DNA of 64,000 nucleotides from positions 62,001 through 126,000 of the forward strand of contig NZ_JACHCP010000001.1 of NCBI RefSeq assembly GCF_014207185.1, read 5' to 3'. Below are positions 1 to 64,000 of this stretch, piece by piece. Below the pieces are notes generated by a model. That model was not told the origin of the DNA. It saw nothing but the letters and a program-made list of their open reading frames with translations, and made no database searches. Position numbers and translations under genes: made by a program. The first letter of the stretch is position 1, and each line of letters starts with the position of its first letter. Source of the DNA: Rhodanobacter sp. A1T4. GTDB lineage: Bacteria > Pseudomonadota > Gammaproteobacteria > Xanthomonadales > Rhodanobacteraceae.

Positions 1-149
1 GTAAGCCCGCGAACTACCGAGATCGTTGGACGCTCTACCAAGCATGATTACAGCCTTCTGGACATGTTCGTTTCAATTCGATGCGAACAGTCTGTAAGCG
101 ACACCCATGAATCTCTGCGTTGCCGCAGGGCATCGTCCCTACGGCCAGG

Positions 150-767
150 TCAACTCAGTGCGGTGCCTGCCAGGAACATTTCAACAGCGCGTTTGGCGAT
201 TCGCCGAATTGCCGGAAGTGCTATCGGAGGTGGTTCGCGCTGATACATCCGCTTGTTCACCTCGGCAGTGATCAGCGACATGAGCTGGAGTGCGTTCACG
301 CGTGGGTCGCTGCGGCGTAGCAGGCCATGATTCATCGATGCACCCAGCAACTTGGCGAGCGCCGTCATGCACTCGCTTGGGCCCGCATCGTGAAACAGTT
401 CCCCAACTTCGGATCGGCCTGCCTCGGCGACGACCATCCGGTTGATGGCGACTGCCTTGGCGTCATTCGTCAGTACATGGAGGATTCCCTGGGCAAAGCG
501 CAACAGCACGGACTTGAGTTCCGTTTTGTCATTGGCGGTTGCCGGCAATGCCCGCGCGGCTTCCGAAAGATGCTGGGTAGCAAACGATCGGACCACTGCA
601 CCGAACAGTACCTCCTTCGACGGAAAGTACCCATAGAGCGTTGCCTTTGAACCGCCAAGCCGCTTCGCCAGCTCGTTCATGGACGCGCCTTCGTAACCAA
701 ATTCCTGAAACAACGTCGCCGCCGTTTCGATGATGGCTTCGCGCTTCGCTTCTGTACGAACTTTCAT
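150..767 (-). CDS. TetR/AcrR-family transcriptional regulator
   Basis: A 205-residue protein with a typical TetR N-terminal helix-turn-helix: residues about 8-55, with recognition helix KATLYGYF at 41-48. The C-terminal part is the usual helical ligand-binding region, here close to the AcrR C-terminal type. I chose the ATG at 767 because the homologous part begins there; the frame stays open upstream, but that extension reads like promoter DNA. The gene is divergent from the lipoprotein gene at 949, and the space between holds a promoter flanked by inverted ACTGTACA repeats. Repression of itself and of that neighbour is therefore likely (inference). The ligand is unknown. Confidence 0.9.
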   Translation of the reverse strand: MKVRTEAKREAIIETAATLFQEFGYEGASMNELAKRLGGSKATLYGYFPSKEVLFGAVVRSFATQHLSEAARALPATANDKTELKSVLLRFAQGILHVLTNDAKAVAINRMVVAEAGRSEVGELFHDAGPSECMTALAKLLGASMNHGLLRRSDPRVNALQLMSLITAEVNKRMYQREPPPIALPAIRRIAKRAVEMFLAGTALS

Positions 768-789
768 TCGGCCTCCGTAAGTGAACCCA

Positions 790-840
790 ACTGTACATTT
801 TTCTTGACAGAAGCAAAACACTATCTCTAAAGTGTACAGT
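790..840 (+). promoter_or_regulatory. Divergent promoter with flanking inverted repeats, candidate TetR operator
   Basis: ACTGTACATT at 790-799 and its near-perfect inverse AGTGTACAGT at 831-840 flank a plus-strand promoter: TTGACA at 804-809, a 16-base gap and TCTAAA at 826-831. The second arm covers the -10 element, which would suit repression. This is a reading of sequence only; no binding is shown. Confidence 0.5.
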
Positions 841-948
841 ACAGTACGGTTTATTTTATGGCCGGCGTTGTGCAAGCCAGCCACTTGTTCGCGATGTCTA
901 GCTCTTCACTTGCCAGCTGAATACCTAATTTTCCATCGGAGTCATCAA

Positions 949-1611
949 ATGAAAGTTTCATCAATGGGGTATCAAGTGGCTTTGCTGGCCGCTTGCGTTG
1001 CGCTGGCGGCTTGCGCTGGAACTCAACCGGTTCGATACACCGGACTCGAGTCATCAACACAATTGCAGCCGAATGCGAACGACAGTTCCGGGCGCGTGCC
1101 TTACAACTATTCCTCTGGAGCGAACTGGCGGAAATACTCCAATGCCATCGTCGAGCCCGTCGTCGTTTATAGCGGCGCGGATAGTCAGTTCGAGAACGTG
1201 TCCGAAGATCAAAAACAAGAGCTGGCTGAATATATGCGCGCGCAATTTACAGAAGCGCTGAAGGAAAGATTCTCCGCGGCGAGCCAGCCGAATGCGCGTA
1301 CCTTGCTTGTGAAGCTGACGCTGACGGGTGCAAAACCCACCAAGCAGTTTATGGGTACGGTGACGAAGTTTGATCTTGCCGGTGGGCCGTATAACGCAGT
1401 GCAGTCCATCCGCGGTAAAGAGGGAATGCTGTCAGGTTCCGTCAGCTATGCCGTCGAAATCTATGATGCGTCCACCAATCAGCTTCTCAGCGCCTATGTG
1501 GCAAAGCAATATCCCAATGCCATGAATGTAAAAGCCACCTTTGGGGCAATGAGTGCATCAAAGACCGGAATAAAGAAAGGTGCAGAAGACCTGGTCGCAC
1601 GATTGAATTGA
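949..1611 (+). CDS. DUF3313-family lipoprotein
   Basis: A 220-residue lipoprotein. The signal peptide ends in the lipobox LAAC (Cys22), so the mature protein is probably lipid-anchored in the envelope. The body matches the DUF3313 family (YTGLESSTQLQP near the start, then a long conserved domain with a VYSGADSQF-type segment). The start at 949 puts the signal peptide at the N terminus; an upstream in-frame start at 832 would place it inside and lies within the promoter. The family has no firm biochemical function. Control by the divergent TetR gene is likely. Confidence 0.85.
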   Translation: MKVSSMGYQVALLAACVALAACAGTQPVRYTGLESSTQLQPNANDSSGRVPYNYSSGANWRKYSNAIVEPVVVYSGADSQFENVSEDQKQELAEYMRAQFTEALKERFSAASQPNARTLLVKLTLTGAKPTKQFMGTVTKFDLAGGPYNAVQSIRGKEGMLSGSVSYAVEIYDASTNQLLSAYVAKQYPNAMNVKATFGAMSASKTGIKKGAEDLVARLN

Positions 1612-1714
1612 CGTAATTAGCTCTGTTCGTTCGATGCGCTCAGAAGCGCATCGATGCGATCTTCTGTCATCGACGCGGCCAAGCCGATAGCCGGGCCATC
1701 AGGTCTTTCATGTC

Positions 1715-2344
1715 ATGAAAACCTTTCCACATCTCATTGTCTGCGAGCATTGCGACACCGTATACCGGCGCGTCTCCCTGGAATCGGGCGATGCGGCGCG
1801 CTGTGTGGACTGCGCGGCCACCCTCTATCGCGCCAATCGCATGAACGTCGATGGCTGGTTGGCCCTCACTGTCACTGCTGCCATCGCACTCGTCATGGCG
1901 AACGTCTGTCCCGTGATCCGCATCAGCCTGCACGGACAACATAATGAAGTCACGCTCTGGCAGTCCGTCGCGGCGCTGGGGCATGGTGCGGCGGCTCCCA
2001 TCGCTGTGCCGGCTGCGCTGTCGGTCATTGTCGTGCCTGGTTTGCAGATACTGCTGCTTGGCTGGGTGCTGGCCTTCGCGCGGGCCGGGCACCGGGCTCC
2101 TGGCTTCGCAATGGCCATGAAGGTGCTTGCCACGTTGCGGCCGTGGAGCATGGTTGAGGTTGCCATGCTGGGCATCCTGATATCGATCATCAAATTATCG
2201 AATGTCGTGCAGGTGACGCCGGGCGATGGCGTCTGGGCTACGGCAGGACTGATGGTGCTGATAACGCTCATCGCCAGTCGCGACATCCACTGGCTGTGGG
2301 GCATAACCGACAATCACCCTCTACGCGGCAGGCAGGGGGTATGA
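1715..2344 (+). CDS. pqiA: Paraquat-inducible protein A, first half-unit
   Basis: A 209-residue inner-membrane protein of the PqiA family. It has two zinc-ribbon-like cysteine pairs near the N terminus (C10/C13 and C30/C33), followed by four hydrophobic segments. In Escherichia coli PqiA is one protein of about 417 residues with two such units; here each unit is a separate gene. PqiA anchors the PqiB tunnel that links inner and outer membranes for lipid transport. The stop overlaps the next start by four bases (ATGA), so translation is coupled. Confidence 0.88.
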   Translation: MKTFPHLIVCEHCDTVYRRVSLESGDAARCVDCAATLYRANRMNVDGWLALTVTAAIALVMANVCPVIRISLHGQHNEVTLWQSVAALGHGAAAPIAVPAALSVIVVPGLQILLLGWVLAFARAGHRAPGFAMAMKVLATLRPWSMVEVAMLGILISIIKLSNVVQVTPGDGVWATAGLMVLITLIASRDIHWLWGITDNHPLRGRQGV

Positions 2345-2970
2345 GTGGACGCCTGCGTGCGCGTCAACTAGGTGTGATCGGTTGCCATGTCTGCGGGCTG
2401 GTCTGCAAGGACCGGCTTGGCGAAAGGGGGCATGCGCGTTGTCCATGCTGCCATACGACTTTGCGTCGCCGCCGTCCTGACAGCATCGGGCGGGCCTGGG
2501 CCTTCCTGCTTGCAGGCATGGTTTTCTACATTCCGGCCAACGCGCTACCGGTGATGTACACCGGTCTGCTCGGCAGCAGTAGCGACAACACGATCCTGCA
2601 GGGTGTCATCTCCTTTTGGAAAGATGGCTCGTATGGCATTGCCTTGGTGATTTTCGTCGCAAGCGTCGTCGTGCCGTGCACCAAGTTTCTGATCCTTGGC
2701 CTGCTGCTGGTGACCTCTCAACGGCACAGCCGCTGGGCCATGCGCGAACGTGCCCGACTCTATCGCCTGATCGAGCTGGTCGGTTACTGGTCGATGCTCG
2801 ATGTGCTGGTGGTGGCTACGGTCGCCGCCCTGGTCAAGTTCCAGGCTCTGGGCGACATCGAACCGCGCATCGGCATCTTCTTCTTCGGCGCGATGGTGAT
2901 CCTGACGATGCTATCGGCCCTAAATTTTGACCCCCGCTTGATCTGGGACGGCATGGCAACGCATGAATGA
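2341..2970 (+). CDS. pqiA: Paraquat-inducible protein A, second half-unit
   Basis: A 209-residue second PqiA unit. It begins with a cysteine cluster (C15, C18, C34, C37), followed by hydrophobic segments that include a conserved RLIELVGYWSMLDVLVVA stretch. The start at 2341 overlaps the preceding stop (ATGA), and the end overlaps the pqiB start by eight bases. Together with the preceding gene it makes up the equivalent of one full-length PqiA; the two products probably associate in the inner membrane (inference). Confidence 0.88.
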   Translation: MSGRLRARQLGVIGCHVCGLVCKDRLGERGHARCPCCHTTLRRRRPDSIGRAWAFLLAGMVFYIPANALPVMYTGLLGSSSDNTILQGVISFWKDGSYGIALVIFVASVVVPCTKFLILGLLLVTSQRHSRWAMRERARLYRLIELVGYWSMLDVLVVATVAALVKFQALGDIEPRIGIFFFGAMVILTMLSALNFDPRLIWDGMATHE

Positions 2971-4618
2971 GACCTTTGAACGGATGACCGAACCTGGTTA
3001 TCCAGTGGTGGCTCGAAGTGGCCGGCGATTGTCGCTGGTCTGGCTGGTGCCGCTGGTTGCCGCGCTGATCGGTCTGTCGATGCTGGTCCAGGCGTGGCTC
3101 TCGGCTGGCCCAGTCATCACCATCACGTTCCAGACTGCGGTGGGACTGGAAGTCGACAAGACTCCCGTCAAGTACAAGGACGTCACGGTCGGCACGGTGT
3201 CTTCGATTACTTTGAGCGACGATGGCTCGCAGGTGATCGCCACCGTTGCGCTGCTGAAGAGTGCCGAGAGTCTGGCTCGCGCAGATACGCGTTTCTGGGT
3301 GGTGCGCCCACGCATTTGCCTCAATGGTGTGTCGGGTATCGACACGCTGCTCTCGGGTGCCTACATCGGTGTGGACAAGGGCAAGTCCAGCCAGTCGAAC
3401 AAGGCATTTGCTGGCCTGGAAACACCGCCAACGGTCATCAACGGAGCACCCGGCAGAAGTTTTGTACTGCATACCGATGATCTGGGCTCGTTATACATCG
3501 GTTCGCCGGTCTATTACCGACGCATCCAGGTGGGACATGTGGCGTATTCCCAGCTTGATCCGGATGGGAAGCACGTCAGTGTGCAGATCTTCATCGATGC
3601 GCCGTATGACCGCTTTGTCACGGCTGGCACACGTTTCTGGAATGCGAGCGGGGTCGATGTTTCCCTCGACACCAAAGGACTCAAACTCAGTACACAGTCA
3701 CTGACCACCCTCATCGCTGGTGGCATCGCTTTTGCCACGCCGCCCGACGATGTGGGCGCTCCGGCCATCACGGCCTACGACTTGGCGAAGGATCAGCAAA
3801 GTGCGATGGCGCCGCCCGACGGACCGGCGCGGTATATCCAGCTGCGCTTCGAGAAATCGCTGCACGGCCTGTCGGTCGGCGCGTCGGTGGAGTTTTCCGG
3901 TTTGGATATCGGACGGGTGGTCGCGATCGATCTGGACTATGACCCGATCGGACATCGCTTTTTTTCCGTCGTCGGCATCGAGGTCTACGCCCAAAGAATG
4001 GGGAGCGTACTGAACAAGCTGCCAAAACCCGATGGCGACCCGCAACGACAAGCCGCCCAGTTTTTGCGAGGAATGGTCGAACACGGTCTGCGCGCGCAGG
4101 TACGTTCCGACAACCTGTTGACCGGACAACTCTACGTGTCGCTTGATTTCATGCCGAATGCCACGCCGGTCACATTCGACGTCGATGCACGCCCTCTCGC
4201 CGTGCCTACCGTGGATGGTGGCTTTGACCGGTTGCAGGAACAGGTCGCCTCCATCGTGGGCAAGATCGACAAAATGCCGCTCGAAGCGATCGGCAACAAT
4301 CTCAACACCACCCTGGTGGATCTGGATCAGACCCTCAAGCAGGTCAACGTCCAACTGCTGCCAGCGACAACACAGACTCTGCAGCAAGCCAGGCAAACGT
4401 TCGGTGTGGTGCAAGGCGTGCTGGCCAGCGATGCGCCGTTGCAACAGAACTTGGGCCAGACGCTGCAGGAGGTTCAACGAACGGCTCGTTCGCTGCGTGT
4501 GCTGACCGATCTGCTGAGCCGTCATCCCGAAGCCCTGCTGCGTGGCAGTCCAGATGACGCGCCACCGGTTACATCCGGCTCTCGCTCTGTCTCTGCACCA
4601 CAAGAGTTCCCGCGATGA
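2963..4618 (+). CDS. pqiB: PqiB, MCE-domain lipid-transport tunnel protein
   Basis: A 551-residue protein with one N-terminal membrane helix (about residues 20-42), three MCE domains (roughly 50-140, 165-265 and 290-400) and a C-terminal coiled-coil-like region rich in Gln and Leu (about 420-520). This is the architecture of E. coli PqiB, which stacks MCE rings and extends a coiled-coil channel across the periplasm. The length agrees with the family. It sits between pqiA and pqiC with overlapping reading frames on both sides, showing a single operon. Confidence 0.93.
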   Translation: MNETFERMTEPGYPVVARSGRRLSLVWLVPLVAALIGLSMLVQAWLSAGPVITITFQTAVGLEVDKTPVKYKDVTVGTVSSITLSDDGSQVIATVALLKSAESLARADTRFWVVRPRICLNGVSGIDTLLSGAYIGVDKGKSSQSNKAFAGLETPPTVINGAPGRSFVLHTDDLGSLYIGSPVYYRRIQVGHVAYSQLDPDGKHVSVQIFIDAPYDRFVTAGTRFWNASGVDVSLDTKGLKLSTQSLTTLIAGGIAFATPPDDVGAPAITAYDLAKDQQSAMAPPDGPARYIQLRFEKSLHGLSVGASVEFSGLDIGRVVAIDLDYDPIGHRFFSVVGIEVYAQRMGSVLNKLPKPDGDPQRQAAQFLRGMVEHGLRAQVRSDNLLTGQLYVSLDFMPNATPVTFDVDARPLAVPTVDGGFDRLQEQVASIVGKIDKMPLEAIGNNLNTTLVDLDQTLKQVNVQLLPATTQTLQQARQTFGVVQGVLASDAPLQQNLGQTLQEVQRTARSLRVLTDLLSRHPEALLRGSPDDAPPVTSGSRSVSAPQEFPR

Positions 4619-5250
4619 ATCTCTCCATTCGTCATTGCGTGATCGTACTCACCTTCGGCCTGACGGCTTGCGCTTCTGCACCGGTGCACTACTACACACT
4701 GCTTGAGCCGGTGACTACAACAAGCCCTGCTTTGCCACCTGCCTCGTTCCTGATCGATGTCCTCCCGATCGGTGTCCCCGCCCAGCTCGATCAACCGCAA
4801 TGGGTGGCGCGACAAGGCGACAGTGGCATTGCAGTACTCGATGGTGAGCGATGGGCTGCACCGCTGAGCGACGAACTACGCGCCGCGCTGTCCGCACAAT
4901 TGGTGCAGCGTCTTGGCACCCTGGATATCGCCGGACTCCCGCAGCCGATAAACACGCCCGTGCTGAGAATAAAGTTGCAGGTCCATCGCTTCGACGCATG
5001 GCCGGGACAGACGGTCCAACTCGATGCGGACTGGAGTCTGGGTTATGCGGATGACGTGAATCACGTGCACTTGATCTGCCGCGGTCAGTTCAACGAAACG
5101 GCACCGGGCGGCTATCCCGAGCTGGCAAGAGCTGAGCAACGCGCCGTCGGCAAGCTGGCTATCCAGATCGCTGAAGATGCATCCGGGTGGACTCGCGCAA
5201 ATCAGGCGAAGTGCTCAAGCATGACATCTCTCATCAGTTCGCGGCGCTGA
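4615..5250 (+). CDS. pqiC: PqiC, outer-membrane lipoprotein of the Pqi system
   Basis: A 211-residue lipoprotein with signal peptide and lipobox LTAC (Cys19), followed by the APVHYYTLLEP start typical of the PqiC / ABC-type transport auxiliary lipoprotein family (DUF330). PqiC is anchored in the outer membrane and docks the PqiB needle. Its start overlaps the pqiB stop by four bases. It is the last gene of the operon. Confidence 0.9.
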   Translation: MNLSIRHCVIVLTFGLTACASAPVHYYTLLEPVTTTSPALPPASFLIDVLPIGVPAQLDQPQWVARQGDSGIAVLDGERWAAPLSDELRAALSAQLVQRLGTLDIAGLPQPINTPVLRIKLQVHRFDAWPGQTVQLDADWSLGYADDVNHVHLICRGQFNETAPGGYPELARAEQRAVGKLAIQIAEDASGWTRANQAKCSSMTSLISSRR

Positions 5251-5309
5251 CATTGGCCAGTCAGTCGCAAGCATTGCAACCACACTCTGCCATCAATCGT
5301 GCACAGGTC

Positions 5310-5537
5310 ATGATATTAGTTCCATTAAGCCATTCGGTTTCTCCGTGTGTCGCGGCTGCAACGGTACTGCGTTGGGCGTCTCGAATAGACGCCAACGAGG
5401 CGCACACCCTTGACTGGTTCAGGACTGCGAAAATTCATGAGCTGGGTAATAAAACAGCAGCTGAGCTCGTGCGAGATGGCGCTCACTATGCGGTCATCCG
5501 ATTTCTTCAGGAAATCATTGCAGGTCGCCGTGATTGA
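5310..5537 (+). CDS. DUF2384-like (MbcA/ParS/Xre antitoxin C-terminal) orphan
   Basis: About 75 residues. The last 40 (LDWFRTAKIHELGNKTAAEL and onward to a terminal AGRRD) resemble the toxin-binding C-terminal domain of MbcA/ParS/Xre antitoxins: a Trp, then a Leu-Gly-x-Lys-Thr turn, then a helix. No DNA-binding part and no toxin gene lie beside it. The ribosome site is weak and the start uncertain; the frame is open from 5187, inside pqiC. It is either a short stand-alone protein or the remains of an antitoxin gene. Confidence 0.4.
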   Translation: MILVPLSHSVSPCVAAATVLRWASRIDANEAHTLDWFRTAKIHELGNKTAAELVRDGAHYAVIRFLQEIIAGRRD

Positions 5538-5650
5538 TGGCGCATTGAGCGGCAACTATCCATCGTTGACCGGGGTCACCTAGCTAAAATGTTTATCCTT
5601 GATGGTCGTTGGTGGTCACTCCATCAAAGACGGTCAAACCACAATTTCAT

Positions 5651-5677
5651 AATGTCTGCTTTCACCAAGCCGGACGT
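5651..5677. repeat. Dispersed palindromic repeat, copy 1 (near complete)
   Basis: AATGTCTGCTTTC is followed by AAGCCGGACGTT, an imperfect palindrome matching the family described at 34507. It lies in the 5538-5789 gap, in which I see no gene. Confidence 0.5.
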
Positions 5678-5789
5678 TACCGATTGAAAAGATTTCTAAC
5701 TTGAGGCGACCTGCTTAAGAAATCAAACGCTTTCCGCGCAGTGCGTACGGGCCGCAAGATGACGGTGAATCATCCATGGTTTCGCGAGA

Positions 5790-6488
5790 CTAGAAGCTCA
5801 GCCCTGGCGGTCTATTGCAGTCATATTTTTCGTCAACTTTGTCGACGTCATCAGGCGAGATATGTCGTGCGTTCAACTCCTGTGGAGTGAGACTGCGCCA
5901 CACATCGACATCAATACAGTGACAATCTTTAATGCCAAAAGCGCGTTGTGTCTTGCGCATTACCGCACCTATACCTTGGCTCATTGGATCGATCAGATGG
6001 ATGCCAGGTGCAGAGGGCGTATCTGATCCGGGCAGCCCGTGAACCGCATAAGAGTGCTGGGCATTGCGTAGCCGCTCCTGAAAGCCTCCGTCGCTGGTGG
6101 AGCCTTCATTGCTCGTGTCCAGGTTTGGTGTGGTTGGTGAGTTGGTTAGATGCGTTTCAGATGACTGTGCGTCAAGGTGCGCGGCTTGTTGAACTGCTAG
6201 CGGCTTGGATGGCCTCCCCGATTGTGCTGTATGAATGTGCACTGCCGCAGCGATCAGATGGAGTACCGGTGATACAAGATGCGGTGAAGACGGCCGCGGC
6301 GACTGGAAGAAACGCAGCTTGAGTACCAACGGGTTGTTTCTTTCGACCGGAGTCGTATCCCGATAGAAGATTGCTGGCCGCAGCAACAGTATCAACAAAC
6401 CAAGATGGCAACTGATCACCACGACCAGCACTGCGATCCGGTAACTCGACTCGTGCAAGCTGCTGGACTTCCCCCATCCTACTTTCAC
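5790..6488 (-). CDS. Single-pass membrane protein, unknown function
   Basis: About 232 residues from a GTG at 6488 that follows a good ribosome site (AAGGGAAGG, six bases away); in-frame ATGs at 6569 and 6557 are alternatives. One hydrophobic helix (RIAVLVVVISCHLGLLILLL) near the N terminus is followed by a long low-complexity, Ser/Thr/Pro-rich linker and a small C-terminal domain with two closely spaced cysteines (DCHCIDVDVW). The layout, one inner-membrane helix plus periplasmic linker plus small domain, recalls TonB-like or Pal-like proteins, but I recognise no family. Confidence 0.55.
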   Translation of the reverse strand: MKVGWGKSSSLHESSYRIAVLVVVISCHLGLLILLLRPAIFYRDTTPVERNNPLVLKLRFFQSPRPSSPHLVSPVLHLIAAAVHIHTAQSGRPSKPLAVQQAAHLDAQSSETHLTNSPTTPNLDTSNEGSTSDGGFQERLRNAQHSYAVHGLPGSDTPSAPGIHLIDPMSQGIGAVMRKTQRAFGIKDCHCIDVDVWRSLTPQELNARHISPDDVDKVDEKYDCNRPPGLSF

Positions 6489-6665
6489 GGTCGACCTTCC
6501 CTTGGTACAGGCTTTGGATGGACCGTCCCATCGCTCGCAAAGTTCCTGCGCACGCATTGCAAGCACCATTGCCAGGCCGCCGATTTCTCCACCGTAGATC
6601 GGCTCAGGATCTGAGAGGCGATCAATCAGATGGTGGTGGCCTGCGGGAGTACGGTGCTGCCTCGC

Positions 6666-6990
6666 TTAAAACGTGTAGCGCACTCGTCCGTACCAGTACG
6701 CGCCATTGCTGCCGATCGGCGAGATCAGGTCGTACGGAAAGTTGCCGCCATAGTTGATGTCGCTGTCGGGGCGGGTGGGGTACTGGTGGTGATGTTGTCG
6801 CCGCCCAGCGCAAAGCTGACCTGCTCCATCGCCCGATACTCGACTTCGGCATCCAGTTGGAAGCGCGGTACATAGGTTTGCGTCGAGACGTAACCGTCGC
6901 CAAAATCGAAGACGCGTGTGGTGACGCCCTGGCGGGTGAGCAGGACCCAACGTTTGTTGTCCCACACTGGTTCCTTATGGGTGCAACAAT
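6666..6990 (-). pseudogene. C-terminal remnant of a TonB-dependent receptor, frameshifted
   Basis: Reading the minus strand, one frame gives RFQLDAEVEYRAMEQVSFAL then GGDNI, the end of a receptor beta-barrel. The next part continues in another frame with DINYGGNFPYDLISPIGSNG and ends AYWYGRVRYTF at the stop at 6666. The terminal aromatic strand is typical of outer-membrane barrels. The frameshift and the loss of everything upstream show that only about 100 codons of a receptor gene survive. Confidence 0.65.
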
Positions 6991-7263
6991 CCATCACGCG
7001 GGTCGTTATGGCTGCCGCAGGATGGGATGAGTCTGAAGGCGGAGACTGTGGATGGAGCGTGGGCTAGGATTTAGCCCGGACAACATCGCCGCATGGTGAT
7101 GCCATGCGGCGCGTGTGGGTTCGCAAGCATGTTGTCCGTCATGTTCGACAAGCTTGGTTCCCCGGGGTACAACTGGCAGTGGGCCCGGTCCGCATCGCGG
7201 CCGGTGGTTATTTGTTGCATTGCGTAAGATATCTTGTCAATACTTTGGGGATATCGAAATATC

Positions 7264-7300
7264 TTTGTCCATTTATACGTATAGATGTCCAAATGGACAT
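7264..7300. promoter_or_regulatory. Nested palindromes upstream of the DUF3574 gene
   Basis: TGTCCATTT at 7266-7274 and its exact inverse AAATGGACA at 7291-7299 enclose the perfect palindrome ATACGTAT (7275-7282). A third TGTCC at 7286-7290 makes a shorter hairpin with GGACA. This lies just before the ribosome site of the gene at 7313. It is either an operator with several half-sites or a leader-RNA structure. The rest of the gap from 6991 to 7263 shows nothing I can name. Confidence 0.4.
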
Positions 7301-7312
7301 GAGGAAATAGCC

Positions 7313-7762
7313 ATGGGTTATTTGCGTTTTTCGTCGTTCGTGTTAGTGGCCGCATTGCTGTCTGGTTGCATCGCCTCGGTTGCTCCGACGTCGGCTACCT
7401 TGCAGGGCGACGCGGCCCACCCAGCCCGGGCTCAGGGCTGGGTGGATACGAAGTTGTATTTCGGGCTCGGCGTTGCCGGTGATACGGTCAACGGTGTCAG
7501 CGAGCAGCGCTGGCGTGACTTTCTCGATGCTGAGGTGACCCCGCGTTTCCCGGACGGGCTGAGCGTCGTCGATGTCTACGGCCAATGGCAGGGCAAGGGG
7601 CAGGCGGTTCCGGAGCGGCTGCGCTCAAAAATGCTGGTCGTCGACTACCCGGACACCGCTGCCAATCGCGCGAAGGTGGAGGCGATCCGCACAGCGTGGA
7701 AGCAGCGCACTGGCGACCAGTCGGTGCTGCGCGTAACGCAGCCAGCTGAGGTGTCGTTCTGA
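7313..7762 (+). CDS. DUF3574-family lipoprotein
   Basis: A 149-residue lipoprotein with a short signal peptide and lipobox LSGC. The mature part begins with small residues, then WVDTKLYFGLGVAGDTVNGV and FLDAEVTPRFPDGLSVVDVY, which match the DUF3574 family; the function is unknown. The start at 7313 is chosen because the signal peptide begins there and AGGAAA precedes it. The stop is one base before the start of the permease gene, so the two are co-transcribed. Confidence 0.82.
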   Translation: MGYLRFSSFVLVAALLSGCIASVAPTSATLQGDAAHPARAQGWVDTKLYFGLGVAGDTVNGVSEQRWRDFLDAEVTPRFPDGLSVVDVYGQWQGKGQAVPERLRSKMLVVDYPDTAANRAKVEAIRTAWKQRTGDQSVLRVTQPAEVSF

Positions 7763-7763
7763 C

Positions 7764-9356
7764 ATGGGCACGAACCGCCCGCAACGCTGGCTATCGCCTG
7801 GTGATCTCAATGGCTTTCTTGGATTGGTGGTCGACAACTTGTCGATCATGGCCTTCCTTGCCACTGCTTTGATCGGCATCTTCGGCTTTCCTGCCGATAT
7901 CGTGTTCCTGCGTATGTTTCCCGGCACCACGTTCGGCGTGCTGTTGGGTAACCTCGCCTACACCGCGATGGCGCGTCGGCTGGCTAAACGGACCGGCCGC
8001 GACGATGTCACTGCCATGCCGCTGGGCCTGGATGCACCCACCAGCATCGGCATGGCGTTGCTGGTGCTTGGCCCGGCCTTTTTGCATTTCAAACAGAGCG
8101 GTCTGGACGAACATGCCGCAGCGATTGCCACTTGGCAGTTGGGCATGGCGTCGCTGGTCATCATGGGCGTGCTCAAGTTTGTGCTGTCGTTCTTTGGCGG
8201 TATGGTGCAGCGGCATGTGCCGCGCGCGGGTCTGCTCGGTTCCATTGCGGGTATCGCGTTGGTGCTGATGGGCTTTCTTCCGCTGGTCGAGATACTCAAG
8301 GTGCCGGTGGTGGGTTTTGCCGGCTTGGGCGTAGTGTTGTACGCACTGGTAGCGCGGGCGCGCATGCCGTTGGGGCTGCCCGGCGTGCTGGTGGCATTTG
8401 TGGTCGCTACATTGTTGTATTACGGGCTCGGCCCACTGGGCTGGCTAGGCAGTGGCTATCACCCACCAGTCGCCTGGCAATGGCGTTTTGCGTTGCCCTT
8501 GCCGACGTTGCAATGGATCGACGGCCTGGCGGCAGCCACGCCTTATCTGCCGTTGATCCTACCGTTCGGCCTGCTGATGGTGGTAGGCGGCATCAACGTC
8601 ACGGAAAGCGCACGTGCTGCGGGTGATGACTACCGCACGCGGGACATCCTTCTGGTGGAGGCATTGGCCACCCTCGTAGCGGGTTTCTGCGGTGGCGTGG
8701 CGCAGACCACGCCGTATATCGGTCAGCCGTCCTACAAGGCGATGGGGGCTCGCAGCGGCTACACCTTGCTGACCGGGTTGGTCATTGGTCTTGGCGGTGT
8801 GTTTGGCTACCTCTCCAATCTGGTCGAACTGCTGCCTCTGTCCGTGCTGGCGCCGATTTTGGTGTTTGTGGCGATTGGCATCACCGTGCAGGCATTCGAA
8901 GCGACCCCGGTCCGCTATACGGCCGCGGTGGTCTTCAGCTTTTTTCCTGCCATTGCGCGCATGGTGACGATCAAGCTCAGCGATCCCACCTATGTGCCAA
9001 GCGACCACTTCGGTGTGCTGTTCGCCGACCATAGCCACGGTATTTCCGAACTGGCGGTGATTACCATCCTCGGTAATGGTTTCATCATCACCTCGATGAT
9101 CTGGGCAAGCTTCCTGGTGGCGCTGATCGATGGCCGGACCTTGCGCGCCGCGTGGATACTGCTACTTGGCAGTGCACTGAGCCTATTTGGCATCATTCAT
9201 TCGGTGCAGCTCAGTGGCGGTGTCTATCTGCCCTGGTCGCTGGATGAGGTGTCACGTCAACTGGTTTGGCAGTTCACGGGGGCTTATCTGGTACTGGCCG
9301 TCGTGCTAATCCTGCTTTTTATGATTACGCCGCGCACACCACGCGACACCGTTTGA
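7764..9356 (+). CDS. NCS2-type (xanthine/uracil-like) permease
   Basis: A 530-residue inner-membrane protein with about 12-14 hydrophobic segments. The arrangement, with a FLGLVVDNLSIMAFLATAL start and a central GGINVTESARAAGDDYRTRD stretch followed by a gating-like GGVAQTTPYIGQPSY segment, resembles AGZA/NCS2 nucleobase permeases. The substrate cannot be told. Joined to the lipoprotein gene with a one-base gap. Confidence 0.72.
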   Translation: MGTNRPQRWLSPGDLNGFLGLVVDNLSIMAFLATALIGIFGFPADIVFLRMFPGTTFGVLLGNLAYTAMARRLAKRTGRDDVTAMPLGLDAPTSIGMALLVLGPAFLHFKQSGLDEHAAAIATWQLGMASLVIMGVLKFVLSFFGGMVQRHVPRAGLLGSIAGIALVLMGFLPLVEILKVPVVGFAGLGVVLYALVARARMPLGLPGVLVAFVVATLLYYGLGPLGWLGSGYHPPVAWQWRFALPLPTLQWIDGLAAATPYLPLILPFGLLMVVGGINVTESARAAGDDYRTRDILLVEALATLVAGFCGGVAQTTPYIGQPSYKAMGARSGYTLLTGLVIGLGGVFGYLSNLVELLPLSVLAPILVFVAIGITVQAFEATPVRYTAAVVFSFFPAIARMVTIKLSDPTYVPSDHFGVLFADHSHGISELAVITILGNGFIITSMIWASFLVALIDGRTLRAAWILLLGSALSLFGIIHSVQLSGGVYLPWSLDEVSRQLVWQFTGAYLVLAVVLILLFMITPRTPRDTV

Positions 9357-9526
9357 GGGCTCGCGCAGAAACTGCGAGTGATCGCAACGATGATGCGAGG
9401 TCACTCGAAGACCCTGGCGGATGTCTGAGGTAACCTCGAATCACAAAGCGGGAGTATGGTCATCGTCAACAGGTGCGAGATGAGACATTCCATGCGGTAT
9501 GCAAGCCGAATGGCTGCACGCCGGTG

Positions 9527-10789
9527 ATGCTGGGCAGGCAACGGCTGTTCACGGTATTTATCCTTGCGGCTACTGTGCTGGGTATTGTCGTCGGATGGTT
9601 ATGCAACCGTTCCCTGCCATCGGAGAAGGCGCTTGAGGTTGCCGCGAACCTCTCCATCATCACCGACGCTTTTCTTCGACTCATCAAGATGGTCATCGCG
9701 CCACTGGTATTCGCGTCACTGGTGTCGGCGATCGCCAGGATGGGTAATGCCACCGAGATCGGGCGCGTCGGGATCAAGACGATGGCGTGGTTTCTCGGTG
9801 CGTCGTGCATTTCATTGATGGTTGGCCTGGTGATGGCGCACTGGCTTCAACCCGGTGCAGCACTGCATTTGCACGTGGACGCGCAAGTATCGCCAGTGGC
9901 CGTGAGCAGCAGCAACGCGGAAAGCTTTGGTTTGACGGATTTCATGACACACCTGATACCGCGTTCAATCGTCGAAGCGATGGCCAACAACGAGATCCTG
10001 CAAATTGTCGTCTTCTCGATCTTTATCGGAACGGCAGCGGCGGCGCTCAGGGAAAAGGCATCCAAGCTCGTCGAGCTGGTTGAGCAGTTGGCCGCCATCA
10101 TGTTCAAGATGACGGACTATGTGATGAAGACCGCACCACTGGCGATCTTCGCTGCACTGGCCAGCTCGATATGCCTTCATGGCATCGGTATCGTCGACAC
10201 GTATGCGCGGTTCGTGGCAGGTTTCTATCTGTCGCTTGGCATCCTGTGGGCTCTGCTGATTGCCGCGCTTGTGGTGACTGTCGGGCCACGCGGCCTTCGT
10301 CTGATTTCCAGTATCCGACATACCGTCTTGCTGGCATTCGCTACGTCGTCTTCGGAGGCCGCTTATCCACGCCTGCTGGAGCAACTGGTCGACTTTGGTA
10401 TTCCACGGCGCATCGCAAGCTTTGTGCTGCCGCTTGGCTATTCGTTCAATCTGGACGGGGCGATGATGTACTGCACGTTTGCGATTCTGTTCATCGCGCA
10501 GGCCTATGGCATCGAATTGACGCTGGCCCAGCAGGTCGCGCTATTCGGCTTGCTCATCGTGACGACCAAAGGCGTCGCCGGTGTACCCCGCGCTGCCATT
10601 GCCGTTATCGCGGTGACGCTGCACTACTTCAAACTTCCCGAAAGCGGCATAGCGCTTGTGCTTGCCGTTGACCACATCCTCGATATGGGGCGATCGGCCA
10701 CGAATATCGTTGGCAACTCCGTCGCTGCTGCCGTGGTCGCCACTTGGGAGGGTGCCGCCGAACCGCCACCGCAGAGCGATTCTGCGTGA
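9527..10789 (+). CDS. Dicarboxylate/amino acid:cation symporter (DAACS family)
   Basis: About 420 residues with eight helices and the re-entrant hairpins of GltP/DctA-type carriers. Visible landmarks are FLRLIKMVIAPLVFASLVSA, a serine-rich hairpin FATSSSEAAYPR, the NLDG-containing helix (SFNLDGAMMYC) and a final DHILDMGRSATNIVGN segment that binds substrate in this family. The ATG at 9527 sits just before the first helix; a GTG at 9473 would add 18 residues. The likely substrates are C4-dicarboxylates or acidic amino acids (family inference). Confidence 0.85.
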   Translation: MLGRQRLFTVFILAATVLGIVVGWLCNRSLPSEKALEVAANLSIITDAFLRLIKMVIAPLVFASLVSAIARMGNATEIGRVGIKTMAWFLGASCISLMVGLVMAHWLQPGAALHLHVDAQVSPVAVSSSNAESFGLTDFMTHLIPRSIVEAMANNEILQIVVFSIFIGTAAAALREKASKLVELVEQLAAIMFKMTDYVMKTAPLAIFAALASSICLHGIGIVDTYARFVAGFYLSLGILWALLIAALVVTVGPRGLRLISSIRHTVLLAFATSSSEAAYPRLLEQLVDFGIPRRIASFVLPLGYSFNLDGAMMYCTFAILFIAQAYGIELTLAQQVALFGLLIVTTKGVAGVPRAAIAVIAVTLHYFKLPESGIALVLAVDHILDMGRSATNIVGNSVAAAVVATWEGAAEPPPQSDSA

Positions 10790-10842
10790 GCTCTCGGTTT
10801 CCGTTCCGTAGCGATTTTCCATCCACCTCATGACGAATTCCC

Positions 10843-12042
10843 ATGCCTGCCATCGCCTATCTTGAATGCTCCCGCTGCCATGCACGGCTATCGGCCGACA
10901 CGCCGCAGACGCTTTGTACGCAGTGTCCGGACCAGCCGGCCGGTGCGCTCTATGTGAGGTACGACCTTACGCATCTGCATGGCAGTTCGCCCAACGATAT
11001 TGTGGGTCAAGCGGCTTCGCTGCCGTGGAGTGGCATGTGGCGGTATCACGCCGTGCTTCCCGACGTGGAGCCGGTGACCCTGGGTGAAGGGTGGACACCC
11101 ATGCTTCGCAGCAAGCGCCATCGCGGCGTCTACCTGAAAGAAGAGGGTGCCAATCCCACCGGCTCATTCAAGGCGCGCGGGTTGGCGCTGGCAGTGACGA
11201 TGGCGCGGCATTACGGCTTGCGCAAGTTGGCGGTTCCTTCCGCAGGCAACGCGGCAGGAGCGCTGGCGGCTTATGCCGCTCTGGCGGGTATCGAGGCGCA
11301 CATCTTCATGCCACGCGACGTGCCGCTCGCCAACTATGTGGAAGCCACGGCATACGGTGCGAAGGTGACACTCGTCGATGGCGTCATCTCTGATTGCGCG
11401 CGAATGGTTGGCGAACGTAAGCAGCAAGAGGGCTGGTTTGATATTTCCACGCTAAAGGAGCCTTTTCGCGTGGAAGGCAAGAAGACCATGGGTTATGAAC
11501 TGGTCGAACAGCTCGGCTGGGAATACCCCGACGCTGTGTTCTATCCCACCGGCGGCGGTGTCGGTCTTATCGGCATGTGGAAGGCCTTCGACGAACTGGA
11601 GCAATTGGGCTGGGTGAAGCCAGGCAAGCGCCCACGCATGTTTGCCATCCAGTCTTCCGGATGCGCTCCCGTCGTGCGCGCATTCAACGAAGGTGCTGAC
11701 GCAAGCCAGATGTGGCAAAACCCGGAAACGGCCGCGTCAGGTCTGCGCGTGCCCAAAGCCTATGGCGACTACATCATTCTGGACATTCTGCGCGCGTCTG
11801 GTGGCATGGCCGTTGCCGTTTCCGACGAGGATATATTTTCCTCCCTGAAAGACTGGGCCGCCAATGAGGGTATCTTTCTTTCACCCGAGGGAGCGGCCGC
11901 CACGGCGGCCTATTCGCAGCTGCTCAAATCCGGCGTTCTCGATGACTCTCATCGCGTCGTACTGTTCAACACGGGAGCCGGCTTGAAATATACCGAAGTC
12001 ATTGCGGCTGCTCTCGGCCTCAAGGCGCCTGGCCTGATCTGA
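10843..12042 (+). CDS. thrC: Threonine synthase
   Basis: A 399-residue fold-type II PLP enzyme that converts O-phosphohomoserine to threonine. The PLP lysine is K110 in NPTGSFKARG, and the phosphate-binding glycine loop is PTGGGVGLIG. The N terminus carries a small zinc-ribbon-like cysteine set (C9, C12, C25, C28) as found in one class of threonine synthases. Length and motifs suit the enzyme; a paralogous PLP lyase is the only alternative. It stands alone rather than in a thrABC operon. Confidence 0.88.
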   Translation: MPAIAYLECSRCHARLSADTPQTLCTQCPDQPAGALYVRYDLTHLHGSSPNDIVGQAASLPWSGMWRYHAVLPDVEPVTLGEGWTPMLRSKRHRGVYLKEEGANPTGSFKARGLALAVTMARHYGLRKLAVPSAGNAAGALAAYAALAGIEAHIFMPRDVPLANYVEATAYGAKVTLVDGVISDCARMVGERKQQEGWFDISTLKEPFRVEGKKTMGYELVEQLGWEYPDAVFYPTGGGVGLIGMWKAFDELEQLGWVKPGKRPRMFAIQSSGCAPVVRAFNEGADASQMWQNPETAASGLRVPKAYGDYIILDILRASGGMAVAVSDEDIFSSLKDWAANEGIFLSPEGAAATAAYSQLLKSGVLDDSHRVVLFNTGAGLKYTEVIAAALGLKAPGLI

Positions 12043-12068
12043 AACGTCCGCTATCGACCGAAGGCTGT
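12043..12068. repeat. Dispersed palindromic repeat, copy 2 (half element)
   Basis: AACGTCCGCTATCGACCGAA starts at 12043, directly after the thrC stop, and matches the left arm of the family. ATCGACC at 12053 also has an exact inverse GGTCGAT about 40 bases on. Confidence 0.45.
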
Positions 12069-12150
12069 ATGAAAATGCAGCTATGCGTTTTTGGTCGATC
12101 AAGATTTGCTCGGATTGATGCGTGCACGATGAGACGCCTAGGGAAGTGGA

Positions 12151-12876
12151 CTAATGGAAGGCGCCCCATAACATAGACAACCCCGAAGCGATCATCACCC
12201 CGTCGAGGATGAGATGAAAGTGGCTCGGACTCATACGCAAGACGATGGCCTTTCCTGCAATGGCTCCGACCATCAACGATGAGCCAACAATAAGACCTTT
12301 GAGGACCACGCTTTCAGGCAATGCACCTAGCTCACGAAATGCAAAGACCTTGCTGCTATACAGCGCCAAGGAGCTGGCCGCCTCAGTGGCAAGGAATGGC
12401 CCTTTCAGTAACCCATATGCCGTGAATGCCGGAACGCTGAGCGGCCCCGTCGAGAGCACCAGGCCGGTTAGAAACCCGATGAAAGCGCCCGCAACAGCCA
12501 GTTGCCACAATCGTATACGGACGTCCATCCTGGCGAGCTGATAGCGTGCAGGGACCATAGCCAGGAAAAAAACACCCAACGCGCCTTCGATAACATGCGC
12601 TGGCAATGCCAACAAAGTACGCGCACCCAGCGCCGCTGCCGGCGCTCCTGGCAGTGCATAGGCAAGGAACGCCCGCCAATTCATGTCACGCCACCAGAGC
12701 GCGACACGCGACACGTTGGACATTACGGCCGCGACGGCCATGATCGGGACAGCTTCCTTGGGGCCATAAGCGAACACGAGCACCGGCAGAAGCATGATCG
12801 ATGATCCAGTCCCGATAACGCCACTCAGGCAGCCCGCGACCAGCGCCACAACCAGCACAAAAAAATATGCCAGCAA
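12151..12876 (-). CDS. TauE/SafE-family sulfite exporter-like permease
   Basis: About 241 residues with 7-8 hydrophobic helices and the two-fold TauE/SafE repeat: the first half opens with GCLSGVIGTGSSIMLLPVLV, the second with GAFIGFLTGLVLSTGPLSVP. I chose a TTG at 12876 because a strong ribosome site (GAGGAG) lies seven bases before it and the first helix follows at once; the frame is open to 13008. The family exports small sulfur-containing or organic anions; the substrate is unknown. Convergent with thrC. Confidence 0.8.
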   Translation of the reverse strand: MLAYFFVLVVALVAGCLSGVIGTGSSIMLLPVLVFAYGPKEAVPIMAVAAVMSNVSRVALWWRDMNWRAFLAYALPGAPAAALGARTLLALPAHVIEGALGVFFLAMVPARYQLARMDVRIRLWQLAVAGAFIGFLTGLVLSTGPLSVPAFTAYGLLKGPFLATEAASSLALYSSKVFAFRELGALPESVVLKGLIVGSSLMVGAIAGKAIVLRMSPSHFHLILDGVMIASGLSMLWGAFH

Positions 12877-13104
12877 AGGCACTCTCCTCTCGAGGTATAG
12901 ACATACTAGTTCAGCGGCTAAGGCACATGCTTTTCCAATGCTGAAATGTGCGCCTTCCTGGTACTTGAGCCATCGTCTTTCACATGCCGCTTCCCATAGC
13001 TGATTCAAGAGACGTCAGCTTCGAAATTGACGAGAATTCGGTCATCCGTTGCGAGTCAAACGGGATGGTTGCCAACCAGTATTCGCGCCTATTCTCGTAG
13101 GCAC

Positions 13105-13200
13105 AGTCAGTACAGATCTCTGCGATGAAGTCTACGAACATCCGTGCTTTGGCCGGTAGCCGCCGCCCAGAGGCAGATACGGTGTGGATCGGACGGAGAG
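13105..13200 (-). pseudogene. LysR-type regulator, C-terminal scrap
   Basis: The minus strand reads PIHTVSASGRRLPAKARMFV then DFIAEICTD, which is the usual last strand-helix of LysR effector domains (a Pro-x-RxLxxKxRxFVDF-type ending). No further LysR sequence is seen upstream, where the serine hydrolase gene begins on the other strand. It looks like the tail of a deleted regulator gene. Confidence 0.5.
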
Positions 13201-13282
13201 GAGGCTGGAAGGACGCTAACGACTGTTGCGAAGATCGGCTAGGCTGGATGCTGCTGTCAGGGAACGCCAAAGGGGGATGGGG

Positions 13283-15319
13283 ATGGCCAAGACGCCAGCG
13301 TGGGTGATGTTCAAGAGAATCATCGGTTGCATACCGTTGTTGCTGGCATCGAACGCTTTCGCGATGAGTGCCACCCCGGCGAACTTGCCAGCTTCCGGCA
13401 GTGATCAGCCGAAAACCATGGCGACCGATACGCCAAGTGCAACCAGGGGTGGCACCACGTTTACCGTCCCGGCAGGTTGGACTATGGCTGCGCGTGGTTC
13501 CTTTATCGTCCTGAGTGCTCCCGAAGGGGATTTCCAGATCGCCGTGACGGATATCCAGGCGTTGGATGCAGACACTGCCGTAGCGTCTGCATGGCAGGAG
13601 TTCGAGCCGGGCTTCAAGCGACCTTTGCAACTTTCGGAGCCTCTCCGGCCTGGTGATGGTTGGGAGAAAATCCAGCATTTCGAATATAAAGTGTCGCCGA
13701 ACGAAAAGCGCATCGTCAGGGCCAGGGCTTTCGCGAGACGCGCAAACAACCGCTGGTTGGTCGTGATCTATCAAGGGGGCTTGGCTACGCGGGAAAAGCG
13801 GATGAGTTCGATCGTCCTTGTCTTCGGAAGCCTGCACCCACATGGGTACAAGCGCGAGAGTTTTGCTGGCAAGACGGCACGACCGATCGACGCGCACGTG
13901 ATTCATGTCATGAAGGATTTCGTCGCTGGTGGAATGAAGCAGCTGGGCATTCCTGGCGCAGCGTTCAGTCTTATCGATCACGGCAAGATCGTTTACGTTG
14001 GCGGCCTGGGTGTGCGTGAATTGGGCAAGCCTGATCCTGTAGATGCCGACACCAGGTTCATCGCCGCTTCGGATACCAAGGCGCTGACCACCCTGTTGTT
14101 GGCCGAACTGGTTGATGAGAAAAAATTGCGTTGGGACGAGTCCGTCACTGAAGCCTATCCGTCTTTCAAGTTTGGTGATGCCAGAGTCACGCGCGAAGTT
14201 CAGATCAAGCACCTTGCTTGCCAGTGCACGGGGATGCCGGCGCAGGACTATGATTCGGAATTCCGCAACTGGAGCATGACGCCCGCCGCATTGATCCAGT
14301 TCCTGGGCACCATGCAGCCGACCGCACCCTTCGGCAAGGTTTTTATATATAGCAACGTGTTGCCAGCCGCAGCGGGCTTCATCGCCGGCAGCGTCGCCGA
14401 ACCCGGCAAGGAACCCGGAGCTGCCTACAATGACGCGATGCAAAGCAAGGTACTCGATCCGCTTGGCATGACGCGCAGCACCTTCGATTTCACTAAGGCG
14501 ATGCAGGGCAATTACGCGCGACCCCATGACGAAGATGTTGACGGCAAGCTCGTCGTCAGCCCGATGACCTATACCCAAAGCTACGGCGCACGACGACCCG
14601 CAGGAGGACTCTGGACCACTGCGCATGACCTCAGTCAGTACGTAATGATGGAGTTAGCTGATGGCGTCTTGCCAAACGGTCATCAGCTGGTATCGAAGGA
14701 AAATCTTCTGCAGCGTCGCGCGCCAAATGTGCTGGTCAGCGAAGATATTCAATATGCCATGGGTCTGCTAATCGACAAACACTGGGGCGTCACTGTGGTG
14801 AACCACAGCGGTGGCCGACCAGGTTATGAGAGCTACATGATGTGGTTGCCGGATTACGGCATCGGTGCGGTGATCTTGACGAATTCCGATACCGGCGGAG
14901 AGCTGATGGACCCGTTCGCGCGCAAGCTCATGGAACAGGTGTTCGATGGAGAGCCTGAGGCCGATCGACAACTGCAGGCCGCGGTTATGCGGAACGAGAG
15001 CGACGTTCGTGCCTTCCGCCAGTCATTGCAGATTCCGGCCGATCGCTTGGCTGGCAACCGCCTGGCGGCGCGGTATCACAACGACGCGCTCGGCAATCTC
15101 GTGGTGACGCGGTCAGGAAAGAACATCGATTTTCACTTTGACGAATGGCATAGCATGGTTGCCTCACGCGCTAATGGCGATGGAAGTACGACCTTCATCA
15201 CCTTGGGAGAGGATATGTCGGACACCGAATTCCTCGCCGCAGAACAGCACGGAAAGCGCACTCTGACCTTGCGCGATGGCCAGCGTGAGTACGTGTTCGT
15301 GGAGCAGCGTAGCCTCTGA
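13283..15319 (+). CDS. Secreted serine hydrolase (beta-lactamase / class C PBP family) with extra N-terminal domain
   Basis: About 678 residues. A signal peptide (FKRIIGCIPLLLASNAFA) leads into a 150-residue domain of unknown type (TTFTVPAGWTMAARGSFIVL and on), then a serine beta-lactamase-like domain with SDTK as the SxxK motif (near residue 263), YSN as the YxN motif and HSG in place of KTG, then a C-terminal beta domain. The start at 13283 has AGGGGG upstream. Relatives are D-aminopeptidases, esterases and PBP4*-like enzymes, so the substrate cannot be fixed. The N-terminal addition is unusual for the family. Confidence 0.85.
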   Translation: MAKTPAWVMFKRIIGCIPLLLASNAFAMSATPANLPASGSDQPKTMATDTPSATRGGTTFTVPAGWTMAARGSFIVLSAPEGDFQIAVTDIQALDADTAVASAWQEFEPGFKRPLQLSEPLRPGDGWEKIQHFEYKVSPNEKRIVRARAFARRANNRWLVVIYQGGLATREKRMSSIVLVFGSLHPHGYKRESFAGKTARPIDAHVIHVMKDFVAGGMKQLGIPGAAFSLIDHGKIVYVGGLGVRELGKPDPVDADTRFIAASDTKALTTLLLAELVDEKKLRWDESVTEAYPSFKFGDARVTREVQIKHLACQCTGMPAQDYDSEFRNWSMTPAALIQFLGTMQPTAPFGKVFIYSNVLPAAAGFIAGSVAEPGKEPGAAYNDAMQSKVLDPLGMTRSTFDFTKAMQGNYARPHDEDVDGKLVVSPMTYTQSYGARRPAGGLWTTAHDLSQYVMMELADGVLPNGHQLVSKENLLQRRAPNVLVSEDIQYAMGLLIDKHWGVTVVNHSGGRPGYESYMMWLPDYGIGAVILTNSDTGGELMDPFARKLMEQVFDGEPEADRQLQAAVMRNESDVRAFRQSLQIPADRLAGNRLAARYHNDALGNLVVTRSGKNIDFHFDEWHSMVASRANGDGSTTFITLGEDMSDTEFLAAEQHGKRTLTLRDGQREYVFVEQRSL

Positions 15320-15520
15320 AATGCCGCTGGAGCTTGCCAGCGGAAGCAGCTCCGCCACCAAAGCAGCCACTGACCTTAGAGATGGGGAAAGGAGACTGCG
15401 CCATCAAAGTGCCGACAAAGCGACGTTCAATGCCATGACCATGGCCGTTTTGCCCCTCTCAGGTCCCGCTTGCCACATAGGCAACGTCCGTTGCCGCAGG
15501 CACGGCTACACTCGATCACC

Positions 15521-16636
15521 ATGAACGTGTTATCTCACCCATTGTCGGCAGGCGTCCACACCGACTACGGCGCGACGTTTCCTCCGAAGACCTTGGTCAC
15601 GTTTTGGGCGTTGTGGGCAGCATTCTGGCTGCTCATGATCGGTGTTTCCATCGAGGATCAGCTCCGTGATCCGCTCACCCGGTGGTGGGAGCCAGTCCTG
15701 TCGGAAGGGAGTTCGGCACTGGTTTCAACAGGATGGATGTGGCTTGCCGTCCGGGTTCGCGAGCGCTATGCGCCGTATCTGGACAAGCCCTTGATCTGGT
15801 TCGCTAGCTACCTGCATTGGTTGCCGTTGGTCTTCATCACGTGGATCACGGTGGTTTACTCGATACGGCATGGCGTCTATGCCGCCGTGGGCCGTATCTA
15901 CGAGCACCCAACCTGGGGCTTCGTCGTTGTGTACGAGAGCTTCAAACTGACGATTTTTACGGGACTGTGGCTCGGGATCCTGTTTGGTATCGATTCGTAT
16001 GGGCAGTGGCAACTCCAGCGGCACCGTTTGCTGCAAACGCAGAAGGCGCTGGCCCAGGCGCAGCTTGCACAGCTTCAGGGTCAGCTGCGGCCGCATTTTT
16101 TGTTCAATGCACTCAATACCGTTTCTGCCCTGATGCATACGGACGTAGCACGAGCCGACCGTTTGGTGGCAACGCTTGGCGATCTGCTGCGTATCAGTCT
16201 TCGGTCAAGTGAGAATGAGATGACGCCGCTCGCCGAAGAACTTCGCACGCTTGAGCTATACGCGGGCATCATGCACGAGCGGTTTCGGGATCGCGTGACG
16301 CTGAGCTGGCAGACCGATCAGACGCTCCTCGACATCCCCGTTCCGGCACTATTGCTGCAGCCCTTGCTTGAGAATGTGTTCAAACACGGTGTCGAGCCTA
16401 CGGTGACGCGCGTACGCATCATTATCAGCGTCCGACGCGAAAGCGGCTCGCTGGAAATCGTCGTGAGCAATTCCGGCTCCATGCTGGCACCGGAGCATCA
16501 TGACGGGATGGGGTTCCGCAACTGTCGGGAGCGGCTGAGCATCATCTACGGCGATGCGGCGTCCCTGCGGGTCCGTAACGAGGACGACGGCGTTGCCGCG
16601 CGAGTCTCCATACCGCTGACGGGCATCATTCAATGA
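15521..16636 (+). CDS. LytS/AlgZ-type sensor histidine kinase
   Basis: A 371-residue membrane kinase. Four hydrophobic segments fill residues about 25-160. A short coiled coil rich in Gln, Leu and Ala (165-188) leads to the His_kinase box LRPHFLFNALNTVSALMH with phospho-acceptor H192. The HATPase domain follows, with the N box LLENVFKHG and a GMGFRNCRERL glycine motif. The start at 15521 lies before the first helix. The stop overlaps the response-regulator start (ATGA), so the two form one unit. Confidence 0.9.
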   Translation: MNVLSHPLSAGVHTDYGATFPPKTLVTFWALWAAFWLLMIGVSIEDQLRDPLTRWWEPVLSEGSSALVSTGWMWLAVRVRERYAPYLDKPLIWFASYLHWLPLVFITWITVVYSIRHGVYAAVGRIYEHPTWGFVVVYESFKLTIFTGLWLGILFGIDSYGQWQLQRHRLLQTQKALAQAQLAQLQGQLRPHFLFNALNTVSALMHTDVARADRLVATLGDLLRISLRSSENEMTPLAEELRTLELYAGIMHERFRDRVTLSWQTDQTLLDIPVPALLLQPLLENVFKHGVEPTVTRVRIIISVRRESGSLEIVVSNSGSMLAPEHHDGMGFRNCRERLSIIYGDAASLRVRNEDDGVAARVSIPLTGIIQ

Positions 16637-17373
16637 TCCGCGTCGTCATCGCCGATGATGAGGCCCCGGCTCGCGAAAAGCTCGAACGTTGGCTGGTGGA
16701 GCAACCGGACGTGGACGTGGTTGGGGTGGTTGAGGATGGATTGTCTGCGGCGCAGTGTATCGAACAGCTCCGCCCGGACGTTGCCTTTCTTGACATACAA
16801 ATGCCTATGTTGTCGGGACTCCAGGTCGTGGGGCAGCTCGAGCTATCGAGCGCGCCACTGATCGTCTTCGTGACCGCATTCGACGAGCATGCGGTGAAGG
16901 CGTTTGATCTCAATGCGGTCGATTATCTCCTCAAGCCTTACGATCAGGATCGTTTCGCGCGCACCTTGCAGCGCGTCCGCGAACGGCTGCACGGCCATGA
17001 GTCCGGCGCTACAGCGGTGGCGATTGGACGAGCACGGGCTCCTTCTTGCGAGCGCTTGCTCGTGCCGGATCGCGAACGGCTACAGCTGATCGACGCTGCA
17101 TCCATCGAATGGCTAGAAGCCGACGACAACTACGTCCACGTGCACACACCTGCGCGCAGCTACCTGTTACGCAGGACACTGCAGGATCTGCTTTCCCAAT
17201 TGGGTGAACAGCGCTTCGTGCGGATTCACAAGTCGACAGCGGTGAACATCAACTCAATCGAATCACTCACCCCCCTCTTCAAGGGCGACTACGAAATCCA
17301 TCTGAACAACGGCCGCATTCTCCGGCTCAGCCGGCGGTATCGCGAAGCGTTATTCGTCCGCATGGGGCAGTAG
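16633..17373 (+). CDS. LytTR-family response regulator
   Basis: A 246-residue protein. The receiver domain (1-120) has the acidic pair D8/D9, phospho-acceptor D54 in AFLDIQMP, Thr81 and K101 in LLKPY. The LytTR DNA-binding domain fills about 138-246 (RIHKSTAVNINSIESLTPLF). It is translationally coupled to the kinase. The permease genes 218 bases downstream are the most obvious targets, as LytTR systems often control neighbouring transporters (inference). Confidence 0.92.
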   Translation: MIRVVIADDEAPAREKLERWLVEQPDVDVVGVVEDGLSAAQCIEQLRPDVAFLDIQMPMLSGLQVVGQLELSSAPLIVFVTAFDEHAVKAFDLNAVDYLLKPYDQDRFARTLQRVRERLHGHESGATAVAIGRARAPSCERLLVPDRERLQLIDAASIEWLEADDNYVHVHTPARSYLLRRTLQDLLSQLGEQRFVRIHKSTAVNINSIESLTPLFKGDYEIHLNNGRILRLSRRYREALFVRMGQ

Positions 17374-17590
17374 TTCCCCCTTGCCACGCCGAGCTCTCCA
17401 TTCACCCCAAATGTGCTGCCAGCTGGTTGCGGGTGGATCAAGCTTCTGCTTATCGCTGCGAGGCGAGAACTTGATGGCTGTTGCGAGCGTCCTGTGATGC
17501 GCGCCTTGCTGTTCCTGTCTGCGGTGATGGGAAGTGTGAGTTGTCCGTACGCTTATTTGTAGAAGCGGAAGTGAATGAAGGGGAAAAGGA

Positions 17591-18895
17591 ATGTTCGGCT
17601 ACTACGTTGACCTTGCCTTGCGTAGCCTCCGGCGTAACAAGGTACTCACCGCGCTGATGGTGCTGGCTATTGCGCTGGGTATCGGTGCCAGCATGACCAC
17701 GCTGACTGTATTGCACGTGCTGTCCGGTGATCCGTTGCCGGGGCGCAGCAGCGCGTTGTACGCGCCACAAGTTGACCCGCGCGATATGGGTAACTATCAA
17801 CCGCATGGCGAACCGCCGGATCGAGTTACCTGGATCGATGGCATGAACCTGTTGCAGGCGAAGAGGGCGAATCGCCAGGCGCTGATGACAGGCGGTTCGG
17901 TGGCTATCCAGCCAGCGCAGTCCGCACTCAATCCATTTTACGAGAGCGCGCGCTACATCACCGCCGATTTCTTTCCCATGTTCGGTGTGCCATTCCAGTA
18001 CGGCCATGCCTGGGGCGTGCCGGAGGATGCGGCTAGCGCAGCCGTGGTAGTGATCAGCAGCAAGCTCAATGACAAGCTGTTCGGTGGTCGCGACAGCAGC
18101 GGACGCATGCTGCGCGTGGAGGGTCATGCCCTGCGCATCATCGGCGTGCTGGGTGACTGGCGGCCGAACCCGCATTTCTACGATCTCAACCTGAAGAGTT
18201 ACGGTGCGGACGAAGGAATCTACCTGCCGTTGTCCACCTCGCAGGATCTGCATCTGGCGCATCTCGGCGGCGCCGATTGTTGGGGCAATGGTGGCGACGG
18301 CGCCACTCCCTCACATACGGCACCTTGCGTGTGGCTGCAATTCTGGGTGCAGTTGAATACGCCGGCCCAGGCCGACGCGTACCGGCAGTTTCTGATCCAT
18401 TACTCGCAGGAGCAGCAGTCGCTGGGCCGCTTTCCGCGCTCGCCCAATGTACGCCTGCGCAATCTGATGCAGTGGCTGGACTACGAGCAGGTCGTGCCCG
18501 GCGACGTGCAATTGCAGAACTGGCTGGCGCTGGGTTTCCTGCTCGTGTGTCTGGTCAATACGGTAGGCCTGATGCTGGCCAAGTTCCTGCGTCGCTCCGT
18601 CGAACTGGGCGTGCGCCGTGCGCTGGGCGCATCGCGGCGTGCACTGTTCATGCAACTGCTGGTGGAGTCCGCCGTGATCGGGCTTGCGGGTGGCCTTGGC
18701 GGCCTGCTTCTGGCGTATCTCGGGCTGTGGCTGGTGCGACAGCAGCCGGCGAATTACGCGCCGCTGGCGCATCTCGATGGCGCGATGCTGATGATGACGC
18801 TCGTGCTGGCGGTGGTTGCCAGTCTGCTGGCCGGCGCGCTGCCGGCCTGGCGCGCATGCCAGATCACTCCCGCCCGTCAACTGAGGAGCCATTGA
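17591..18895 (+). CDS. MacB/FtsX-like ABC transporter permease, first
   Basis: A 434-residue permease: one N-terminal helix, a periplasmic MacB_PCD domain (about 50-300) and three C-terminal helices of the FtsX domain, with the conserved ELGVRRALGASR coupling segment before the last pair. A strong ribosome site (GGGGAAAAGGA) precedes the ATG. It is followed after one base by a second permease of the same type. No ATP-binding subunit or membrane-fusion protein lies nearby, so partners must be encoded elsewhere. Confidence 0.87.
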   Translation: MFGYYVDLALRSLRRNKVLTALMVLAIALGIGASMTTLTVLHVLSGDPLPGRSSALYAPQVDPRDMGNYQPHGEPPDRVTWIDGMNLLQAKRANRQALMTGGSVAIQPAQSALNPFYESARYITADFFPMFGVPFQYGHAWGVPEDAASAAVVVISSKLNDKLFGGRDSSGRMLRVEGHALRIIGVLGDWRPNPHFYDLNLKSYGADEGIYLPLSTSQDLHLAHLGGADCWGNGGDGATPSHTAPCVWLQFWVQLNTPAQADAYRQFLIHYSQEQQSLGRFPRSPNVRLRNLMQWLDYEQVVPGDVQLQNWLALGFLLVCLVNTVGLMLAKFLRRSVELGVRRALGASRRALFMQLLVESAVIGLAGGLGGLLLAYLGLWLVRQQPANYAPLAHLDGAMLMMTLVLAVVASLLAGALPAWRACQITPARQLRSH

Positions 18896-18896
18896 T

Positions 18897-20129
18897 ATGG
18901 ATATCCGCCCGATTCTGTCTACCCTGCACCGGCACAAGATCACTTCGTTGCTGCTGATCTTGCAGATTGCGCTGACGTGCGCCATCGTGTGCAACGCGGT
19001 GTTTTTGATCCATCAACGCCTGCAACGTATGGACATTCCAAGCGGCGTCGCCGACCACGAACTGCTGCAGATCAAGTTTGCGTACATCGGCGATCGACCG
19101 GATGCCTATGCGCAGGCGCAAACCGATCTGGCGACACTGCGGCAGATCGCTGGGGTGCAGGCGGTAGCTCTGGTAAACCAGCTGCCGCTGAGTGGTTATT
19201 CCATGTCCAACAGCGGCATCAAGCTGCACCCTCAACAGCAGCAGACATCGCTTGAGGTGGCAAGCTACTACGGCCAGAACCTACTGGCGACGCTGGGTCT
19301 ACGGCTGATTTCGGGGCGCGATTTTCAGCCCGATGAGCTGGTCGACCTTAAAACCGCGCTGCCCGCGTTGCACAGCGACGATATGAAAAATCTGCCGCAC
19401 ACCGTGATCATCGATCAGGCAGTCGCCACACGCCTGTGGCCAGACCAGAACGCGCTGGGCAAGATGATCTACTTCGGCAACGATATACCGATGCAGGTGG
19501 TCGGTGTGAGCTCGCCGCTGGCACGGCCGGACTCGCTGCAGATGGGTGCCCAGAACAGCATCGTGTTTCCGATACGGCTGACCGCGACGGAGGGTGGAAG
19601 CTATGTGATTCGCACCACCTCGGGGGATCGCGAGCAGGTGTTGAAATCCGCGCTGGCTGCGCTCAACCGCCTCGATCCCAACCGCATCGTGCTGGAGCAG
19701 CGCACCTATGATGAACTACGCCATGACTACTTTCAGGACGACCGCGCCATGGCCGGCATGCTGGTGGGCGTTATCGCGGCGCTGCTGATCGTCACCGCGC
19801 TGGGCATTGCCGGACTGGCTAGCTTCTGGGTCGGGCAGCGCCGCCGCACCATCGGCGTGCGCCGCGCACTCGGTGCCACCCGCGGCAACATCCTGCATTA
19901 CTTCCAGACGGAGAACTTCCTGCTGGCCACGATCGGCATCGCGTTTGGCATGGTGCTGGCCTACGGCATCAACCTGTTGCTGATGCTGCATTACGAATTG
20001 CCGCGGCTGCCTGCGATCTATTTCCCGGTCGGCGCGATCGCGCTGTGGTTGATCGGCCAGCTCGCCGTGTTGGGGCCGGCGCTGCGCGCCGCCGCCGTGC
20101 CGCCGGTCGTGGCGACGAGGAGCGTTTGA
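18897..20129 (+). CDS. MacB/FtsX-like ABC transporter permease, second
   Basis: A 410-residue paralogue of the preceding gene: N-terminal helix (SLLLILQIALTCAIVCNAVF), periplasmic MacB_PCD domain, and C-terminal FtsX part with RRTIGVRRALGATRGNIL. It is separated from its partner by one base. The two probably form the heterodimeric membrane part of an exporter of the mechanotransmission type, whose ATPase is not in this window. Confidence 0.87.
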   Translation: MDIRPILSTLHRHKITSLLLILQIALTCAIVCNAVFLIHQRLQRMDIPSGVADHELLQIKFAYIGDRPDAYAQAQTDLATLRQIAGVQAVALVNQLPLSGYSMSNSGIKLHPQQQQTSLEVASYYGQNLLATLGLRLISGRDFQPDELVDLKTALPALHSDDMKNLPHTVIIDQAVATRLWPDQNALGKMIYFGNDIPMQVVGVSSPLARPDSLQMGAQNSIVFPIRLTATEGGSYVIRTTSGDREQVLKSALAALNRLDPNRIVLEQRTYDELRHDYFQDDRAMAGMLVGVIAALLIVTALGIAGLASFWVGQRRRTIGVRRALGATRGNILHYFQTENFLLATIGIAFGMVLAYGINLLLMLHYELPRLPAIYFPVGAIALWLIGQLAVLGPALRAAAVPPVVATRSV

Positions 20130-20152
20130 TCTCCTGTTGGCAAGATCTTTCA

Positions 20153-20180
20153 ACGTCCGCTATCTGGTGGGCAGATAGCG
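20153..20180. repeat. Dispersed palindromic repeat, copy 3, with an 8-bp hairpin
   Basis: AACGTCCGCTATCTG begins at 20153. GCTATCTG (20160-20167) and CAGATAGC (20173-20180) form a perfect stem with a five-base loop. There is no T run, so it is not a standard terminator. It lies 24 bases after the permease stop. The remaining gap to 20417 holds only a small GGGAC/GTCCC hairpin near 20333. Confidence 0.45.
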
Positions 20181-20417
20181 ATGACGACTGACCGATCCTG
20201 GCCGATTTGGGACGGTCGCGCCGATCTTCGTGGTGGCCTCTTGCCAGATCTGCGCCGATCGTAAGGCATCGCTAGAGCGTGCCGTTCAATAGTCCGCGAG
20301 GTGGACGGTTTGGTAGCATTTCGGGTGGCGGGACGCGAAGTCCCGACCGGTGCTGGAGGGTGCGCTGATGACGAATGCCAAACGCGTGCGGCTGGAGGAA
20401 ATCATAGCTTCCTCCTT

Positions 20418-21368
20418 TTATGCTGGAATCGTCGAAAGGAAGGCGCGTGTCTCGGCGACGATGCGGTCCTGGAACTTCGGGTCGCGCACGAGAGCGGAGC
20501 CGAGCATCGGATGGCCACTCTCGTCGTAATAGACGCCGGTCTGACCCGACGCATCGATCAGGACTTTCGTGATCACGTGCGCTGCTCGCTTCGGGGTGCT
20601 CAAAAATTTCATGAAAGGCATGAGCAGTGGCACGAGCAACGGAATGATGTATTTCAACAGAAAGCGCACGAAGGCATTGGCATCGCGCTGCCCGAGACCG
20701 GTGGCAAGATTTACGCCCGGCTCGACCGCGTTGAAATGCAGCCGCGGCGTTTCACGGGCGAAGACCATCATCGTCGCGAGATTGCATTGCTTCGACGTGG
20801 CATAGGCGTCCGCGCCCGGCATTTTGGAACCGCCGGGTTGCTGCCACTCGCCGCGCGCGCTCGCGTCCGCTGAAATATAGCGCGCGCCGCGGAAGCCGAC
20901 GGCTTTGGCGGGTTTGCGCTCGGAATCTTCCACGGCGGAAGCGACGAAGACGACATTCGCACCGTCAGGGAGATGCGGTACGAGCGCCTCTGTCAGCGCG
21001 AACGGGCCGAGGTGGTTCGTTGCGAAGGTCATGTCCCAGCCCAGCGCGTTTGTCGTGGGGCGCATCTGCATGATGCCCGCATTGTTGAGCAGGCCGACGA
21101 CCGGAAGATGGAGCGCGACGATCTCCGCGGCCGCGCGCCGCACGCTCGCAAGATCCGACAGGTCGCACACGACAGACACCGCGTGCTGGCCCCTTTGCGT
21201 GATGGTTTTCTGCAGTTCGTCGAGCTTCCTGCGGTCGCGGCCGACCAGGACGACGGTGCCGTGCTCGGCCAGTTCGAGTGCCGTGCTGCGACCGATGCCG
21301 GAGGTCGGGCCGGTGATGATGTAGGCCTTGCGATCTCTGGGATTTCCCATCGAAACAGTCTTTGCCAT
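20418..21368 (-). CDS. Short-chain dehydrogenase/reductase (retinol dehydrogenase-like)
   Basis: A 316-residue SDR. The N-terminal cofactor motif is TGPTSGIG, the NNAG motif is present (LLNNAG), and the catalytic YxxxK is YATSK. A hydrophobic patch near residue 230 (YIIPLLVPLLMPF) suggests membrane contact, as in WW-oxidoreductase/retinol-dehydrogenase-like SDRs. The start at 21368 follows GGAGG with a five-base gap. Its promoter contains the same operator as that of the neighbouring TetR gene upstream, so that regulator probably controls it. Confidence 0.88.
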   Translation of the reverse strand: MAKTVSMGNPRDRKAYIITGPTSGIGRSTALELAEHGTVVLVGRDRRKLDELQKTITQRGQHAVSVVCDLSDLASVRRAAAEIVALHLPVVGLLNNAGIMQMRPTTNALGWDMTFATNHLGPFALTEALVPHLPDGANVVFVASAVEDSERKPAKAVGFRGARYISADASARGEWQQPGGSKMPGADAYATSKQCNLATMMVFARETPRLHFNAVEPGVNLATGLGQRDANAFVRFLLKYIIPLLVPLLMPFMKFLSTPKRAAHVITKVLIDASGQTGVYYDESGHPMLGSALVRDPKFQDRIVAETRAFLSTIPA

Positions 21369-21389
21369 ACTTGCCTCCATTTAATTGCC

Positions 21390-21403
21390 TGTCTAGTCAG
21401 ACA
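21390..21403. promoter_or_regulatory. Candidate TetR operator in front of the SDR gene
   Basis: TGTCTAGTCAGACA, a near-palindrome, lies about 20 bases before the SDR start. It shares the core CTAGTCAG with the site at 22027. Confidence 0.55.
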
Positions 21404-21419
21404 TTATCAAGTCAAAAAA

Positions 21420-21986
21420 TTAGCCGACCATCCGCCAAAGAGCGTCGAACCCTGCCATGGCATGTTTATCGGCGTTGGTCGGGTCATGGATCATGAAGTC
21501 GATCGTCGTGTCAGCCAGCGCGCTCATCAGGGCAACGACGAATCCCAACGGAGCATCGCGCATCGGCCCATTTTCGCGGCTCCGCTCCAGCAGTTTGGCT
21601 ACGCCGGCCATTGTCTGGTGCCCCGTCTGACGACTTTCTGCGGTGATATCGCCCGACACGCCGAGATGCGCGAGAGTCCTGCGTTTCTCGGGGTAGGCCA
21701 TCGCCCAACGCAGCGAGTGGGACCACATATGCAGCATCTGCTTGCGGATGTTGCTCCCAGCTGGCCGTCCATCCAGGGCTGCTGCAGCCATCTCCGTCTT
21801 GATTTCAAGATAGAGCTGGTTCAACAAGTCAGCCTTCGTCTCGAAGTAGGTGAAGAGTGAGCCATTGGAGACGCCCGCCTCCTTCGCGATCGCTGCCGTC
21901 GCTGCGCCCAGTCCCTGGGAAGCGATGATGCGGGTCGCTGCCGCCATGATGGCGTTCCGTTTGTCGTCGCTTTTCGGTCTGGCCAT
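21420..21986 (-). CDS. TetR-family transcriptional regulator
   Basis: A 188-residue TetR protein. The N-terminal helix-turn-helix has recognition segment GVSNGSLFTYFETKADLL; the rest is helical ligand-binding domain. It lies just upstream of the SDR gene on the same strand. Matching operator-like sites precede both genes (21390 and 22027), which is the usual sign of autoregulation plus control of an adjacent enzyme. Confidence 0.9.
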   Translation of the reverse strand: MARPKSDDKRNAIMAAATRIIASQGLGAATAAIAKEAGVSNGSLFTYFETKADLLNQLYLEIKTEMAAAALDGRPAGSNIRKQMLHMWSHSLRWAMAYPEKRRTLAHLGVSGDITAESRQTGHQTMAGVAKLLERSRENGPMRDAPLGFVVALMSALADTTIDFMIHDPTNADKHAMAGFDALWRMVG

Positions 21987-22026
21987 AGCTTTTGTCCTTG
22001 AGTTGCATGCGCATCATATAAATAAG

Positions 22027-22040
22027 TGACTAGTCAGTCA
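22027..22040. promoter_or_regulatory. Candidate TetR operator, autoregulatory
   Basis: TGACTAGTCAGTCA contains the perfect palindrome TGACTAGTCA and lies 41 bases before the TetR start. It is almost identical to the site at 21390. Confidence 0.55.
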
Positions 22041-22042
22041 AT

Positions 22043-22286
22043 ATTCTATAACTGCGGTCGTGGTTGAGGCAGCCATACATATGGATCTTAAGCAGGGTAC
22101 TGGGGTAATCGCCGGACGCCCCGTCACCGCGGGCCGCATGCCAGCGAAGCCCAGCTCACCCAAGTCCAGCTCATCGACGACTACATCGATCACCCGAACT
22201 GGATTCTCCTCGTCGATGTAGTCGTCCAGTTGCTTGGGAAACAGGACACCCAGCAAACGATCGGCACCTTCGACAAATCGCTTCAT
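22043..22286 (-). pseudogene. IS1182-type transposase, 5' remnant with frameshift
   Basis: From 22286 the minus strand reads MKRFVEGADRLLGVLFPKQL then DDYIDEENPVRVIDV, the N terminus of IS1182-family transposases. After GRPA (near 22117) the frame is lost; a neighbouring frame continues as DYPSTLLKIHMYGCLNHDRS. Homology stops at about 22043, against the TetR operator. Fewer than 90 codons remain, so it is inactive. Confidence 0.75.
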
Positions 22287-22475
22287 GCGGCACCCCATCG
22301 CCGTGACGGGGTGGCACACCCTTTCGCACAACCTCGGCCAAGAAGCAGACGCTCAACGGCGCCCATCAAGCCGGTTGGCTGAGGCTTTGTGTTGTCGCAT
22401 ATGGGGCTGTTACGCGGCGTCAGTCCACCGTTCTTTTTGCCAGTGAGAACGAAAAACGGTATTGCGCAGGATTTT

Positions 22476-23828
22476 TCATTTCGTCTCCGACCGAGTCTGC
22501 TCGACAGGAGCAGCTTGGGTCGTGCGAGCCGTCAGTCCAAGCCGGCTCAGCCAGTCGATCATGATCGAGGGATAACCTGGTACGAAGCGGGGAGGATCCA
22601 ACGCATCGCTCTCGTAGCCGGTCTTCGACAGCATTAGTAGATGGTCCGCTCTTGGAAAAACATGCACAGTGAAGTCGCGCATGCCTGATCTGGCAAAGGC
22701 CGCACGAAACCCGCGCTGCCCGTCCGCTACATCGACGTTGCGATCCAGCGCGCCATACAACGCGAGCGTAGGTGTCGTGACATGTTCAAGCGTGGATCGC
22801 GGATCGTAAATCAATGAAGCACGCAATGCCGTCAACATAGCGGGGGCGGGAGGCGTTGTGATGCCCGGCGGGATGCGCATCAACGGAAACCACGGCTGTG
22901 TGCGAGCTTCCTTCAACGCTGTGCCCGCTGATGCCCAGTCACTGTTGGTTTCCAAATTGCGGAACAAGCCCCTCTCGAACCGCATCGCATCGTCGATCTG
23001 CTGCGGCGAAAAACGACCGCTATGGAGCAGATCCTGTCTGACCTCGTAGGACACGTTGTCGATGATCGTGCCGCTCGAACTGCTCTTCAGGATCACGAAA
23101 GCCAAGGGGTAATGGTGGGCGATGATCGGAGCCACCCAACCGCCGTTGCTGGGTCCCCATGCACCGACCCGCGCAAAATCCACGGCGGTGTCGCCGACCA
23201 GCGACTTCAGGGCTGCTTCGACATCCTCAGCTTTGTCAGCCGGTCCGGTAAACCGCCAGTTGCCGCTGGAAATACCCGTTCCCCGCTGGTCGAAGGTCAA
23301 CACATCCAAGCCGTTTGCCGCGAAATACGGAATCAGGAAACCCATGTCGCGGGTTGAGTCATCGGCCCCTTCAAGCAGCACGATCAAGGGTCGATGAGTC
23401 GCATCACGGATATGCCAGAGCGAAAAGCCAAAGCGCCCTTGGCGGTCGCCGATTGCATGCCTGTCCTCGATCACCGCGACCTCTGGCCGCCGCAAGTCAA
23501 AGTCCAGATAAGGTTTTTCCTGCGTGCGGTACCGATTGCCTTCCATCTTCACCAAATTGCCGATGCGATGTGTTGCCACGTCGAAGTATTCGAGCTGAGG
23601 CTTGGTCGGCGGCTCCGCGGTACGGCCCACGTAGACCACGCCCTGTGCCGTGGCGTAGCGCCCGTTCGTAGGCCAGTCCGAGTCGATAGGCGCGGCTTGC
23701 GGCGGTTTTCCCTGAGCCGGCGTGGCCGCTGCGCTGGATGCGCCAGCGCGCGCCGTGGAAGAGAAGGCATTGGCCGCGGCCGTTCCGACAACCAACGCCA
23801 GTATGAAAAGAAGACGTGTGCGGAACAT
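22476..23828 (-). CDS. Secreted alpha/beta hydrolase
   Basis: About 450 residues. A signal peptide (MFRTRLLFILALVVGTAAAN) is followed by an Ala/Pro-rich linker and an alpha/beta-hydrolase domain with nucleophile elbow GPSNGG, acid ALYGALDRN and histidine FPRADHLLM. An ATG at 23828 gives a clean signal peptide; a TTG six bases earlier is better placed after GGGGAG. The enzyme is probably an esterase or peptidase-like hydrolase acting in the periplasm; the substrate is unknown. Confidence 0.82.
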   Translation of the reverse strand: MFRTRLLFILALVVGTAAANAFSSTARAGASSAAATPAQGKPPQAAPIDSDWPTNGRYATAQGVVYVGRTAEPPTKPQLEYFDVATHRIGNLVKMEGNRYRTQEKPYLDFDLRRPEVAVIEDRHAIGDRQGRFGFSLWHIRDATHRPLIVLLEGADDSTRDMGFLIPYFAANGLDVLTFDQRGTGISSGNWRFTGPADKAEDVEAALKSLVGDTAVDFARVGAWGPSNGGWVAPIIAHHYPLAFVILKSSSSGTIIDNVSYEVRQDLLHSGRFSPQQIDDAMRFERGLFRNLETNSDWASAGTALKEARTQPWFPLMRIPPGITTPPAPAMLTALRASLIYDPRSTLEHVTTPTLALYGALDRNVDVADGQRGFRAAFARSGMRDFTVHVFPRADHLLMLSKTGYESDALDPPRFVPGYPSIMIDWLSRLGLTARTTQAAPVEQTRSETK

Positions 23829-24031
23829 AGTCAAGGAAACTCCCCTGGTACGGATATCTGGCAACCACTGAGCTCAACGAGCCAGACGAAAGTGGGCAAT
23901 GGCTGCAGCCGTGGACGCAAACGAACACGGCGCCGTTGTATCGAAGTGCAGCAAGCCATGTGCCAGCGGGGGATTCGCGACTCAAGCAAGTCAATTCAAG
24001 TACTTGATGGCCAGCTACGGTCAGGTGTCAG

Positions 24032-24043
24032 TGTCCGCGGACA
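24032..24043. promoter_or_regulatory. TGTCCG-CGGACA palindrome, possible enhancer-binding-protein site
   Basis: TGTCCGCGGACA is a perfect 12-base palindrome in the 23829-24323 gap, where no intact gene is seen. Further TGTCCG or GTCCGG copies lie at about 24055 and 24088. It resembles the site at 34784, but I find no good sigma-54 promoter nearby. It may be a relic. Confidence 0.3.
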
Positions 24044-24323
24044 GGTTCGTGGACGTCCGGTCAATGCATGCTGGCAGACGCGGAGATGTCCGGTTTGGGT
24101 GGCAGCTGTGGGAAACACAACAGTGCGTTTGAGGCTGATCTGTTGGCGCGCGTAGTCGTTCAAGCGATCAATGGCTGCGTAGAGAACCCGGGCACATCGA
24201 ACACCGACTTGGTGTTTTCACCCAGCCTCGACCCTGAGCAGATATTTCCCGTGCTTACTAGCAAGCGGCGATGCCAGACGTGATGTAAGCGACCGGCTTG
24301 CAGTTCCTCAATGTTTCGGCGGT

Positions 24324-24593
24324 ATGCGAGAGTACGCATGGCCAGCCAACTCGCGTCTGACCTGCAATGATGGTCACGCTTTGTGTGCCGCAGCGGTGGA
24401 AGGTGCAGGGGTGATATTCGAGCCGGAAGTGCTGCTGAAATTGGATGTCGATTCCGGACGACTTGTGCCTATTCTGCAGTTGTTCTTGCAGACATCACGC
24501 CTTGTTGATCTGATCTATTTCCCCGACCCAAGGCCACGCCACAAACTGGCCGGCATGGTTGATTTTTTGTTCCAAGAACTTGGGCGCGGGTAA
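24324..24593 (+). pseudogene. LysR-type regulator, C-terminal remnant
   Basis: About 89 residues that match the end of a LysR effector-binding domain: NDGHALCAAAVEGAGVIFEP, then a Leu/Val stretch GRLVPILQLF and the terminal helix HKLAGMVDFLFQELG. No helix-turn-helix part precedes it. An ATG exists, but a free-standing product would be only the second half of one domain. Confidence 0.65.
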
Positions 24594-24644
24594 ATTTTGG
24601 ATGGCTGCGCTTTTGTTCCGACTGGGTATCATCCGGAGCTGAGA

Positions 24645-24680
24645 AGTCCGCTTTCGATCCAACGCTAATGGGATGGACTC
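24645..24680. repeat. Dispersed palindromic repeat, copy 4 (diverged)
   Basis: AAGTCCGCTTTCGATCC opens at 24645 and a weak right arm ATGGGATGGACT follows. It is 50 bases after the LysR remnant. The rest of the gap to 24811 shows nothing else. Confidence 0.4.
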
Positions 24681-24811
24681 CCCTGACCTACGGTGAAGGC
24701 GCGACATCAATACATGGGAGTCAGCAGCGGATTGATCGCCGCTGATCGTCAGCCAACCGAAGCCTCTTTCGCTAATACACAATAGTCGCCAAGGAGCTTG
24801 AGGAATTATCT

Positions 24812-26344
24812 TTGATCTACGATGTTGTGATTGCCGGTGCTGGTCCTGTCGGCTTGTTTCTCGCTTGTGAGCTGCGCCTTGCGGGCCTTTCAGTGTTAGT
24901 GCTGGAGCAGGCCGACAACCCACGATCGCCGTTGAAGCGCATTCCGTTTGGCATGCGCGGCCTCTCGGTACCGACCATCGAAGCGTTCTATCGCCGCGGA
25001 TTGCTGAGGGACATCGCGATGCCGCAACGCCCGAAAGCCGACGCGGACAGCGGCAACGCTTCGAAGGTGGGGCAAGGAGCGCAACAGCTGCGCCGTCAGG
25101 CCGGACATTTCGCCGGCATTCCTTTCGACTACGACAAAATCGATACCTCGAAGTGGCAGTATCGCCTGCCAAGTCCAGCCGACACGAACATGGCGGCTGA
25201 GATGGAGAACATCGAATCCGCCTTGACCGCTCGTGCAAGCGCGATGGGCGTCGAGATAAGGCGTGGCCTCGGCGTCGGGGACTTCGATCAGTCGGACGAA
25301 GAAGTGACCATTCGCGCAGGCGGCGAGACTTTTCGCGGACGCTGGCTCGTCGGTTGTGATGGCGGCCGCAGCACCGTGCGCAAGACAGGTGGCTTTGAGG
25401 TCATCGGCACCGATCCCGAGTTCACTGGCTATTCCGTGCAAGTCGAAATGGCTGATCCGGAGAAGCTCGGCTCGGGCCGCATCTACACGCCCACGGGCAT
25501 GTATTTCCAGTCGCAGCCCGGAACCATCGCGATGGTCGAGTTCGACGGGGGCGCTTTCCACCGAAGCCAGCCGATCACACTCGAACACATACAAGTAGTG
25601 CTGCGCCGTATCTCCTGTACCGACGTGACTTTGACGGGCCTCCACCTTGCCACCACCTGGACGGATCGTGCCTACCAAGCGACGGCGTACCGCAAAGGGC
25701 GGGTGCTGCTCGCGGGCGACGCCGCGCACATCCATTCCCCCTTGGGCGGTCAGGGACTCAACCTTGGGTTTGGCGATGCCATGAACCTTGGATGGAAGCT
25801 TGCCGCTAGCATCCGTGGCGAAGCGCCGGTCGGTCTGCTCGACAGCTATTCGAGCGAACGGCATCCGGTGGGAGCGCAGGTTCTCGACTGGTCGCGCGCC
25901 CAGGTCGCGCTCATGCGGCCCAGCGGCCATTCGCGCGCGCTCGAAGCCATCATCCGTGATGTTATTGACACGCGCGACGGCGCGACATATTTCGCCGAGC
26001 GCGTGTGGGGTGTTTCTTTTCGCTACGATCTTGGCGGCAGCCACCCACTGGTGGGCCGCAGCGCTCCCGACTTCGAGTTGGTCGACGGAACGAAGCTCGG
26101 CGAGCTTCTCGGTAACGGCAAAGGCCTGTTCCTGGACTTTGACGGCAGTACACCGCTTCAAGCGCTTGCAAGCCGCTGGAATGGTCGGATTACATATGTC
26201 GCAAATGACGTCAAGGATCGACTGGGTTTGAGCGCCTTGCTCGTGCGCCCGGATGGCGTTGTCGCTTGGGCCGGTGTTGCGAACCCTAGCCAAGAGGAAG
26301 CTGCTCGGGCCGCATCCCGATGGTTTGGCGAAGCCGAAAGTTGA
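24812..26344 (+). CDS. FAD-dependent aromatic monooxygenase
   Basis: A 510-residue class A flavoprotein hydroxylase of the PheA/TfdB/rifampicin-monooxygenase type. The N-terminal dinucleotide fold begins YDVVIAGAGPVGLFLACELR (GxGxxG). The second FAD motif is LLAGDAAHIHSPLGGQGLNL. A C-terminal thioredoxin-like domain (about 410-505) is present, as in phenol-hydroxylase relatives. It starts with a TTG after AAGGAG-like bases. Substrates in this group are phenols, polyketides or rifamycins; sequence alone does not decide. No partner genes are adjacent. Confidence 0.88.
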   Translation: MIYDVVIAGAGPVGLFLACELRLAGLSVLVLEQADNPRSPLKRIPFGMRGLSVPTIEAFYRRGLLRDIAMPQRPKADADSGNASKVGQGAQQLRRQAGHFAGIPFDYDKIDTSKWQYRLPSPADTNMAAEMENIESALTARASAMGVEIRRGLGVGDFDQSDEEVTIRAGGETFRGRWLVGCDGGRSTVRKTGGFEVIGTDPEFTGYSVQVEMADPEKLGSGRIYTPTGMYFQSQPGTIAMVEFDGGAFHRSQPITLEHIQVVLRRISCTDVTLTGLHLATTWTDRAYQATAYRKGRVLLAGDAAHIHSPLGGQGLNLGFGDAMNLGWKLAASIRGEAPVGLLDSYSSERHPVGAQVLDWSRAQVALMRPSGHSRALEAIIRDVIDTRDGATYFAERVWGVSFRYDLGGSHPLVGRSAPDFELVDGTKLGELLGNGKGLFLDFDGSTPLQALASRWNGRITYVANDVKDRLGLSALLVRPDGVVAWAGVANPSQEEAARAASRWFGEAES

Positions 26345-26474
26345 CGTCGGCTTCCGACCTAAAGCCGCGGTCTTGCCAGAGAGCTGTAGTAGACGAGTGT
26401 CAGCGAGATCGCTGTTGCGAGATCCAACGCGGAGCGAATTCACGCAATCGCTGCAGACAGCAGAAAAGGGGCAG

Positions 26475-26669
26475 ATGTTTTTGCGCGAGACCGCTTTGGT
26501 CGGTCTGCCTTTGGCGCATGGCGCGCATCACATCGTGCAGATCCAGCAGCTGGTGAAGGGCGATTACGCCGCCGAAACCGGGACCCGGGCGGCGATGTGC
26601 ACGCACATGTTCACCATTGTCGACCCGCTTGCCGGCGCCCTGGCCAAGCAGTTCTCGGAGAAGTTGTGA
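26475..26669 (+). CDS. Small protein or gene tail, unknown
   Basis: Sixty-four residues (MFLRETALVGLPLAHGAHHI, then a helical Gln/Ala-rich part ending AKQFSEKL). The frame is open upstream to 26253 without clear coding character. It has a terminator of its own at 26680. I do not recognise the family. It may be the 3' end of a truncated gene rather than a complete one. Confidence 0.35.
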   Translation: MFLRETALVGLPLAHGAHHIVQIQQLVKGDYAAETGTRAAMCTHMFTIVDPLAGALAKQFSEKL

Positions 26670-26679
26670 GCTGGACCGA

Positions 26680-26711
26680 GACCGCCCGGTGCCGAACCGA
26701 GCGGCCTTTTT
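26680..26711 (+). terminator. Rho-independent terminator
   Basis: GACCGCCCGGT pairs with ACCGAGCGGCC (9 of 11 positions) around a five-base loop and is followed by TTTTT. It lies 11 bases after the small reading frame ending at 26669. Confidence 0.6.
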
Positions 26712-26762
26712 CTTGCCGCCCACGGACCGGCGCTAAGATGACCTCGTACGGGGCGAGCGGAG

Positions 26763-27182
26763 ATGGGGATGTGGAAGCGGGTGGTCAGCTACGGGGCGCT
26801 GCTGGCGGCGGGAACGCTCGCCTTGCAGTGGCTCGACTACCAGCGCCTGGCGCGGATGCATTCGGGCGACGTCTATCTGTTCCTGGTAGCGGCTGCTTTT
26901 CTGGTGCTGGGTATTGTCCTGGGTGTGCGGGTGTTCGCCGCGCCGGCGTCGGTCGCCTTCGACGGCAACCCGAAGGCGCAGGCGGCGCTGGGCCTGAGCG
27001 GGCGGGAGCTGGAAGTGCTGCACGAACTGGCCGCCGGCCACTCCAACAAGGAGATTGCGGCGCACCTCCACGTGTCGCCGAACACGGTCAAGACGCACGT
27101 GGCGCGGGTGTTCGAGAAGCTGGGCGCGAAGCGGCGAACCGAGGCGATCCGCCGGGCGCGCGAGCTGGGGATCGTGCCCTGA
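26763..27182 (+). CDS. Membrane-anchored LuxR-type helix-turn-helix protein
   Basis: A 139-residue protein. Two hydrophobic helices (about 9-24 and 38-60) are followed by a LuxR/GerE DNA-binding domain: LSGRELEVLHELAAGHSNKE, then HVSPNTVKTHVARVFEKLG. There is no receiver or autoinducer domain, so DNA binding would be controlled through the membrane part or a partner. GGAG lies just before the first ATG; the ATG at 26769 is better spaced. It is followed by a DUF4199 gene 108 bases on. The pair is more GC-rich than its surroundings, hinting at separate origin. Confidence 0.8.
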   Translation: MGMWKRVVSYGALLAAGTLALQWLDYQRLARMHSGDVYLFLVAAAFLVLGIVLGVRVFAAPASVAFDGNPKAQAALGLSGRELEVLHELAAGHSNKEIAAHLHVSPNTVKTHVARVFEKLGAKRRTEAIRRARELGIVP

Positions 27183-27290
27183 TGCCGGATTATTCGGGGT
27201 GAATACGCAAAAATCACCCGTTCGGGCGATTGCCGGGTGACGCCGGATCGCAGTCAATGGCGGCTCAATCCACCACTGAGGAGTCACACC

Positions 27291-27827
27291 ATGTTGCGCA
27301 CCATCCTGAAATACGGCCTGATCGCCGGCGTGGTCGTCGGCGGCTTCGAGCTCGTCACCTTCGTCGTGTTCTCCGGGATGCCGCCGCTGAAGTACGGCAT
27401 GGTGATCGGCTACACGACGATGCTGATCGCACTGAGCACGGTGTTCGTGGGGATCAAGCGGCATCGGGACGTCGACCGGGGCGGGGTGATCGGGTTCTGG
27501 CCGGCGCTAGGGGTCGGGCTGGGCGTCAGCTTTATCGCCGGGATCTTCTACGTGGCTGCGTGGGAAGCGGTGCAGGCGATGACACACATGGATTTCGCCA
27601 GCAGCTACGCGCAGGCGATCATCGCGAGCGAGAAGGCGAAAGGCGCAAGCGCCGCGGCGCTGGCGAAGCTGACCGCCGACATGGAGACCTTCAAGGTCCA
27701 GTACGCGAACCCGATGTACCGCCTGCCGATGACTTTTGCGGAAATCTTCCCGGTCGGCGTGCTGGTGTCGCTCGTCTCGGCGGGACTGCTGCGCAACAGC
27801 CGGTTCTTGCCCGCGCGGCGAGGCTGA
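27291..27827 (+). CDS. DUF4199-family membrane protein
   Basis: A 178-residue inner-membrane protein with four hydrophobic helices (residues about 6-28, 34-53, 66-88 and 145-165) and a charged, Ala-rich periplasmic or cytoplasmic helix between the third and fourth. This fits DUF4199, a family of unknown role. The ATG at 27291 follows GAGGAG. It probably works with the LuxR-type membrane protein just upstream. Confidence 0.78.
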   Translation: MLRTILKYGLIAGVVVGGFELVTFVVFSGMPPLKYGMVIGYTTMLIALSTVFVGIKRHRDVDRGGVIGFWPALGVGLGVSFIAGIFYVAAWEAVQAMTHMDFASSYAQAIIASEKAKGASAAALAKLTADMETFKVQYANPMYRLPMTFAEIFPVGVLVSLVSAGLLRNSRFLPARRG

Positions 27828-27898
27828 AAAGTTTTATGACCTTAGGTGAGTCAGGTTGTGCGTTACGTGGATTTCAAACAGTGCAGTTTTTATTCGCG

Positions 27899-27925
27899 AA
27901 GACCGCTTTCGACCCCATAACAGAC
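27899..27925. repeat. Dispersed palindromic repeat, copy 5 (half element)
   Basis: AAGACCGCTTTCGACCCC at 27899-27916 matches the left arm with one change in the core. Confidence 0.4.
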
Positions 27926-27990
27926 CCTCACCTTCACAGCTGCAAGAGCCTGATATGTACGGACGCATCGATAGAGGGATGGGCTACGCG

Positions 27991-29697
27991 ATGAAAGCAA
28001 CTCCGCTCACACTGCTTTCAATACTGCTCTTGGCGGCTTGCCAACAGGCATATGCAACGACACCGGTCACCAGCGAGCAAAAACAGGTAGACGCCTTGTT
28101 CGCGCGATGGGATAGAGCCGACACACCGGGCGCAGCAGTGGAGGTGATCAAGGACGGCAAGATCGTCTACCGTCACGCGTTCGGCATGGCCGATATCGAA
28201 CAGGATCGCCCGATCACGCCGTCCACAGCTTTTCACGTTGCATCGCTGTCGAAACAGTTCACGGCCTTTGCGATATTGCTGCTCGCGCAGGACGGAAAGC
28301 TATCGCTGGACGATGACGTGCGCCGCTACGTGCCGGAGCTACCCGACTTCGGTCACGTCATCCGGATTCGCCAGCTGCTTAACCACACCAGCGGGTTACG
28401 CGACCAGTGGAACCTATTGTCCATGGCCGGATGGCGCATGGACGACGTGATCACTGAAGAAGATGTCATGGGGCTGGTGCGACGCCAGCGAGGCCTGAAT
28501 TTTGCGCCCGGCAGCGAGTTCGAATACAGCAATACCGGTTACACGCTGCTTGGCTTGATCGTCGAGCGGGTATCGGGAGAACCGCTGGCTGCTTTTTCCA
28601 GGGCGCGCATCTTCGGTCCGCTGGGCATGAAGGGCACGTTCTTCCACGAACACTATTCCACACTGGTACTGGGGCGGGCTCAGTCCTATCAGCCTTCAGC
28701 GGGCACCGGCTACGAAGGTGTCGGCTTGTCGTATTCCACGGTGGGCCCCAGCAGCCTGTTCACAACGGCGGACGATCTTGTCCTCTGGGAGAGGAATTTT
28801 GATGACGCCCGCGTGGGCGGCAAGTCGTTGCTTGCCCAGATGCAAACGCCGGAGAAACTCAATGACGGTTCGGTCCTGGACTACGGCGACGGGCTCTTTG
28901 TTGGGGATTATCGCGGACTCAGGACCATCGACCATAACGGTGCGGATGCGGGCTTCAGAAGCTACGCGTTGCGCTTTCCGGACCAGCACCTGGCGATCGT
29001 CATTGTCGGCAATGGCGCGGACATCCAGGCAACCCGTCTAGGCGAACGCATCGCAGACATTTACCTAGAAGGCCAGCTAAAAGCCTTGCCAGTCCCCGTG
29101 CCTGATTACGCCAACAGCATCGAAGTAAAGATCGATCCGGCGCGATTGGACGCTTTGGTGGGCACTTATGCATTGGATAACGGTTCCGCTATCACGTTTG
29201 CCAGAGATCACGACCATTTGGTGGGTTGGACCGCTGGCGATGACAAGATGGTGTTCTACCCAACGGGTGAGCGCGAGTTCTTCGTCAAGGTGACCAATGC
29301 TCGCTTCACCTTCGATGCGCCCGGTGTGGATGGCGTGAGCCCTGGTGGCACCTGGCAGAAGAACACGCGCTCAAGGCATGCCACGCGCATCGCGCCTGTC
29401 AAGTTCACGGACGGCGAACGGAAGGCTCTGGAAGGTGAGTACTACAGCGACGAGCTGCATGTGCTCTATACCGTTAGCGTGAAAGATGGCGGCGTCGTGC
29501 TTCACTATTCGCGTGGCGACGTTCCGCTAGCCCCGTTTGGCAAGGGCAGCTTTGTCGGCACCTGGCCTTTCGGCCTCGTCCAATTCCAGTGCTCGCCGCA
29601 GGGCGCTTGCACCGGATTCACGGCAACCGAGGATCGCGCGCGCGATATACCGTTCACCAAGGTAGTCATCATCGATGCTGGCGCGACACGGCGATAA
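27991..29697 (+). CDS. Serine hydrolase lipoprotein (beta-lactamase / PBP-like)
   Basis: About 568 residues. A signal peptide ends in lipobox LAAC, so it is probably a lipoprotein. The beta-lactamase-type domain has SLSK (SxxK), YSN and HNG (the third motif) and is followed by a C-terminal beta domain like DUF3471 (about 400-560). Start choice is open: 27955 and 27979 are in frame, but 27991 gives the cleanest signal peptide. Likely an esterase or D-aminopeptidase; distinct from the hydrolase at 13283 in having no extra N-terminal domain. Confidence 0.87.
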   Translation: MKATPLTLLSILLLAACQQAYATTPVTSEQKQVDALFARWDRADTPGAAVEVIKDGKIVYRHAFGMADIEQDRPITPSTAFHVASLSKQFTAFAILLLAQDGKLSLDDDVRRYVPELPDFGHVIRIRQLLNHTSGLRDQWNLLSMAGWRMDDVITEEDVMGLVRRQRGLNFAPGSEFEYSNTGYTLLGLIVERVSGEPLAAFSRARIFGPLGMKGTFFHEHYSTLVLGRAQSYQPSAGTGYEGVGLSYSTVGPSSLFTTADDLVLWERNFDDARVGGKSLLAQMQTPEKLNDGSVLDYGDGLFVGDYRGLRTIDHNGADAGFRSYALRFPDQHLAIVIVGNGADIQATRLGERIADIYLEGQLKALPVPVPDYANSIEVKIDPARLDALVGTYALDNGSAITFARDHDHLVGWTAGDDKMVFYPTGEREFFVKVTNARFTFDAPGVDGVSPGGTWQKNTRSRHATRIAPVKFTDGERKALEGEYYSDELHVLYTVSVKDGGVVLHYSRGDVPLAPFGKGSFVGTWPFGLVQFQCSPQGACTGFTATEDRARDIPFTKVVIIDAGATRR

Positions 29698-29721
29698 GAG
29701 GGCAGGCATCGCAGCCGTGGA

Positions 29722-29733
29722 AATGTCCGCTAG
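29722..29733. repeat. Dispersed palindromic repeat, copy 6 (short)
   Basis: AATGTCCGCTAG lies between the two convergent genes ending at 29697 and 29764; only the left arm is left. Confidence 0.35.
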
Positions 29734-29763
29734 CCTGTCTCGATGTTGATCGAGGCAGGTCGT

Positions 29764-30660
29764 TCAGCGAGCGCCGGAATAGTCCATCCGTTTGAGATCG
29801 TCCAGCAGACTTGGACCACTCGGATGCCAGTCCAAAACCTGACGCGTCCACGCGCTCGACGCCAAAAGGTCCAGGCCGACGAATGCGCCAAGCCATCCAA
29901 AATGATCGCCTGCCTCACTCGGGGAGATGGACTTTACCGGCACACCCAGGCCTGCGCCGATGACTTGCGCAATATCACGGGCTTGAATGCCCTCTTCGGC
30001 AACGGCGTGATAGCGCGCCCCCGGCTCGCATTTCTCAATGGCCAGCCGGTAGAGCCGGGCTACGTCGAGCACATGCGCCGCGGGCCAGCTGTTGAGTCCC
30101 TCGCCGATATAGGCCGAGACACCCTTGGCGCGAGCCACTTCAACCAACGGACTGACCAAGCCCTGCTTGACCGTGTCGTGCACCTGTGGAAGCCGCACGA
30201 CCGATACGGCGACACCGGCATCCAGCATCTCGTTGCCTGCGACTTCCGATGCCGATCGCGGGTTGGGGTGCTCGATATTGAAGACATCCTCGGTGGCAGG
30301 TTTGCCCGGCATGGAACTGCCCATACCCGTGCCCGAGGTGATCAGCAGCGAACGGCTCGAACCCAGCAGCGCCGAACCCATCGCCTTGATCGCCTGCCGG
30401 TCCTTCTCGCAGTTCGCGACGAAGTTCGAAAAATCGTGATCGAACGCGGTGTGAATGACCGCGTCCGCTTTGGCAGCGCCGCTGCGCAGACTGTCGAGAT
30501 CTTCCAGATGGCCGCGATGCACCTCGACACCGGCGGCAATGAGGGCGCGTGCGCCGTCATCCGATCGTGTCATGCCAAGGACGTGATGGCCTGCTGCGAG
30601 TAGCTCCGGCACGATGCGTGAGCCGATAAAGCCGGTCGCGCCGGTAAGGAATATGCGCAT
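29764..30660 (-). CDS. NAD(P)-dependent epimerase/dehydratase-like SDR
   Basis: A 298-residue atypical/extended SDR with N-terminal GATGFIGS (GxxGxxG). The active-site tyrosine/lysine pair of classical SDRs is not obvious, which is common in NmrA-like and related atypical members. It is divergent from an XRE regulator with only 98 bases between, so that regulator probably controls it. Substrate unknown. Confidence 0.85.
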   Translation of the reverse strand: MRIFLTGATGFIGSRIVPELLAAGHHVLGMTRSDDGARALIAAGVEVHRGHLEDLDSLRSGAAKADAVIHTAFDHDFSNFVANCEKDRQAIKAMGSALLGSSRSLLITSGTGMGSSMPGKPATEDVFNIEHPNPRSASEVAGNEMLDAGVAVSVVRLPQVHDTVKQGLVSPLVEVARAKGVSAYIGEGLNSWPAAHVLDVARLYRLAIEKCEPGARYHAVAEEGIQARDIAQVIGAGLGVPVKSISPSEAGDHFGWLGAFVGLDLLASSAWTRQVLDWHPSGPSLLDDLKRMDYSGAR

Positions 30661-30758
30661 GAGGGAGTCTCCAATCGTAGGGTTGAATCCAGCTTACCCC
30701 TGCGCTCATACTGGTAAAGTAGTGACATTATCATGGTATAAAAACCAACAGGATCGTC

Positions 30759-31595
30759 ATGTCTACGCCCCTCGGCAATCAGCTCGGCACCTATTTGAAA
30801 GATCGGCGCACCCGGCTCGATCCCGCTACCTTTGGCTTCGCCACCGGGCGCAGGCGGACACCGGGCCTGCGCAGGGAGGAGGTTGCGCAGCGCGCCAGCA
30901 TCAGCCCGACTTGGTACGCTTGGCTGGAGCAGGGACGCGGCGGGGCGCCTTCGGCCGATGTGCTCAATCGCATCGCCAAGGGGCTGATGCTGACCGAGCC
31001 GGAACGCGAACATCTCTTCATGCTCGGTCTTGGCCACCCGCCCGAGGTTCGTTATAAAGCCGCTGAAGGCGTCACGCCACGGTTGCAGCGTGTGCTTGAT
31101 GCGATGGAGGTCAGCCCAGCGATCGTCAAGACCGCCCTGTGGGATGTCGTCGCTTGGAACCGCGCCGCGGCTGCTCTGCTCACCGACTACGGCGCGTTGC
31201 CTCCCATCGAGCGGAATATCCTGCGGCTGATCTTTTCCAATTCACGCGTACGCGCCGTGCAGGAAGACTGGCAAAGCGTGGCCCGCTTCGTCGTGGGAGC
31301 GTTTCGCGCCGACGCGGCTCGAGCTGGTGCAACGGCAGAGATCGCCCAGTTCGTTGAGGAGTTGTCCAGACTGAGCCCAGAGTTCGAAGCACTGTGGCTG
31401 GCCAACGACGTTAACGCGTATGGCGAAGGCCTGAAGCGCTTGCATCACGCAAAACTGGGTCTCTTGGAGCTTGAATTTTCGGCCTTCGCTGTTGATGGAC
31501 GACCGGACCTTGGCATGATCGTGTACAACCCTGTGACCAGTCCGGACGCGGATCGGATTCGTACGTATATCAAGTCGCAGGTGGTGTTGAGTTAA
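30759..31595 (+). CDS. XRE-family regulator with MmyB-like ligand domain
   Basis: A 278-residue regulator. The N-terminal helix-turn-helix includes TPGLRREEVAQRASISPTWY and LEQGR; the larger C-terminal part matches the MmyB-like domain (residues about 105-270), thought to bind a fatty-acid-like ligand. MmyB-type regulators are usually divergent from a short-chain dehydrogenase that they control, which is exactly the arrangement with the gene at 29764-30660. Confidence 0.9.
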   Translation: MSTPLGNQLGTYLKDRRTRLDPATFGFATGRRRTPGLRREEVAQRASISPTWYAWLEQGRGGAPSADVLNRIAKGLMLTEPEREHLFMLGLGHPPEVRYKAAEGVTPRLQRVLDAMEVSPAIVKTALWDVVAWNRAAAALLTDYGALPPIERNILRLIFSNSRVRAVQEDWQSVARFVVGAFRADAARAGATAEIAQFVEELSRLSPEFEALWLANDVNAYGEGLKRLHHAKLGLLELEFSAFAVDGRPDLGMIVYNPVTSPDADRIRTYIKSQVVLS

Positions 31596-31618
31596 GGTCC
31601 GCTTTCACCCACAGGACG
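31594..31618. repeat. Dispersed palindromic repeat, copy 7
   Basis: AAGGTCCGCTTTCACCC starts on the last bases of the XRE stop codon, followed by a degraded right arm AGGACGCTT. Confidence 0.4.
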
Positions 31619-31679
31619 CTTCTAAACAGAATGATGCAGTTCATGGTTGAACCATCCGCTACGGCTACAGGGGACAAGA

Positions 31680-32066
31680 ATGAAAACACTTGGCTTGGCA
31701 ATAGCACTGATATTTATTTCTATGAACGCGGTATATGCACAGCAAGCGACACCTGCCCGCGCGCCGCTTGCTCCTGGGCAGCTCGATGCTGTTTTCCTGT
31801 ATGGCCGTGCGCAAGCCTTTCATGACATCGTTCAGGCGCAGCATTGCGATCAAATCGATGCGCAAACCGTGAATACGATCAATCAACGATTGGAGAATGC
31901 TCGCTCGCAGCTTGAAGCTCGCTTCGGTGCAAAGGCCGTGCCGGCGGGCGGTCAGGTGCCACCCCAAATCGCCGAACACTCATGCGATGCCATGACGATC
32001 GATTCCTACAGCAATCACATGCGGGAGCTTGAGCAGCATCTATCGCGCCTGGGCGCTAATAGCTGA
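31680..32066 (+). CDS. Small secreted protein, unknown function
   Basis: A 128-residue protein with a clear signal peptide (MKTLGLAIALIFISMNAVYA, cleavage after AYA-like bases) and a helical mature part with two cysteines (HCDQ and HSCD) that could form a disulfide. GGGGACAAG precedes the ATG. I do not recognise the family. It lies alone between two copies of the dispersed repeat. Confidence 0.65.
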   Translation: MKTLGLAIALIFISMNAVYAQQATPARAPLAPGQLDAVFLYGRAQAFHDIVQAQHCDQIDAQTVNTINQRLENARSQLEARFGAKAVPAGGQVPPQIAEHSCDAMTIDSYSNHMRELEQHLSRLGANS

Positions 32067-32089
32067 AGGCCTTCAAAATCACGGTATAC

Positions 32090-32116
32090 ACGTCCGCATT
32101 CGAAGCAGACGTCATT
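32090..32116. repeat. Dispersed palindromic repeat, copy 8
   Basis: ACGTCCGCATTCGAAGCAGA followed by CGTCATT is a full-length but diverged element 24 bases after a stop codon. The gap 32117-32360 otherwise holds a 27-codon hydrophobic reading frame at 32133-32216 without a ribosome site. Confidence 0.4.
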
Positions 32117-32360
32117 CAGTGCAGATGCGACCATGCCGAGAGGTGGTCATGAATTCGGATGGATATTTGGACTGCTCGTCTTTACGTGGTTTGCTTGGCC
32201 CTTCTTTTCGTCCTGACCCATAGTAGTCGTCTTAGCCACTGAGACAGAGCAATGCTTCAGTCAAAAGTCACGGGGACGCTGTGACTGAGAGTCGACTAAG
32301 GGAACAGCGCATGCAGTCGCCGGAGAATGCCTCCCATCTGAGCACGACATACGATCAGCT

Positions 32361-33002
32361 ATGACCACCTCCTACATCGATCCAACGCTCGTTTTCGCCT
32401 GGCAAACAGCGCATTCCATCGCTCGGGGATCCCCGCTCCCTGTTCACGATCGCGGCGGCTTCCGAGTAGATACCCACTCGGAAAAGGAACTAAAGCGCTG
32501 GGTATTTCCACAGCAATGTGATGGGCTGCGCGCAATCGCACATGACATTGCGGCTCCACGGCATTACTTGAAGCTGTGCGGCTCTAACGAAGAGCTGCGA
32601 AGGGCACTACCCGTTCACTGGGAGGTCCAGGCAGAAAACTATTTTATGATGGCGGCGGTGACTGCCCTCGATACAAAGCCTCTGCCGAATGGATATAGGA
32701 TGGAGCTTCATCAGGCTGGGCCAGTCACTCGAGCTCGCGTCATCGCACCGGGCGGCGAGCTCGCTGCAAGCGGATGCGCGGCAGAAGCTGCAGATGTCTT
32801 CATTTATGATCGAATCGAAACCGCGCCGGATCACAGGCGAAAGGGATTGGGTGTCGCGGTGATGATCGCTCTTGGAGCAGCGAGGAAATCTCTCATAAGC
32901 CCGCAGCTTCTAGTTGCGACGGAAGATGGCCGCAATCTCTATGCGAGCCTCGGTTGGACGGTACTTGCGCCATTCGCCACTGCAACAATTCCGGAAAGTT
33001 GA
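32361..33002 (+). CDS. GNAT-family N-acetyltransferase
   Basis: A 213-residue protein whose C-terminal part has the GNAT acetyl-CoA loop RRKGLG preceded by the IYDRIETAPDHR strand and followed by an alpha helix. A conserved terminal ATEDGRNLYASLGW segment (motif B, the usual 'Y..LGF' position) is also present. The first 100 residues are less typical. Target unknown. Confidence 0.82.
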   Translation: MTTSYIDPTLVFAWQTAHSIARGSPLPVHDRGGFRVDTHSEKELKRWVFPQQCDGLRAIAHDIAAPRHYLKLCGSNEELRRALPVHWEVQAENYFMMAAVTALDTKPLPNGYRMELHQAGPVTRARVIAPGGELAASGCAAEAADVFIYDRIETAPDHRRKGLGVAVMIALGAARKSLISPQLLVATEDGRNLYASLGWTVLAPFATATIPES

Positions 33003-33143
33003 GCCTATACGCGGATTGATCTCGCGGCCCGGCCACGCTCATTACAGTAGCGAGACTTTTGAACGACCGACCCAGGGAAACGTTAGGCTTCGAAACACCG
33101 GCCGAACGATTTCAACAAGCTGCTGCACTGACCGATTGAGACC

Positions 33144-33161
33144 GCCACCCAAAGCGGACAC
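33144..33161. repeat. Dispersed palindromic repeat, copy 9 (reverse arm)
   Basis: CACCCAAAGCGGACACTT is the family's right arm; GACCGATTGAGACCGC just before it resembles sequence seen beside other copies (ACCGATTG at 5679). Confidence 0.45.
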
Positions 33162-33192
33162 TTCAAAGCAACGCAGTTTTCAGGAGAGTCGA

Positions 33193-33606
33193 ATGGAAAC
33201 GAAGGATGGAAAGACAAAGTGGCGACAGCTGGCACTCGTATGTCTAAATCAAACCTTCAAATTGGCTGCTTTGCTCGTTCTTTCCGCAACTCTTTGTTCT
33301 TGCGCCACCGGAGATGACGCGAGGAAATCTCCAGGCGATAACAACTATCCGGCGCCGAATCCTTCCGCCAAACGATACTTCCTCTTATCCGGTACGCGCC
33401 GACTGATGTGGAGTTTGATGAGATCACCCAGCACTTCGTGCCGCCATCTGACGAAGAGGGTTTCCACATCATTTGCCATGAACAGTAGTGGGCGACGTAC
33501 CGTCACATTCTTGTGTATGTCCACTTCCGAAGTCGACATGGGAGACACATTGACCAAGACCTTTACCGTAGGTATTTCATCCAGTGTACCGGCAGGATAC
33601 GCATGA
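33193..33606 (+). CDS. Lipoprotein, possibly frameshifted
   Basis: The start is strong (AGGAGAGTCGA before the ATG) and gives a signal peptide with lipobox LCSC. The reading frame runs for 137 codons and ends in an ATGA overlap with the hydrolase gene. However, between about 33375 and 33488 another frame looks more protein-like (DVEFDEITQHFVPPSDEEGF), whereas the in-frame stretch there is rich in Arg/Ser and atypical. So the gene may carry compensating frameshifts or be decaying. Family not recognised. Confidence 0.45.
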   Translation: METKDGKTKWRQLALVCLNQTFKLAALLVLSATLCSCATGDDARKSPGDNNYPAPNPSAKRYFLLSGTRRLMWSLMRSPSTSCRHLTKRVSTSFAMNSSGRRTVTFLCMSTSEVDMGDTLTKTFTVGISSSVPAGYA

Positions 33607-34493
33607 TAAGTGCCTTTATAGACAGTCTGTTGGCGCGTATTCCGGCGAGGCGACAGACGGGTATCACCGGAGAGTTCCAACACATTCGTTTCATCGAAAC
33701 GCCTGTGGGCAAAGTGCGCGTGTATGACTCCGGATCGACAAAGCCATGCGTAGTGATGGTTCCCGATGGACCCAACGTCATCGAGCACTACGATGTAGTG
33801 CTCGATCTGCTCTCACAGCAGTTGCGTATGGTGTGTTTCGACATGCCCGGTTTTGGCTACTCCCACCCACGGCATTCCTATGAGCATTCGCTGGATCAAG
33901 GCGCCCATGCTGTCCTGGGCGTACTTGATGGCCTTGGCATAGAGAGAGCAACCCTGGCGTTTAGCTGTGCTAACGGATTTTACGCTTTGCGTGCTGCCAA
34001 GCTTGCGCCGGAGCGGATTCCAAATCTGGTCCTGTCGCAGACTCCATCACTCACAGCCATGCATGCCTGGACGGCCCGCGTTATCCCGAGAGCACTGCGT
34101 GTTCCTGTCATAGGGCAGATCGCTGCGTGGCTCTTTCGTCAAAAGGCTGCGACCAGCTGGTATGGCATAGCGCTTCCCAGGACGACAGACCCGCAATTTT
34201 TTCGAGAAACGGCGTTGAATGCTCTTTCTGGTGGGGCATGTTTTTGCCTTGCTGGCGTCGTTCAAGGATTGGCCAGAGAAAAGATGGCTTCGTTGTGTGG
34301 AGTGACGGTGCCATGCACGATGATTTGGGGTGAGAAAGATCACTCTCACCGGGGTACCGATCCCAACTCACTGCACGAATGTATCCCGCAGGCCGAGATC
34401 CTTCATTTCCAGGATTGTGGGCACTTTCCCGACATTGAACAGCCCGAACGCTTTGCTGAAATCCTCATCGATCAAGTGGCTCGATACGCGTAA
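33603..34493 (+). CDS. Alpha/beta hydrolase with atypical nucleophile elbow
   Basis: A 296-residue alpha/beta-hydrolase. The usual landmarks are an oxyanion-side strand (PCVVMVPDGPNVIEHYDVVL), a strand RMVCFDMPGFGYS, the elbow AFSCANG, the acid in MIWGEKDHS and the histidine in DCGHFPD. The elbow reads Ala-Phe-Ser-Cys-Ala rather than Gly-x-Ser-x-Gly; small residues still flank the serine, so activity is possible. The start at 33603 overlaps the preceding stop. Confidence 0.8.
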   Translation: MISAFIDSLLARIPARRQTGITGEFQHIRFIETPVGKVRVYDSGSTKPCVVMVPDGPNVIEHYDVVLDLLSQQLRMVCFDMPGFGYSHPRHSYEHSLDQGAHAVLGVLDGLGIERATLAFSCANGFYALRAAKLAPERIPNLVLSQTPSLTAMHAWTARVIPRALRVPVIGQIAAWLFRQKAATSWYGIALPRTTDPQFFRETALNALSGGACFCLAGVVQGLAREKMASLCGVTVPCTMIWGEKDHSHRGTDPNSLHECIPQAEILHFQDCGHFPDIEQPERFAEILIDQVARYA

Positions 34494-34506
34494 CCGTCGC
34501 TCTCTC

Positions 34507-34539
34507 AAATGTCCGTTTCTTGGCCGCAAGCGGACGTTT
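34507..34539. repeat. Dispersed palindromic repeat, copy 10 (most complete)
   Basis: AAATGTCCGTTTC, a short centre TTGGCCGC, then AAGCGGACGTTT: a palindrome of about 33 bases, placed 13 bases after the hydrolase stop. I take it as the reference copy. Copies at 5651, 12043, 20153, 24645, 27899, 29722, 31594, 32090 and 33144 share its arms. Confidence 0.55.
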
Positions 34540-34636
34540 CCACCGAGAAGCCGGTCGATCCGCAAGGGCGGCAGCTAACCAACGGCCTCTGAAAATAAAG
34601 TTGGTCAACGAACCGATCGAACGGCGCATGGCGTAA

Positions 34637-34666
34637 GTAGCCAAGCTTTGGGTAGCCAAGCTTTGG
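34637..34666. repeat. Tandem 15-base duplication
   Basis: GTAGCCAAGCTTTGG occurs twice head to tail. It lies in a non-coding stretch (34540-34780) in which I see no gene. Confidence 0.6.
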
Positions 34667-34772
34667 AAGATCGCGCACATGGCGCTCAGAGCGTCACTTG
34701 ATGAAGCTGATCGGCTTCCGGAAGTCAGAAACCAAGCTCATCCGTCGGTGCGGCGCCTGATCCCCTCATCCG

Positions 34773-34815
34773 CTGTCCGTGCCCTGTCCGGACAGTAGTG
34801 GCGCTGTCCGCGGGC
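34773..34815. promoter_or_regulatory. TGTCCG cluster, candidate upstream activator sites
   Basis: CTGTCCGGACAG at 34784-34795 is a perfect 12-base palindrome; single CTGTCCG copies flank it at about 34773 and 34804. The group lies 70-110 bases before a sigma-54 promoter, the usual place for an enhancer-binding protein. Confidence 0.5.
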
Positions 34816-34882
34816 AATCGCTCTTGCCGAATGGCAATGGATGAAATGGCTTGGGAATGCGGCTTTCAAGAGATTCGAGCCT

Positions 34883-34898
34883 TTGGCACGAGCTTTGC
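34883..34898 (+). promoter_or_regulatory. Sigma-54 (RpoN) promoter
   Basis: TTGGCACGAGCTTTGC matches the consensus TTGGCACG-N4-TTGC, with the invariant GG and GC ten bases apart. Transcription would start at about 34910, 34 bases before the small gene at 34944. Confidence 0.75.
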
Positions 34899-34943
34899 CA
34901 TATGTCTCATTGAAAGCTTCCTACCTACTCACGGAGAACCGCC

Positions 34944-35099
34944 ATGAAATTCGAGACCTTGATGCTGCAGAGTCTTTTCGCCGCCTGCCTGCTGATCTGC
35001 CTGCTGACCTTGGGTGCCATGCTCACTTCGCAAATAACCGTGCCGAGCGTTGTGGTCAGCCATGCTCCCGTTGCGGCCATCGAAAGCTTGCTGAGCTGA
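34944..35099 (+). CDS. 51-residue membrane or secreted peptide under sigma-54 control
   Basis: A short gene: MKFETLMLQS, then one hydrophobic helix (LFAACLLICLLTLGAMLTSQ), then ITVPSVVVSH and a short Ala-rich end. GGAG lies eight bases before the ATG. A sigma-54 promoter and TGTCCG sites precede it in standard spacing. The helix could be a membrane anchor or a signal sequence that releases a peptide of about 22 residues. I do not know the family. The regulator gene (an enhancer-binding protein) is not in this window. A small signalling or stress peptide is a reasonable guess only. Confidence 0.65.
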   Translation: MKFETLMLQSLFAACLLICLLTLGAMLTSQITVPSVVVSHAPVAAIESLLS

Positions 35100-35193
35100 G
35101 TCACCGACGCAAGCATGAGGCATGCTAAATAGCTCGGGCAGGTAACCCCGCATTGAAACGCGGACAGATGTCATCCATCAAGGAGTAGTCCAC

Positions 35194-35721
35194 TTGGCTG
35201 TGAATCAATTCAGTAAAGCCGCATTGGCTGCCTATTTTCTTGCTCAACTTGCGTGGGGGATAACGCCGGCCTATGCCCAGTCGGAAAGTGATGACGCGGC
35301 ACTGACACGCACTATCACTGCGCTCGATGCGAAGGTTTTCGATGCATACAACAGCTGCGATCTGAAGGCGTTTGGCAGCTACTTCTCGCCAACGGTCGAG
35401 TTTTATCACGACAAAGGCGGCGTGACCTATGACCGCGAAACGGTTGTCATGAACACCCGCAAGTACATCTGCGACAAAGTGCACCGGGAGTTGATTCAAG
35501 GGTCTCTCAAAGTCTATCCAGTCAAGGACTATGGTGCCATTGAGGAGGGCGAACACATTTTCTGTGAGATAAAAACAGGTGCATGCGAGGGCGCCGCCAA
35601 GTTTCTGATGATTTGGCAGAACACGGATGGAAAATGGTTGATGACGCGAGTCATCAGCTATGGACATCGGGCCTTGTTGCCGGCTGAAAAGGAAGCGCTC
35701 AAATTGCAAAGTCATCCCTGA
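35194..35721 (+). CDS. Secreted NTF2-like (SnoaL/DUF4440-type) protein
   Basis: A 175-residue protein with a signal peptide (cleavage after PAYA) and an NTF2-like cone fold: helix TITALDAKVFDAYNSCDLKA, strand VEFYHDKGGVTYDR, and closing strands ending WLMTRVISYGHR. It begins with TTG, eight bases after AAGGAG. Such domains act as enzymes or ligand binders; the specific role is unknown. It follows the sigma-54 peptide gene by 94 bases but may have its own promoter. Confidence 0.75.
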   Translation: MAVNQFSKAALAAYFLAQLAWGITPAYAQSESDDAALTRTITALDAKVFDAYNSCDLKAFGSYFSPTVEFYHDKGGVTYDRETVVMNTRKYICDKVHRELIQGSLKVYPVKDYGAIEEGEHIFCEIKTGACEGAAKFLMIWQNTDGKWLMTRVISYGHRALLPAEKEALKLQSHP

Positions 35722-35910
35722 CATGAGCGCTTCACCCACGATAGGTTGTGTGTCAGGGATCCTGATTGCCACTGGCTCTCGTCGCCACCGTGGTGGTGAG
35801 TTACGCAGAGCCTGACAACGCATCCAGCTGGACGGGTGTGCCGCTCAACTCAGGAATTGGCAGATAGGGTCACGTCTTCAGTGCGTCGGAACTTAAGGGC
35901 GCGGCAACTA

Positions 35911-37920
35911 CTAGCGATAGCGAACCAGTGCATCGCCGAGGGCTTCCTTCAGCGGAGCCAGCCAGGGCTCGTATTTCGTCCACTGATCGACGCCATCGCG
36001 GAAGATCGGTTGACGTACCTGTTCCGAGCTGGCCGTGCGCACGCTGCGCGCCGTCTTGTAGAACTCAAGGCAGGATGGCTCGAATGTCAGTCCGCAGAAA
36101 TCGAGAATCCGCCGCACGTTGCTCTCGAGATCGTCGACAACATCCTCATGATGGATACGCAGTACGCGGCCCGGCAGTACCTCGTCCCAGTGTTGCATGA
36201 CATCGAGATAGGTCCGGTAGTAACGCGCGATATCCTCGACGCTGTAGGCGAATTCCTGACCCGTCGCAAAGAGCTGTTTCAGATTGCTGAAACAGCAGGC
36301 GATCGGTTCGCGCCGGACGTCGATGATCTTCGCGTTGGGCAGGATCAGATGGATCAGGCCGATATGCCGGAAGTTGTTCGGCATCTTGTCGATGAAGTAC
36401 GGCTTGTTCCCGCGATAGATGCGGGTATCGCTCAAGTACGTTTCGCCAAGCCGCAGAAAATCCTCGGGCGCGAGATCCGTCAGTCCGCCCGGATAACGCG
36501 GGCTGTCGAGGTCGAGTTCCCGTCCTTGCAGGTCGAGCACCATGCGTGGAATCTCGCCCAACTCATGGGTACCTTCGACGCGTGAATGGGATGCCAGTAT
36601 CTGCTCGATCAAGGTGGAGCCGGCACGCGGCAGCCCGACGATGAAGATCGGGTCCGGGCGCTGATCGCCAAAGCCTTCGCGGCTGGCGAAGAACTCACGC
36701 GTGCAGACTTCTATCTGCTGGCGCGTGTTGGTTTCGATGATCTCGGCACGGTAGCGGCTCTCGGATCGTTTGAGTGCGTTGCCCCGGCTGTAATAAGGCC
36801 ACGATTCGGCGTAATCACCGCGATCCTCGAACGCCTTGCCGAGCGCGAAACACAGATGGTAGCGATCGACGACTGGTGTGGTCGGTGCTGCTTCCGCAGC
36901 GCGCATGCGGGTGATTTCCTCATCAGTGAAGCGATACGTTTTCAGGTTCGCCAGGCTCCAGTAAGCGTCACCGAAATCAGGACGAGCCACTGCCGCGGCG
37001 CGATAGGCCCCGATCGATTCCGCCTGTCGCCCCTGCGTCTTCAGCGAATGCGCGAGCGACAGATGCAGGTCGGCCGCGCCGGGCAGCTCTTGCAGAAGAT
37101 TCTGGTACAGCGTGATGGCGCGATCGTGTTCACCCAAGCCGACGCTCGCGCTGGCGTATAGCGCCCGGTAATCGAGATGATTTGGCTCGATCGCAAGCAG
37201 CTTCTCGGCCTCTTCGCAGGCACGCTGATACAGATGTCGCTCGAGCAGTACGGATGCATAGTCGTAGCGTGCCGCACGATAATCCGGGGCGATCTTCAGT
37301 ACGGCGTCGAGCAGTATTTCGGCATCGTCGAGTACGTCGCGCGCAAGGCCGATACGCGCGAGCAGGCGCATCCCCTCGACATCGTTGCCCGCTTTGAGCA
37401 GATAGGCGCGGATGACCTGTTCGGCAGGTTCAAGTTCGCCGTCCGAGAAATGGCTGGTCGCGCGCACGACATCGGGCGCCATGCGCTTGAGCGTGGCGAC
37501 GTGCGAGGCGGCGGTCGCCGCGTTGGCGGCATCGCCCGTCATGCGGTAAAGGCCTTCGAGAAGGTTCCAGCTCGAGGGCAGCGCTGGATTGATATTTACC
37601 GCACGCAGCAGCGCATCGATCGCGTGCGGCGCATCGCGCAGCACCACGTAACAGTGGCCGCGCTCCTCGTACACACGACTGTAATGAGGGTGTTCCTGTT
37701 CCATCCGCGCCAGCGTTTGCAACGCGGCGTCGATCTGTCCCAGATAGCGTTGATTGCGGGCTACGAGATAGAGCACCTCGTAATGGTCTGGCGCCTCGGT
37801 CAGCAACGCCTGCGCTGCCTGCAAGGCATGCGCGTACTGCCCGTCCACGTGGAGCTGGCGGATGTGCTGGATTTGAAGCTCCAGCGGCGAGAAGATTGGA
37901 TCGGTTGCCGTAGCGTTCAT
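35911..37920 (-). CDS. TPR-repeat sulfotransferase
   Basis: A 669-residue protein. About ten tetratricopeptide-like helix pairs fill the first 380 residues. The C-terminal sulfotransferase domain starts with the PAPS-binding loop IFIVGLPRAGSTLIEQIL (residues about 425-442), followed by a 3'-phosphate site around IDVRREPIACCFSNLKQLFA. TPR-linked sulfotransferases may sulfate proteins or glycans. It is downstream of a TonB-dependent receptor gene on the same strand with a terminator between, a neighbour pair I believe is common in Xanthomonadales. ATG at 37920 preferred; a TTG at 37929 is possible. No strong ribosome site is visible. Confidence 0.88.
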   Translation of the reverse strand: MNATATDPIFSPLELQIQHIRQLHVDGQYAHALQAAQALLTEAPDHYEVLYLVARNQRYLGQIDAALQTLARMEQEHPHYSRVYEERGHCYVVLRDAPHAIDALLRAVNINPALPSSWNLLEGLYRMTGDAANAATAASHVATLKRMAPDVVRATSHFSDGELEPAEQVIRAYLLKAGNDVEGMRLLARIGLARDVLDDAEILLDAVLKIAPDYRAARYDYASVLLERHLYQRACEEAEKLLAIEPNHLDYRALYASASVGLGEHDRAITLYQNLLQELPGAADLHLSLAHSLKTQGRQAESIGAYRAAAVARPDFGDAYWSLANLKTYRFTDEEITRMRAAEAAPTTPVVDRYHLCFALGKAFEDRGDYAESWPYYSRGNALKRSESRYRAEIIETNTRQQIEVCTREFFASREGFGDQRPDPIFIVGLPRAGSTLIEQILASHSRVEGTHELGEIPRMVLDLQGRELDLDSPRYPGGLTDLAPEDFLRLGETYLSDTRIYRGNKPYFIDKMPNNFRHIGLIHLILPNAKIIDVRREPIACCFSNLKQLFATGQEFAYSVEDIARYYRTYLDVMQHWDEVLPGRVLRIHHEDVVDDLESNVRRILDFCGLTFEPSCLEFYKTARSVRTASSEQVRQPIFRDGVDQWTKYEPWLAPLKEALGDALVRYR

Positions 37921-37940
37921 GGGGACCAAGGAAAACCATT

Positions 37941-37974
37941 AAAAATGGGGGCAGGCTTGAAGCCCACCCCCATT
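37941..37974 (-). terminator. Rho-independent terminator between receptor and sulfotransferase genes
   Basis: On the minus strand AATGGGGG and CCCCCATT form an eight-pair stem, extended inside by AGCC/GGCT with a small bulge, followed by five Ts. It lies about 20 bases before the sulfotransferase start and about 180 after the receptor stop. Confidence 0.7.
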
Positions 37975-38156
37975 CTATTTGCATCGACTTCGGGCGACGT
38001 TAGCTTAGAGCCTGCCTACGATCCCTGCGCAGCCCGCTTTGCGCCTGAGCGGCCGCCATGCGACAACGCGCGAGCCAGTCTGGCGCTGCACCACGCACTG
38101 CCACCTGACGGCCGCTCAGATACAACGCGAACTGCACAGAGACCGTAGACAGACTC

Positions 38157-40823
38157 TTAGAACTTGAAGCCCATCTTCAGACCGATGACGCGCGGATGTA
38201 TCGGCACCTGCGACTCGATGAACTGGGCCGAGGACGTAAACACGCTGGCATGGCTGTTGTTGAGGTTGGTGCCGTAAAGCGACACGTTCCAGTTGTCCTT
38301 GGCCACACCCACCGATGCGTCGACGGTGTTGTAACCGGCCTGCAGGTAACGCAACTCCACCGTGGTGATATCCGTCACGCCCGCGCCGCTCGGATAGGTG
38401 GCCGGCTGGTTGTACATCGAACCGGTGCGGTTCGCCCCAATTTGCCAGAAAGCCTTGTAGCCGCCGCCGAATTCCCAGTCGTAACGGAAGCGCATATTGA
38501 ACTGCGAACGGGGCGAGAACGCCGGCGTGCTGCCCACGTCGCCGAACGGATTGGCGAACGACGACTCGGCGCCAATGGCTCCGGTTTCGACGATGCACGA
38601 GTTATAGCCGGCCGACCCCGGAATATTGTTGACCAGGCACGGTGAGTTGGTCTGTTTGGCATGGTTGAGCGAACCGGAGCCGATAAGGGACAGGCCATCG
38701 GTAATGCGCGCTTGGAATTGCAGTTCCAGACCCTGCACCTTGTAGTTCGGCCCGTTGACCGCGAAGGTGGTGTTACCCAGCACCAACGGATTGAAGAACT
38801 GCATCTGCACGTTGTCCCACCGCATGTCATACAGTGAGCCGTTGATCAGCAGGCGGTCATCGAGAAACTCGGTTTTGAAGCCGATTTCGTTGTTGGTCAG
38901 CGTGTCGGGCGCGTAGCTGATCGGTTTCTTGTACTGCGGCTCGCCATCGAGCTTAGCCACGTCCGAGGACGTGCGGTTGAAACCACCCGGACGGAAGCCT
39001 TGCGAGAAGGTGTAATACACCATCGTGTCCGGCGTGATGTGCCACGTCAGGTTCGCATTGCTCTTAAAGCCATGGTAGGTGGTGTGGGAATTTATCACCG
39101 TGTCATCGCCCACATAGGTACCGTTGGGGACGTTCACCTGGGCGCTGGTGGTATAGAACTCCGTACCGGTCTCCCACTCGGAGTAGTGGTAATAGCGCGT
39201 GCCGGCGGTCGCGGTCAGGACATCCGGGATGATGTCATACGACATCGAACCGAACGCGGCCTCCTGCTTGTAACCGCGCTTCGCGTTTTCACCGAAGGCC
39301 GTGCCAGCGGGGAGCACGACACCCGGCGAGGACTCTGCAACGGCTACGCAGGGATTACCGCCGGCGAGAGCACTGGCGAGGTTTTGCGGCGTACAGGACG
39401 GAATCGTGTTGTAGTTGAAACGCATGTGATCGTCGATGTTGAAGTCTTCATAGTACAGACCACCGATGACACGGAAGCGATAGTCTTCCGGTGTGCTCAG
39501 CCGCAGCTCGTGGCTCTGGTGCGTGCTGGTCACGTGGTCGTTCCAATAGCCGGCCGGCGAATAGCAGACCGGCTTGCCGGCGCTGGAAATGCCCGCCGAA
39601 GTACCGGTGCATTGGTAGTACATGCCACCCGCGCTGCGCGAATAGTTGGTGTAATCCTGCTGCTCGCTGATGCGGCGATTGGTGTAGCCACCGGTGTACA
39701 CCACCGAAAGGTCGCCGATCTGGCCGTTCAACGTCCAGGCGGTGTTGGTGTCATGGTCATTGTTCCAGGCCGGCACGAACGCGGTGATCTGGTTGGTGCC
39801 AAGCGTCTGGCCGTCCGCACCCACCGGATACGTCGAGGACTGCCCCTTGGCATCCAGGTTCTGGTAGCTCTCGGCGACCAGGAGGTTCCAGTCGTCGTTG
39901 ATCTTCCACAGTCCGGACAGGCGCGCTCCTTGGGTATCGACCGGATTCCAGTTGTTTTGCGCCACGGAATAGTTGTTGAAAACCGAGGTGCCGCCGGCGG
40001 CCACATAGGGAGCCATCGCACCGCCGCCGTCTGTGGGCTGACGGGTGAACGTGCTCGGCACGTTGTCGATGTAACCGCCCTGATGATCGTTGTAGATCAC
40101 GCCGCGTAAAGCGAAGGTGCCGGGAATGATCGGCAGATTCAGCACCGCATTGGCCGAATTGTTCGGAGCGCCACCGGCGGTCACACTGGTACTGGCTTCG
40201 GCGCTGCCGCTGACCTTGTCGAGATTCGGCTTGTTGGTGATGTAGCGCACGGCGCCGGCTTCGGCGCCGCCACCGAACAGGGTGCCCTGCGGGCCTTCGA
40301 GCACTTCGACGCGCTCCATGTCGACCATATAGATATCGAGGTTACGTGCGGGGAACTGCATGGACTGGTCGTCGAGATAGACGGCCACGTTCGGGAACGG
40401 TGCGATGGTCGCGCTGGACTGGTTGCCAAGGAAGCCGGTGCTCAGACCGCGCATGTAGATGTTGCCCTGGCCCGGGCCGTTTGCGGCAAAGGTCACGTTG
40501 GGCAGGTATTTGATCAGGTCATTGAATGACGTGACATTCAACTGCTGCAAAGTGTTGCCGGTGAAGGCCTGAATCGTGATCGGAACGGCCTGGATGTCTT
40601 GGGTGGTGTGCTGAGCCGTCACTGTTACCGTCTGCAGCGTGTTCGCATTGGACGGGCTAGCGGCGTTGGCCGGCGTCGCGTCGGGCGAGCTTGCTGCAGG
40701 CGACGTGGCACCGAGGGTGGCGGTTGGTGCGCTGTTGGTGGGTGTGGTGTTATCAGCGGCATAGGACACGGGGGTCGCAGCGAGCGCAGTCAGCACCGCG
40801 AAGGCGATCTTATTGACTTTCAA
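38157..40823 (-). CDS. TonB-dependent outer-membrane receptor
   Basis: An 888-residue receptor with signal peptide (MKVNKIAFAVLTALAATPVS), an unusually long Ala/Pro/Ser/Thr linker (residues 24-62), a TonB-box-like LQTVTVTAQ, a plug domain (about 70-190, including VEVLEGPQGTLFGGGAEAGA) and a 22-strand barrel ending with a terminal Phe (GLKMGFKF). It belongs to the large group of receptors related to iron-siderophore and to glycan or organic-substrate receptors; the ligand is unknown. The sulfotransferase gene follows on the same strand. Confidence 0.93.
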   Translation of the reverse strand: MKVNKIAFAVLTALAATPVSYAADNTTPTNSAPTATLGATSPAASSPDATPANAASPSNANTLQTVTVTAQHTTQDIQAVPITIQAFTGNTLQQLNVTSFNDLIKYLPNVTFAANGPGQGNIYMRGLSTGFLGNQSSATIAPFPNVAVYLDDQSMQFPARNLDIYMVDMERVEVLEGPQGTLFGGGAEAGAVRYITNKPNLDKVSGSAEASTSVTAGGAPNNSANAVLNLPIIPGTFALRGVIYNDHQGGYIDNVPSTFTRQPTDGGGAMAPYVAAGGTSVFNNYSVAQNNWNPVDTQGARLSGLWKINDDWNLLVAESYQNLDAKGQSSTYPVGADGQTLGTNQITAFVPAWNNDHDTNTAWTLNGQIGDLSVVYTGGYTNRRISEQQDYTNYSRSAGGMYYQCTGTSAGISSAGKPVCYSPAGYWNDHVTSTHQSHELRLSTPEDYRFRVIGGLYYEDFNIDDHMRFNYNTIPSCTPQNLASALAGGNPCVAVAESSPGVVLPAGTAFGENAKRGYKQEAAFGSMSYDIIPDVLTATAGTRYYHYSEWETGTEFYTTSAQVNVPNGTYVGDDTVINSHTTYHGFKSNANLTWHITPDTMVYYTFSQGFRPGGFNRTSSDVAKLDGEPQYKKPISYAPDTLTNNEIGFKTEFLDDRLLINGSLYDMRWDNVQMQFFNPLVLGNTTFAVNGPNYKVQGLELQFQARITDGLSLIGSGSLNHAKQTNSPCLVNNIPGSAGYNSCIVETGAIGAESSFANPFGDVGSTPAFSPRSQFNMRFRYDWEFGGGYKAFWQIGANRTGSMYNQPATYPSGAGVTDITTVELRYLQAGYNTVDASVGVAKDNWNVSLYGTNLNNSHASVFTSSAQFIESQVPIHPRVIGLKMGFKF

Positions 40824-41122
40824 GGGTCTCTCCAGATGGTCTGTAACTGAGTGTCACAACGACGCGGATGGCGCCGCTGACGGCATGGCGGGTGTGGAGT
40901 TGTTGGGTCGCGCTGGAAACAGAAAAGCGGCAAGCAGAGCAATGCGTGGTGGAGCGCGGAGCAACGCGATAAAGCACCCTTGAGGTGAGTGGAAAGATTT
41001 AAGCGTTCCCCTAGGCACGCCTTGCAGATGACGGCCCTCCCATTTCAACTGAATCTGATTGCACAAATGTTGTGCAGATATTTCACCGTGACTTCGCGGA
41101 AGCGACATCCTTGGCTACTTAT

Positions 41123-41479
41123 CTAGATCGCCTCGTCTAAGGGGATGTCCAGACGCCGCTGTAGTGCATCAACTCCAAGGCACATGTTGGCAGTGGGCTT
41201 TCTCATGACGAATCGAAAGAGATTGCGAGTCAGCGCGAAATCGGCATCGTGCGTTGCTTCCGTCAATCGCTCCCCGATATGAAGGTGCAGATGTCCCTCT
41301 AACCATCGGCCTGCATGTTGCAGTGGATCATTGTGTTCTTGCCGAAATAAATTGCGGGCCGGTGGAGAGGACGAGGTCATCGACGCCACACATTCGATCG
41401 AATCAGCCTGCGTCAGCAGCGACACCCGGTGCGCACGTGCGGGTGAGTGGTATTCATGGTTCTTCCTATGGCTTGTCAC
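41123..41479 (-). CDS. Doubtful small protein
   Basis: A frame of 118 codons in the long gap between the receptor gene and the ClC gene (40824-41798). The second half (ADFALTRNLFRFVMRKPTAN and on) has plausible protein character, the first does not. No clear ribosome site or family. The rest of the gap shows no convincing gene; it should contain the receptor promoter, which I could not pinpoint. Confidence 0.25.
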   Translation of the reverse strand: MTSHRKNHEYHSPARAHRVSLLTQADSIECVASMTSSSPPARNLFRQEHNDPLQHAGRWLEGHLHLHIGERLTEATHDADFALTRNLFRFVMRKPTANMCLGVDALQRRLDIPLDEAI

Positions 41480-41798
41480 AAATGTCTAGTTATCTATGAG
41501 TCACGTGCGAAGCATTCCAGCAGCACCGCGTGCTGCTGCCATGACGGGCGATAGACAAGCTAAGGAAGTGGTATGAGCGAAGCGGCAATCGGCGCTTTGA
41601 CGGGTGGTTTCTTTCCAGTGGGGGAATACTATCGAGCAACGTAGAAGGACGTCGCCATGCAACGACTCGTTGCCTTGAATGGGGTTTGACGTGACGTTGG
41701 TACCTGTCTCTTTGCCGGAGGTCTTCAGCTTGATCGTTCTAAAAGATGTTGGTCGAATACTTCTCCCCGAGCCTCGGTGACTTCCGGAGAACACCATC

Positions 41799-43115
41799 GT
41801 GAGTGACAGCGAGAAAATTTCAGTAGGGCCATCGGGGACACGTTCAAATACGCCCATGTTCATTCTTGTTGGCGTCACGGTTTGCATAGGCGTAGGGGCA
41901 GGGCTGGGTGGCATGGCATTGGCCTTGCTGCTGCATTTTCTTCAGCACCTCGCCTACGGATACAGCATGGGCGCGGTGATGGGTTCGCAAAGCTTTCTGC
42001 AGGGCGTGACGGCATCTGCGCCGGTGCGTCGAGTCTTGGTGTTGCTGATATGTGGTTGTGTGGCGGGTCTTGGCTGGTGGGCGGTCTATCGCCTGGGGCG
42101 ACCGCTAGTGAGCATCGGCAAGGCGATCAAGGCAGACGATCCGCGCATGCCGGTCGCCACGACGGTTGCACACGCCTTGCTGCAGATCATCACCGTGGCG
42201 CTCGGCTCACCGCTCGGCCGCGAAGTGGCACCGCGAGAGATCGGAGCCACGTTCGCAGGGTGGTTGTCGCACCGTATCGGTCTGACTGCGCAGGAAAGCC
42301 GGATCATGGTCGCGTGCGGTGCGGGTGCGGGTCTCGCGGCTGTCTATAACGTACCGCTCGGCGGCGCCATCTTCGTGCTCGAAGTCTTGTTGGGCACATT
42401 CACTTCGGCGGTTGCGATCCCGGCGTTGCTTACATCGGTGATTGCGGCGGCGGTGGCGTGGATCGGGCTGGGCAACGATTCGCAATACACGGTCCCGCAC
42501 TTCCAGATCAGCTATTCCCTGGTCATCTGGTCGATCGTGATCGGACCTGTCTTCGGATTCCTCGCCTATTGGTTCTCTCGCTTGACTGCCGCTGCGCGTG
42601 CGAAAGCCCCGCGTGACTGGCGCTTGCTTCCCTGTTGCATGGTGGCGTTCGCCATCATTGGTCTGGTCGCGATTCCTTATCCGCAGCTGCTAGGCAACGG
42701 CAAGGGTCCGATCCAGCTGGGATTCAACGATGCTGTCAGCATTCCACTTGCCGTGACTTTGCTGCTGTTGAAACTTTTGGCCATAACGGGGAGCCTGCGC
42801 GCAGGTGCGGAGGGCGGTCAGCTGACGCCAGGGATGACGATCGGCGCGATGCTTGCGATCATCACCGGCGGTCTCTGGAACGCGGTATGTCCGGTGGTCC
42901 CATTGGGCACATTTGCCATCGTCGGTGCGGCGGCCTTTCTCGCTGCTTCGATGCGAATGCCGATCACCGCTATTGTGCTTGCCGTTGAATTCACCCATGT
43001 CGATCACGACTATCTGGTGCCGGTCCTCTTCGCTGTGGCCGGGTCCACCACAGCGCTGAGGATGTGCATCCGCCATTTTGATGCAAGCGCTTCAAGGGCT
43101 GTGTATCAACACTGA
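41799..43115 (+). CDS. ClC-family chloride channel/antiporter, divergent filter
   Basis: A 438-residue membrane protein with about ten to twelve helices. The second ClC signature (normally GREGP) reads GREVAPREIGA, still keeping the Glu used for gating. The third region reads GAEGGQLTPGMTIGAM, close to the usual GxFxP turn with Gln and Leu substituted. The first GSGIP motif is not seen in normal form. So it is a distant ClC; ion selectivity may differ. GTG start, nine bases after CCGGAG. Confidence 0.78.
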   Translation: MSDSEKISVGPSGTRSNTPMFILVGVTVCIGVGAGLGGMALALLLHFLQHLAYGYSMGAVMGSQSFLQGVTASAPVRRVLVLLICGCVAGLGWWAVYRLGRPLVSIGKAIKADDPRMPVATTVAHALLQIITVALGSPLGREVAPREIGATFAGWLSHRIGLTAQESRIMVACGAGAGLAAVYNVPLGGAIFVLEVLLGTFTSAVAIPALLTSVIAAAVAWIGLGNDSQYTVPHFQISYSLVIWSIVIGPVFGFLAYWFSRLTAAARAKAPRDWRLLPCCMVAFAIIGLVAIPYPQLLGNGKGPIQLGFNDAVSIPLAVTLLLLKLLAITGSLRAGAEGGQLTPGMTIGAMLAIITGGLWNAVCPVVPLGTFAIVGAAAFLAASMRMPITAIVLAVEFTHVDHDYLVPVLFAVAGSTTALRMCIRHFDASASRAVYQH

Positions 43116-43248
43116 TCCTCTGCAAGCGCGATAGGAATCAAGCTTGCGCGGCGATGATGAGCGCCAACACATGCTTGGTAATGACGAGTGTCCAATAAGA
43201 AGTGTTAACCACGATTATTGAAAGTCGCGGAGAGTACGATCCGTAAAC

Positions 43249-43305
43249 TCACGCTATCGAACGCAACAGCCCAACTTCCGCACGTAATGCGGTGCCATTG
43301 GTACT
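43249..43305 (-). pseudogene. C-terminal scrap of an SDR gene
   Basis: The minus strand ends STNGTALRAEVGLLRSIA followed by a stop. The intact SDR at 45081-45857 ends ATNGAALRAEGGLLRSIA. The two lie on either side of the oleate hydratase gene in the same orientation, so this is probably the remnant of a duplicate or of an older copy. Confidence 0.6.
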
Positions 43306-43423
43306 TGCTTCACCGAGCGTTGACGAGTCTCTTGCTCTCGAATAGTCACTTCGCTTCGAGCGATACAATCGTAGGTGCTTTTCGGTACATATCTCCGCGT
43401 GTTCCCCACAAGGCAGGTGACCC

Positions 43424-44995
43424 ATGGGCAAATACTATTTCGTAGGGAGCGGTATCGCTTCATTGGCCGGCGCGGTGTTTCTGATCCGCGATGGCGGTGT
43501 GTCAGGCAAGGACATTGTGATCCTTGAGGAGTCGCACGAGTTCGGCGGCGCGTTTGACGCGCATGGCAATGCCGATACCGGTTACTACATGAGTGGGAGC
43601 CGGATGTTTGAAGCGATGTATCAGTGCACGTTTGACCTGTTGGCATCGATTCCCTCCGTGAGCAATCCCAACATTTCGGTCAAAGAAGAAACCGATCTCT
43701 CCAACAAGGCGACACCTTGGTACAACAAGGCGCGGCTGGTCGACCGCAACGGCAAGATTCCGGATTTTCACACCATGGGCTTTACCGAGAAGGACCGGCT
43801 GGACCTGGTCAAGATCATGGCCGAGCCGGAAGGAATGCTCGACAGCAAGCGCATTACCGACTGTTTCGAAGAGCATTTCTTCCAGACCAACTTCTGGTTT
43901 GAATGGTGCACCCTGTTTGCATTCGAACGCTGGCACAGCGCAATCGAATTCAAGCGCTATCTGCAACGATTCGTGCATCATTTCTCCACGATCGATACGC
44001 AAGAGAACATCTACCGCAGCCTGTACAACCAGTACGACAGTTTTGCCGTACCGCTGGTGCGCTGGCTGCAGGATCGGCAGGTGGATTTTCGCTATGCTGT
44101 GCGCGTCGACGATCTGCATTTCAAATCAGGAACCGATGCGATCACGGTAACCGGCATCGAATACCGCGAGCAGGGCGCCAATGGTCGTATCGATATCGGC
44201 GACGGTGACATGGTGTTTGTCACCAACGGTTCGATGACGGCCGACAAGGTGTTCGGATCGATGACGCAGGCGCCGCTCATGAACCGCAGCAACAAGGCGG
44301 GTGCCTGGAAGCTATGGGAAACGCTGGCCGAAGGCAGGCCGCATTTCGGCAACCCTGCAGCGTTCAACGGCAACATCGCTGAATCGTCATGGATTTCGTA
44401 CACCGTCACGGTCAAGGATCCGCTGTTCTTCGAGCTGATCGAAAGCTTCAGCGGCAGCAAACCCGGTACGGGAGGACTGATTACCTTCAAGGACTCCAGT
44501 TGGCTGATCACGATCTCCATCTACCATCAACCGTTCTTCCCCAACCAGCCCGAAGATACGTTTGTGTGGTGGGGCTATGGTCTGTTCCACGACCGTCCCG
44601 GCGACTATGTCAAAAAGCCCATGGCCGAATGCAACGGTGCCGAAATCCTGCAGGAGGTGCTGGGGCATCTGCACTTCAGCGAGCAGGACAAGGACGCCAT
44701 CATCGCCAGTTCCAACTGCATTCCCTGCACCATGCCGTATATCACCAGTCAGTTCATGGTGCGCAAGGCCGGCGACCGGCCCAGGGTAATTCCACAGGGA
44801 TCGACCAACCTCGCGTTCATGGGTCAGTACGCCGAGCAGCCCGATGACGTGGTGTTTACCGTGGAGTATTCAGTACGCTGTGCGATGAACGCGGTATACA
44901 CCTTACTGAAGCTGGATAAGAAGCCACCAGCAGTCTACAAGGGACTGCACAGCCCCAAGGTCATCGTCGATGCGATCCGTACACTGCATCGTTAA
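43424..44995 (+). CDS. ohyA: Oleate hydratase
   Basis: A 523-residue FAD enzyme that adds water to the cis-9 double bond of oleic acid to give 10-hydroxystearic acid. The FAD fold begins YYFVGSGIASLAGAVFLIRD, followed by an EESHEFGGAFDAHG segment as in known hydratases, and the C-terminal PQGSTNLAFMGQYAEQPDDV stretch is typical. Length fits the shorter form of the family. It is convergent with an SDR gene, which might oxidise the hydroxy fatty acid (inference). Confidence 0.92.
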   Translation: MGKYYFVGSGIASLAGAVFLIRDGGVSGKDIVILEESHEFGGAFDAHGNADTGYYMSGSRMFEAMYQCTFDLLASIPSVSNPNISVKEETDLSNKATPWYNKARLVDRNGKIPDFHTMGFTEKDRLDLVKIMAEPEGMLDSKRITDCFEEHFFQTNFWFEWCTLFAFERWHSAIEFKRYLQRFVHHFSTIDTQENIYRSLYNQYDSFAVPLVRWLQDRQVDFRYAVRVDDLHFKSGTDAITVTGIEYREQGANGRIDIGDGDMVFVTNGSMTADKVFGSMTQAPLMNRSNKAGAWKLWETLAEGRPHFGNPAAFNGNIAESSWISYTVTVKDPLFFELIESFSGSKPGTGGLITFKDSSWLITISIYHQPFFPNQPEDTFVWWGYGLFHDRPGDYVKKPMAECNGAEILQEVLGHLHFSEQDKDAIIASSNCIPCTMPYITSQFMVRKAGDRPRVIPQGSTNLAFMGQYAEQPDDVVFTVEYSVRCAMNAVYTLLKLDKKPPAVYKGLHSPKVIVDAIRTLHR

Positions 44996-45080
44996 GCCAT
45001 CAATGCGGCTTTCATACCAACGATTGCTGCTGTTGGGTGAGTGGCGAACGTTGAAGTCGCGAAAGACACGGCCGTGAGGC

Positions 45081-45857
<777 letters not shown>

Positions 45858-46141
45858 GGTGTGTCCTTTGTGAATGCATTGAGCGATTGTCATGGCGAAT
45901 CGATGGTGTGCCATCTGCATGCATCACGCATCGATCATGGTTGAATGATGGTAGTGATTGATAAAAATGATGTGCGTGCAAATTCTGATCGATCAAGTAC
46001 AGATGAAGAACGTCATGCACTTATTTTCACGGTCTCATGCAAAGTGCGTCTCTAACCTGGGTTCCAGCGTTCAACCATGAGCGCTGTGCGCGGCAGTGAC
46101 AACCTTCCTGCTGTGCCAATCCATTCCCCAGGAGCTTTGCA

Positions 46142-46600
46142 ATGAGCACGAACGACCATGATGTAAAAATTCTCAACGGCCTCATCGAGACCACCATCGA
46201 CAGTGCCGAAGGCTATGAAGAAGCGGCCAAGGATGCTGACAATTCGCGTTATACCGCCGCCTTCCAGAGCCGTGGTTCCGAGCGTCATCAGGTAGCGTCG
46301 AAGTTGCAGCAGCAGGTGATCACATTGGGCGGCAAGCCGGAAGACAATGGGACGGTACTTGCCTCGGCTCATCGCATGTTCGTCAACCTGCGCCATACCA
46401 TCAGCAAGGGCGACATTGCCGTTGTCGATGAAGTCGAGCGCGGCGAAGATCATATCAAGGCGAAGTTCGAGGATGCCTTGAAGGACAACGATCTGACCGT
46501 CGCGACCAAGCAGGTGATCACGGACGCTTACGCTTCGGTACGTCAGGGTCATGACCAGATGCGCGATCTGAAGCATGCGCTGCATAACCAGCAGGCCTGA
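46142..46600 (+). CDS. PA2169/DUF2383 four-helix-bundle protein
   Basis: A 152-residue helical protein of the PA2169 family (DUF2383): ILNGLIETTIDSAEGYEEAA, then AAFQSRGSERHQVASKLQQQ, and a last helix AYASVRQGHDQMRDLKHAL. The fold resembles ferritin-like bundles, and some related proteins are stress-inducible, but the function is not established. A good ribosome site (AGGAG) precedes the ATG. A terminator follows the gene. Confidence 0.85.
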   Translation: MSTNDHDVKILNGLIETTIDSAEGYEEAAKDADNSRYTAAFQSRGSERHQVASKLQQQVITLGGKPEDNGTVLASAHRMFVNLRHTISKGDIAVVDEVERGEDHIKAKFEDALKDNDLTVATKQVITDAYASVRQGHDQMRDLKHALHNQQA

Positions 46601-46626
46601 GTTTCGGTTTGCGCCAGTCGAAACAG

Positions 46627-46650
46627 AAAAGTCGCCGTGAGGCGACTTTT
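46627..46650 (+). terminator. Rho-independent terminator
   Basis: AAAAGTCGCC and GGCGACTTTT form a perfect ten-base stem around GTGA, ending in Ts, 26 bases after the DUF2383 gene. It also precedes the end of the convergent AraC gene and may serve both. Confidence 0.85.
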
Positions 46651-46692
46651 CATTGGCCGCCTTGATCAGATATCCGGTCGGTGCCCCCAGGC

Positions 46693-47613
46693 TTAGTTCA
46701 GCGAATGGGAAGCTCTATCCGCTCTTATTTGGCCAGGGCATGTGCCACTGACGCGTTTGAAGAGGCGTCGAAAAGCGGCTTCGCTGCTGTAGCCGAGCTG
46801 CTCTGCAATACACGCTACGGACTGCTGCCGATCGCGCAACAGTTGTTCGGCGACGCTTACCCTCCATTGCGTGACGTATTGCATTGGAGGCATCTGCATC
46901 AAATGGGTAAAGCGCTCGGCGAAAGCCGAGCGAGACATGCAGGCCATGCTAGCCATCGAATGCATGGTCCAGGCACCGCCAGGGTTCTCGTGCACCGACT
47001 GCAGGACTTTGCTTATGCGCGGATCGGCTACCGCGGCAAACAAACCGCGTCGATTGCCTGCCCGCTTGGCGTAGTCGCAGACAGCCAGAGTGAACAGCGC
47101 ATCGGCAAGCTTGTTCAACACCACCTGTCGACCGTCTTGTCCCGCGTTGACTATGTCTACCATCATGGCCGACAGCTGACGAAACGTGTCTCCCGCGTCT
47201 TTTGCGCGCACCACGAAGCAAGCTGGCAATGCCTGATTGAGCGGATGGTGTGTGTTGCCAAAGAAGCGCATTTCGCCGCAAATAAAACTCGTGCGATCAG
47301 CTGCTTCAACAGTCGTCTCGCCCTCGACGCTCAGTCGATGCGGATCGCCCTGCGGAAAGAGGATGAGATCTCCGGTGTTCAGGTGCATCACGCGGTCCAG
47401 CGCGGCAGATTCGACCTTGCACTGTCCAGCACCGACAAGATGGAAAAGCCCGCAGTGGTACTGGGGTTCATCGAGGAACCATGAACCGCAGCGGTGCAGC
47501 TCGGCGACGACCGCGACACGTAACATCGACTGATTGAGCAGGGATTCGAGTGCCGGGTCGATGAGCGAGGTACGCGGCTCACTCGCGAGCATCGGATTGG
47601 CTTCGATATACAT
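46693..47613 (-). CDS. AraC-family transcriptional regulator
   Basis: A 306-residue regulator. An N-terminal cupin-like domain (AraC_binding_2/cupin_6 type, including LNTGDLILFPQGDPHRLSVE) precedes a double helix-turn-helix at about 200-300: WTMHSMASMACMSRSAFAER and SVACIAEQLGYSSEAAFRRL. It lies 83 bases downstream of bufC on the same strand and could be read through from there, though it may be independent. It may sense a metal or aromatic ligand (inference only). Confidence 0.9.
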   Translation of the reverse strand: MYIEANPMLASEPRTSLIDPALESLLNQSMLRVAVVAELHRCGSWFLDEPQYHCGLFHLVGAGQCKVESAALDRVMHLNTGDLILFPQGDPHRLSVEGETTVEAADRTSFICGEMRFFGNTHHPLNQALPACFVVRAKDAGDTFRQLSAMMVDIVNAGQDGRQVVLNKLADALFTLAVCDYAKRAGNRRGLFAAVADPRISKVLQSVHENPGGAWTMHSMASMACMSRSAFAERFTHLMQMPPMQYVTQWRVSVAEQLLRDRQQSVACIAEQLGYSSEAAFRRLFKRVSGTCPGQIRADRASHSLN

Positions 47614-47696
47614 GGGTGATCCTTTCGACGATAGGCTCTGATAGCTTCTCTTCGCGGTCTACCCGCCAACGGTTACATCGACTGCAGAGTGGCGTG

Positions 47697-48473
47697 CTAT
47701 TGCATTGACCAGCTGCATATCAGGCCGTCGGCAAGCCATTGATGCAGAAGGCTGGCCATGCGCGGTAACGCGTCGGCGGGCTCGTGAAACTCACAGAGCC
47801 GTTCGCACAGTGCGGCGAAAGACTCCTCTTTGATCGCCCCGGTCAATGCGGATAGCTCATCCGTGTTGACCGTGCGGTATCGTACGGTCAACGAATGCCG
47901 CCAGACCAGAAGATGGCAAACCTTCGCATGACGGCGTAGTCGCGGGCGCTTGCTGTTGGAGTCCGCGGCGCGGCGGAAAGCATCCACGTTGTGCTGAACC
48001 GACAGGATCTGCAGGTGATTTTGCGGGCGCAAGCGCAAGTTCGCCCACGCATCTGCAGGTACATGGATCAGATCGGCGGCAGCAAGCACCGGCTCGTTGG
48101 CCGCATCGAATGTTGTGGAAATAGCCCAGTCCAGGCTTGCCATTTCGGCCAATTCCGGCGAGGCCTGCCATGGCCGGCTGTATCCCAAGAAGGCCGCAAC
48201 GCCTGCACCGTGCCAGCGGATGTTGTAATGCATGGATGGATGCGCCTCGATATAGCTTTCCAGCATGGCGTTGAAGCGACGACCCATCAGCTGGCCTAAT
48301 CCGGCAAATTCCGTTCTCAACGAATCACGTAGACGTACCCGATAGCCATTGCGGTAGATGGCCATGCGAGTCGCGGCATCGGCTCTGACATCGCCGTGTA
48401 GTTCCGGCAGTCGCGACGACTCTTCGGCAAGCACCGCCTGCATGATTTGTTGCTGAAATTCCTGAAGGCTCAC
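47697..48473 (-). CDS. bufC: BufC/HvfC-type RiPP maturation partner (DUF2063)
   Basis: A 258-residue protein. The N-terminal DUF2063 domain (MSLQEFQQQIMQAVLAEESS onward, about 1-100) has been called a DNA-binding domain but is now regarded as the partner that presents the precursor peptide to the MNIO enzyme. Its start overlaps the bufB stop by four bases (ATGA). The BufB-BufC pair installs modified cysteines in the bufferin precursor. Confidence 0.85.
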   Translation of the reverse strand: MSLQEFQQQIMQAVLAEESSRLPELHGDVRADAATRMAIYRNGYRVRLRDSLRTEFAGLGQLMGRRFNAMLESYIEAHPSMHYNIRWHGAGVAAFLGYSRPWQASPELAEMASLDWAISTTFDAANEPVLAAADLIHVPADAWANLRLRPQNHLQILSVQHNVDAFRRAADSNSKRPRLRRHAKVCHLLVWRHSLTVRYRTVNTDELSALTGAIKEESFAALCERLCEFHEPADALPRMASLLHQWLADGLICSWSMQ

Positions 48474-49321
48474 GCGGCGGCCTGTAGCAGTGGCTTGGCC
48501 AGCATTCGTGCGTAGTCGAGCTCGGCAAGCAATTCAGCCAGTGGCGGCATGTGATCGTCACGCTCGATCATGGTCGAGATCCGCCCATAGCGGCGGACGG
48601 CTTCCAGATAAAGCTGCCACACGTCATCGATGATCGGCGCATCGTGCGTATCGATCAGCAGTTGTTCGCCGTTTTCGTGACCGGCGAGATGGAACTGCTG
48701 AACGCGCGATGCGGGAATGCCGTCGAGATAGTCGAGCGGCGAAAAACCATGATTGTGCGCACTGACATAGATATTGTTGATATCCAGCAGGATCAGGCAA
48801 TCGGCACGCTCGGCTACCGCTGCCAGGAATTGCCATTCAGTCAATTGCGCGTCGGCAAAGCGGATGTAACTGGATACGTTTTCCAGCAGGATGCGTCGCC
48901 CGAGTACGTCCTGTACGCGCCGAACGCGATCGACTACATGCGTGAGCGCTTCCTCGGTATACGGTAGTGGCATGAGATCGTGCAGATTGACGCCCTGCAC
49001 GCCAGTCCAGCACAGATGATCGGAAATCCACGCGGGCTCCACGCGACGGGCCAAGGCGCAAAGCCGTGCGAGGTAATCATCGTCCAGTGAATCGGTGCTA
49101 CCGATCGATAGCGATACGCCGTGCATCACCAGCGGAAAGCGTTCGCGGAATTTTTCCAGCCAGATGAGCGGACGACCGCCGGGAATCATATAGTTCTCGG
49201 AGACGATTTCCAGCCATTCGACGTTGCCGGGTTCTTCGAGCAGGCTTTCGTAGTGTTCGACGCGCAAGCCCAAACCGTAACCCAGGTAAGGCAGCTGATG
49301 TGATGTTGTCTTGATGGCCAT
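48470..49321 (-). CDS. bufB: BufB/HvfB-type MNIO enzyme (DUF692)
   Basis: A 283-residue multinuclear non-heme iron oxidase with a TIM-barrel fold. Candidate iron ligands sit at the ends of the strands: WLEIVSENY, VMHGVSLSIGS, WISDHLCW, ILLENVSSYI, LLDINNIYVSAHNH and IDTHDAP. Family members convert cysteines of small precursors into thiooxazole-type copper ligands. It is placed between the precursor gene and bufC, as in known bufferin operons. Confidence 0.92.
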   Translation of the reverse strand: MAIKTTSHQLPYLGYGLGLRVEHYESLLEEPGNVEWLEIVSENYMIPGGRPLIWLEKFRERFPLVMHGVSLSIGSTDSLDDDYLARLCALARRVEPAWISDHLCWTGVQGVNLHDLMPLPYTEEALTHVVDRVRRVQDVLGRRILLENVSSYIRFADAQLTEWQFLAAVAERADCLILLDINNIYVSAHNHGFSPLDYLDGIPASRVQQFHLAGHENGEQLLIDTHDAPIIDDVWQLYLEAVRRYGRISTMIERDDHMPPLAELLAELDYARMLAKPLLQAAA

Positions 49322-49354
49322 GATTTCAGTCGACCGCTGACAGGTGCAGTGAGC

Positions 49355-49387
49355 GGGGCTTTCCGATCTCTCTAACCGGAAAGCCCC
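49355..49387 (-). promoter_or_regulatory. Perfect hairpin between precursor and enzyme genes
   Basis: GGGGCTTTCCG and CGGAAAGCCCC form an uninterrupted 11-pair stem with an 11-base loop, 10 bases after the precursor stop. No T run follows on the minus strand. Such a structure could stop most transcripts weakly or protect the precursor RNA end, making precursor more abundant than enzyme. Confidence 0.65.
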
Positions 49388-49397
49388 GGGTGGCGTA

Positions 49398-49670
49398 TTA
49401 CTTGGCCTTGGCGGATGCCTGGGCTGCGTCGCATTCGGCCTGTGTCTTCTGCATGGTGAAGCCCTGACCCTTGCAGGAGTTCTGACCCTTGCAGGAATTG
49501 CTGGCTTGCTTGCATGCGCCGTGGCCTTTACAGGACGACGAGTTCATGCACTTCACCGCGGCTGTATCGCCTGCACCGGCGGGGGATGCAACAGCAGCCG
49601 ACATCGAGGTGATCGCAAACAGGCCGGCAACCATGGCTGCCATCGCGGCACCGTTGAGTGTGTTCTTCAT
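49398..49670 (-). CDS. bufA: BufA-type precursor of a copper-binding RiPP (bufferin)
   Basis: A 90-residue precursor. A signal peptide (MKNTLNGAAMAAMVAGLFAI, cleavage near AVA-S) directs it to the periplasm. The core has six cysteines (C41, C47, C53, C60, C66, C80) in CKGHGACK and CKGQNSCKGQG repeats. This layout fits bufferins, which bind copper after BufB/BufC convert some cysteines. An excellent ribosome site (AGGAG, eight bases) fixes the start; an open frame reaching 49922 is not used. It is divergent from DoxX. Confidence 0.88.
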   Translation of the reverse strand: MKNTLNGAAMAAMVAGLFAITSMSAAVASPAGAGDTAAVKCMNSSSCKGHGACKQASNSCKGQNSCKGQGFTMQKTQAECDAAQASAKAK

Positions 49671-49955
49671 TAGGTAACTCCTGATAAGTGGCGTCTGCCG
49701 CAATGGGCTGCGGCTAAGGATGTCTCCCCGGATCAGGTTCAAAGATCGCCTGACACCGGTTTCGACAATCACATTCTCGATAGTTAGCAATGCTTCTGGC
49801 TGTTCCCGCGCATCCCGTTTTTGTGCCCGATCGTCCGGGATAGAAACATCCAGCGTACGATTGGACGCGCAGCAAGAAAGCATGGACGCACGAACATGGC
49901 GGGGCTCGATTGGGGCACGCATGATGCTGACACATCACGCCCACAGGAATTCACG

Positions 49956-50417
49956 ATGCGCCAGTTCATTGCTGACAAGGCTTCACGCCTGCTCGAAATA
50001 CTTCAGGCTGTACGCTGGGTCGGTCCTTTCGTGGTCCGTCTGGTATTCGGTTATTTCTGGCTTGAAACAGGTATTGCCAAAGTCCAGAACCTGGATGGTT
50101 TTACTCAGCGCTTTGTCGGGTGGCACATACCGTATCCCGCGTTCAACGCCGGCCTTTCGGCCTGGACCGAGCTCATCGGTGGACTCTTCATCCTGCTTGG
50201 CTTGTTCACCCGCCTGATCTGCATTCCGATGATCATCAATATGGCCGTTGCGGTGGTCTTGGTGGTATCGGCCAATCTGACGAGTCTGGACGATTACGTC
50301 GAGGCGGACGAGATCGTCTACAGCCTGATCTTCTTCTGGTTACTCATCGCCGGGCCGGGCAAGGTCAGTGTCGATACCTTCATTGCCCGCTGGCTTGGCA
50401 TCCGTACGCAGGTTTGA
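49956..50417 (+). CDS. DoxX-family membrane protein
   Basis: A 153-residue protein with four hydrophobic helices of the DoxX type: VRLVFGYFWLETGIAKVQNL, AWTELIGGLFILLGLFTRLI, MAVAVVLVVSANLT and VYSLIFFWLLIAGPG. DoxX proteins are regular members of bufferin and related clusters, perhaps handling redox or export. Start at 49956 follows AGGA. It faces away from the precursor gene, and a shared promoter region of 285 bases lies between. Confidence 0.85.
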   Translation: MRQFIADKASRLLEILQAVRWVGPFVVRLVFGYFWLETGIAKVQNLDGFTQRFVGWHIPYPAFNAGLSAWTELIGGLFILLGLFTRLICIPMIINMAVAVVLVVSANLTSLDDYVEADEIVYSLIFFWLLIAGPGKVSVDTFIARWLGIRTQV

Positions 50418-50535
50418 GCCATGGGTGCGCGGTGATGAGAAGCACTCGATTGTTAATGCGGCTTTCTCCCGGCGTGAGTTATGGGATGCACTGCACCAAC
50501 GATAGGCAAAGCAAACAACTGAGGAATGTGTCGTC

Positions 50536-50922
50536 ATGAAAAAGAACAGCGTGAAATCTGCTTCAGTTGTGCTCCTGCTCTTGCTGGCAGGCAGTGCCCT
50601 GGCCAATGAGGTGCCCTTCAATCAGGCAGCCTTCGATCAGGCCAGGGCTGCAGGGAAACCCGTCGTGGTCTATTTCCATGCGGACTGGTGCCCAACCTGT
50701 CGCGTGCAGCAACCCATTGTGGCCCGGCTGGCGTTAGAGCCAGTGTTCAAGCCGGTAACGATTTACGAAGCGGACTTCGACACGGAAACCGCGCTGGAAA
50801 AAACCATGAACGTGAGTCAGCAATCGACTTTCGTTGTATTCAAGCAAGGGCACGAAGTCACACGATCCACCGGTCAGACCCAGGAGCCTGCCATCCGCGC
50901 CGTTCTGCAACAGGCACTGTGA
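50536..50922 (+). CDS. Periplasmic thioredoxin-fold protein
   Basis: A 128-residue protein: signal peptide (SVVLLLLLAGSALA), then a thioredoxin fold with active site WCPTC (VYFHADWCPTCRVQ) and the cis-Pro region STFVVFKQG, in which the usual proline is replaced. It resembles the C-terminal part of DsbD. It overlaps the following CcdA-like gene by one base, giving the split equivalent of DsbD: membrane electron carrier plus reductase. It may reduce cysteines of the bufferin precursor (inference). Confidence 0.88.
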   Translation: MKKNSVKSASVVLLLLLAGSALANEVPFNQAAFDQARAAGKPVVVYFHADWCPTCRVQQPIVARLALEPVFKPVTIYEADFDTETALEKTMNVSQQSTFVVFKQGHEVTRSTGQTQEPAIRAVLQQAL

Positions 50923-51650
50923 TGGATTTTGGACTCGGCACCTATGCGGTAGGTTTTCTGGCCGGGGCCGCGTCGATTCTGTCACCTTGCGTGCTGCCAA
51001 TCCTGCCGATCCTGATTGCGTCGGCCTTGTCGAAGCATCGCCTCGGTACGGCCGCGCTGGCGCTTGGATTGGCCTTGTCGTTTGCGATCGTGGGAACGTT
51101 CATCGCCACGCTGGGTGCATCGATCGGCCTGGGCGCGCAAACCCTGCGTCAGGTCGCTGCGGTGCTGATGGTGGTGTTCGGCCTGGTGATGCTGTCTCCC
51201 CGACTGCAGCTTGCATTCGGCAGCATCAGCTCCCGGATCGGATCAAGCGGGCAGCAAGCGCTCGGCTCGATCAAAGGTGAGGGCCTAGCCAGTCAATTCG
51301 CGATCGGCCTGCTGCTGGGACTCGTTTGGAGCCCATGCGTCGGGCCAACGCTTGGTGCCGCTTCAACCCTCGCGGCGCAGGGAAAGAATCTCGGACAGAT
51401 CGCTCTGCTCATGCTTCTGTTCGGCCTGGGCGCGGGCCTGCCGCTTCTGCTCCTGGGCGGATTGTCCCACGCGACGATGATGCGAATTCGTGGTTCGCTC
51501 TCCTCGATCGGTCATGCGGCAAAATCAGCCATGGGCGGTCTGTTCGTCGTGTTTGGCGTTCTCATCTTGAGCGGCTTTGATCGCAAGCTCGAAACGATGC
51601 TTCTCTCGATCAGTCCCGATTGGCTGACAAAGCTGACGACATCGCTTTGA
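50922..51650 (+). CDS. CcdA/DsbD-like membrane thiol transporter
   Basis: A 242-residue membrane protein with six helices and one cysteine in each half: SILSPCVLPILPIL and LVWSPCVGPTLGAA. These are the paired redox cysteines of CcdA and DsbD, which pass electrons from cytoplasmic thioredoxin to the periplasm. Its start shares one base with the stop of the thioredoxin gene (TGATG). The pair probably supplies reducing power to the envelope. Confidence 0.9.
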   Translation: MDFGLGTYAVGFLAGAASILSPCVLPILPILIASALSKHRLGTAALALGLALSFAIVGTFIATLGASIGLGAQTLRQVAAVLMVVFGLVMLSPRLQLAFGSISSRIGSSGQQALGSIKGEGLASQFAIGLLLGLVWSPCVGPTLGAASTLAAQGKNLGQIALLMLLFGLGAGLPLLLLGGLSHATMMRIRGSLSSIGHAAKSAMGGLFVVFGVLILSGFDRKLETMLLSISPDWLTKLTTSL

Positions 51651-51989
51651 CGAGCATCGCTGGATGCAGCGGCGGCCAAACCGGGTAGTCAAAGTTTCTC
51701 TTTGCGAGCCAAGGCACGATATGTATGTCGGCGATGACGGGTCAGTCAATGCCGCCGGGCTTGTTATGCAAATCACCGCTGCGTGGTGAGCGTCCTCAAC
51801 TCCGGCAATGCGGGAGTAATCGAGAACTACGCGATGTACGGTCAGTACAGTGTGGGTACCTGGCTGTAAAAGGTTTCACCCAGAATGTGGGTTTCAGATG
51901 GTCACCCTGCGCGATGAAGGCGCTGCTCTTGCCAGCGAACGCTTCGAGCACTTTTCCGTGACAACTGCCAAGGCCCAGAAAGCCTTCAT

Positions 51990-52024
51990 AAAAAAAGCCG
52001 CGCCAAGCGAAGACTTGGCGCGGC
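51990..52024 (-). terminator. Strong orphan terminator, possible small-RNA 3' end
   Basis: On the minus strand GCCGCGCCAAG and CTTGGCGCGGC make a perfect 11-pair stem with a six-base loop, followed by seven Ts. No convincing minus-strand protein gene ends before it. In 51651-52384 I see no protein gene at all, so a small RNA of unknown start, ending here, is the best reading. Confidence 0.65.
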
Positions 52025-52384
52025 AAGAGGGGTAAAAACCGACCACTGCCAGTGCATCGGTGCCGTCGTCGGAGGGACCGATCGGGCAGGGCAAAGTTAA
52101 TTGGCAGGCGTCTCACATCCTGCGAATCATGCATTGAACAGATTCAGGCGACATGCGGCGTCTCTTCATAAAGTGAAATTCCCGCTTTCGTGTATTGGAT
52201 CAGCACAAAGACCAGTCGATACATGCGTCGCGTCGATGTCCGGCACATGTTGCAGACAAACATCACTGGCCAGATCGACCGCAGTGCTTGCCACTCACAC
52301 GACCTATACGCAGTAAGAGCGCAGCATGCATCACCGGGTGTTGCGCATAGCCCTACTTTCGCAATGCCGACAGAGTCTCTGCTC

Positions 52385-52540
52385 ATGCTTATTACCATCC
52401 TTCTGGTTGTACTTCTTCTGGCACTTATCGGTGGCCTGCCGCACTGGGGCTACTCGCGCTCATGGGGCTACGGCCCCAGCGGTGGCCTGGGTCTGATCGT
52501 GGTGATTGTGATTGTGTTGCTGCTGATGGGGCGTATCTAG
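52385..52540 (+). CDS. DUF3309 small membrane protein
   Basis: Fifty-one residues with two hydrophobic helices (ITILLVVLLLALIGGLPHW and LGLIVVIVIVLLLMGRI) joined by a Gly/Ser/Tyr/Trp-rich turn. This is the DUF3309 pattern, a widespread miniprotein of unknown role. The upstream open frame is not needed. A perfect terminator follows 18 bases after the stop. Confidence 0.85.
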   Translation: MLITILLVVLLLALIGGLPHWGYSRSWGYGPSGGLGLIVVIVIVLLLMGRI

Positions 52541-52558
52541 ACAAATCAACGTTGTTGA

Positions 52559-52587
52559 AAAGCCCGGCAGCCATGCCGGGCTTTTTA
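52559..52587. terminator. Rho-independent terminator, probably bidirectional
   Basis: AAAGCCCGGC, loop AGCCAT, then GCCGGGCTTTTT. A perfect eight-pair GC stem flanked by As and Ts can end both the DUF3309 gene and the converging trmO gene. Confidence 0.88.
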
Positions 52588-52633
52588 TTTGGCTATCGTC
52601 GTGATGCTGTGGGTCGCGTGATTCCCGATCAGC

Positions 52634-53161
52634 TCATTTTTTGCGCGGACGTTTCGGACCGGGTGCGGAGTGGTTACCTTGCACAGCATCGATCGCATCG
52701 ATCCAGCCCGCACGCGATGTTGGAAACGCATCGGCATACGGCACATACGGTTTGACATCGAGAATAGGCGTGCCGTCGAGCAGATCCATGCCGCGCACGC
52801 GCAGGGCGTGTTCCTCGACGGCGACCAGTTCGACGGCGGAAAGGCCAATTGCATTGGGTCGATGTGGCGAGCGCGTCGCCAGCACGCTGTGCTTGCCGCC
52901 GCCGCGTGGTGGTCGCACCTCGGGTTTCCAGCCTTCGCTGCGATGAAACACGAATACCAGCCAGATCCGCTCGAACCCGGCCAGGTCACGAAACGCTGTC
53001 GTGGGAAAGCCCTCCGTGAATTCAATTGTGGCTTCGGCCAACGTACCGCTCTCGGTACCCGCCACTACCGTCGACTGATGTGGCGCGTCGATTCGCCGCG
53101 CGTAGGGCGAGCGAACGAAGGCAATCGGCGAGAAAGTGAGGCCATTTGGTATGTCTTGCAT
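52634..53161 (-). CDS. trmO: tRNA (N6-threonylcarbamoyladenosine) methyltransferase
   Basis: A 175-residue TrmO (TsaA/UPF0066) protein. It begins with FSPIAFVRSPY and carries the SAM-binding SPHRPNAIGLSAVELVAV motif plus the later DLLDGTPILDVKPYVPYAD. It methylates t6A37 of tRNA-Thr. The ATG at 53161 gives the usual start; the frame stays open to 53227. Confidence 0.87.
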   Translation of the reverse strand: MQDIPNGLTFSPIAFVRSPYARRIDAPHQSTVVAGTESGTLAEATIEFTEGFPTTAFRDLAGFERIWLVFVFHRSEGWKPEVRPPRGGGKHSVLATRSPHRPNAIGLSAVELVAVEEHALRVRGMDLLDGTPILDVKPYVPYADAFPTSRAGWIDAIDAVQGNHSAPGPKRPRKK

Positions 53162-53364
53162 AAGGCCAAGTATCCCATCGTCAGGGCGTGATCGTCGCGA
53201 TGGCCTACGTGACAGTGAGCTGAGCAATGATATTCCCCACCAGGTCCATCGGGTGGTTCAAGGTGGCCGAAAGGGGTGTCTTCTCAGGATTCCCATCCCT
53301 CGTCACGCTTCCAAAATGCCCACCACGCGCGCACCATGCTTCGCTTCCACAAAGTGATATACCC

Positions 53365-53898
53365 ATGAGCCACGACGAAGACGATTTCGATAACGAGTAC
53401 GACTTCGATGAAGCCGATGATGATTCGGTCGAGTCGCAGGTCTGGCAGCTGCTGCGCCTGATCAATCCCGGCGACGATGACATGGCGCTGCAGCAGTTTG
53501 CCGATTACCGCGAGGCGGTTGCCGAGATTGATCCCGAAGATGTGGTGCCGGTCGAGGTGATTGGCCGTGTGATCGACTGGCGCTCCGGCTTTATCGTGGA
53601 CGAGCACGATTTGCGCTCGCTGGTGCAGGCGATCAACGAATTGGCGTCGCGCTGGAATCTGTCGATCGATTGGAACGGCGATCCGGATGACGACGAATTT
53701 TTCGACGACATCGATGCAGCCGGCCTGTTCGGTATCGCCTACGATCGCCTCGCCGAATTCGGCTACACGCTGTGGGCATGGGAGACCGAAAGCGAGAGCC
53801 ACGCCGGCTGGATGACGCTGACCCGCGACAACGAACCGATGCGCGAACTGGCTACCATGCTGGGTGTGAACCTGCGTTTGGGCAGCGAAGTTAGCTGA
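53365..53898 (+). CDS. Acidic DUF6630-like protein
   Basis: A 177-residue cytoplasmic protein. The first 25 residues are strongly acidic (EDDFDNEYDFDEADDD). The rest (VWQLLRLINPGDDDMALQQF, later GFIVDEHDLRSLVQ and GIAYDRLAEFGYTLWAWE) resembles a family I recall as DUF6630; no activity is known. The start at 53365 is preceded by a weak site. It is followed closely by an amidase gene. Confidence 0.7.
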   Translation: MSHDEDDFDNEYDFDEADDDSVESQVWQLLRLINPGDDDMALQQFADYREAVAEIDPEDVVPVEVIGRVIDWRSGFIVDEHDLRSLVQAINELASRWNLSIDWNGDPDDDEFFDDIDAAGLFGIAYDRLAEFGYTLWAWETESESHAGWMTLTRDNEPMRELATMLGVNLRLGSEVS

Positions 53899-53970
53899 GG
53901 CATGCTTCTCCGAATGGCTTTCCATCCGTTTGATTGGGGAAAAAGCGGCAGACCACCAGGAGCGAGCTCG

Positions 53971-54750
53971 ATGGGTTCGGTAGAGCGTGAGAAGGCAAAA
54001 GTGCGCTTTCTTTTGCGGCAGGCGATGCTGCTGGCTTTTATCGCGCTGCTGGCGGGCTGCGCCGCCACGCCGGCGCGTAATCCACTCGCTACCTGGGTAC
54101 CTTCGCCGAACTATGGCGAGCGTCGCCCGCAGCTGATCGTGCTGCACTTCACCGACGAGACGTCGGTACAGAACAGCTTGAAGACCCTGCGCACCGGCAA
54201 TAGCGAAGGGCCGGTCAGTGCGCATTACCTGATCGGCGACGACGGACATATCTATCAATTGGTGCCAGATTCTTTACGCGCGTGGCACGCCGGGCAGGGG
54301 CGCTGGGGCTCGATCACCGACGTGAACTCCGCCTCGATCGGCATAGAGCTGGATAACGATGGCCAGTCGCCGTTTGCCTCAGCGCAGATTACCAGCCTGC
54401 TTCACTTGCTGACTGACCTCACCGACCGTCTGCGCATTCCGCGCACGCAGATCATCGGCCACGAGGATTTCGCACCGACGCGCAAGAACGATCCGGGGCC
54501 ACTGTTCCCGTGGAAGCAGCTGGCGGATGCCGGTTTCGGGCTCTGGCCACAGGGCGTACTGGTTGATCCACCGGCCGGCTTTGATCCGTGGATGGCATTG
54601 GGCGTGATCGGCTATCCGCCCGATGATCACGCCGCCGTGGTGCGCGCGTTTCATCACCACTACCGCGGCATGGATGGCGACACACTGGATGTCGAGGATC
54701 TGCGCATTCTGTACGCCTTGACGCGCCAGCTGTTGCCACTCGATCGCTGA
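53971..54750 (+). CDS. N-acetylmuramoyl-L-alanine amidase lipoprotein (AmiD-like)
   Basis: A 259-residue lipoprotein: signal peptide with lipobox LAGC, then an Amidase_2 domain. Zinc and catalytic candidates are the His in LIVLHFTDE, the His in AWHAG and IGHEDFAPTRKNDPGP. A small C-terminal peptidoglycan-binding-like helical domain (DPWMALGVIGYPPDDHA onward) follows, as in AmiD. It cleaves the bond between MurNAc and L-Ala in recycled peptidoglycan, acting at the outer membrane. Confidence 0.9.
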   Translation: MGSVEREKAKVRFLLRQAMLLAFIALLAGCAATPARNPLATWVPSPNYGERRPQLIVLHFTDETSVQNSLKTLRTGNSEGPVSAHYLIGDDGHIYQLVPDSLRAWHAGQGRWGSITDVNSASIGIELDNDGQSPFASAQITSLLHLLTDLTDRLRIPRTQIIGHEDFAPTRKNDPGPLFPWKQLADAGFGLWPQGVLVDPPAGFDPWMALGVIGYPPDDHAAVVRAFHHHYRGMDGDTLDVEDLRILYALTRQLLPLDR

Positions 54751-54842
54751 CAAAAGTCGTTGGTGCGCTGAACGAACACAATAAACGATCGCGTTGGCCA
54801 ACAGCGTAAAATGGCGGGCTACGAACAGACGGCCTTATCGAC

Positions 54843-55559
54843 ATGCTTCAACTTATCGGCTTCGACGGTGATGACACGTTGTGGCATAGCGAGGATTACT
54901 ACCAGCAGGCCAACGCGACATTCGCCACTATCGTCGGTCGCTACGTGGATCTGGCCGATGGCCGGGTGCAGGCCGATATGCTGACGACCGAGCAGCGTAA
55001 CCTGAAGCTATTTGGCTATGGCGCCAAGGGCATGACGCTGTCGATGGTGGAAACCGCCATTGCAATGACCGACAAGCGTATTACGGCGGTAGATATCCAC
55101 CAGATTGTCGAGCTGGGCAAAAGCGTGCTGCAACATCCGGTGGAGTTACTGCCGGGCATTCGCGAGGCGGTTGAACAGGTGGCTGTGCAATACACGGTGG
55201 TGCTGATCACCAAGGGCGATCTGTTTCATCAGGAAAAGAAGGTGGCGCAGTCCGGGTTGGCCGATTTGTTTCAGCGCATCGAGATCGTGTCGGAGAAGAA
55301 CGCGGCCACGTATCGACGCGTACTTGGTGAATTCAAGCTGCAGCCGGCGCAGTTCGCGATGGTCGGCAATTCACTGCGTTCGGATATCGAACCGGTGGTG
55401 CGGCTCGGTGGCTGGGGCGTGCATCTGCCATATCACGTGACCTGGGCGCACGAGCTGGAAACCGGTCTTGGCGAGGACGAACAGCGGGTGATTTCGGTGG
55501 CGTCACCCTCGGCGATTCCGGCCGCTGTTGCGGAGTTGGCACAGCGCGCCGCTGCTTGA
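54843..55559 (+). CDS. HAD-superfamily hydrolase
   Basis: A 238-residue phosphatase-like protein. Motif I is FDGDDTLWHSE (nucleophile D8, acid D10), motif II is VVLITKGD, motif III lysine lies in LFHQEKK and motif IV is MVGNSLRSDIEP. Small cap domain of the HAD subfamily I type. Substrate unknown. Confidence 0.87.
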   Translation: MLQLIGFDGDDTLWHSEDYYQQANATFATIVGRYVDLADGRVQADMLTTEQRNLKLFGYGAKGMTLSMVETAIAMTDKRITAVDIHQIVELGKSVLQHPVELLPGIREAVEQVAVQYTVVLITKGDLFHQEKKVAQSGLADLFQRIEIVSEKNAATYRRVLGEFKLQPAQFAMVGNSLRSDIEPVVRLGGWGVHLPYHVTWAHELETGLGEDEQRVISVASPSAIPAAVAELAQRAAA

Positions 55560-55616
55560 ATCCCGACTGGTCCGGCCCCACGGTTGTCACTACGAATCAC
55601 TTGCCGAACCTGATCC

Positions 55617-56579
55617 ATGCATGCCTTGATATTTGAAAAATTCGGCGACCCCGACGTATTGCAGTGGCGCGAACAGCCCGATCCGATTCCAGCTGCAGGT
55701 CAGGCGCTGGTGCGCATGCATGGTATCGGGTTGAATTTTGCGGATGTCTATAGGCGCAACGGCAATTACCATCTGAGCGGAAGCGCGCCCTGGATTCTCG
55801 GTTACGAGGGTGCGGGGGTGATCGAGCGCTCGGCCGAAGGTGATCCGCTTTTCCCGGTTGGCACGCGGGTCGGTTTCGCCGACATGCCTTATGCGAATGC
55901 CGAGCTGGTTGTAGTGGATCTCGACAAGCTGATCCCCCTGCCGGACGACATCTCATTCGACACGGCCGCGGCGGTTCTTCTGCAGGGCCTGACCGCACAG
56001 TACCTGATCACCGACAGCTATCAGGTACGCGGTGGGGATGTCGCCGTGGTACATGCTGCAGCCGGCGGGGTCGGGCAGCTGCTGGTGCAAATGCTCAAGA
56101 CGCTCGGCGCGACGGTCATCGGCGTGGCATCCAGCGCAACGAAACGCACCGCTGTGCTGTCAGCGGGTGCGGATGCGGCGGTCGGGTATGAAGAGTGGAT
56201 CGCTGAAGTGAGGCGATTGACTGGTGATCGTGGCGCGGATGTGGTTTACGACTCGGTCGGGAAAACGCTCGGCGACAGCCTCGCCGCTGCACGTATTGGC
56301 GGTACGGTGGTGTTCTACGGTATGGCGGCGGGTGATCCCGATCCGGTCGACCCGCGTCTGCTGATGGATCGCTCGCTGACGCTGACCGGCGGCGACCTGT
56401 GGAATGTGCTGACCAGCGCAACCATTCGTCGTGAACGGGCGTCCACCTTGTTCGCGCAGATAAGTGCCGGCCAGTTGCTGCCGAACATTGCCGCACGCTT
56501 TGCGCTCAAGGATGGCGCTCGGGCGCATGCTTACCTTGAAAGCCGGGAAGCGGTCGGCAAGGTGCTGCTGACGGTGTAA
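55617..56579 (+). CDS. Quinone oxidoreductase (zinc-independent MDR family)
   Basis: A 320-residue medium-chain reductase: N-terminal GroES-like domain with MHGIGLNFADVYRRNGNY, then an NADPH fold containing VVHAAAGGVGQLLVQMLKTL. Cysteine zinc ligands are absent, as in QorA-type enzymes that reduce quinones with NADPH. Ends with AYLESREAVGKVLLTV, the family's usual end. The start (ATG at 55617) gives the exact family start. Confidence 0.9.
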   Translation: MHALIFEKFGDPDVLQWREQPDPIPAAGQALVRMHGIGLNFADVYRRNGNYHLSGSAPWILGYEGAGVIERSAEGDPLFPVGTRVGFADMPYANAELVVVDLDKLIPLPDDISFDTAAAVLLQGLTAQYLITDSYQVRGGDVAVVHAAAGGVGQLLVQMLKTLGATVIGVASSATKRTAVLSAGADAAVGYEEWIAEVRRLTGDRGADVVYDSVGKTLGDSLAAARIGGTVVFYGMAAGDPDPVDPRLLMDRSLTLTGGDLWNVLTSATIRRERASTLFAQISAGQLLPNIAARFALKDGARAHAYLESREAVGKVLLTV

Positions 56580-56621
56580 CGCGTTCAGCGCGCTGGATGG
56601 GCGCGCATCAGACGCGCCAGA

Positions 56622-56906
56622 TCAGCCTGGTTCGGCGCTATCCGCCGGCGCGTCATCGTCGAAGCCGGTGTAGCCGTCGGGGAAAATCGGCGTGCCGTCG
56701 TCCTCCAATCCGGTCATGTCTGCCAAGGCCTTGGCCGCCGCCGTTTCGGCGACGTCCTTGGCGCGGAAGCTGCGGTTTTCACAGATGGCGAAATACATCG
56801 GGAAGCCGTGGCCGCGAGGTGTCACGGCGAGATACGCGGTATAACGCGAGCCTTCCAGCGCGGCGCCGGAGCGTGCCAGGTAGTGGTTGAACTCACGCTC
56901 GGCCAT
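56622..56906 (-). CDS. Small conserved-looking protein, unknown function
   Basis: Ninety-four residues beginning MAEREFNHYLARSGAALEGS, with a central MYFAICENRSFRAKDVAETA stretch and an acidic Asp/Pro-rich end. No family recognised. Coding character is good throughout. The first in-frame ATG (56930) would add eight residues. Confidence 0.7.
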   Translation of the reverse strand: MAEREFNHYLARSGAALEGSRYTAYLAVTPRGHGFPMYFAICENRSFRAKDVAETAAAKALADMTGLEDDGTPIFPDGYTGFDDDAPADSAEPG

Positions 56907-56993
56907 TGGTGTTATCCCGTGCAGCATCAAGATTCAGTGCGCGCAGTGTATCGCCTTGCCCGTAACAGGGGTTTTGCGGGTCGCCGGGTCACG

Positions 56994-57905
56994 TCAGCCA
57001 AGCGGTTTTTCGGCGTCCTCCAGGGGCCTTACCTCGTGAAAAACGGCGTAGTCGATGGTATTGACGCCATCGGCGTCTTCACTGACGAGATCAATGTAAC
57101 GGTGGTTCCAGCGCAGGTCGCTATGGCTCCAGCGCTGGCGTGCCAGCATGGACTGCGCAGTGGTTTCGTCGATGCCCTCAATGGTGAGCAGTAGCGTGGA
57201 CTGGTTCCGGCCCATGCTCTCCTCCGATTCGCCGAACAATGGACTGCTGGCGTCGATCACGTGCATGAGGCTCCAGCTGAGCATGAAGATCGGATGCCGG
57301 TCGCGTACCAGCTTGAGATCGTAGATCTTGCGCAGGCTGAAGCCTTCGGGCGACGTCTCCAGTCGCAGTAGATGCAGTTGCGCAGAGGCTTCGGCAATCA
57401 CGTTCTGACGCGTGTTGGCCGCACGGATCATCAGCGTCAGCTGGCCATCGATCATCCGCACAACCGGGTAGTTGGCGAACAAGATCTTGGCGCGTGGACG
57501 CGAGAAGCGCGAAAAAATCAGGCCTGTGACCACCGCGATGCAGACCATGCCGGTAAAGATTTCCACCGTGGCCACGATGTGTGCATAGACCGTTTGCGGA
57601 TGCATGTCGCCGTAGCCCACGGTCGACAGCGTTTCGACACTGAAGAAAAATGCACCACCGAAGCCGCGCGGATATTGGTTGGCGATGGATCCGTCACCGA
57701 GCTGGTAAACGATGGCGAACAGGGCGTTCAGTAACAGAAAGATCGCGCCGGCGAGTGCGAAGAATGTCGGCCAGCGTATCGTCAGCGCACGATGGTAGAT
57801 GTCATCCCAGAAGCGTCGCGACAGGCCCTGGCTGACGAACGCCCGGCCACCGATATTCACAATGCGCGGGCGACGCCGGAAACGCAGCTTTTGCGGGGAA
57901 TTCAT
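56994..57905 (-). CDS. Inward-rectifier-type (KirBac) potassium channel
   Basis: A 303-residue channel. Two membrane helices (about 46-68 and 110-135) enclose the pore helix and selectivity filter TVGYGD (95-100). The cytoplasmic part (140-300) has the immunoglobulin-like fold of Kir proteins (RPRAKILFANYPVVRMIDGQ). An amphipathic slide helix (RFWDDIYHRALTIRW) precedes the first helix, as in KirBac1.1 and 3.1. It conducts K+ into the cell. Confidence 0.9.
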   Translation of the reverse strand: MNSPQKLRFRRRPRIVNIGGRAFVSQGLSRRFWDDIYHRALTIRWPTFFALAGAIFLLLNALFAIVYQLGDGSIANQYPRGFGGAFFFSVETLSTVGYGDMHPQTVYAHIVATVEIFTGMVCIAVVTGLIFSRFSRPRAKILFANYPVVRMIDGQLTLMIRAANTRQNVIAEASAQLHLLRLETSPEGFSLRKIYDLKLVRDRHPIFMLSWSLMHVIDASSPLFGESEESMGRNQSTLLLTIEGIDETTAQSMLARQRWSHSDLRWNHRYIDLVSEDADGVNTIDYAVFHEVRPLEDAEKPLG

Positions 57906-58040
57906 CGCCAGCTCTCATCGCGGGAATGGAATGGCCGACCAAGTGCTCAGCCAGCGGTGCGACGATTGTAGCGCGCGGGTTGCCTGCATCAGGCGGCTGG
58001 TCTGTGGCAAGCTGGCCCACCATGTTGCGGTCATGTGCTC

Positions 58041-58229
58041 ATGCCTACGCCTTGTGATATTTCCTGCCCGTATTGCGGCGAGCCGATCGAGATTCTAGTC
58101 GACGAATCTGCCGGTGATCAGTTCTATATCGAGGATTGCCAGGTCTGCTGCCGGCCAATCTCGTTGAGCGTACGCATTGACGATGATGGCGAGCCGCAGG
58201 TGAATGCGGCGGGCGAGAACGACGCTTGA
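58041..58229 (+). CDS. CPXCG-motif small zinc-ribbon protein
   Basis: Sixty-two residues with two cysteine pairs, ISCPYCGEPIEILVD and EDCQVCCRPISL, as in the CPXCG-motif family (a short zinc-ribbon-like protein, function unknown). A GTG six bases earlier (58035) is an alternative start. The next gene overlaps its end if it begins at 58204. Confidence 0.8.
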   Translation: MPTPCDISCPYCGEPIEILVDESAGDQFYIEDCQVCCRPISLSVRIDDDGEPQVNAAGENDA

Positions 58230-58734
58230 TTACGATGGCCTTGCGCTCGCCTCCTGTCTGCGCCAGCCTGGTGCGGTGACGCAATTGAAGTCGTCCGCAC
58301 CTCGTATCGTGCTGGATACCAATGTTTGCCTGGATCTGTTTTTGTTCAATGATCCTCAGTGCGTGGATCTGATGGCCGCGTTGCGCAGCGGTGCCGTGCA
58401 GGCGGTGACCCGTGATGATTGCCGTGATGAATGGCGCCGGGTACTGCACTATCCGCAGCTGCCGATCGACGACAAAATCCGACCAGGCGTTAGCGACGCT
58501 TTCGATGCATTGATCCATCATCTGCCCGCGGATGCCTCTACGACGCATGACGATGCGTCGCTGCCGCGCTGCGCCGATCCCGATGATCAGAAATTTCTGG
58601 AGCTGGCGTTGGCTAGCAAGGCGAGCTGGCTGATCAGCAAGGACAAGGAGCTGCTGAAGCTCGATCATCGTTCACGCAGTGCGGGGCTGTTTTCGATCCT
58701 GCTGCCGCAGCAGTGGTCGCTGACGGACGCTTGA
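58204..58734 (+). CDS. PIN-domain ribonuclease-like protein
   Basis: About 176 residues. The PIN fold is seen in VLDTNVCLDLFLFND (first acidic residue), a DDCRDEWRRVLHYPQ segment and DPDDQKFLELALA (later acids), then a strand SWLISKDKELL. It is of the type annotated as 'putative toxin component' but without an antitoxin next to it. The start could be ATG 58204 or GTG 58276; the latter removes an unlikely N-terminal stretch. Likely a metal-dependent nuclease. Confidence 0.78.
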   Translation: MRRARTTLDYDGLALASCLRQPGAVTQLKSSAPRIVLDTNVCLDLFLFNDPQCVDLMAALRSGAVQAVTRDDCRDEWRRVLHYPQLPIDDKIRPGVSDAFDALIHHLPADASTTHDDASLPRCADPDDQKFLELALASKASWLISKDKELLKLDHRSRSAGLFSILLPQQWSLTDA

Positions 58735-58758
58735 GTTTTCAGTGGTTGCAGTGGGCGA

Positions 58759-59412
58759 TCAGGCGCGCTGCAGGCTGCTCGCTTCGGTGATGGCGATACC
58801 CTTGGCGATCAGCGTGTCGCGGGTTGCTGCATCGGTCGTTGGGGTGACCGGTCGGCTGAGATCCCATAGCAGATGCGTGCGAAAGCCGGCATACACCGCG
58901 TCTTGTGCTGTCCACAGTACGCAGACGTCGCGTGCCAGTCCGCACACATAGACCTCGTCCACGCCACGTTCGCTCAGCCAGCCGGCGAGACCTGTGCAGG
59001 GGCGCCTCCCGTCGGGCCCATGGTTTTCGCGAAAACCGCTATAGGAATCCACGCCTGGATGACTGCCTTTGCGGATAATCGCATTGAGCGATGACCAGTC
59101 CACATCCGGGTGCAGCGCTGCGCCGTGCGTAGCCTGCAGGCAGTGATCCGGCCACAGGGTCTGTGGATGTCCATAAAGGTCGATCTGATCGAACGGCTTG
59201 GTGCCCGCATGCGAACTGGCAAACGAGATGTGGCCGGCGGGGTGCCAGTCCTGGGTTGCGACTACATGACTGAATACACGAGCTTTCAGCAGTGCACGGA
59301 TACCGGGCACGATCGTATCGCCTTCATGGCATGCCAGCGGGCCGCCGGGCATGAAATCGGGTTGCACGTCGACGACGATCAGTGCGGCGTGTTGATCAAT
59401 GATTGGTTTCAT
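58759..59412 (-). CDS. pncA: Nicotinamidase/pyrazinamidase
   Basis: A 217-residue cysteine hydrolase of the isochorismatase fold that makes nicotinic acid from nicotinamide in NAD salvage. Catalytic residues fit: D15 in VVDVQPDF, K115 in RKGSHPG and C164 in RDVCVLWTA. Metal ligands D55, H57 and H61 lie in TQDWHPAGH. The start at 59412 gives the usual N terminus. Confidence 0.93.
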   Translation of the reverse strand: MKPIIDQHAALIVVDVQPDFMPGGPLACHEGDTIVPGIRALLKARVFSHVVATQDWHPAGHISFASSHAGTKPFDQIDLYGHPQTLWPDHCLQATHGAALHPDVDWSSLNAIIRKGSHPGVDSYSGFRENHGPDGRRPCTGLAGWLSERGVDEVYVCGLARDVCVLWTAQDAVYAGFRTHLLWDLSRPVTPTTDAATRDTLIAKGIAITEASSLQRA

Positions 59413-59536
59413 AAGCGAGCCGTGCAAAATAGGCCTAGCTGGCAGGAGTTTACCGCGCGTTGCGGCGCCGGGTTTCGCAAAAATGTGACATAGACCAGAA
59501 TCGGCCGAAACAAGGAATGCTAAAGGGCAGAAGGGG

Positions 59537-60793
59537 ATGGATCAGGTTTCCAGCGGCACCGGCTACCGGGAGTCGGTATTGGCGAGTGCGAGTTATCCGC
59601 GGACTTATCGCTACTCGCCGGCCTTGCGTGCTTTCATCTATGTGATCGCGGTCGCGATGATGGGTGGTGGCGTGTGGGCAGCCAGCCTGCAAATCCGCCA
59701 GCCGTCGTCACCGACCATACTGTTGTGGGTGGGCTTGACTGCGTTCTGTCTGGGTCTGTCCATGGCGTCGTCGTGCGCCGTATCGTGTTTGACGTTGCGC
59801 GCCGATGCGATCGAAGTGCGCGGACTGTTCAGCACGCGGCGGCTACGCCGCGACGAGATCCTCGGTCGTCGCCTATTGCCCACGCGTGGCAAACCGATAC
59901 AGGTATTGGTACCCAGAAGTGGGCGCCAGTTGCGTCTCGACTCGGGCTACAAACGCGATAGCGTGCTGGAGGCCTGGATTGCGGCCTTGCCCGATATCGA
60001 CCTGCAGGAGCGCGAAGCGTCGGAGGCAAAGCTGGCGGCGGACCGAACTTACGGCGCCAACCCGAAAGAGCGCCTCGACAGGCTGGCCAAGGCGCGGCAG
60101 ATAGCCAAAATCGCCCACGGTGTGACCCTGGCAGCAAGCGCATGGGCTTATATTTATCCGCGCCCTTATCCGCTGGTCATCGCCACGCTGGCTCTGTTGC
60201 CTTGGTGCGCCGTGGCGATGGTCGCATGGTCACGTGGCCTGATTCGCTTCGATACATCGCGTAACGATGTGCGTCCGAACATCGCCATCATGTTGCTGCT
60301 GCCGGGTATGGTGCTGGGTATGCGCACTTTGTTCGACATCAACTTGCTCGATGTGAAGCCGGCGCTCGTGCTTGGCTTTCTTGCAGGATTGCCGCTGCTG
60401 GCGGCGGTGCTTCTGGTCAATAATCGGAACGACCAGCCCCGTGCATGGGCTTGGCCGTTACTTTTTCTGGCGCTGGTGGCATTGCCCTACGGTGGGGGTT
60501 TGCTCAGCCTGTCCGATGTAGTGTTCGATCATCAGGTGCCGCAGGTTTTTCCGACCCAGGTGCTGAGCAAATATATTTCCAGCGGCAAACATCCTCAGCC
60601 TTATCTGGTATTGGCTCCGTGGGGGCCGGAAACGAGCGGCGACAAGGTGGCAGTGAGTCGCGCCTATTACGCTCAGACGCCATTGCATGCTTCTGTTTGC
60701 GCCGTGCTTCATCCCGGCAGATTCAACTTACGCTGGTATGCCGTGCATGATTGTGAGCCGACGACTGCTGGCGTCGATGCCACTACGCTGTGA
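59537..60793 (+). CDS. Multi-pass membrane protein, unknown function
   Basis: A 418-residue protein. Two helices near the N terminus (about 32-50 and 58-78) are followed by a PH-like soluble stretch (RADAIEVRGLFSTRRLRRDE) and then five or six further helices between 200 and 335. The last 80 residues are soluble. AGAAGGGG precedes the ATG. No family recognised; the PH-like stretch recalls bPH domains seen in membrane proteins. The gene is followed by another membrane protein gene. Confidence 0.72.
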   Translation: MDQVSSGTGYRESVLASASYPRTYRYSPALRAFIYVIAVAMMGGGVWAASLQIRQPSSPTILLWVGLTAFCLGLSMASSCAVSCLTLRADAIEVRGLFSTRRLRRDEILGRRLLPTRGKPIQVLVPRSGRQLRLDSGYKRDSVLEAWIAALPDIDLQEREASEAKLAADRTYGANPKERLDRLAKARQIAKIAHGVTLAASAWAYIYPRPYPLVIATLALLPWCAVAMVAWSRGLIRFDTSRNDVRPNIAIMLLLPGMVLGMRTLFDINLLDVKPALVLGFLAGLPLLAAVLLVNNRNDQPRAWAWPLLFLALVALPYGGGLLSLSDVVFDHQVPQVFPTQVLSKYISSGKHPQPYLVLAPWGPETSGDKVAVSRAYYAQTPLHASVCAVLHPGRFNLRWYAVHDCEPTTAGVDATTL

Positions 60794-60853
60794 GGCGATA
60801 CTTCACTGCATAATGATGCCGGTCACTCCGACTTACAGAACGCGAAACACACC

Positions 60854-61240
60854 ATGCATTACAACCAGAGCTGGATGGGGTTCGGCATTGTAGGTGGCAT
60901 CGAGGCAGGCGCGATTTCCGCCATAGCGGCGCTGCTGCTGTTCGCGGTGTTCCACTGGCTGGGCCAACGCAACGACTGGGGCTACGGCCCCCAGATTAGC
61001 TGGACCATTCTGGTGGCTGCGCTGCTCACTGCCAGCGGTGATTTATGGGACCTGTTCTATTTCAACTACAGTCAGCTGCAGTCGATTGACCTGCTGCGTG
61101 CGAAGCTGGCCGAGGTGCATGATCCGGACAGTATCGGCGTTCGCGTGCTGTGCGAACTGCTCGGTATCGTGGTTGGAATCTATGTGGGATGGATGCTATG
61201 CCATTCACCCTGGGGAGCGCGCTTGCTGAAACGTCGTTGA
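60854..61240 (+). CDS. Small multi-pass membrane protein
   Basis: A 128-residue protein with three hydrophobic helices (about 9-35, 47-65 and 98-118) and a loop with Asp/Tyr residues (GDLWDLFYFNYSQLQS). No family recognised. It lies 60 bases after the previous membrane protein gene and is convergent with the esterase gene. Confidence 0.68.
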   Translation: MHYNQSWMGFGIVGGIEAGAISAIAALLLFAVFHWLGQRNDWGYGPQISWTILVAALLTASGDLWDLFYFNYSQLQSIDLLRAKLAEVHDPDSIGVRVLCELLGIVVGIYVGWMLCHSPWGARLLKRR

Positions 61241-61243
61241 CGT

Positions 61244-62053
61244 TCAGTGCACGGCTCGCAATTTGTCGAGCCGGTGCGAGAACATCCAGGGCCACAGCTC
61301 GGGCAGTGCATACGCCGGCACCCACGATCCGTGATTGACGCCGGGGAATTCGGTGTAACGCACGTCGACGTGGCGCGCCTGCAGCGCGGGGTATAGATGG
61401 TGATCGTCGGTAAGTGGCACTACGGTGTCGGCGCTGCCGTGGAATATCCACACGGGTAGACTGCCGATGTGTGAGGCGACCCAGGTGTAAGGATCGACGC
61501 CTGCGGGAATGCCCACCACGTGCAGCGCGGGCTCGTCGGAAATCGGATTGATCGCACCGCAGATGATCGCTGCGGCGGCAAACAGGTCAGGATGATCCAT
61601 CGCGATCTGCCACGCGCCGAAACCGCCCATCGACAGGCCGGTGAGATAGAGCCGATGGCGGTCGCCGTGGAACTCGGTGATGCTGTTCTGCATCGCCTGC
61701 AGTGCCATCTGCTCGATTTCACCGTTCCAGTAAGTGTGCTCCGGTGCCTGCGGTATCACCACCACAGCCGGAAATGTCGATCCATGTTCTCGCAGCCACG
61801 GCGGCAACCCTTGAGTCATCTGCTTCGTATTATCGTTGCCGGCTTCACCGCTGCCGTGCAGAAACAGCACGATCGGCCATACCTGTTCCGATCCACGTGG
61901 TTTAGCCGTCCAGTCATCTGGAACAAAAACCTGATAGCGATAGGTTTTTCCGTGAAGCGTCAGGCTGCGTTCGACAAAGTGGGCGGTATCGTCGGCATGA
62001 GCGCAGGCGCTGGATACCATCAATAGAAGCAGCAGGGAAAAGCGCAGACGCAT
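61244..62053 (-). CDS. Secreted esterase/dienelactone-hydrolase-like protein
   Basis: A 269-residue alpha/beta-hydrolase: signal peptide (RLRFSLLLLLMVSSACAHA), oxyanion strand LFLHGSGEAG, nucleophile elbow GLSMGGFGAW, acid in HGSADTVVPL and histidine in GVNHGSW. The composition resembles bacterial phospholipase/carboxylesterase-type or Fae1-like proteins. Start at 62053 gives the signal peptide. Confidence 0.85.
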   Translation of the reverse strand: MRLRFSLLLLLMVSSACAHADDTAHFVERSLTLHGKTYRYQVFVPDDWTAKPRGSEQVWPIVLFLHGSGEAGNDNTKQMTQGLPPWLREHGSTFPAVVVIPQAPEHTYWNGEIEQMALQAMQNSITEFHGDRHRLYLTGLSMGGFGAWQIAMDHPDLFAAAAIICGAINPISDEPALHVVGIPAGVDPYTWVASHIGSLPVWIFHGSADTVVPLTDDHHLYPALQARHVDVRYTEFPGVNHGSWVPAYALPELWPWMFSHRLDKLRAVH

Positions 62054-62140
62054 GGATGATGTCCGTTGAGGTATCAGCCTATTCAAGGCTGTCGCGTGAG
62101 CTGGCGCAAGTCACGTTGCAGCATGCTGCTGGTTTCGGCG

Positions 62141-63535
62141 TTACAACAGCGGATCGAACAGCCGCGCCACATGCATCGCTACCCGGCGCAGGTATGGCGC
62201 GTCGAGGTATTCGCTTTTATCGACGATACGCGCCTTGGCGAAATCGTTCTTCAGCATCGCTTCCACTTCGCCGGCAAAGTGCTGATTGACGATGAGCGCG
62301 CTCACCTCGAAGTTGAGACGGAACGAACGGCTGTCGAGGTTCATGCTGCCGACCGCGGCGGTGTCGTTGTCGATCAGCAGCACTTTCTGATGGGTGAAGC
62401 CGGGCTGGTAGCGGAACATGCGGATGCCGGCGCCGAGTGCCTCATAAGCGTGCAACGTGGAAGCGAGAAACACGGTACGGTGATCGGGTCGCGAGGGAAT
62501 CAGCACACGGACATCGACGCCACGCGCCACGGCCAGTCGCAGCGCCGACAGTACCGAGTGATCGGGCACGAAGTATGGCGTGGTGAGCCACAGCCGCTCG
62601 CGTGCTGCATGAATGGCTGCGGTGAAAAACAGCGAGCAGGTTTCCTGCGCGTCGGCCGGGCCGCTGGCCACGATCAGCGCACTGGCCTCACCCGCGCAAG
62701 GCGGCGAGGGCAGCAGCGGCGGTGGTGTACCGGTGATCCATTGCCAGTCGCGTGCGAACAGCTGCTGCAGATCGGACACCGCCGGTCCGCGCAGCTCCAT
62801 ATGGGTATCGCGCCACGGTGCCAGCGGCGGCTTCAGGCCCAGATATTCGTCGCCGACGTTGAGACCACCGACGAACGCGCGCGCGCCATCTACCACGACA
62901 ATCTTGCGATGATTGCGGAAGTTGAGCTGGAAGCGGTTGCGCCAGCGGTGGGTGGCAAACGGATGAATTGCCACGCCACCGGCGCGCAGCGTTTCGACGT
63001 AGTGCTTGGGCAGATCGTGGCTGCCGACGCCGTCGAACAGTACGCACACCGCCACGCCGGCTGCCGTGCGCTCAAGCAGGAGCTGCTGCACGCGTCGACC
63101 CAACTGATCGTCATGGAAGATGAAAAACTGAATCAGCAGGCAGTGCTTGGCTTCGGCCATCGCGGTCAGCATGACCTCGAAGGCGGCATCGCCATCGATC
63201 AACAGTTTCAGCTGGTGTCCGCTGCGAAATGGTCGACCTTGAATCGCGCTGATCGCAGCGTAGCGCGCGCAGTCAGGATCGATCGACGGTGTATTGCCGC
63301 TGCCGTCGGGCGCGCGCGACGAGAGCTTGGACTGCTGGCTGGTGAGGTATCCGAGAAACCGATTGGAGCCAAGATAGAGATAGGGCAGCAGCGTCACATA
63401 TGGCAAAAAGATCAGGCCCAGCGCCCAGCCGATCGCGCCCTGCGGCGTGCGTGTGTGCATCACGGCATGCATGGCCGCGAGCACGCCGAGCACGTGGAAC
63501 AGCACAAAGCCTGCGGTGATCATGCTGGCGGTCAT
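62141..63535 (-). CDS. cls: Cardiolipin synthase
   Basis: A 464-residue phospholipase-D-type enzyme. Two N-terminal helices (residues 5-24 and 36-56) anchor it. The two HKD motifs are NHRKIVVVDG (first) and THQKVLLIDN (second), each with the downstream Asn/Gly or Ser/Asn (GGLNVGDEYLG and GSMNLDSRSF). It joins two phosphatidylglycerols to cardiolipin. Length and layout match ClsA-like enzymes. Confidence 0.92.
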   Translation of the reverse strand: MTASMITAGFVLFHVLGVLAAMHAVMHTRTPQGAIGWALGLIFLPYVTLLPYLYLGSNRFLGYLTSQQSKLSSRAPDGSGNTPSIDPDCARYAAISAIQGRPFRSGHQLKLLIDGDAAFEVMLTAMAEAKHCLLIQFFIFHDDQLGRRVQQLLLERTAAGVAVCVLFDGVGSHDLPKHYVETLRAGGVAIHPFATHRWRNRFQLNFRNHRKIVVVDGARAFVGGLNVGDEYLGLKPPLAPWRDTHMELRGPAVSDLQQLFARDWQWITGTPPPLLPSPPCAGEASALIVASGPADAQETCSLFFTAAIHAARERLWLTTPYFVPDHSVLSALRLAVARGVDVRVLIPSRPDHRTVFLASTLHAYEALGAGIRMFRYQPGFTHQKVLLIDNDTAAVGSMNLDSRSFRLNFEVSALIVNQHFAGEVEAMLKNDFAKARIVDKSEYLDAPYLRRVAMHVARLFDPLL

Positions 63536-63582
63536 CGGCGCGCGACCATCGAATGCGAAGTCATCGAAGCAGGCAGCGCCGG

Positions 63583-64000
63583 TTATTGGGCGAGCAGTCG
63601 GTCAGCCAGACTGCGCGCCTGCTGGCGGATTTCCGGCATGGCGGTCGATTCCCACAAGGTGCCGCGCAGCATGCTGCCGATGGCGAACAGGTTTGGCCAA
63701 TAGTCGTTGTCATGCGCGAGCCGCCCATCGGGCATGGCCTGCATGCCGAGGCCGAGCGGATCTGGCGTGATGTGCCCGTTGGTGAGCAGTTGACTGACCA
63801 GCGTATGCGGTGTGCGGCGGATGTCGGTATTCATGCCGGTGGTCTGTATCACCAAGTCGGCATGCAGAGTCTGGGCCGGTCGAGCCTGACCTGGGCTGGC
63901 GTGTGCCGGAGCCAGATGCATTTGCAATGCATCGCCGACGAGCCCCACCGACTGCATGCGTCCGCGCTGGCGATGCAACCGGCCCTCGCTTTCGAGCATT
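63583..64000 (-). CDS. FAD/NAD(P)-binding oxidoreductase, C-terminal part
   Basis: The last 138 or so residues of a flavoprotein cut off by the window edge; the start lies beyond 64000. DLVIQTTGMNTDIRRTP and a NLFAIGSMLRGTLWESTAMP stretch near the end are typical of FAD-dependent oxidoreductases of the NAD_binding_9 type. The full function cannot be given from this part. Confidence 0.7.
   Translation of the reverse strand, partial: MLESEGRLHRQRGRMQSVGLVGDALQMHLAPAHASPGQARPAQTLHADLVIQTTGMNTDIRRTPHTLVSQLLTNGHITPDPLGLGMQAMPDGRLAHDNDYWPNLFAIGSMLRGTLWESTAMPEIRQQARSLADRLLAQ

Follow-up and report, generated by a model that had tools for sequence, protein, structure and literature searches.

One-helix regulators, sigma-54 regulons and MacAB-type exporters are all known kinds of system. 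MgrB is a small one-helix membrane protein that has cysteines and acts as a feedback inhibitor of the PhoQ kinase, and peptides of the TisB/Hok type are self-acting and depolarise the membrane. The PrsK-PrsR/PEP-CTERM regulons combine an NtrC-type regulator and a kinase with several -24/-12 promoters, and PilR of Pseudomonas binds TGTC-containing sites. The 49-aa AcrZ is described as a single-helix belt on AcrB and the 31-aa MgtS as acting on PitA and MgtA (PMC10710835); MgrB is treated in PMC11539335. A further paper deals with sigma-54 and the bacterial exterior (PMC3162934), and the words HlyD, MacA and efflux are absent from its main text. Among the matches listed in the open-access literature, no title or abstract beginning belonged to a paper on the system presented here; most subscription journals and preprints lie outside that literature.

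We present here a micropeptide gene from a stretch of 64,000 nucleotides (the window) of Rhodanobacter sp. A1T4, contig NZ_JACHCP010000001.1, positions 62,001 to 126,000 of the forward strand. The gene lies at 34944-35099 (+) and consists of a 51-codon frame (34944-35096) and a stop (35097-35099), with a ribosome-binding site, GGAGA, at 34933-34937 (+) that is conserved in the window's class of relatives. An earlier note, made from the sequence alone, had proposed such a micro-gene and ribosome site, and both were found at these positions. The single hydrophobic helix that it described agrees with hydropathy alone (best 19-residue Kyte-Doolittle mean of 2.29, at residues 11-29). From the frame, its relatives, selection and hydropathy, the 51-residue one-helix peptide looks like a real, conserved gene, not a singleton but a member of a multi-copy family. 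The window peptide and members of 67 and 31 aa matched 0 families in Pfam and NCBIfam, and no AcrZ or MgrB family model in these collections was matched by these three.

The proposal of a sigma-54-controlled membrane micropeptide held in the comparative data, which show apparent purifying selection on the gene as well as its recurrence. A protein search found relatives in 39 of the 45 same-genus genomes (its own included), at 88 places with 1 to 4 per genome, and in 35 of the 38 genomes with completeness of 90% or more and contamination of 5% or less. From the fetched loci, 86 peptides were taken with their promoters, 1 of 87 rows (L106, minus strand) having been dropped as a spurious frame. 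The 86 are 28 to 73 aa long, the shortest forms of the family having 27 residues (the helix alone) and the longest 73 (a Cys-loop tail added); this is within the size of small membrane proteins (under about 75 aa), and four examples examined by hydropathy have one hydrophobic helix. Nine of the 86 are helix-only forms of 28 to 31 aa with little besides the helix; 28, the window's included, have 40 to 59 aa and no tail Cys (0/28); and 49 have at least 60 aa, with exactly two tail Cys in 48 of them (e.g., SCALPPDGVVC). The N-terminal part is conserved and the C-terminal part variable across the family: E4, L11 and M26 are kept in 86/86, L8 and F12 in 85/86 each, C15 in 83/86, G24 in 82/86 and C19 in 81/86. 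Since ten Dyella-labelled loci have copies of only 28 aa, the helix and short N-terminus are probably the functional core. Tandem micropeptide genes stand behind one promoter in some relatives (L225, L228, L311; G023:C8:594826 and 595077), and one genome, G231, has ten peptide matches. A comparison of neighbours was dominated by the false frames to which GC-rich DNA gives rise; for the 51-aa class it pointed to no clear partner, and for the Cys-tail class, with the same noise, it showed one same-strand cluster that recurs downstream in 24 loci.

Drift of the 51 codons among relatives, raised in the earlier note as a way for its proposal to fail, was examined by reading frame and codon position. 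For the 25-codon core of 17 window-class members, pN/pS is 0.39 in the true frame compared with 0.58 in the +1 frame and 1.62 in the other, and the tails of nine 51-aa members give 0.50 compared with 1.18 and 1.09; these values are descriptive, the pairs behind them not being independent. The second codon position is the least variable in the 17 cores (352 differences compared with 757 and 853). The other 68 cores give 0.57 compared with 0.73 and 1.69. The +1-frame value for the window class is also below 1, so the ratio alone is not strong; we read the data together as showing probable purifying selection on the 51-codon gene, and random drift of the frame as not borne out. They also bear on a different account, in which the frame is a by-product and the promoter serves the DUF4440 gene at 35194-35721. 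The start of that gene is 95 bases beyond the peptide, on the same strand, and has its own AAGGAG site, as this account would have it. Against it, relatives keep the peptide frame together with this promoter design, the true frame has the lowest pN/pS, and the neighbours differ in relatives, although that comparison is noisy. We regard the account as very improbable and, from the comparative data, largely refuted. The DUF4440 gene (+) may be cotranscribed with the peptide in this species.

The predicted sigma-54 -24/-12 promoter, TTGGCACGAGCTTTGC, is located at 34883-34898 (+), as judged from the sequence and from relatives' promoters. Its TGGCAC-N5-TTGC has the GG/GC spacing of the -24/-12 type, and the upstream sites stand at a distance (about 60 to 150 bases) that suits sigma-54 activators. 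The palindrome CTGTCCGGACAG at 34784-34795, a predicted activator site, occurs at one place in the 5.08-Mb genome. It is flanked by CTGTCCG at 34773-34779 (+), a half-site of a kind similarly placed in many relatives, and by a second CTGTCCG at 34804-34810; promoter, palindrome and flanking copies are all where the earlier note had placed them. A degenerate copy, TGTCCGCGGGCA, of the regulon palindrome TGTCCGCGGACA follows at 34805-34816. Of the 17 promoters in the window's class, 12 were displayed, and all 12 contain TGTCCGGAC.

The sigma-54 claim of the earlier note stands in a changed form. Allowing up to one mismatch, TGGCACG-N4-TTGC has 95 and 96 sites genome-wide compared with 79 and 71 in the reversed control. 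With 191 real and 150 control sites, the -24/-12 match on its own is near background and was dropped as evidence; because that site alone is not significant, it is the TGTCCG repeats that carry the evidence. A sigma-54-like site with at least two TGTCCG/CGGACA at -125 to -40 occurs twice in the window (34884, plus strand, and 23965, minus strand), compared with a mean of 0.013 and a maximum of 1 when 64 kb were simulated 150 times with a first-order Markov model. Chance does not account for the combination.

Two promoter designs can be told apart between the activator sites and the promoter, where sigma-54 promoters often, though not always, have an IHF site. Most Cys-tail promoters have an IHF-like site there: WATCAANNNNTTR or its reverse, with up to one mismatch, is found in 38 of 48, with 1.7 expected from shuffles, and lies at -29 from TGGC in 34 of those 38. 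The 52-aa/other class has it in 2 of 12 promoters, the window's class in 0 of 17 and the helix-only class in 0 of 9. In the last two classes it is replaced by an element of the type GAAATGGC-N8-GCGGCTTTC, defined by the consensus of 17 window-class and 9 helix-only promoters and located at 34843-34867 (+) in the window. The element is an imperfect inverted repeat conserved in both the 51-aa and the helix-only classes, and it may be the site of a second factor.

A wider regulon with TGTCCG sites, which the earlier note had suspected, is borne out by the recurrence of this design. The pattern GTCCGCGGAC-N50-80-TGGC-N7-TTGC has 137 exact sites in 43 of the 45 same-genus genomes and 0 in the reversed control. 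Across the order, the same gapped pattern is present in 90 of 100 genomes of the family compared with 9 of 248 outside, and the exact promoter pattern is absent from 10 of the 100; the reversed control matches 4 of 348 genomes, none of them in the family. The window promoter is not among the 137 because its third site reads GTCCGCGGGC. Micropeptides follow 85 of these sites, a MacA/HlyD-like adaptor gene follows 42 (26 and 15 assigned in two sets, and one, where a run of N intervenes, from the first frame beyond the N) and other genes follow 10. The promoter-to-peptide distance is 44 to 61 bases in 84 of the 85 assigned pairs; in the 85th (promoter G023:C8:594691), two peptides stand in tandem, the first 43 bases and the second 294 bases away, and the script had paired the promoter with the second. 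Conversely, 85 of the 88 peptide places go with the exact pattern, and the three without one of their own are the window's, the second tandem copy and G018:C225. The ten other genes are five alpha/beta hydrolases identified by script, a sixth hydrolase-like gene and a MacB-type permease identified by reading, and three others. Hydrolases behind the same promoter were seen at G000:C7:227630 (L123), L130, L137, L195 (by reading) and L197. At L132 (about 3970-4140; G015:C11:279969-280139), a sigma-54/TGTCCG promoter that faces the other way overlaps the adaptor promoter and uses the same palindrome, and the divergent gene would encode a predicted 640-aa protein that is C13-type peptidase-like by reading only.

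In the window's genome, the regulon comprises the window peptide, two further peptides (on C3 and C10), the adaptor gene at C1:399023 and two hydrolases. One of the hydrolases is the second regulon gene of the window, at 22476-23828 (-), an alpha/beta hydrolase (S33/S9-like; Pfam Hydrolase_4, 1.8e-12). Its start codon is uncertain, the first listed start being 23864, and its N-terminus suggests that it is probably secreted. The sigma-54 promoter, TGGCACATGGCTTGC, recognized by the motif and its combination with repeats, is at 23951-23965 (-), and the core of the activator palindrome, an exact GTCCGCGGAC likewise combined with repeats, is at 24033-24042 (-). Gene and regulon appear well supported computationally, the micropeptides sharing one switch-like promoter design with a large membrane exporter and with the two-component system encoded beside it.

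The exporter genes themselves form a cluster. At L192, one unbroken strand carries the adaptor, an ABC ATPase, about ten permease-like genes (called by reading, one frame being doubtful), a response regulator and a kinase, and the cluster at L191 is similar. Domain searches in the window's genome covered the adaptor and two of the permeases: the adaptor is above the TIGR01730 cut-off and the permeases are MacB_PCD/FtsX, while the ABC ATPase of the cluster was identified by reading. The response regulator of the window's genome, at C1:430012, has a REC-AAA-Fis architecture (PF00072, PF00158, PF02954) and a loop that reads GAYTGA (GAFTGA-type), as in NtrC-family response regulators, and is followed by a HAMP-type kinase. 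By reading, the start of the kinase has a pair of hydrophobic stretches separated by no more than about 40 residues. Orthologues of the regulator are present in 43 of the 45 same-genus genomes, the two without it being 86% and 79% complete, and of 58 genomes selected from the order, 49 have an orthologue or close relative. Some genomes also have another response regulator, with 40 to 48% identity. Relative to the 42 adaptor promoters, the regulator is 6.8 to 31 kb downstream on the same strand in 29, at 220 kb in 1 and on another contig in 11, while in 1 genome it was not matched. The peptide genes are all distant from the regulator, the nearest pair on one contig being about 158 kb apart. Within the window, 15470-20129 (+) contains two signalling-type genes followed by a permease-like pair that resembles the exporter's by reading; the window scan for a sigma-54-like site with repeats found no regulon promoter there.

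The motif follows the exporter beyond the genus. The adaptor start could be read in 16 of 20 loci (L273, L274, L277 and L284 did not match the adaptor motif), giving 16 promoters outside the genus, 6 from other genera of the family and 10 from other families. These have a mean of 3.7 TGTCCG/CGGACA per 200 bp compared with 0.12 in 2941 background tiles, and L275 scores 0 in this count, its sites being 212 to 245 bases ahead of the start that was taken. For 489 other frames, the upstream count is 0.17 hexamers per 200 bases. Twelve of the 16 promoters show an exact TGGC/T-N6-8-[TC]TGC, and 6 of the 16 come from family members without a detected peptide. Because the TGTCCG repeats mark the adaptor promoter across the order, also where no peptide was detected, the linked response regulator is the best candidate activator. 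The earlier note had said that the regulator is not in the window, and the best candidate, at G000:C1:430012, is indeed outside.

Another sigma-54 regulator, PilR-, NtrC- or FleQ-like by reading, or one of the others, could be the activator instead, with the exporter-linked one acting elsewhere. The genome offers seven strong PF00158 (sigma-54 activator domain) matches from which to choose, and the TGTC-containing sites of PilR in Pseudomonas would fit. Set against this are the tracking of the adaptor/response-regulator cluster by the repeats across families and the absence of the regulator from only 2 of 45 genomes, both incomplete. In a PilR-like locus of 12 kb (L145), five hexamers are scattered and the one sigma-54-like match is without an upstream repeat, and a PilR-like locus as the source of the motif was not supported at that one locus. 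We consider a different activator unlikely. The simplest reading of the comparisons is that TGTCCGCGGACA would be the site of the C1:430012 regulator and the exporter its ancient target, and, equally as the simplest reading, that the peptides would have been recruited into this regulon later.

The peptides are much narrower in distribution. A profile of 24 peptides matches 83 of 348 genomes of the order, 82 of the 100 in the window's family compared with 1 of the 248 outside (E = 8e-4, not trusted), and a wider sample of the class, 274 genomes, gave no peptide match except in the window's own genome. A scan of named records, which rests on a single 51-aa query and favours its own class, gave 58 loci, with Dyella, Luteibacter and Frateuria included. 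One locus (L294), in a metagenome-assembled record labelled Eremiobacteraeota, has a 53-aa member with the same promoter design and speaks against restriction to the family unless its contig is misbinned. The peptides thus look nearly confined to Rhodanobacteraceae and look like an innovation of this family. No peptide was detected in 18 of the 100 family genomes, and the regulator was present in 12 of the 12 tested among these, so that the exporter system can do without the peptides.

On this basis we propose, as a reading that we hold to be somewhat probable, that the micropeptide gene belongs to an RpoN regulon activated by the exporter-linked regulator, in which the peptides would adjust a membrane partner. 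The role of the regulator is suggested by linkage and motif tracking; the partner and action of the peptide are put forward more tentatively. A cell-envelope signal would reach the HAMP-type kinase, and the NtrC-type regulator (REC-AAA+-Fis) would bind TGTCCG/CGGACA palindromes roughly 60 to 115 bases upstream and activate the -24/-12 promoters. As the sigma-54 promoters fire, exporter, regulator, kinase and peptides would rise together; one promoter heads the exporter cluster, so that exporter, regulator and kinase could be induced together, and unlinked promoters would each drive a one-helix inner-membrane micropeptide. The conserved helix (E4, L8, L11, F12, C15, C19, G24, M26) would bind a membrane partner of the regulon, either an exporter permease or the sensor kinase, adjusting its activity or feeding back on signalling, and the variable tails might give paralogues different specificities. 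Conservation of the helix, in a family whose tail can be missing, makes action through a membrane protein of this regulon probable, and AcrZ and MgtS are precedents for it. The six other strong sigma-54 activator matches in the window's genome count against the proposal, as do the distance of the peptide genes from the regulator, the family genomes in which peptides or the exact promoter pattern were not detected, the +1-frame pN/pS below 1, the absence of the IHF-like site from the window's class and the degenerate third activator site of the window.

Two other uses of the peptides were weighed. They might be exported precursors, signals or antimicrobials secreted by the coregulated exporter, with the leader conserved and the tail as cargo. 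The adaptor has a nearly full-length match to the model of DarC, the adaptor for darobactin export, below its cut-off (77.8 bits, cut-off 450); the conserved N-terminal part and variable C-terminal part have the layout of leader and cargo, and two Cys in the tail mark 48 of the 49 members of at least 60 aa. However, members of 27 to 31 aa end just past the helix and leave no cargo, no peptidase domain was found in the adaptor and two permeases scanned (the ATPase being outside the scan), and the 51-aa class has no recognised conserved neighbour in the noisy comparison. This makes secretion an improbable role. The peptides might also be self-acting ones of the TisB/Hok type that depolarise the membrane under the inducing stress. 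They are small, hydrophobic and multi-copy, mostly with one promoter each, and helix-only forms exist; yet the retention of E4 (86/86), C15 (83/86) and G24 (82/86) exceeds what hydrophobicity needs, and the promoter design is common to the exporter and hydrolases. We think such direct depolarisation quite unlikely.

Within the proposal of an adjusted membrane partner, a more specific and doubtful possibility is that these interchangeable one-helix peptides, a lineage-specific set, serve as an in-membrane ligand or brake of the exporter-coupled sensor kinase. If that were true, a kinase would switch on, via sigma-54, both tailed and tail-less helices that bind the kinase itself or the permeases, and one ancient detoxification system would be tuned by copying and varying micropeptides rather than sensors. 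The work defines a micropeptide family that has no Pfam or NCBIfam model and has a clear regulon. For a response regulator whose orthologues occur throughout the order, it proposes the DNA motif TGTCCGCGGACA together with a set of targets. As the regulon is clear and there are candidates for both the regulator and the partner system, the function of this small membrane protein is directly testable.

Among described systems, AcrZ, the partner of AcrAB-TolC in Escherichia coli, is alike in being a one-helix small membrane protein of similar length, and the window peptide is coregulated with an exporter in which a periplasmic adaptor is likewise present. It differs in that the present family has no Pfam/NCBIfam match, is multi-copy and under sigma-54 control, goes with permeases of the MacB/FtsX type rather than RND, and has a partner that is only proposed. 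MgrB is likewise a one-helix protein made by a two-component regulon, and the tail Cys pair of the long members recalls its cysteines; here there is no family match, and the window's size class lacks tail Cys (28/28 members of 40 to 59 aa). The PrsK-PrsR/PEP-CTERM systems resemble the regulon in their NtrC-type response regulator, kinase and several -24/-12 promoters. A PEP-CTERM/PrsR regulon was considered and rejected, the regulator scoring 338.7 with a cut-off of 502.6 (TIGR02915), and exosortase PF09721 was not found in the window's genome. The exporter is like MacAB and DarBCD-type systems in its MacA-like adaptor, MacB_PCD/FtsX permeases and ABC ATPase, and unlike them in having about ten permease-like genes per cluster and in falling below the MacA, MacB and DarC equivalog cut-offs. 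The new part is the combination of these known kinds of system in a multi-copy, tail-variable peptide family.
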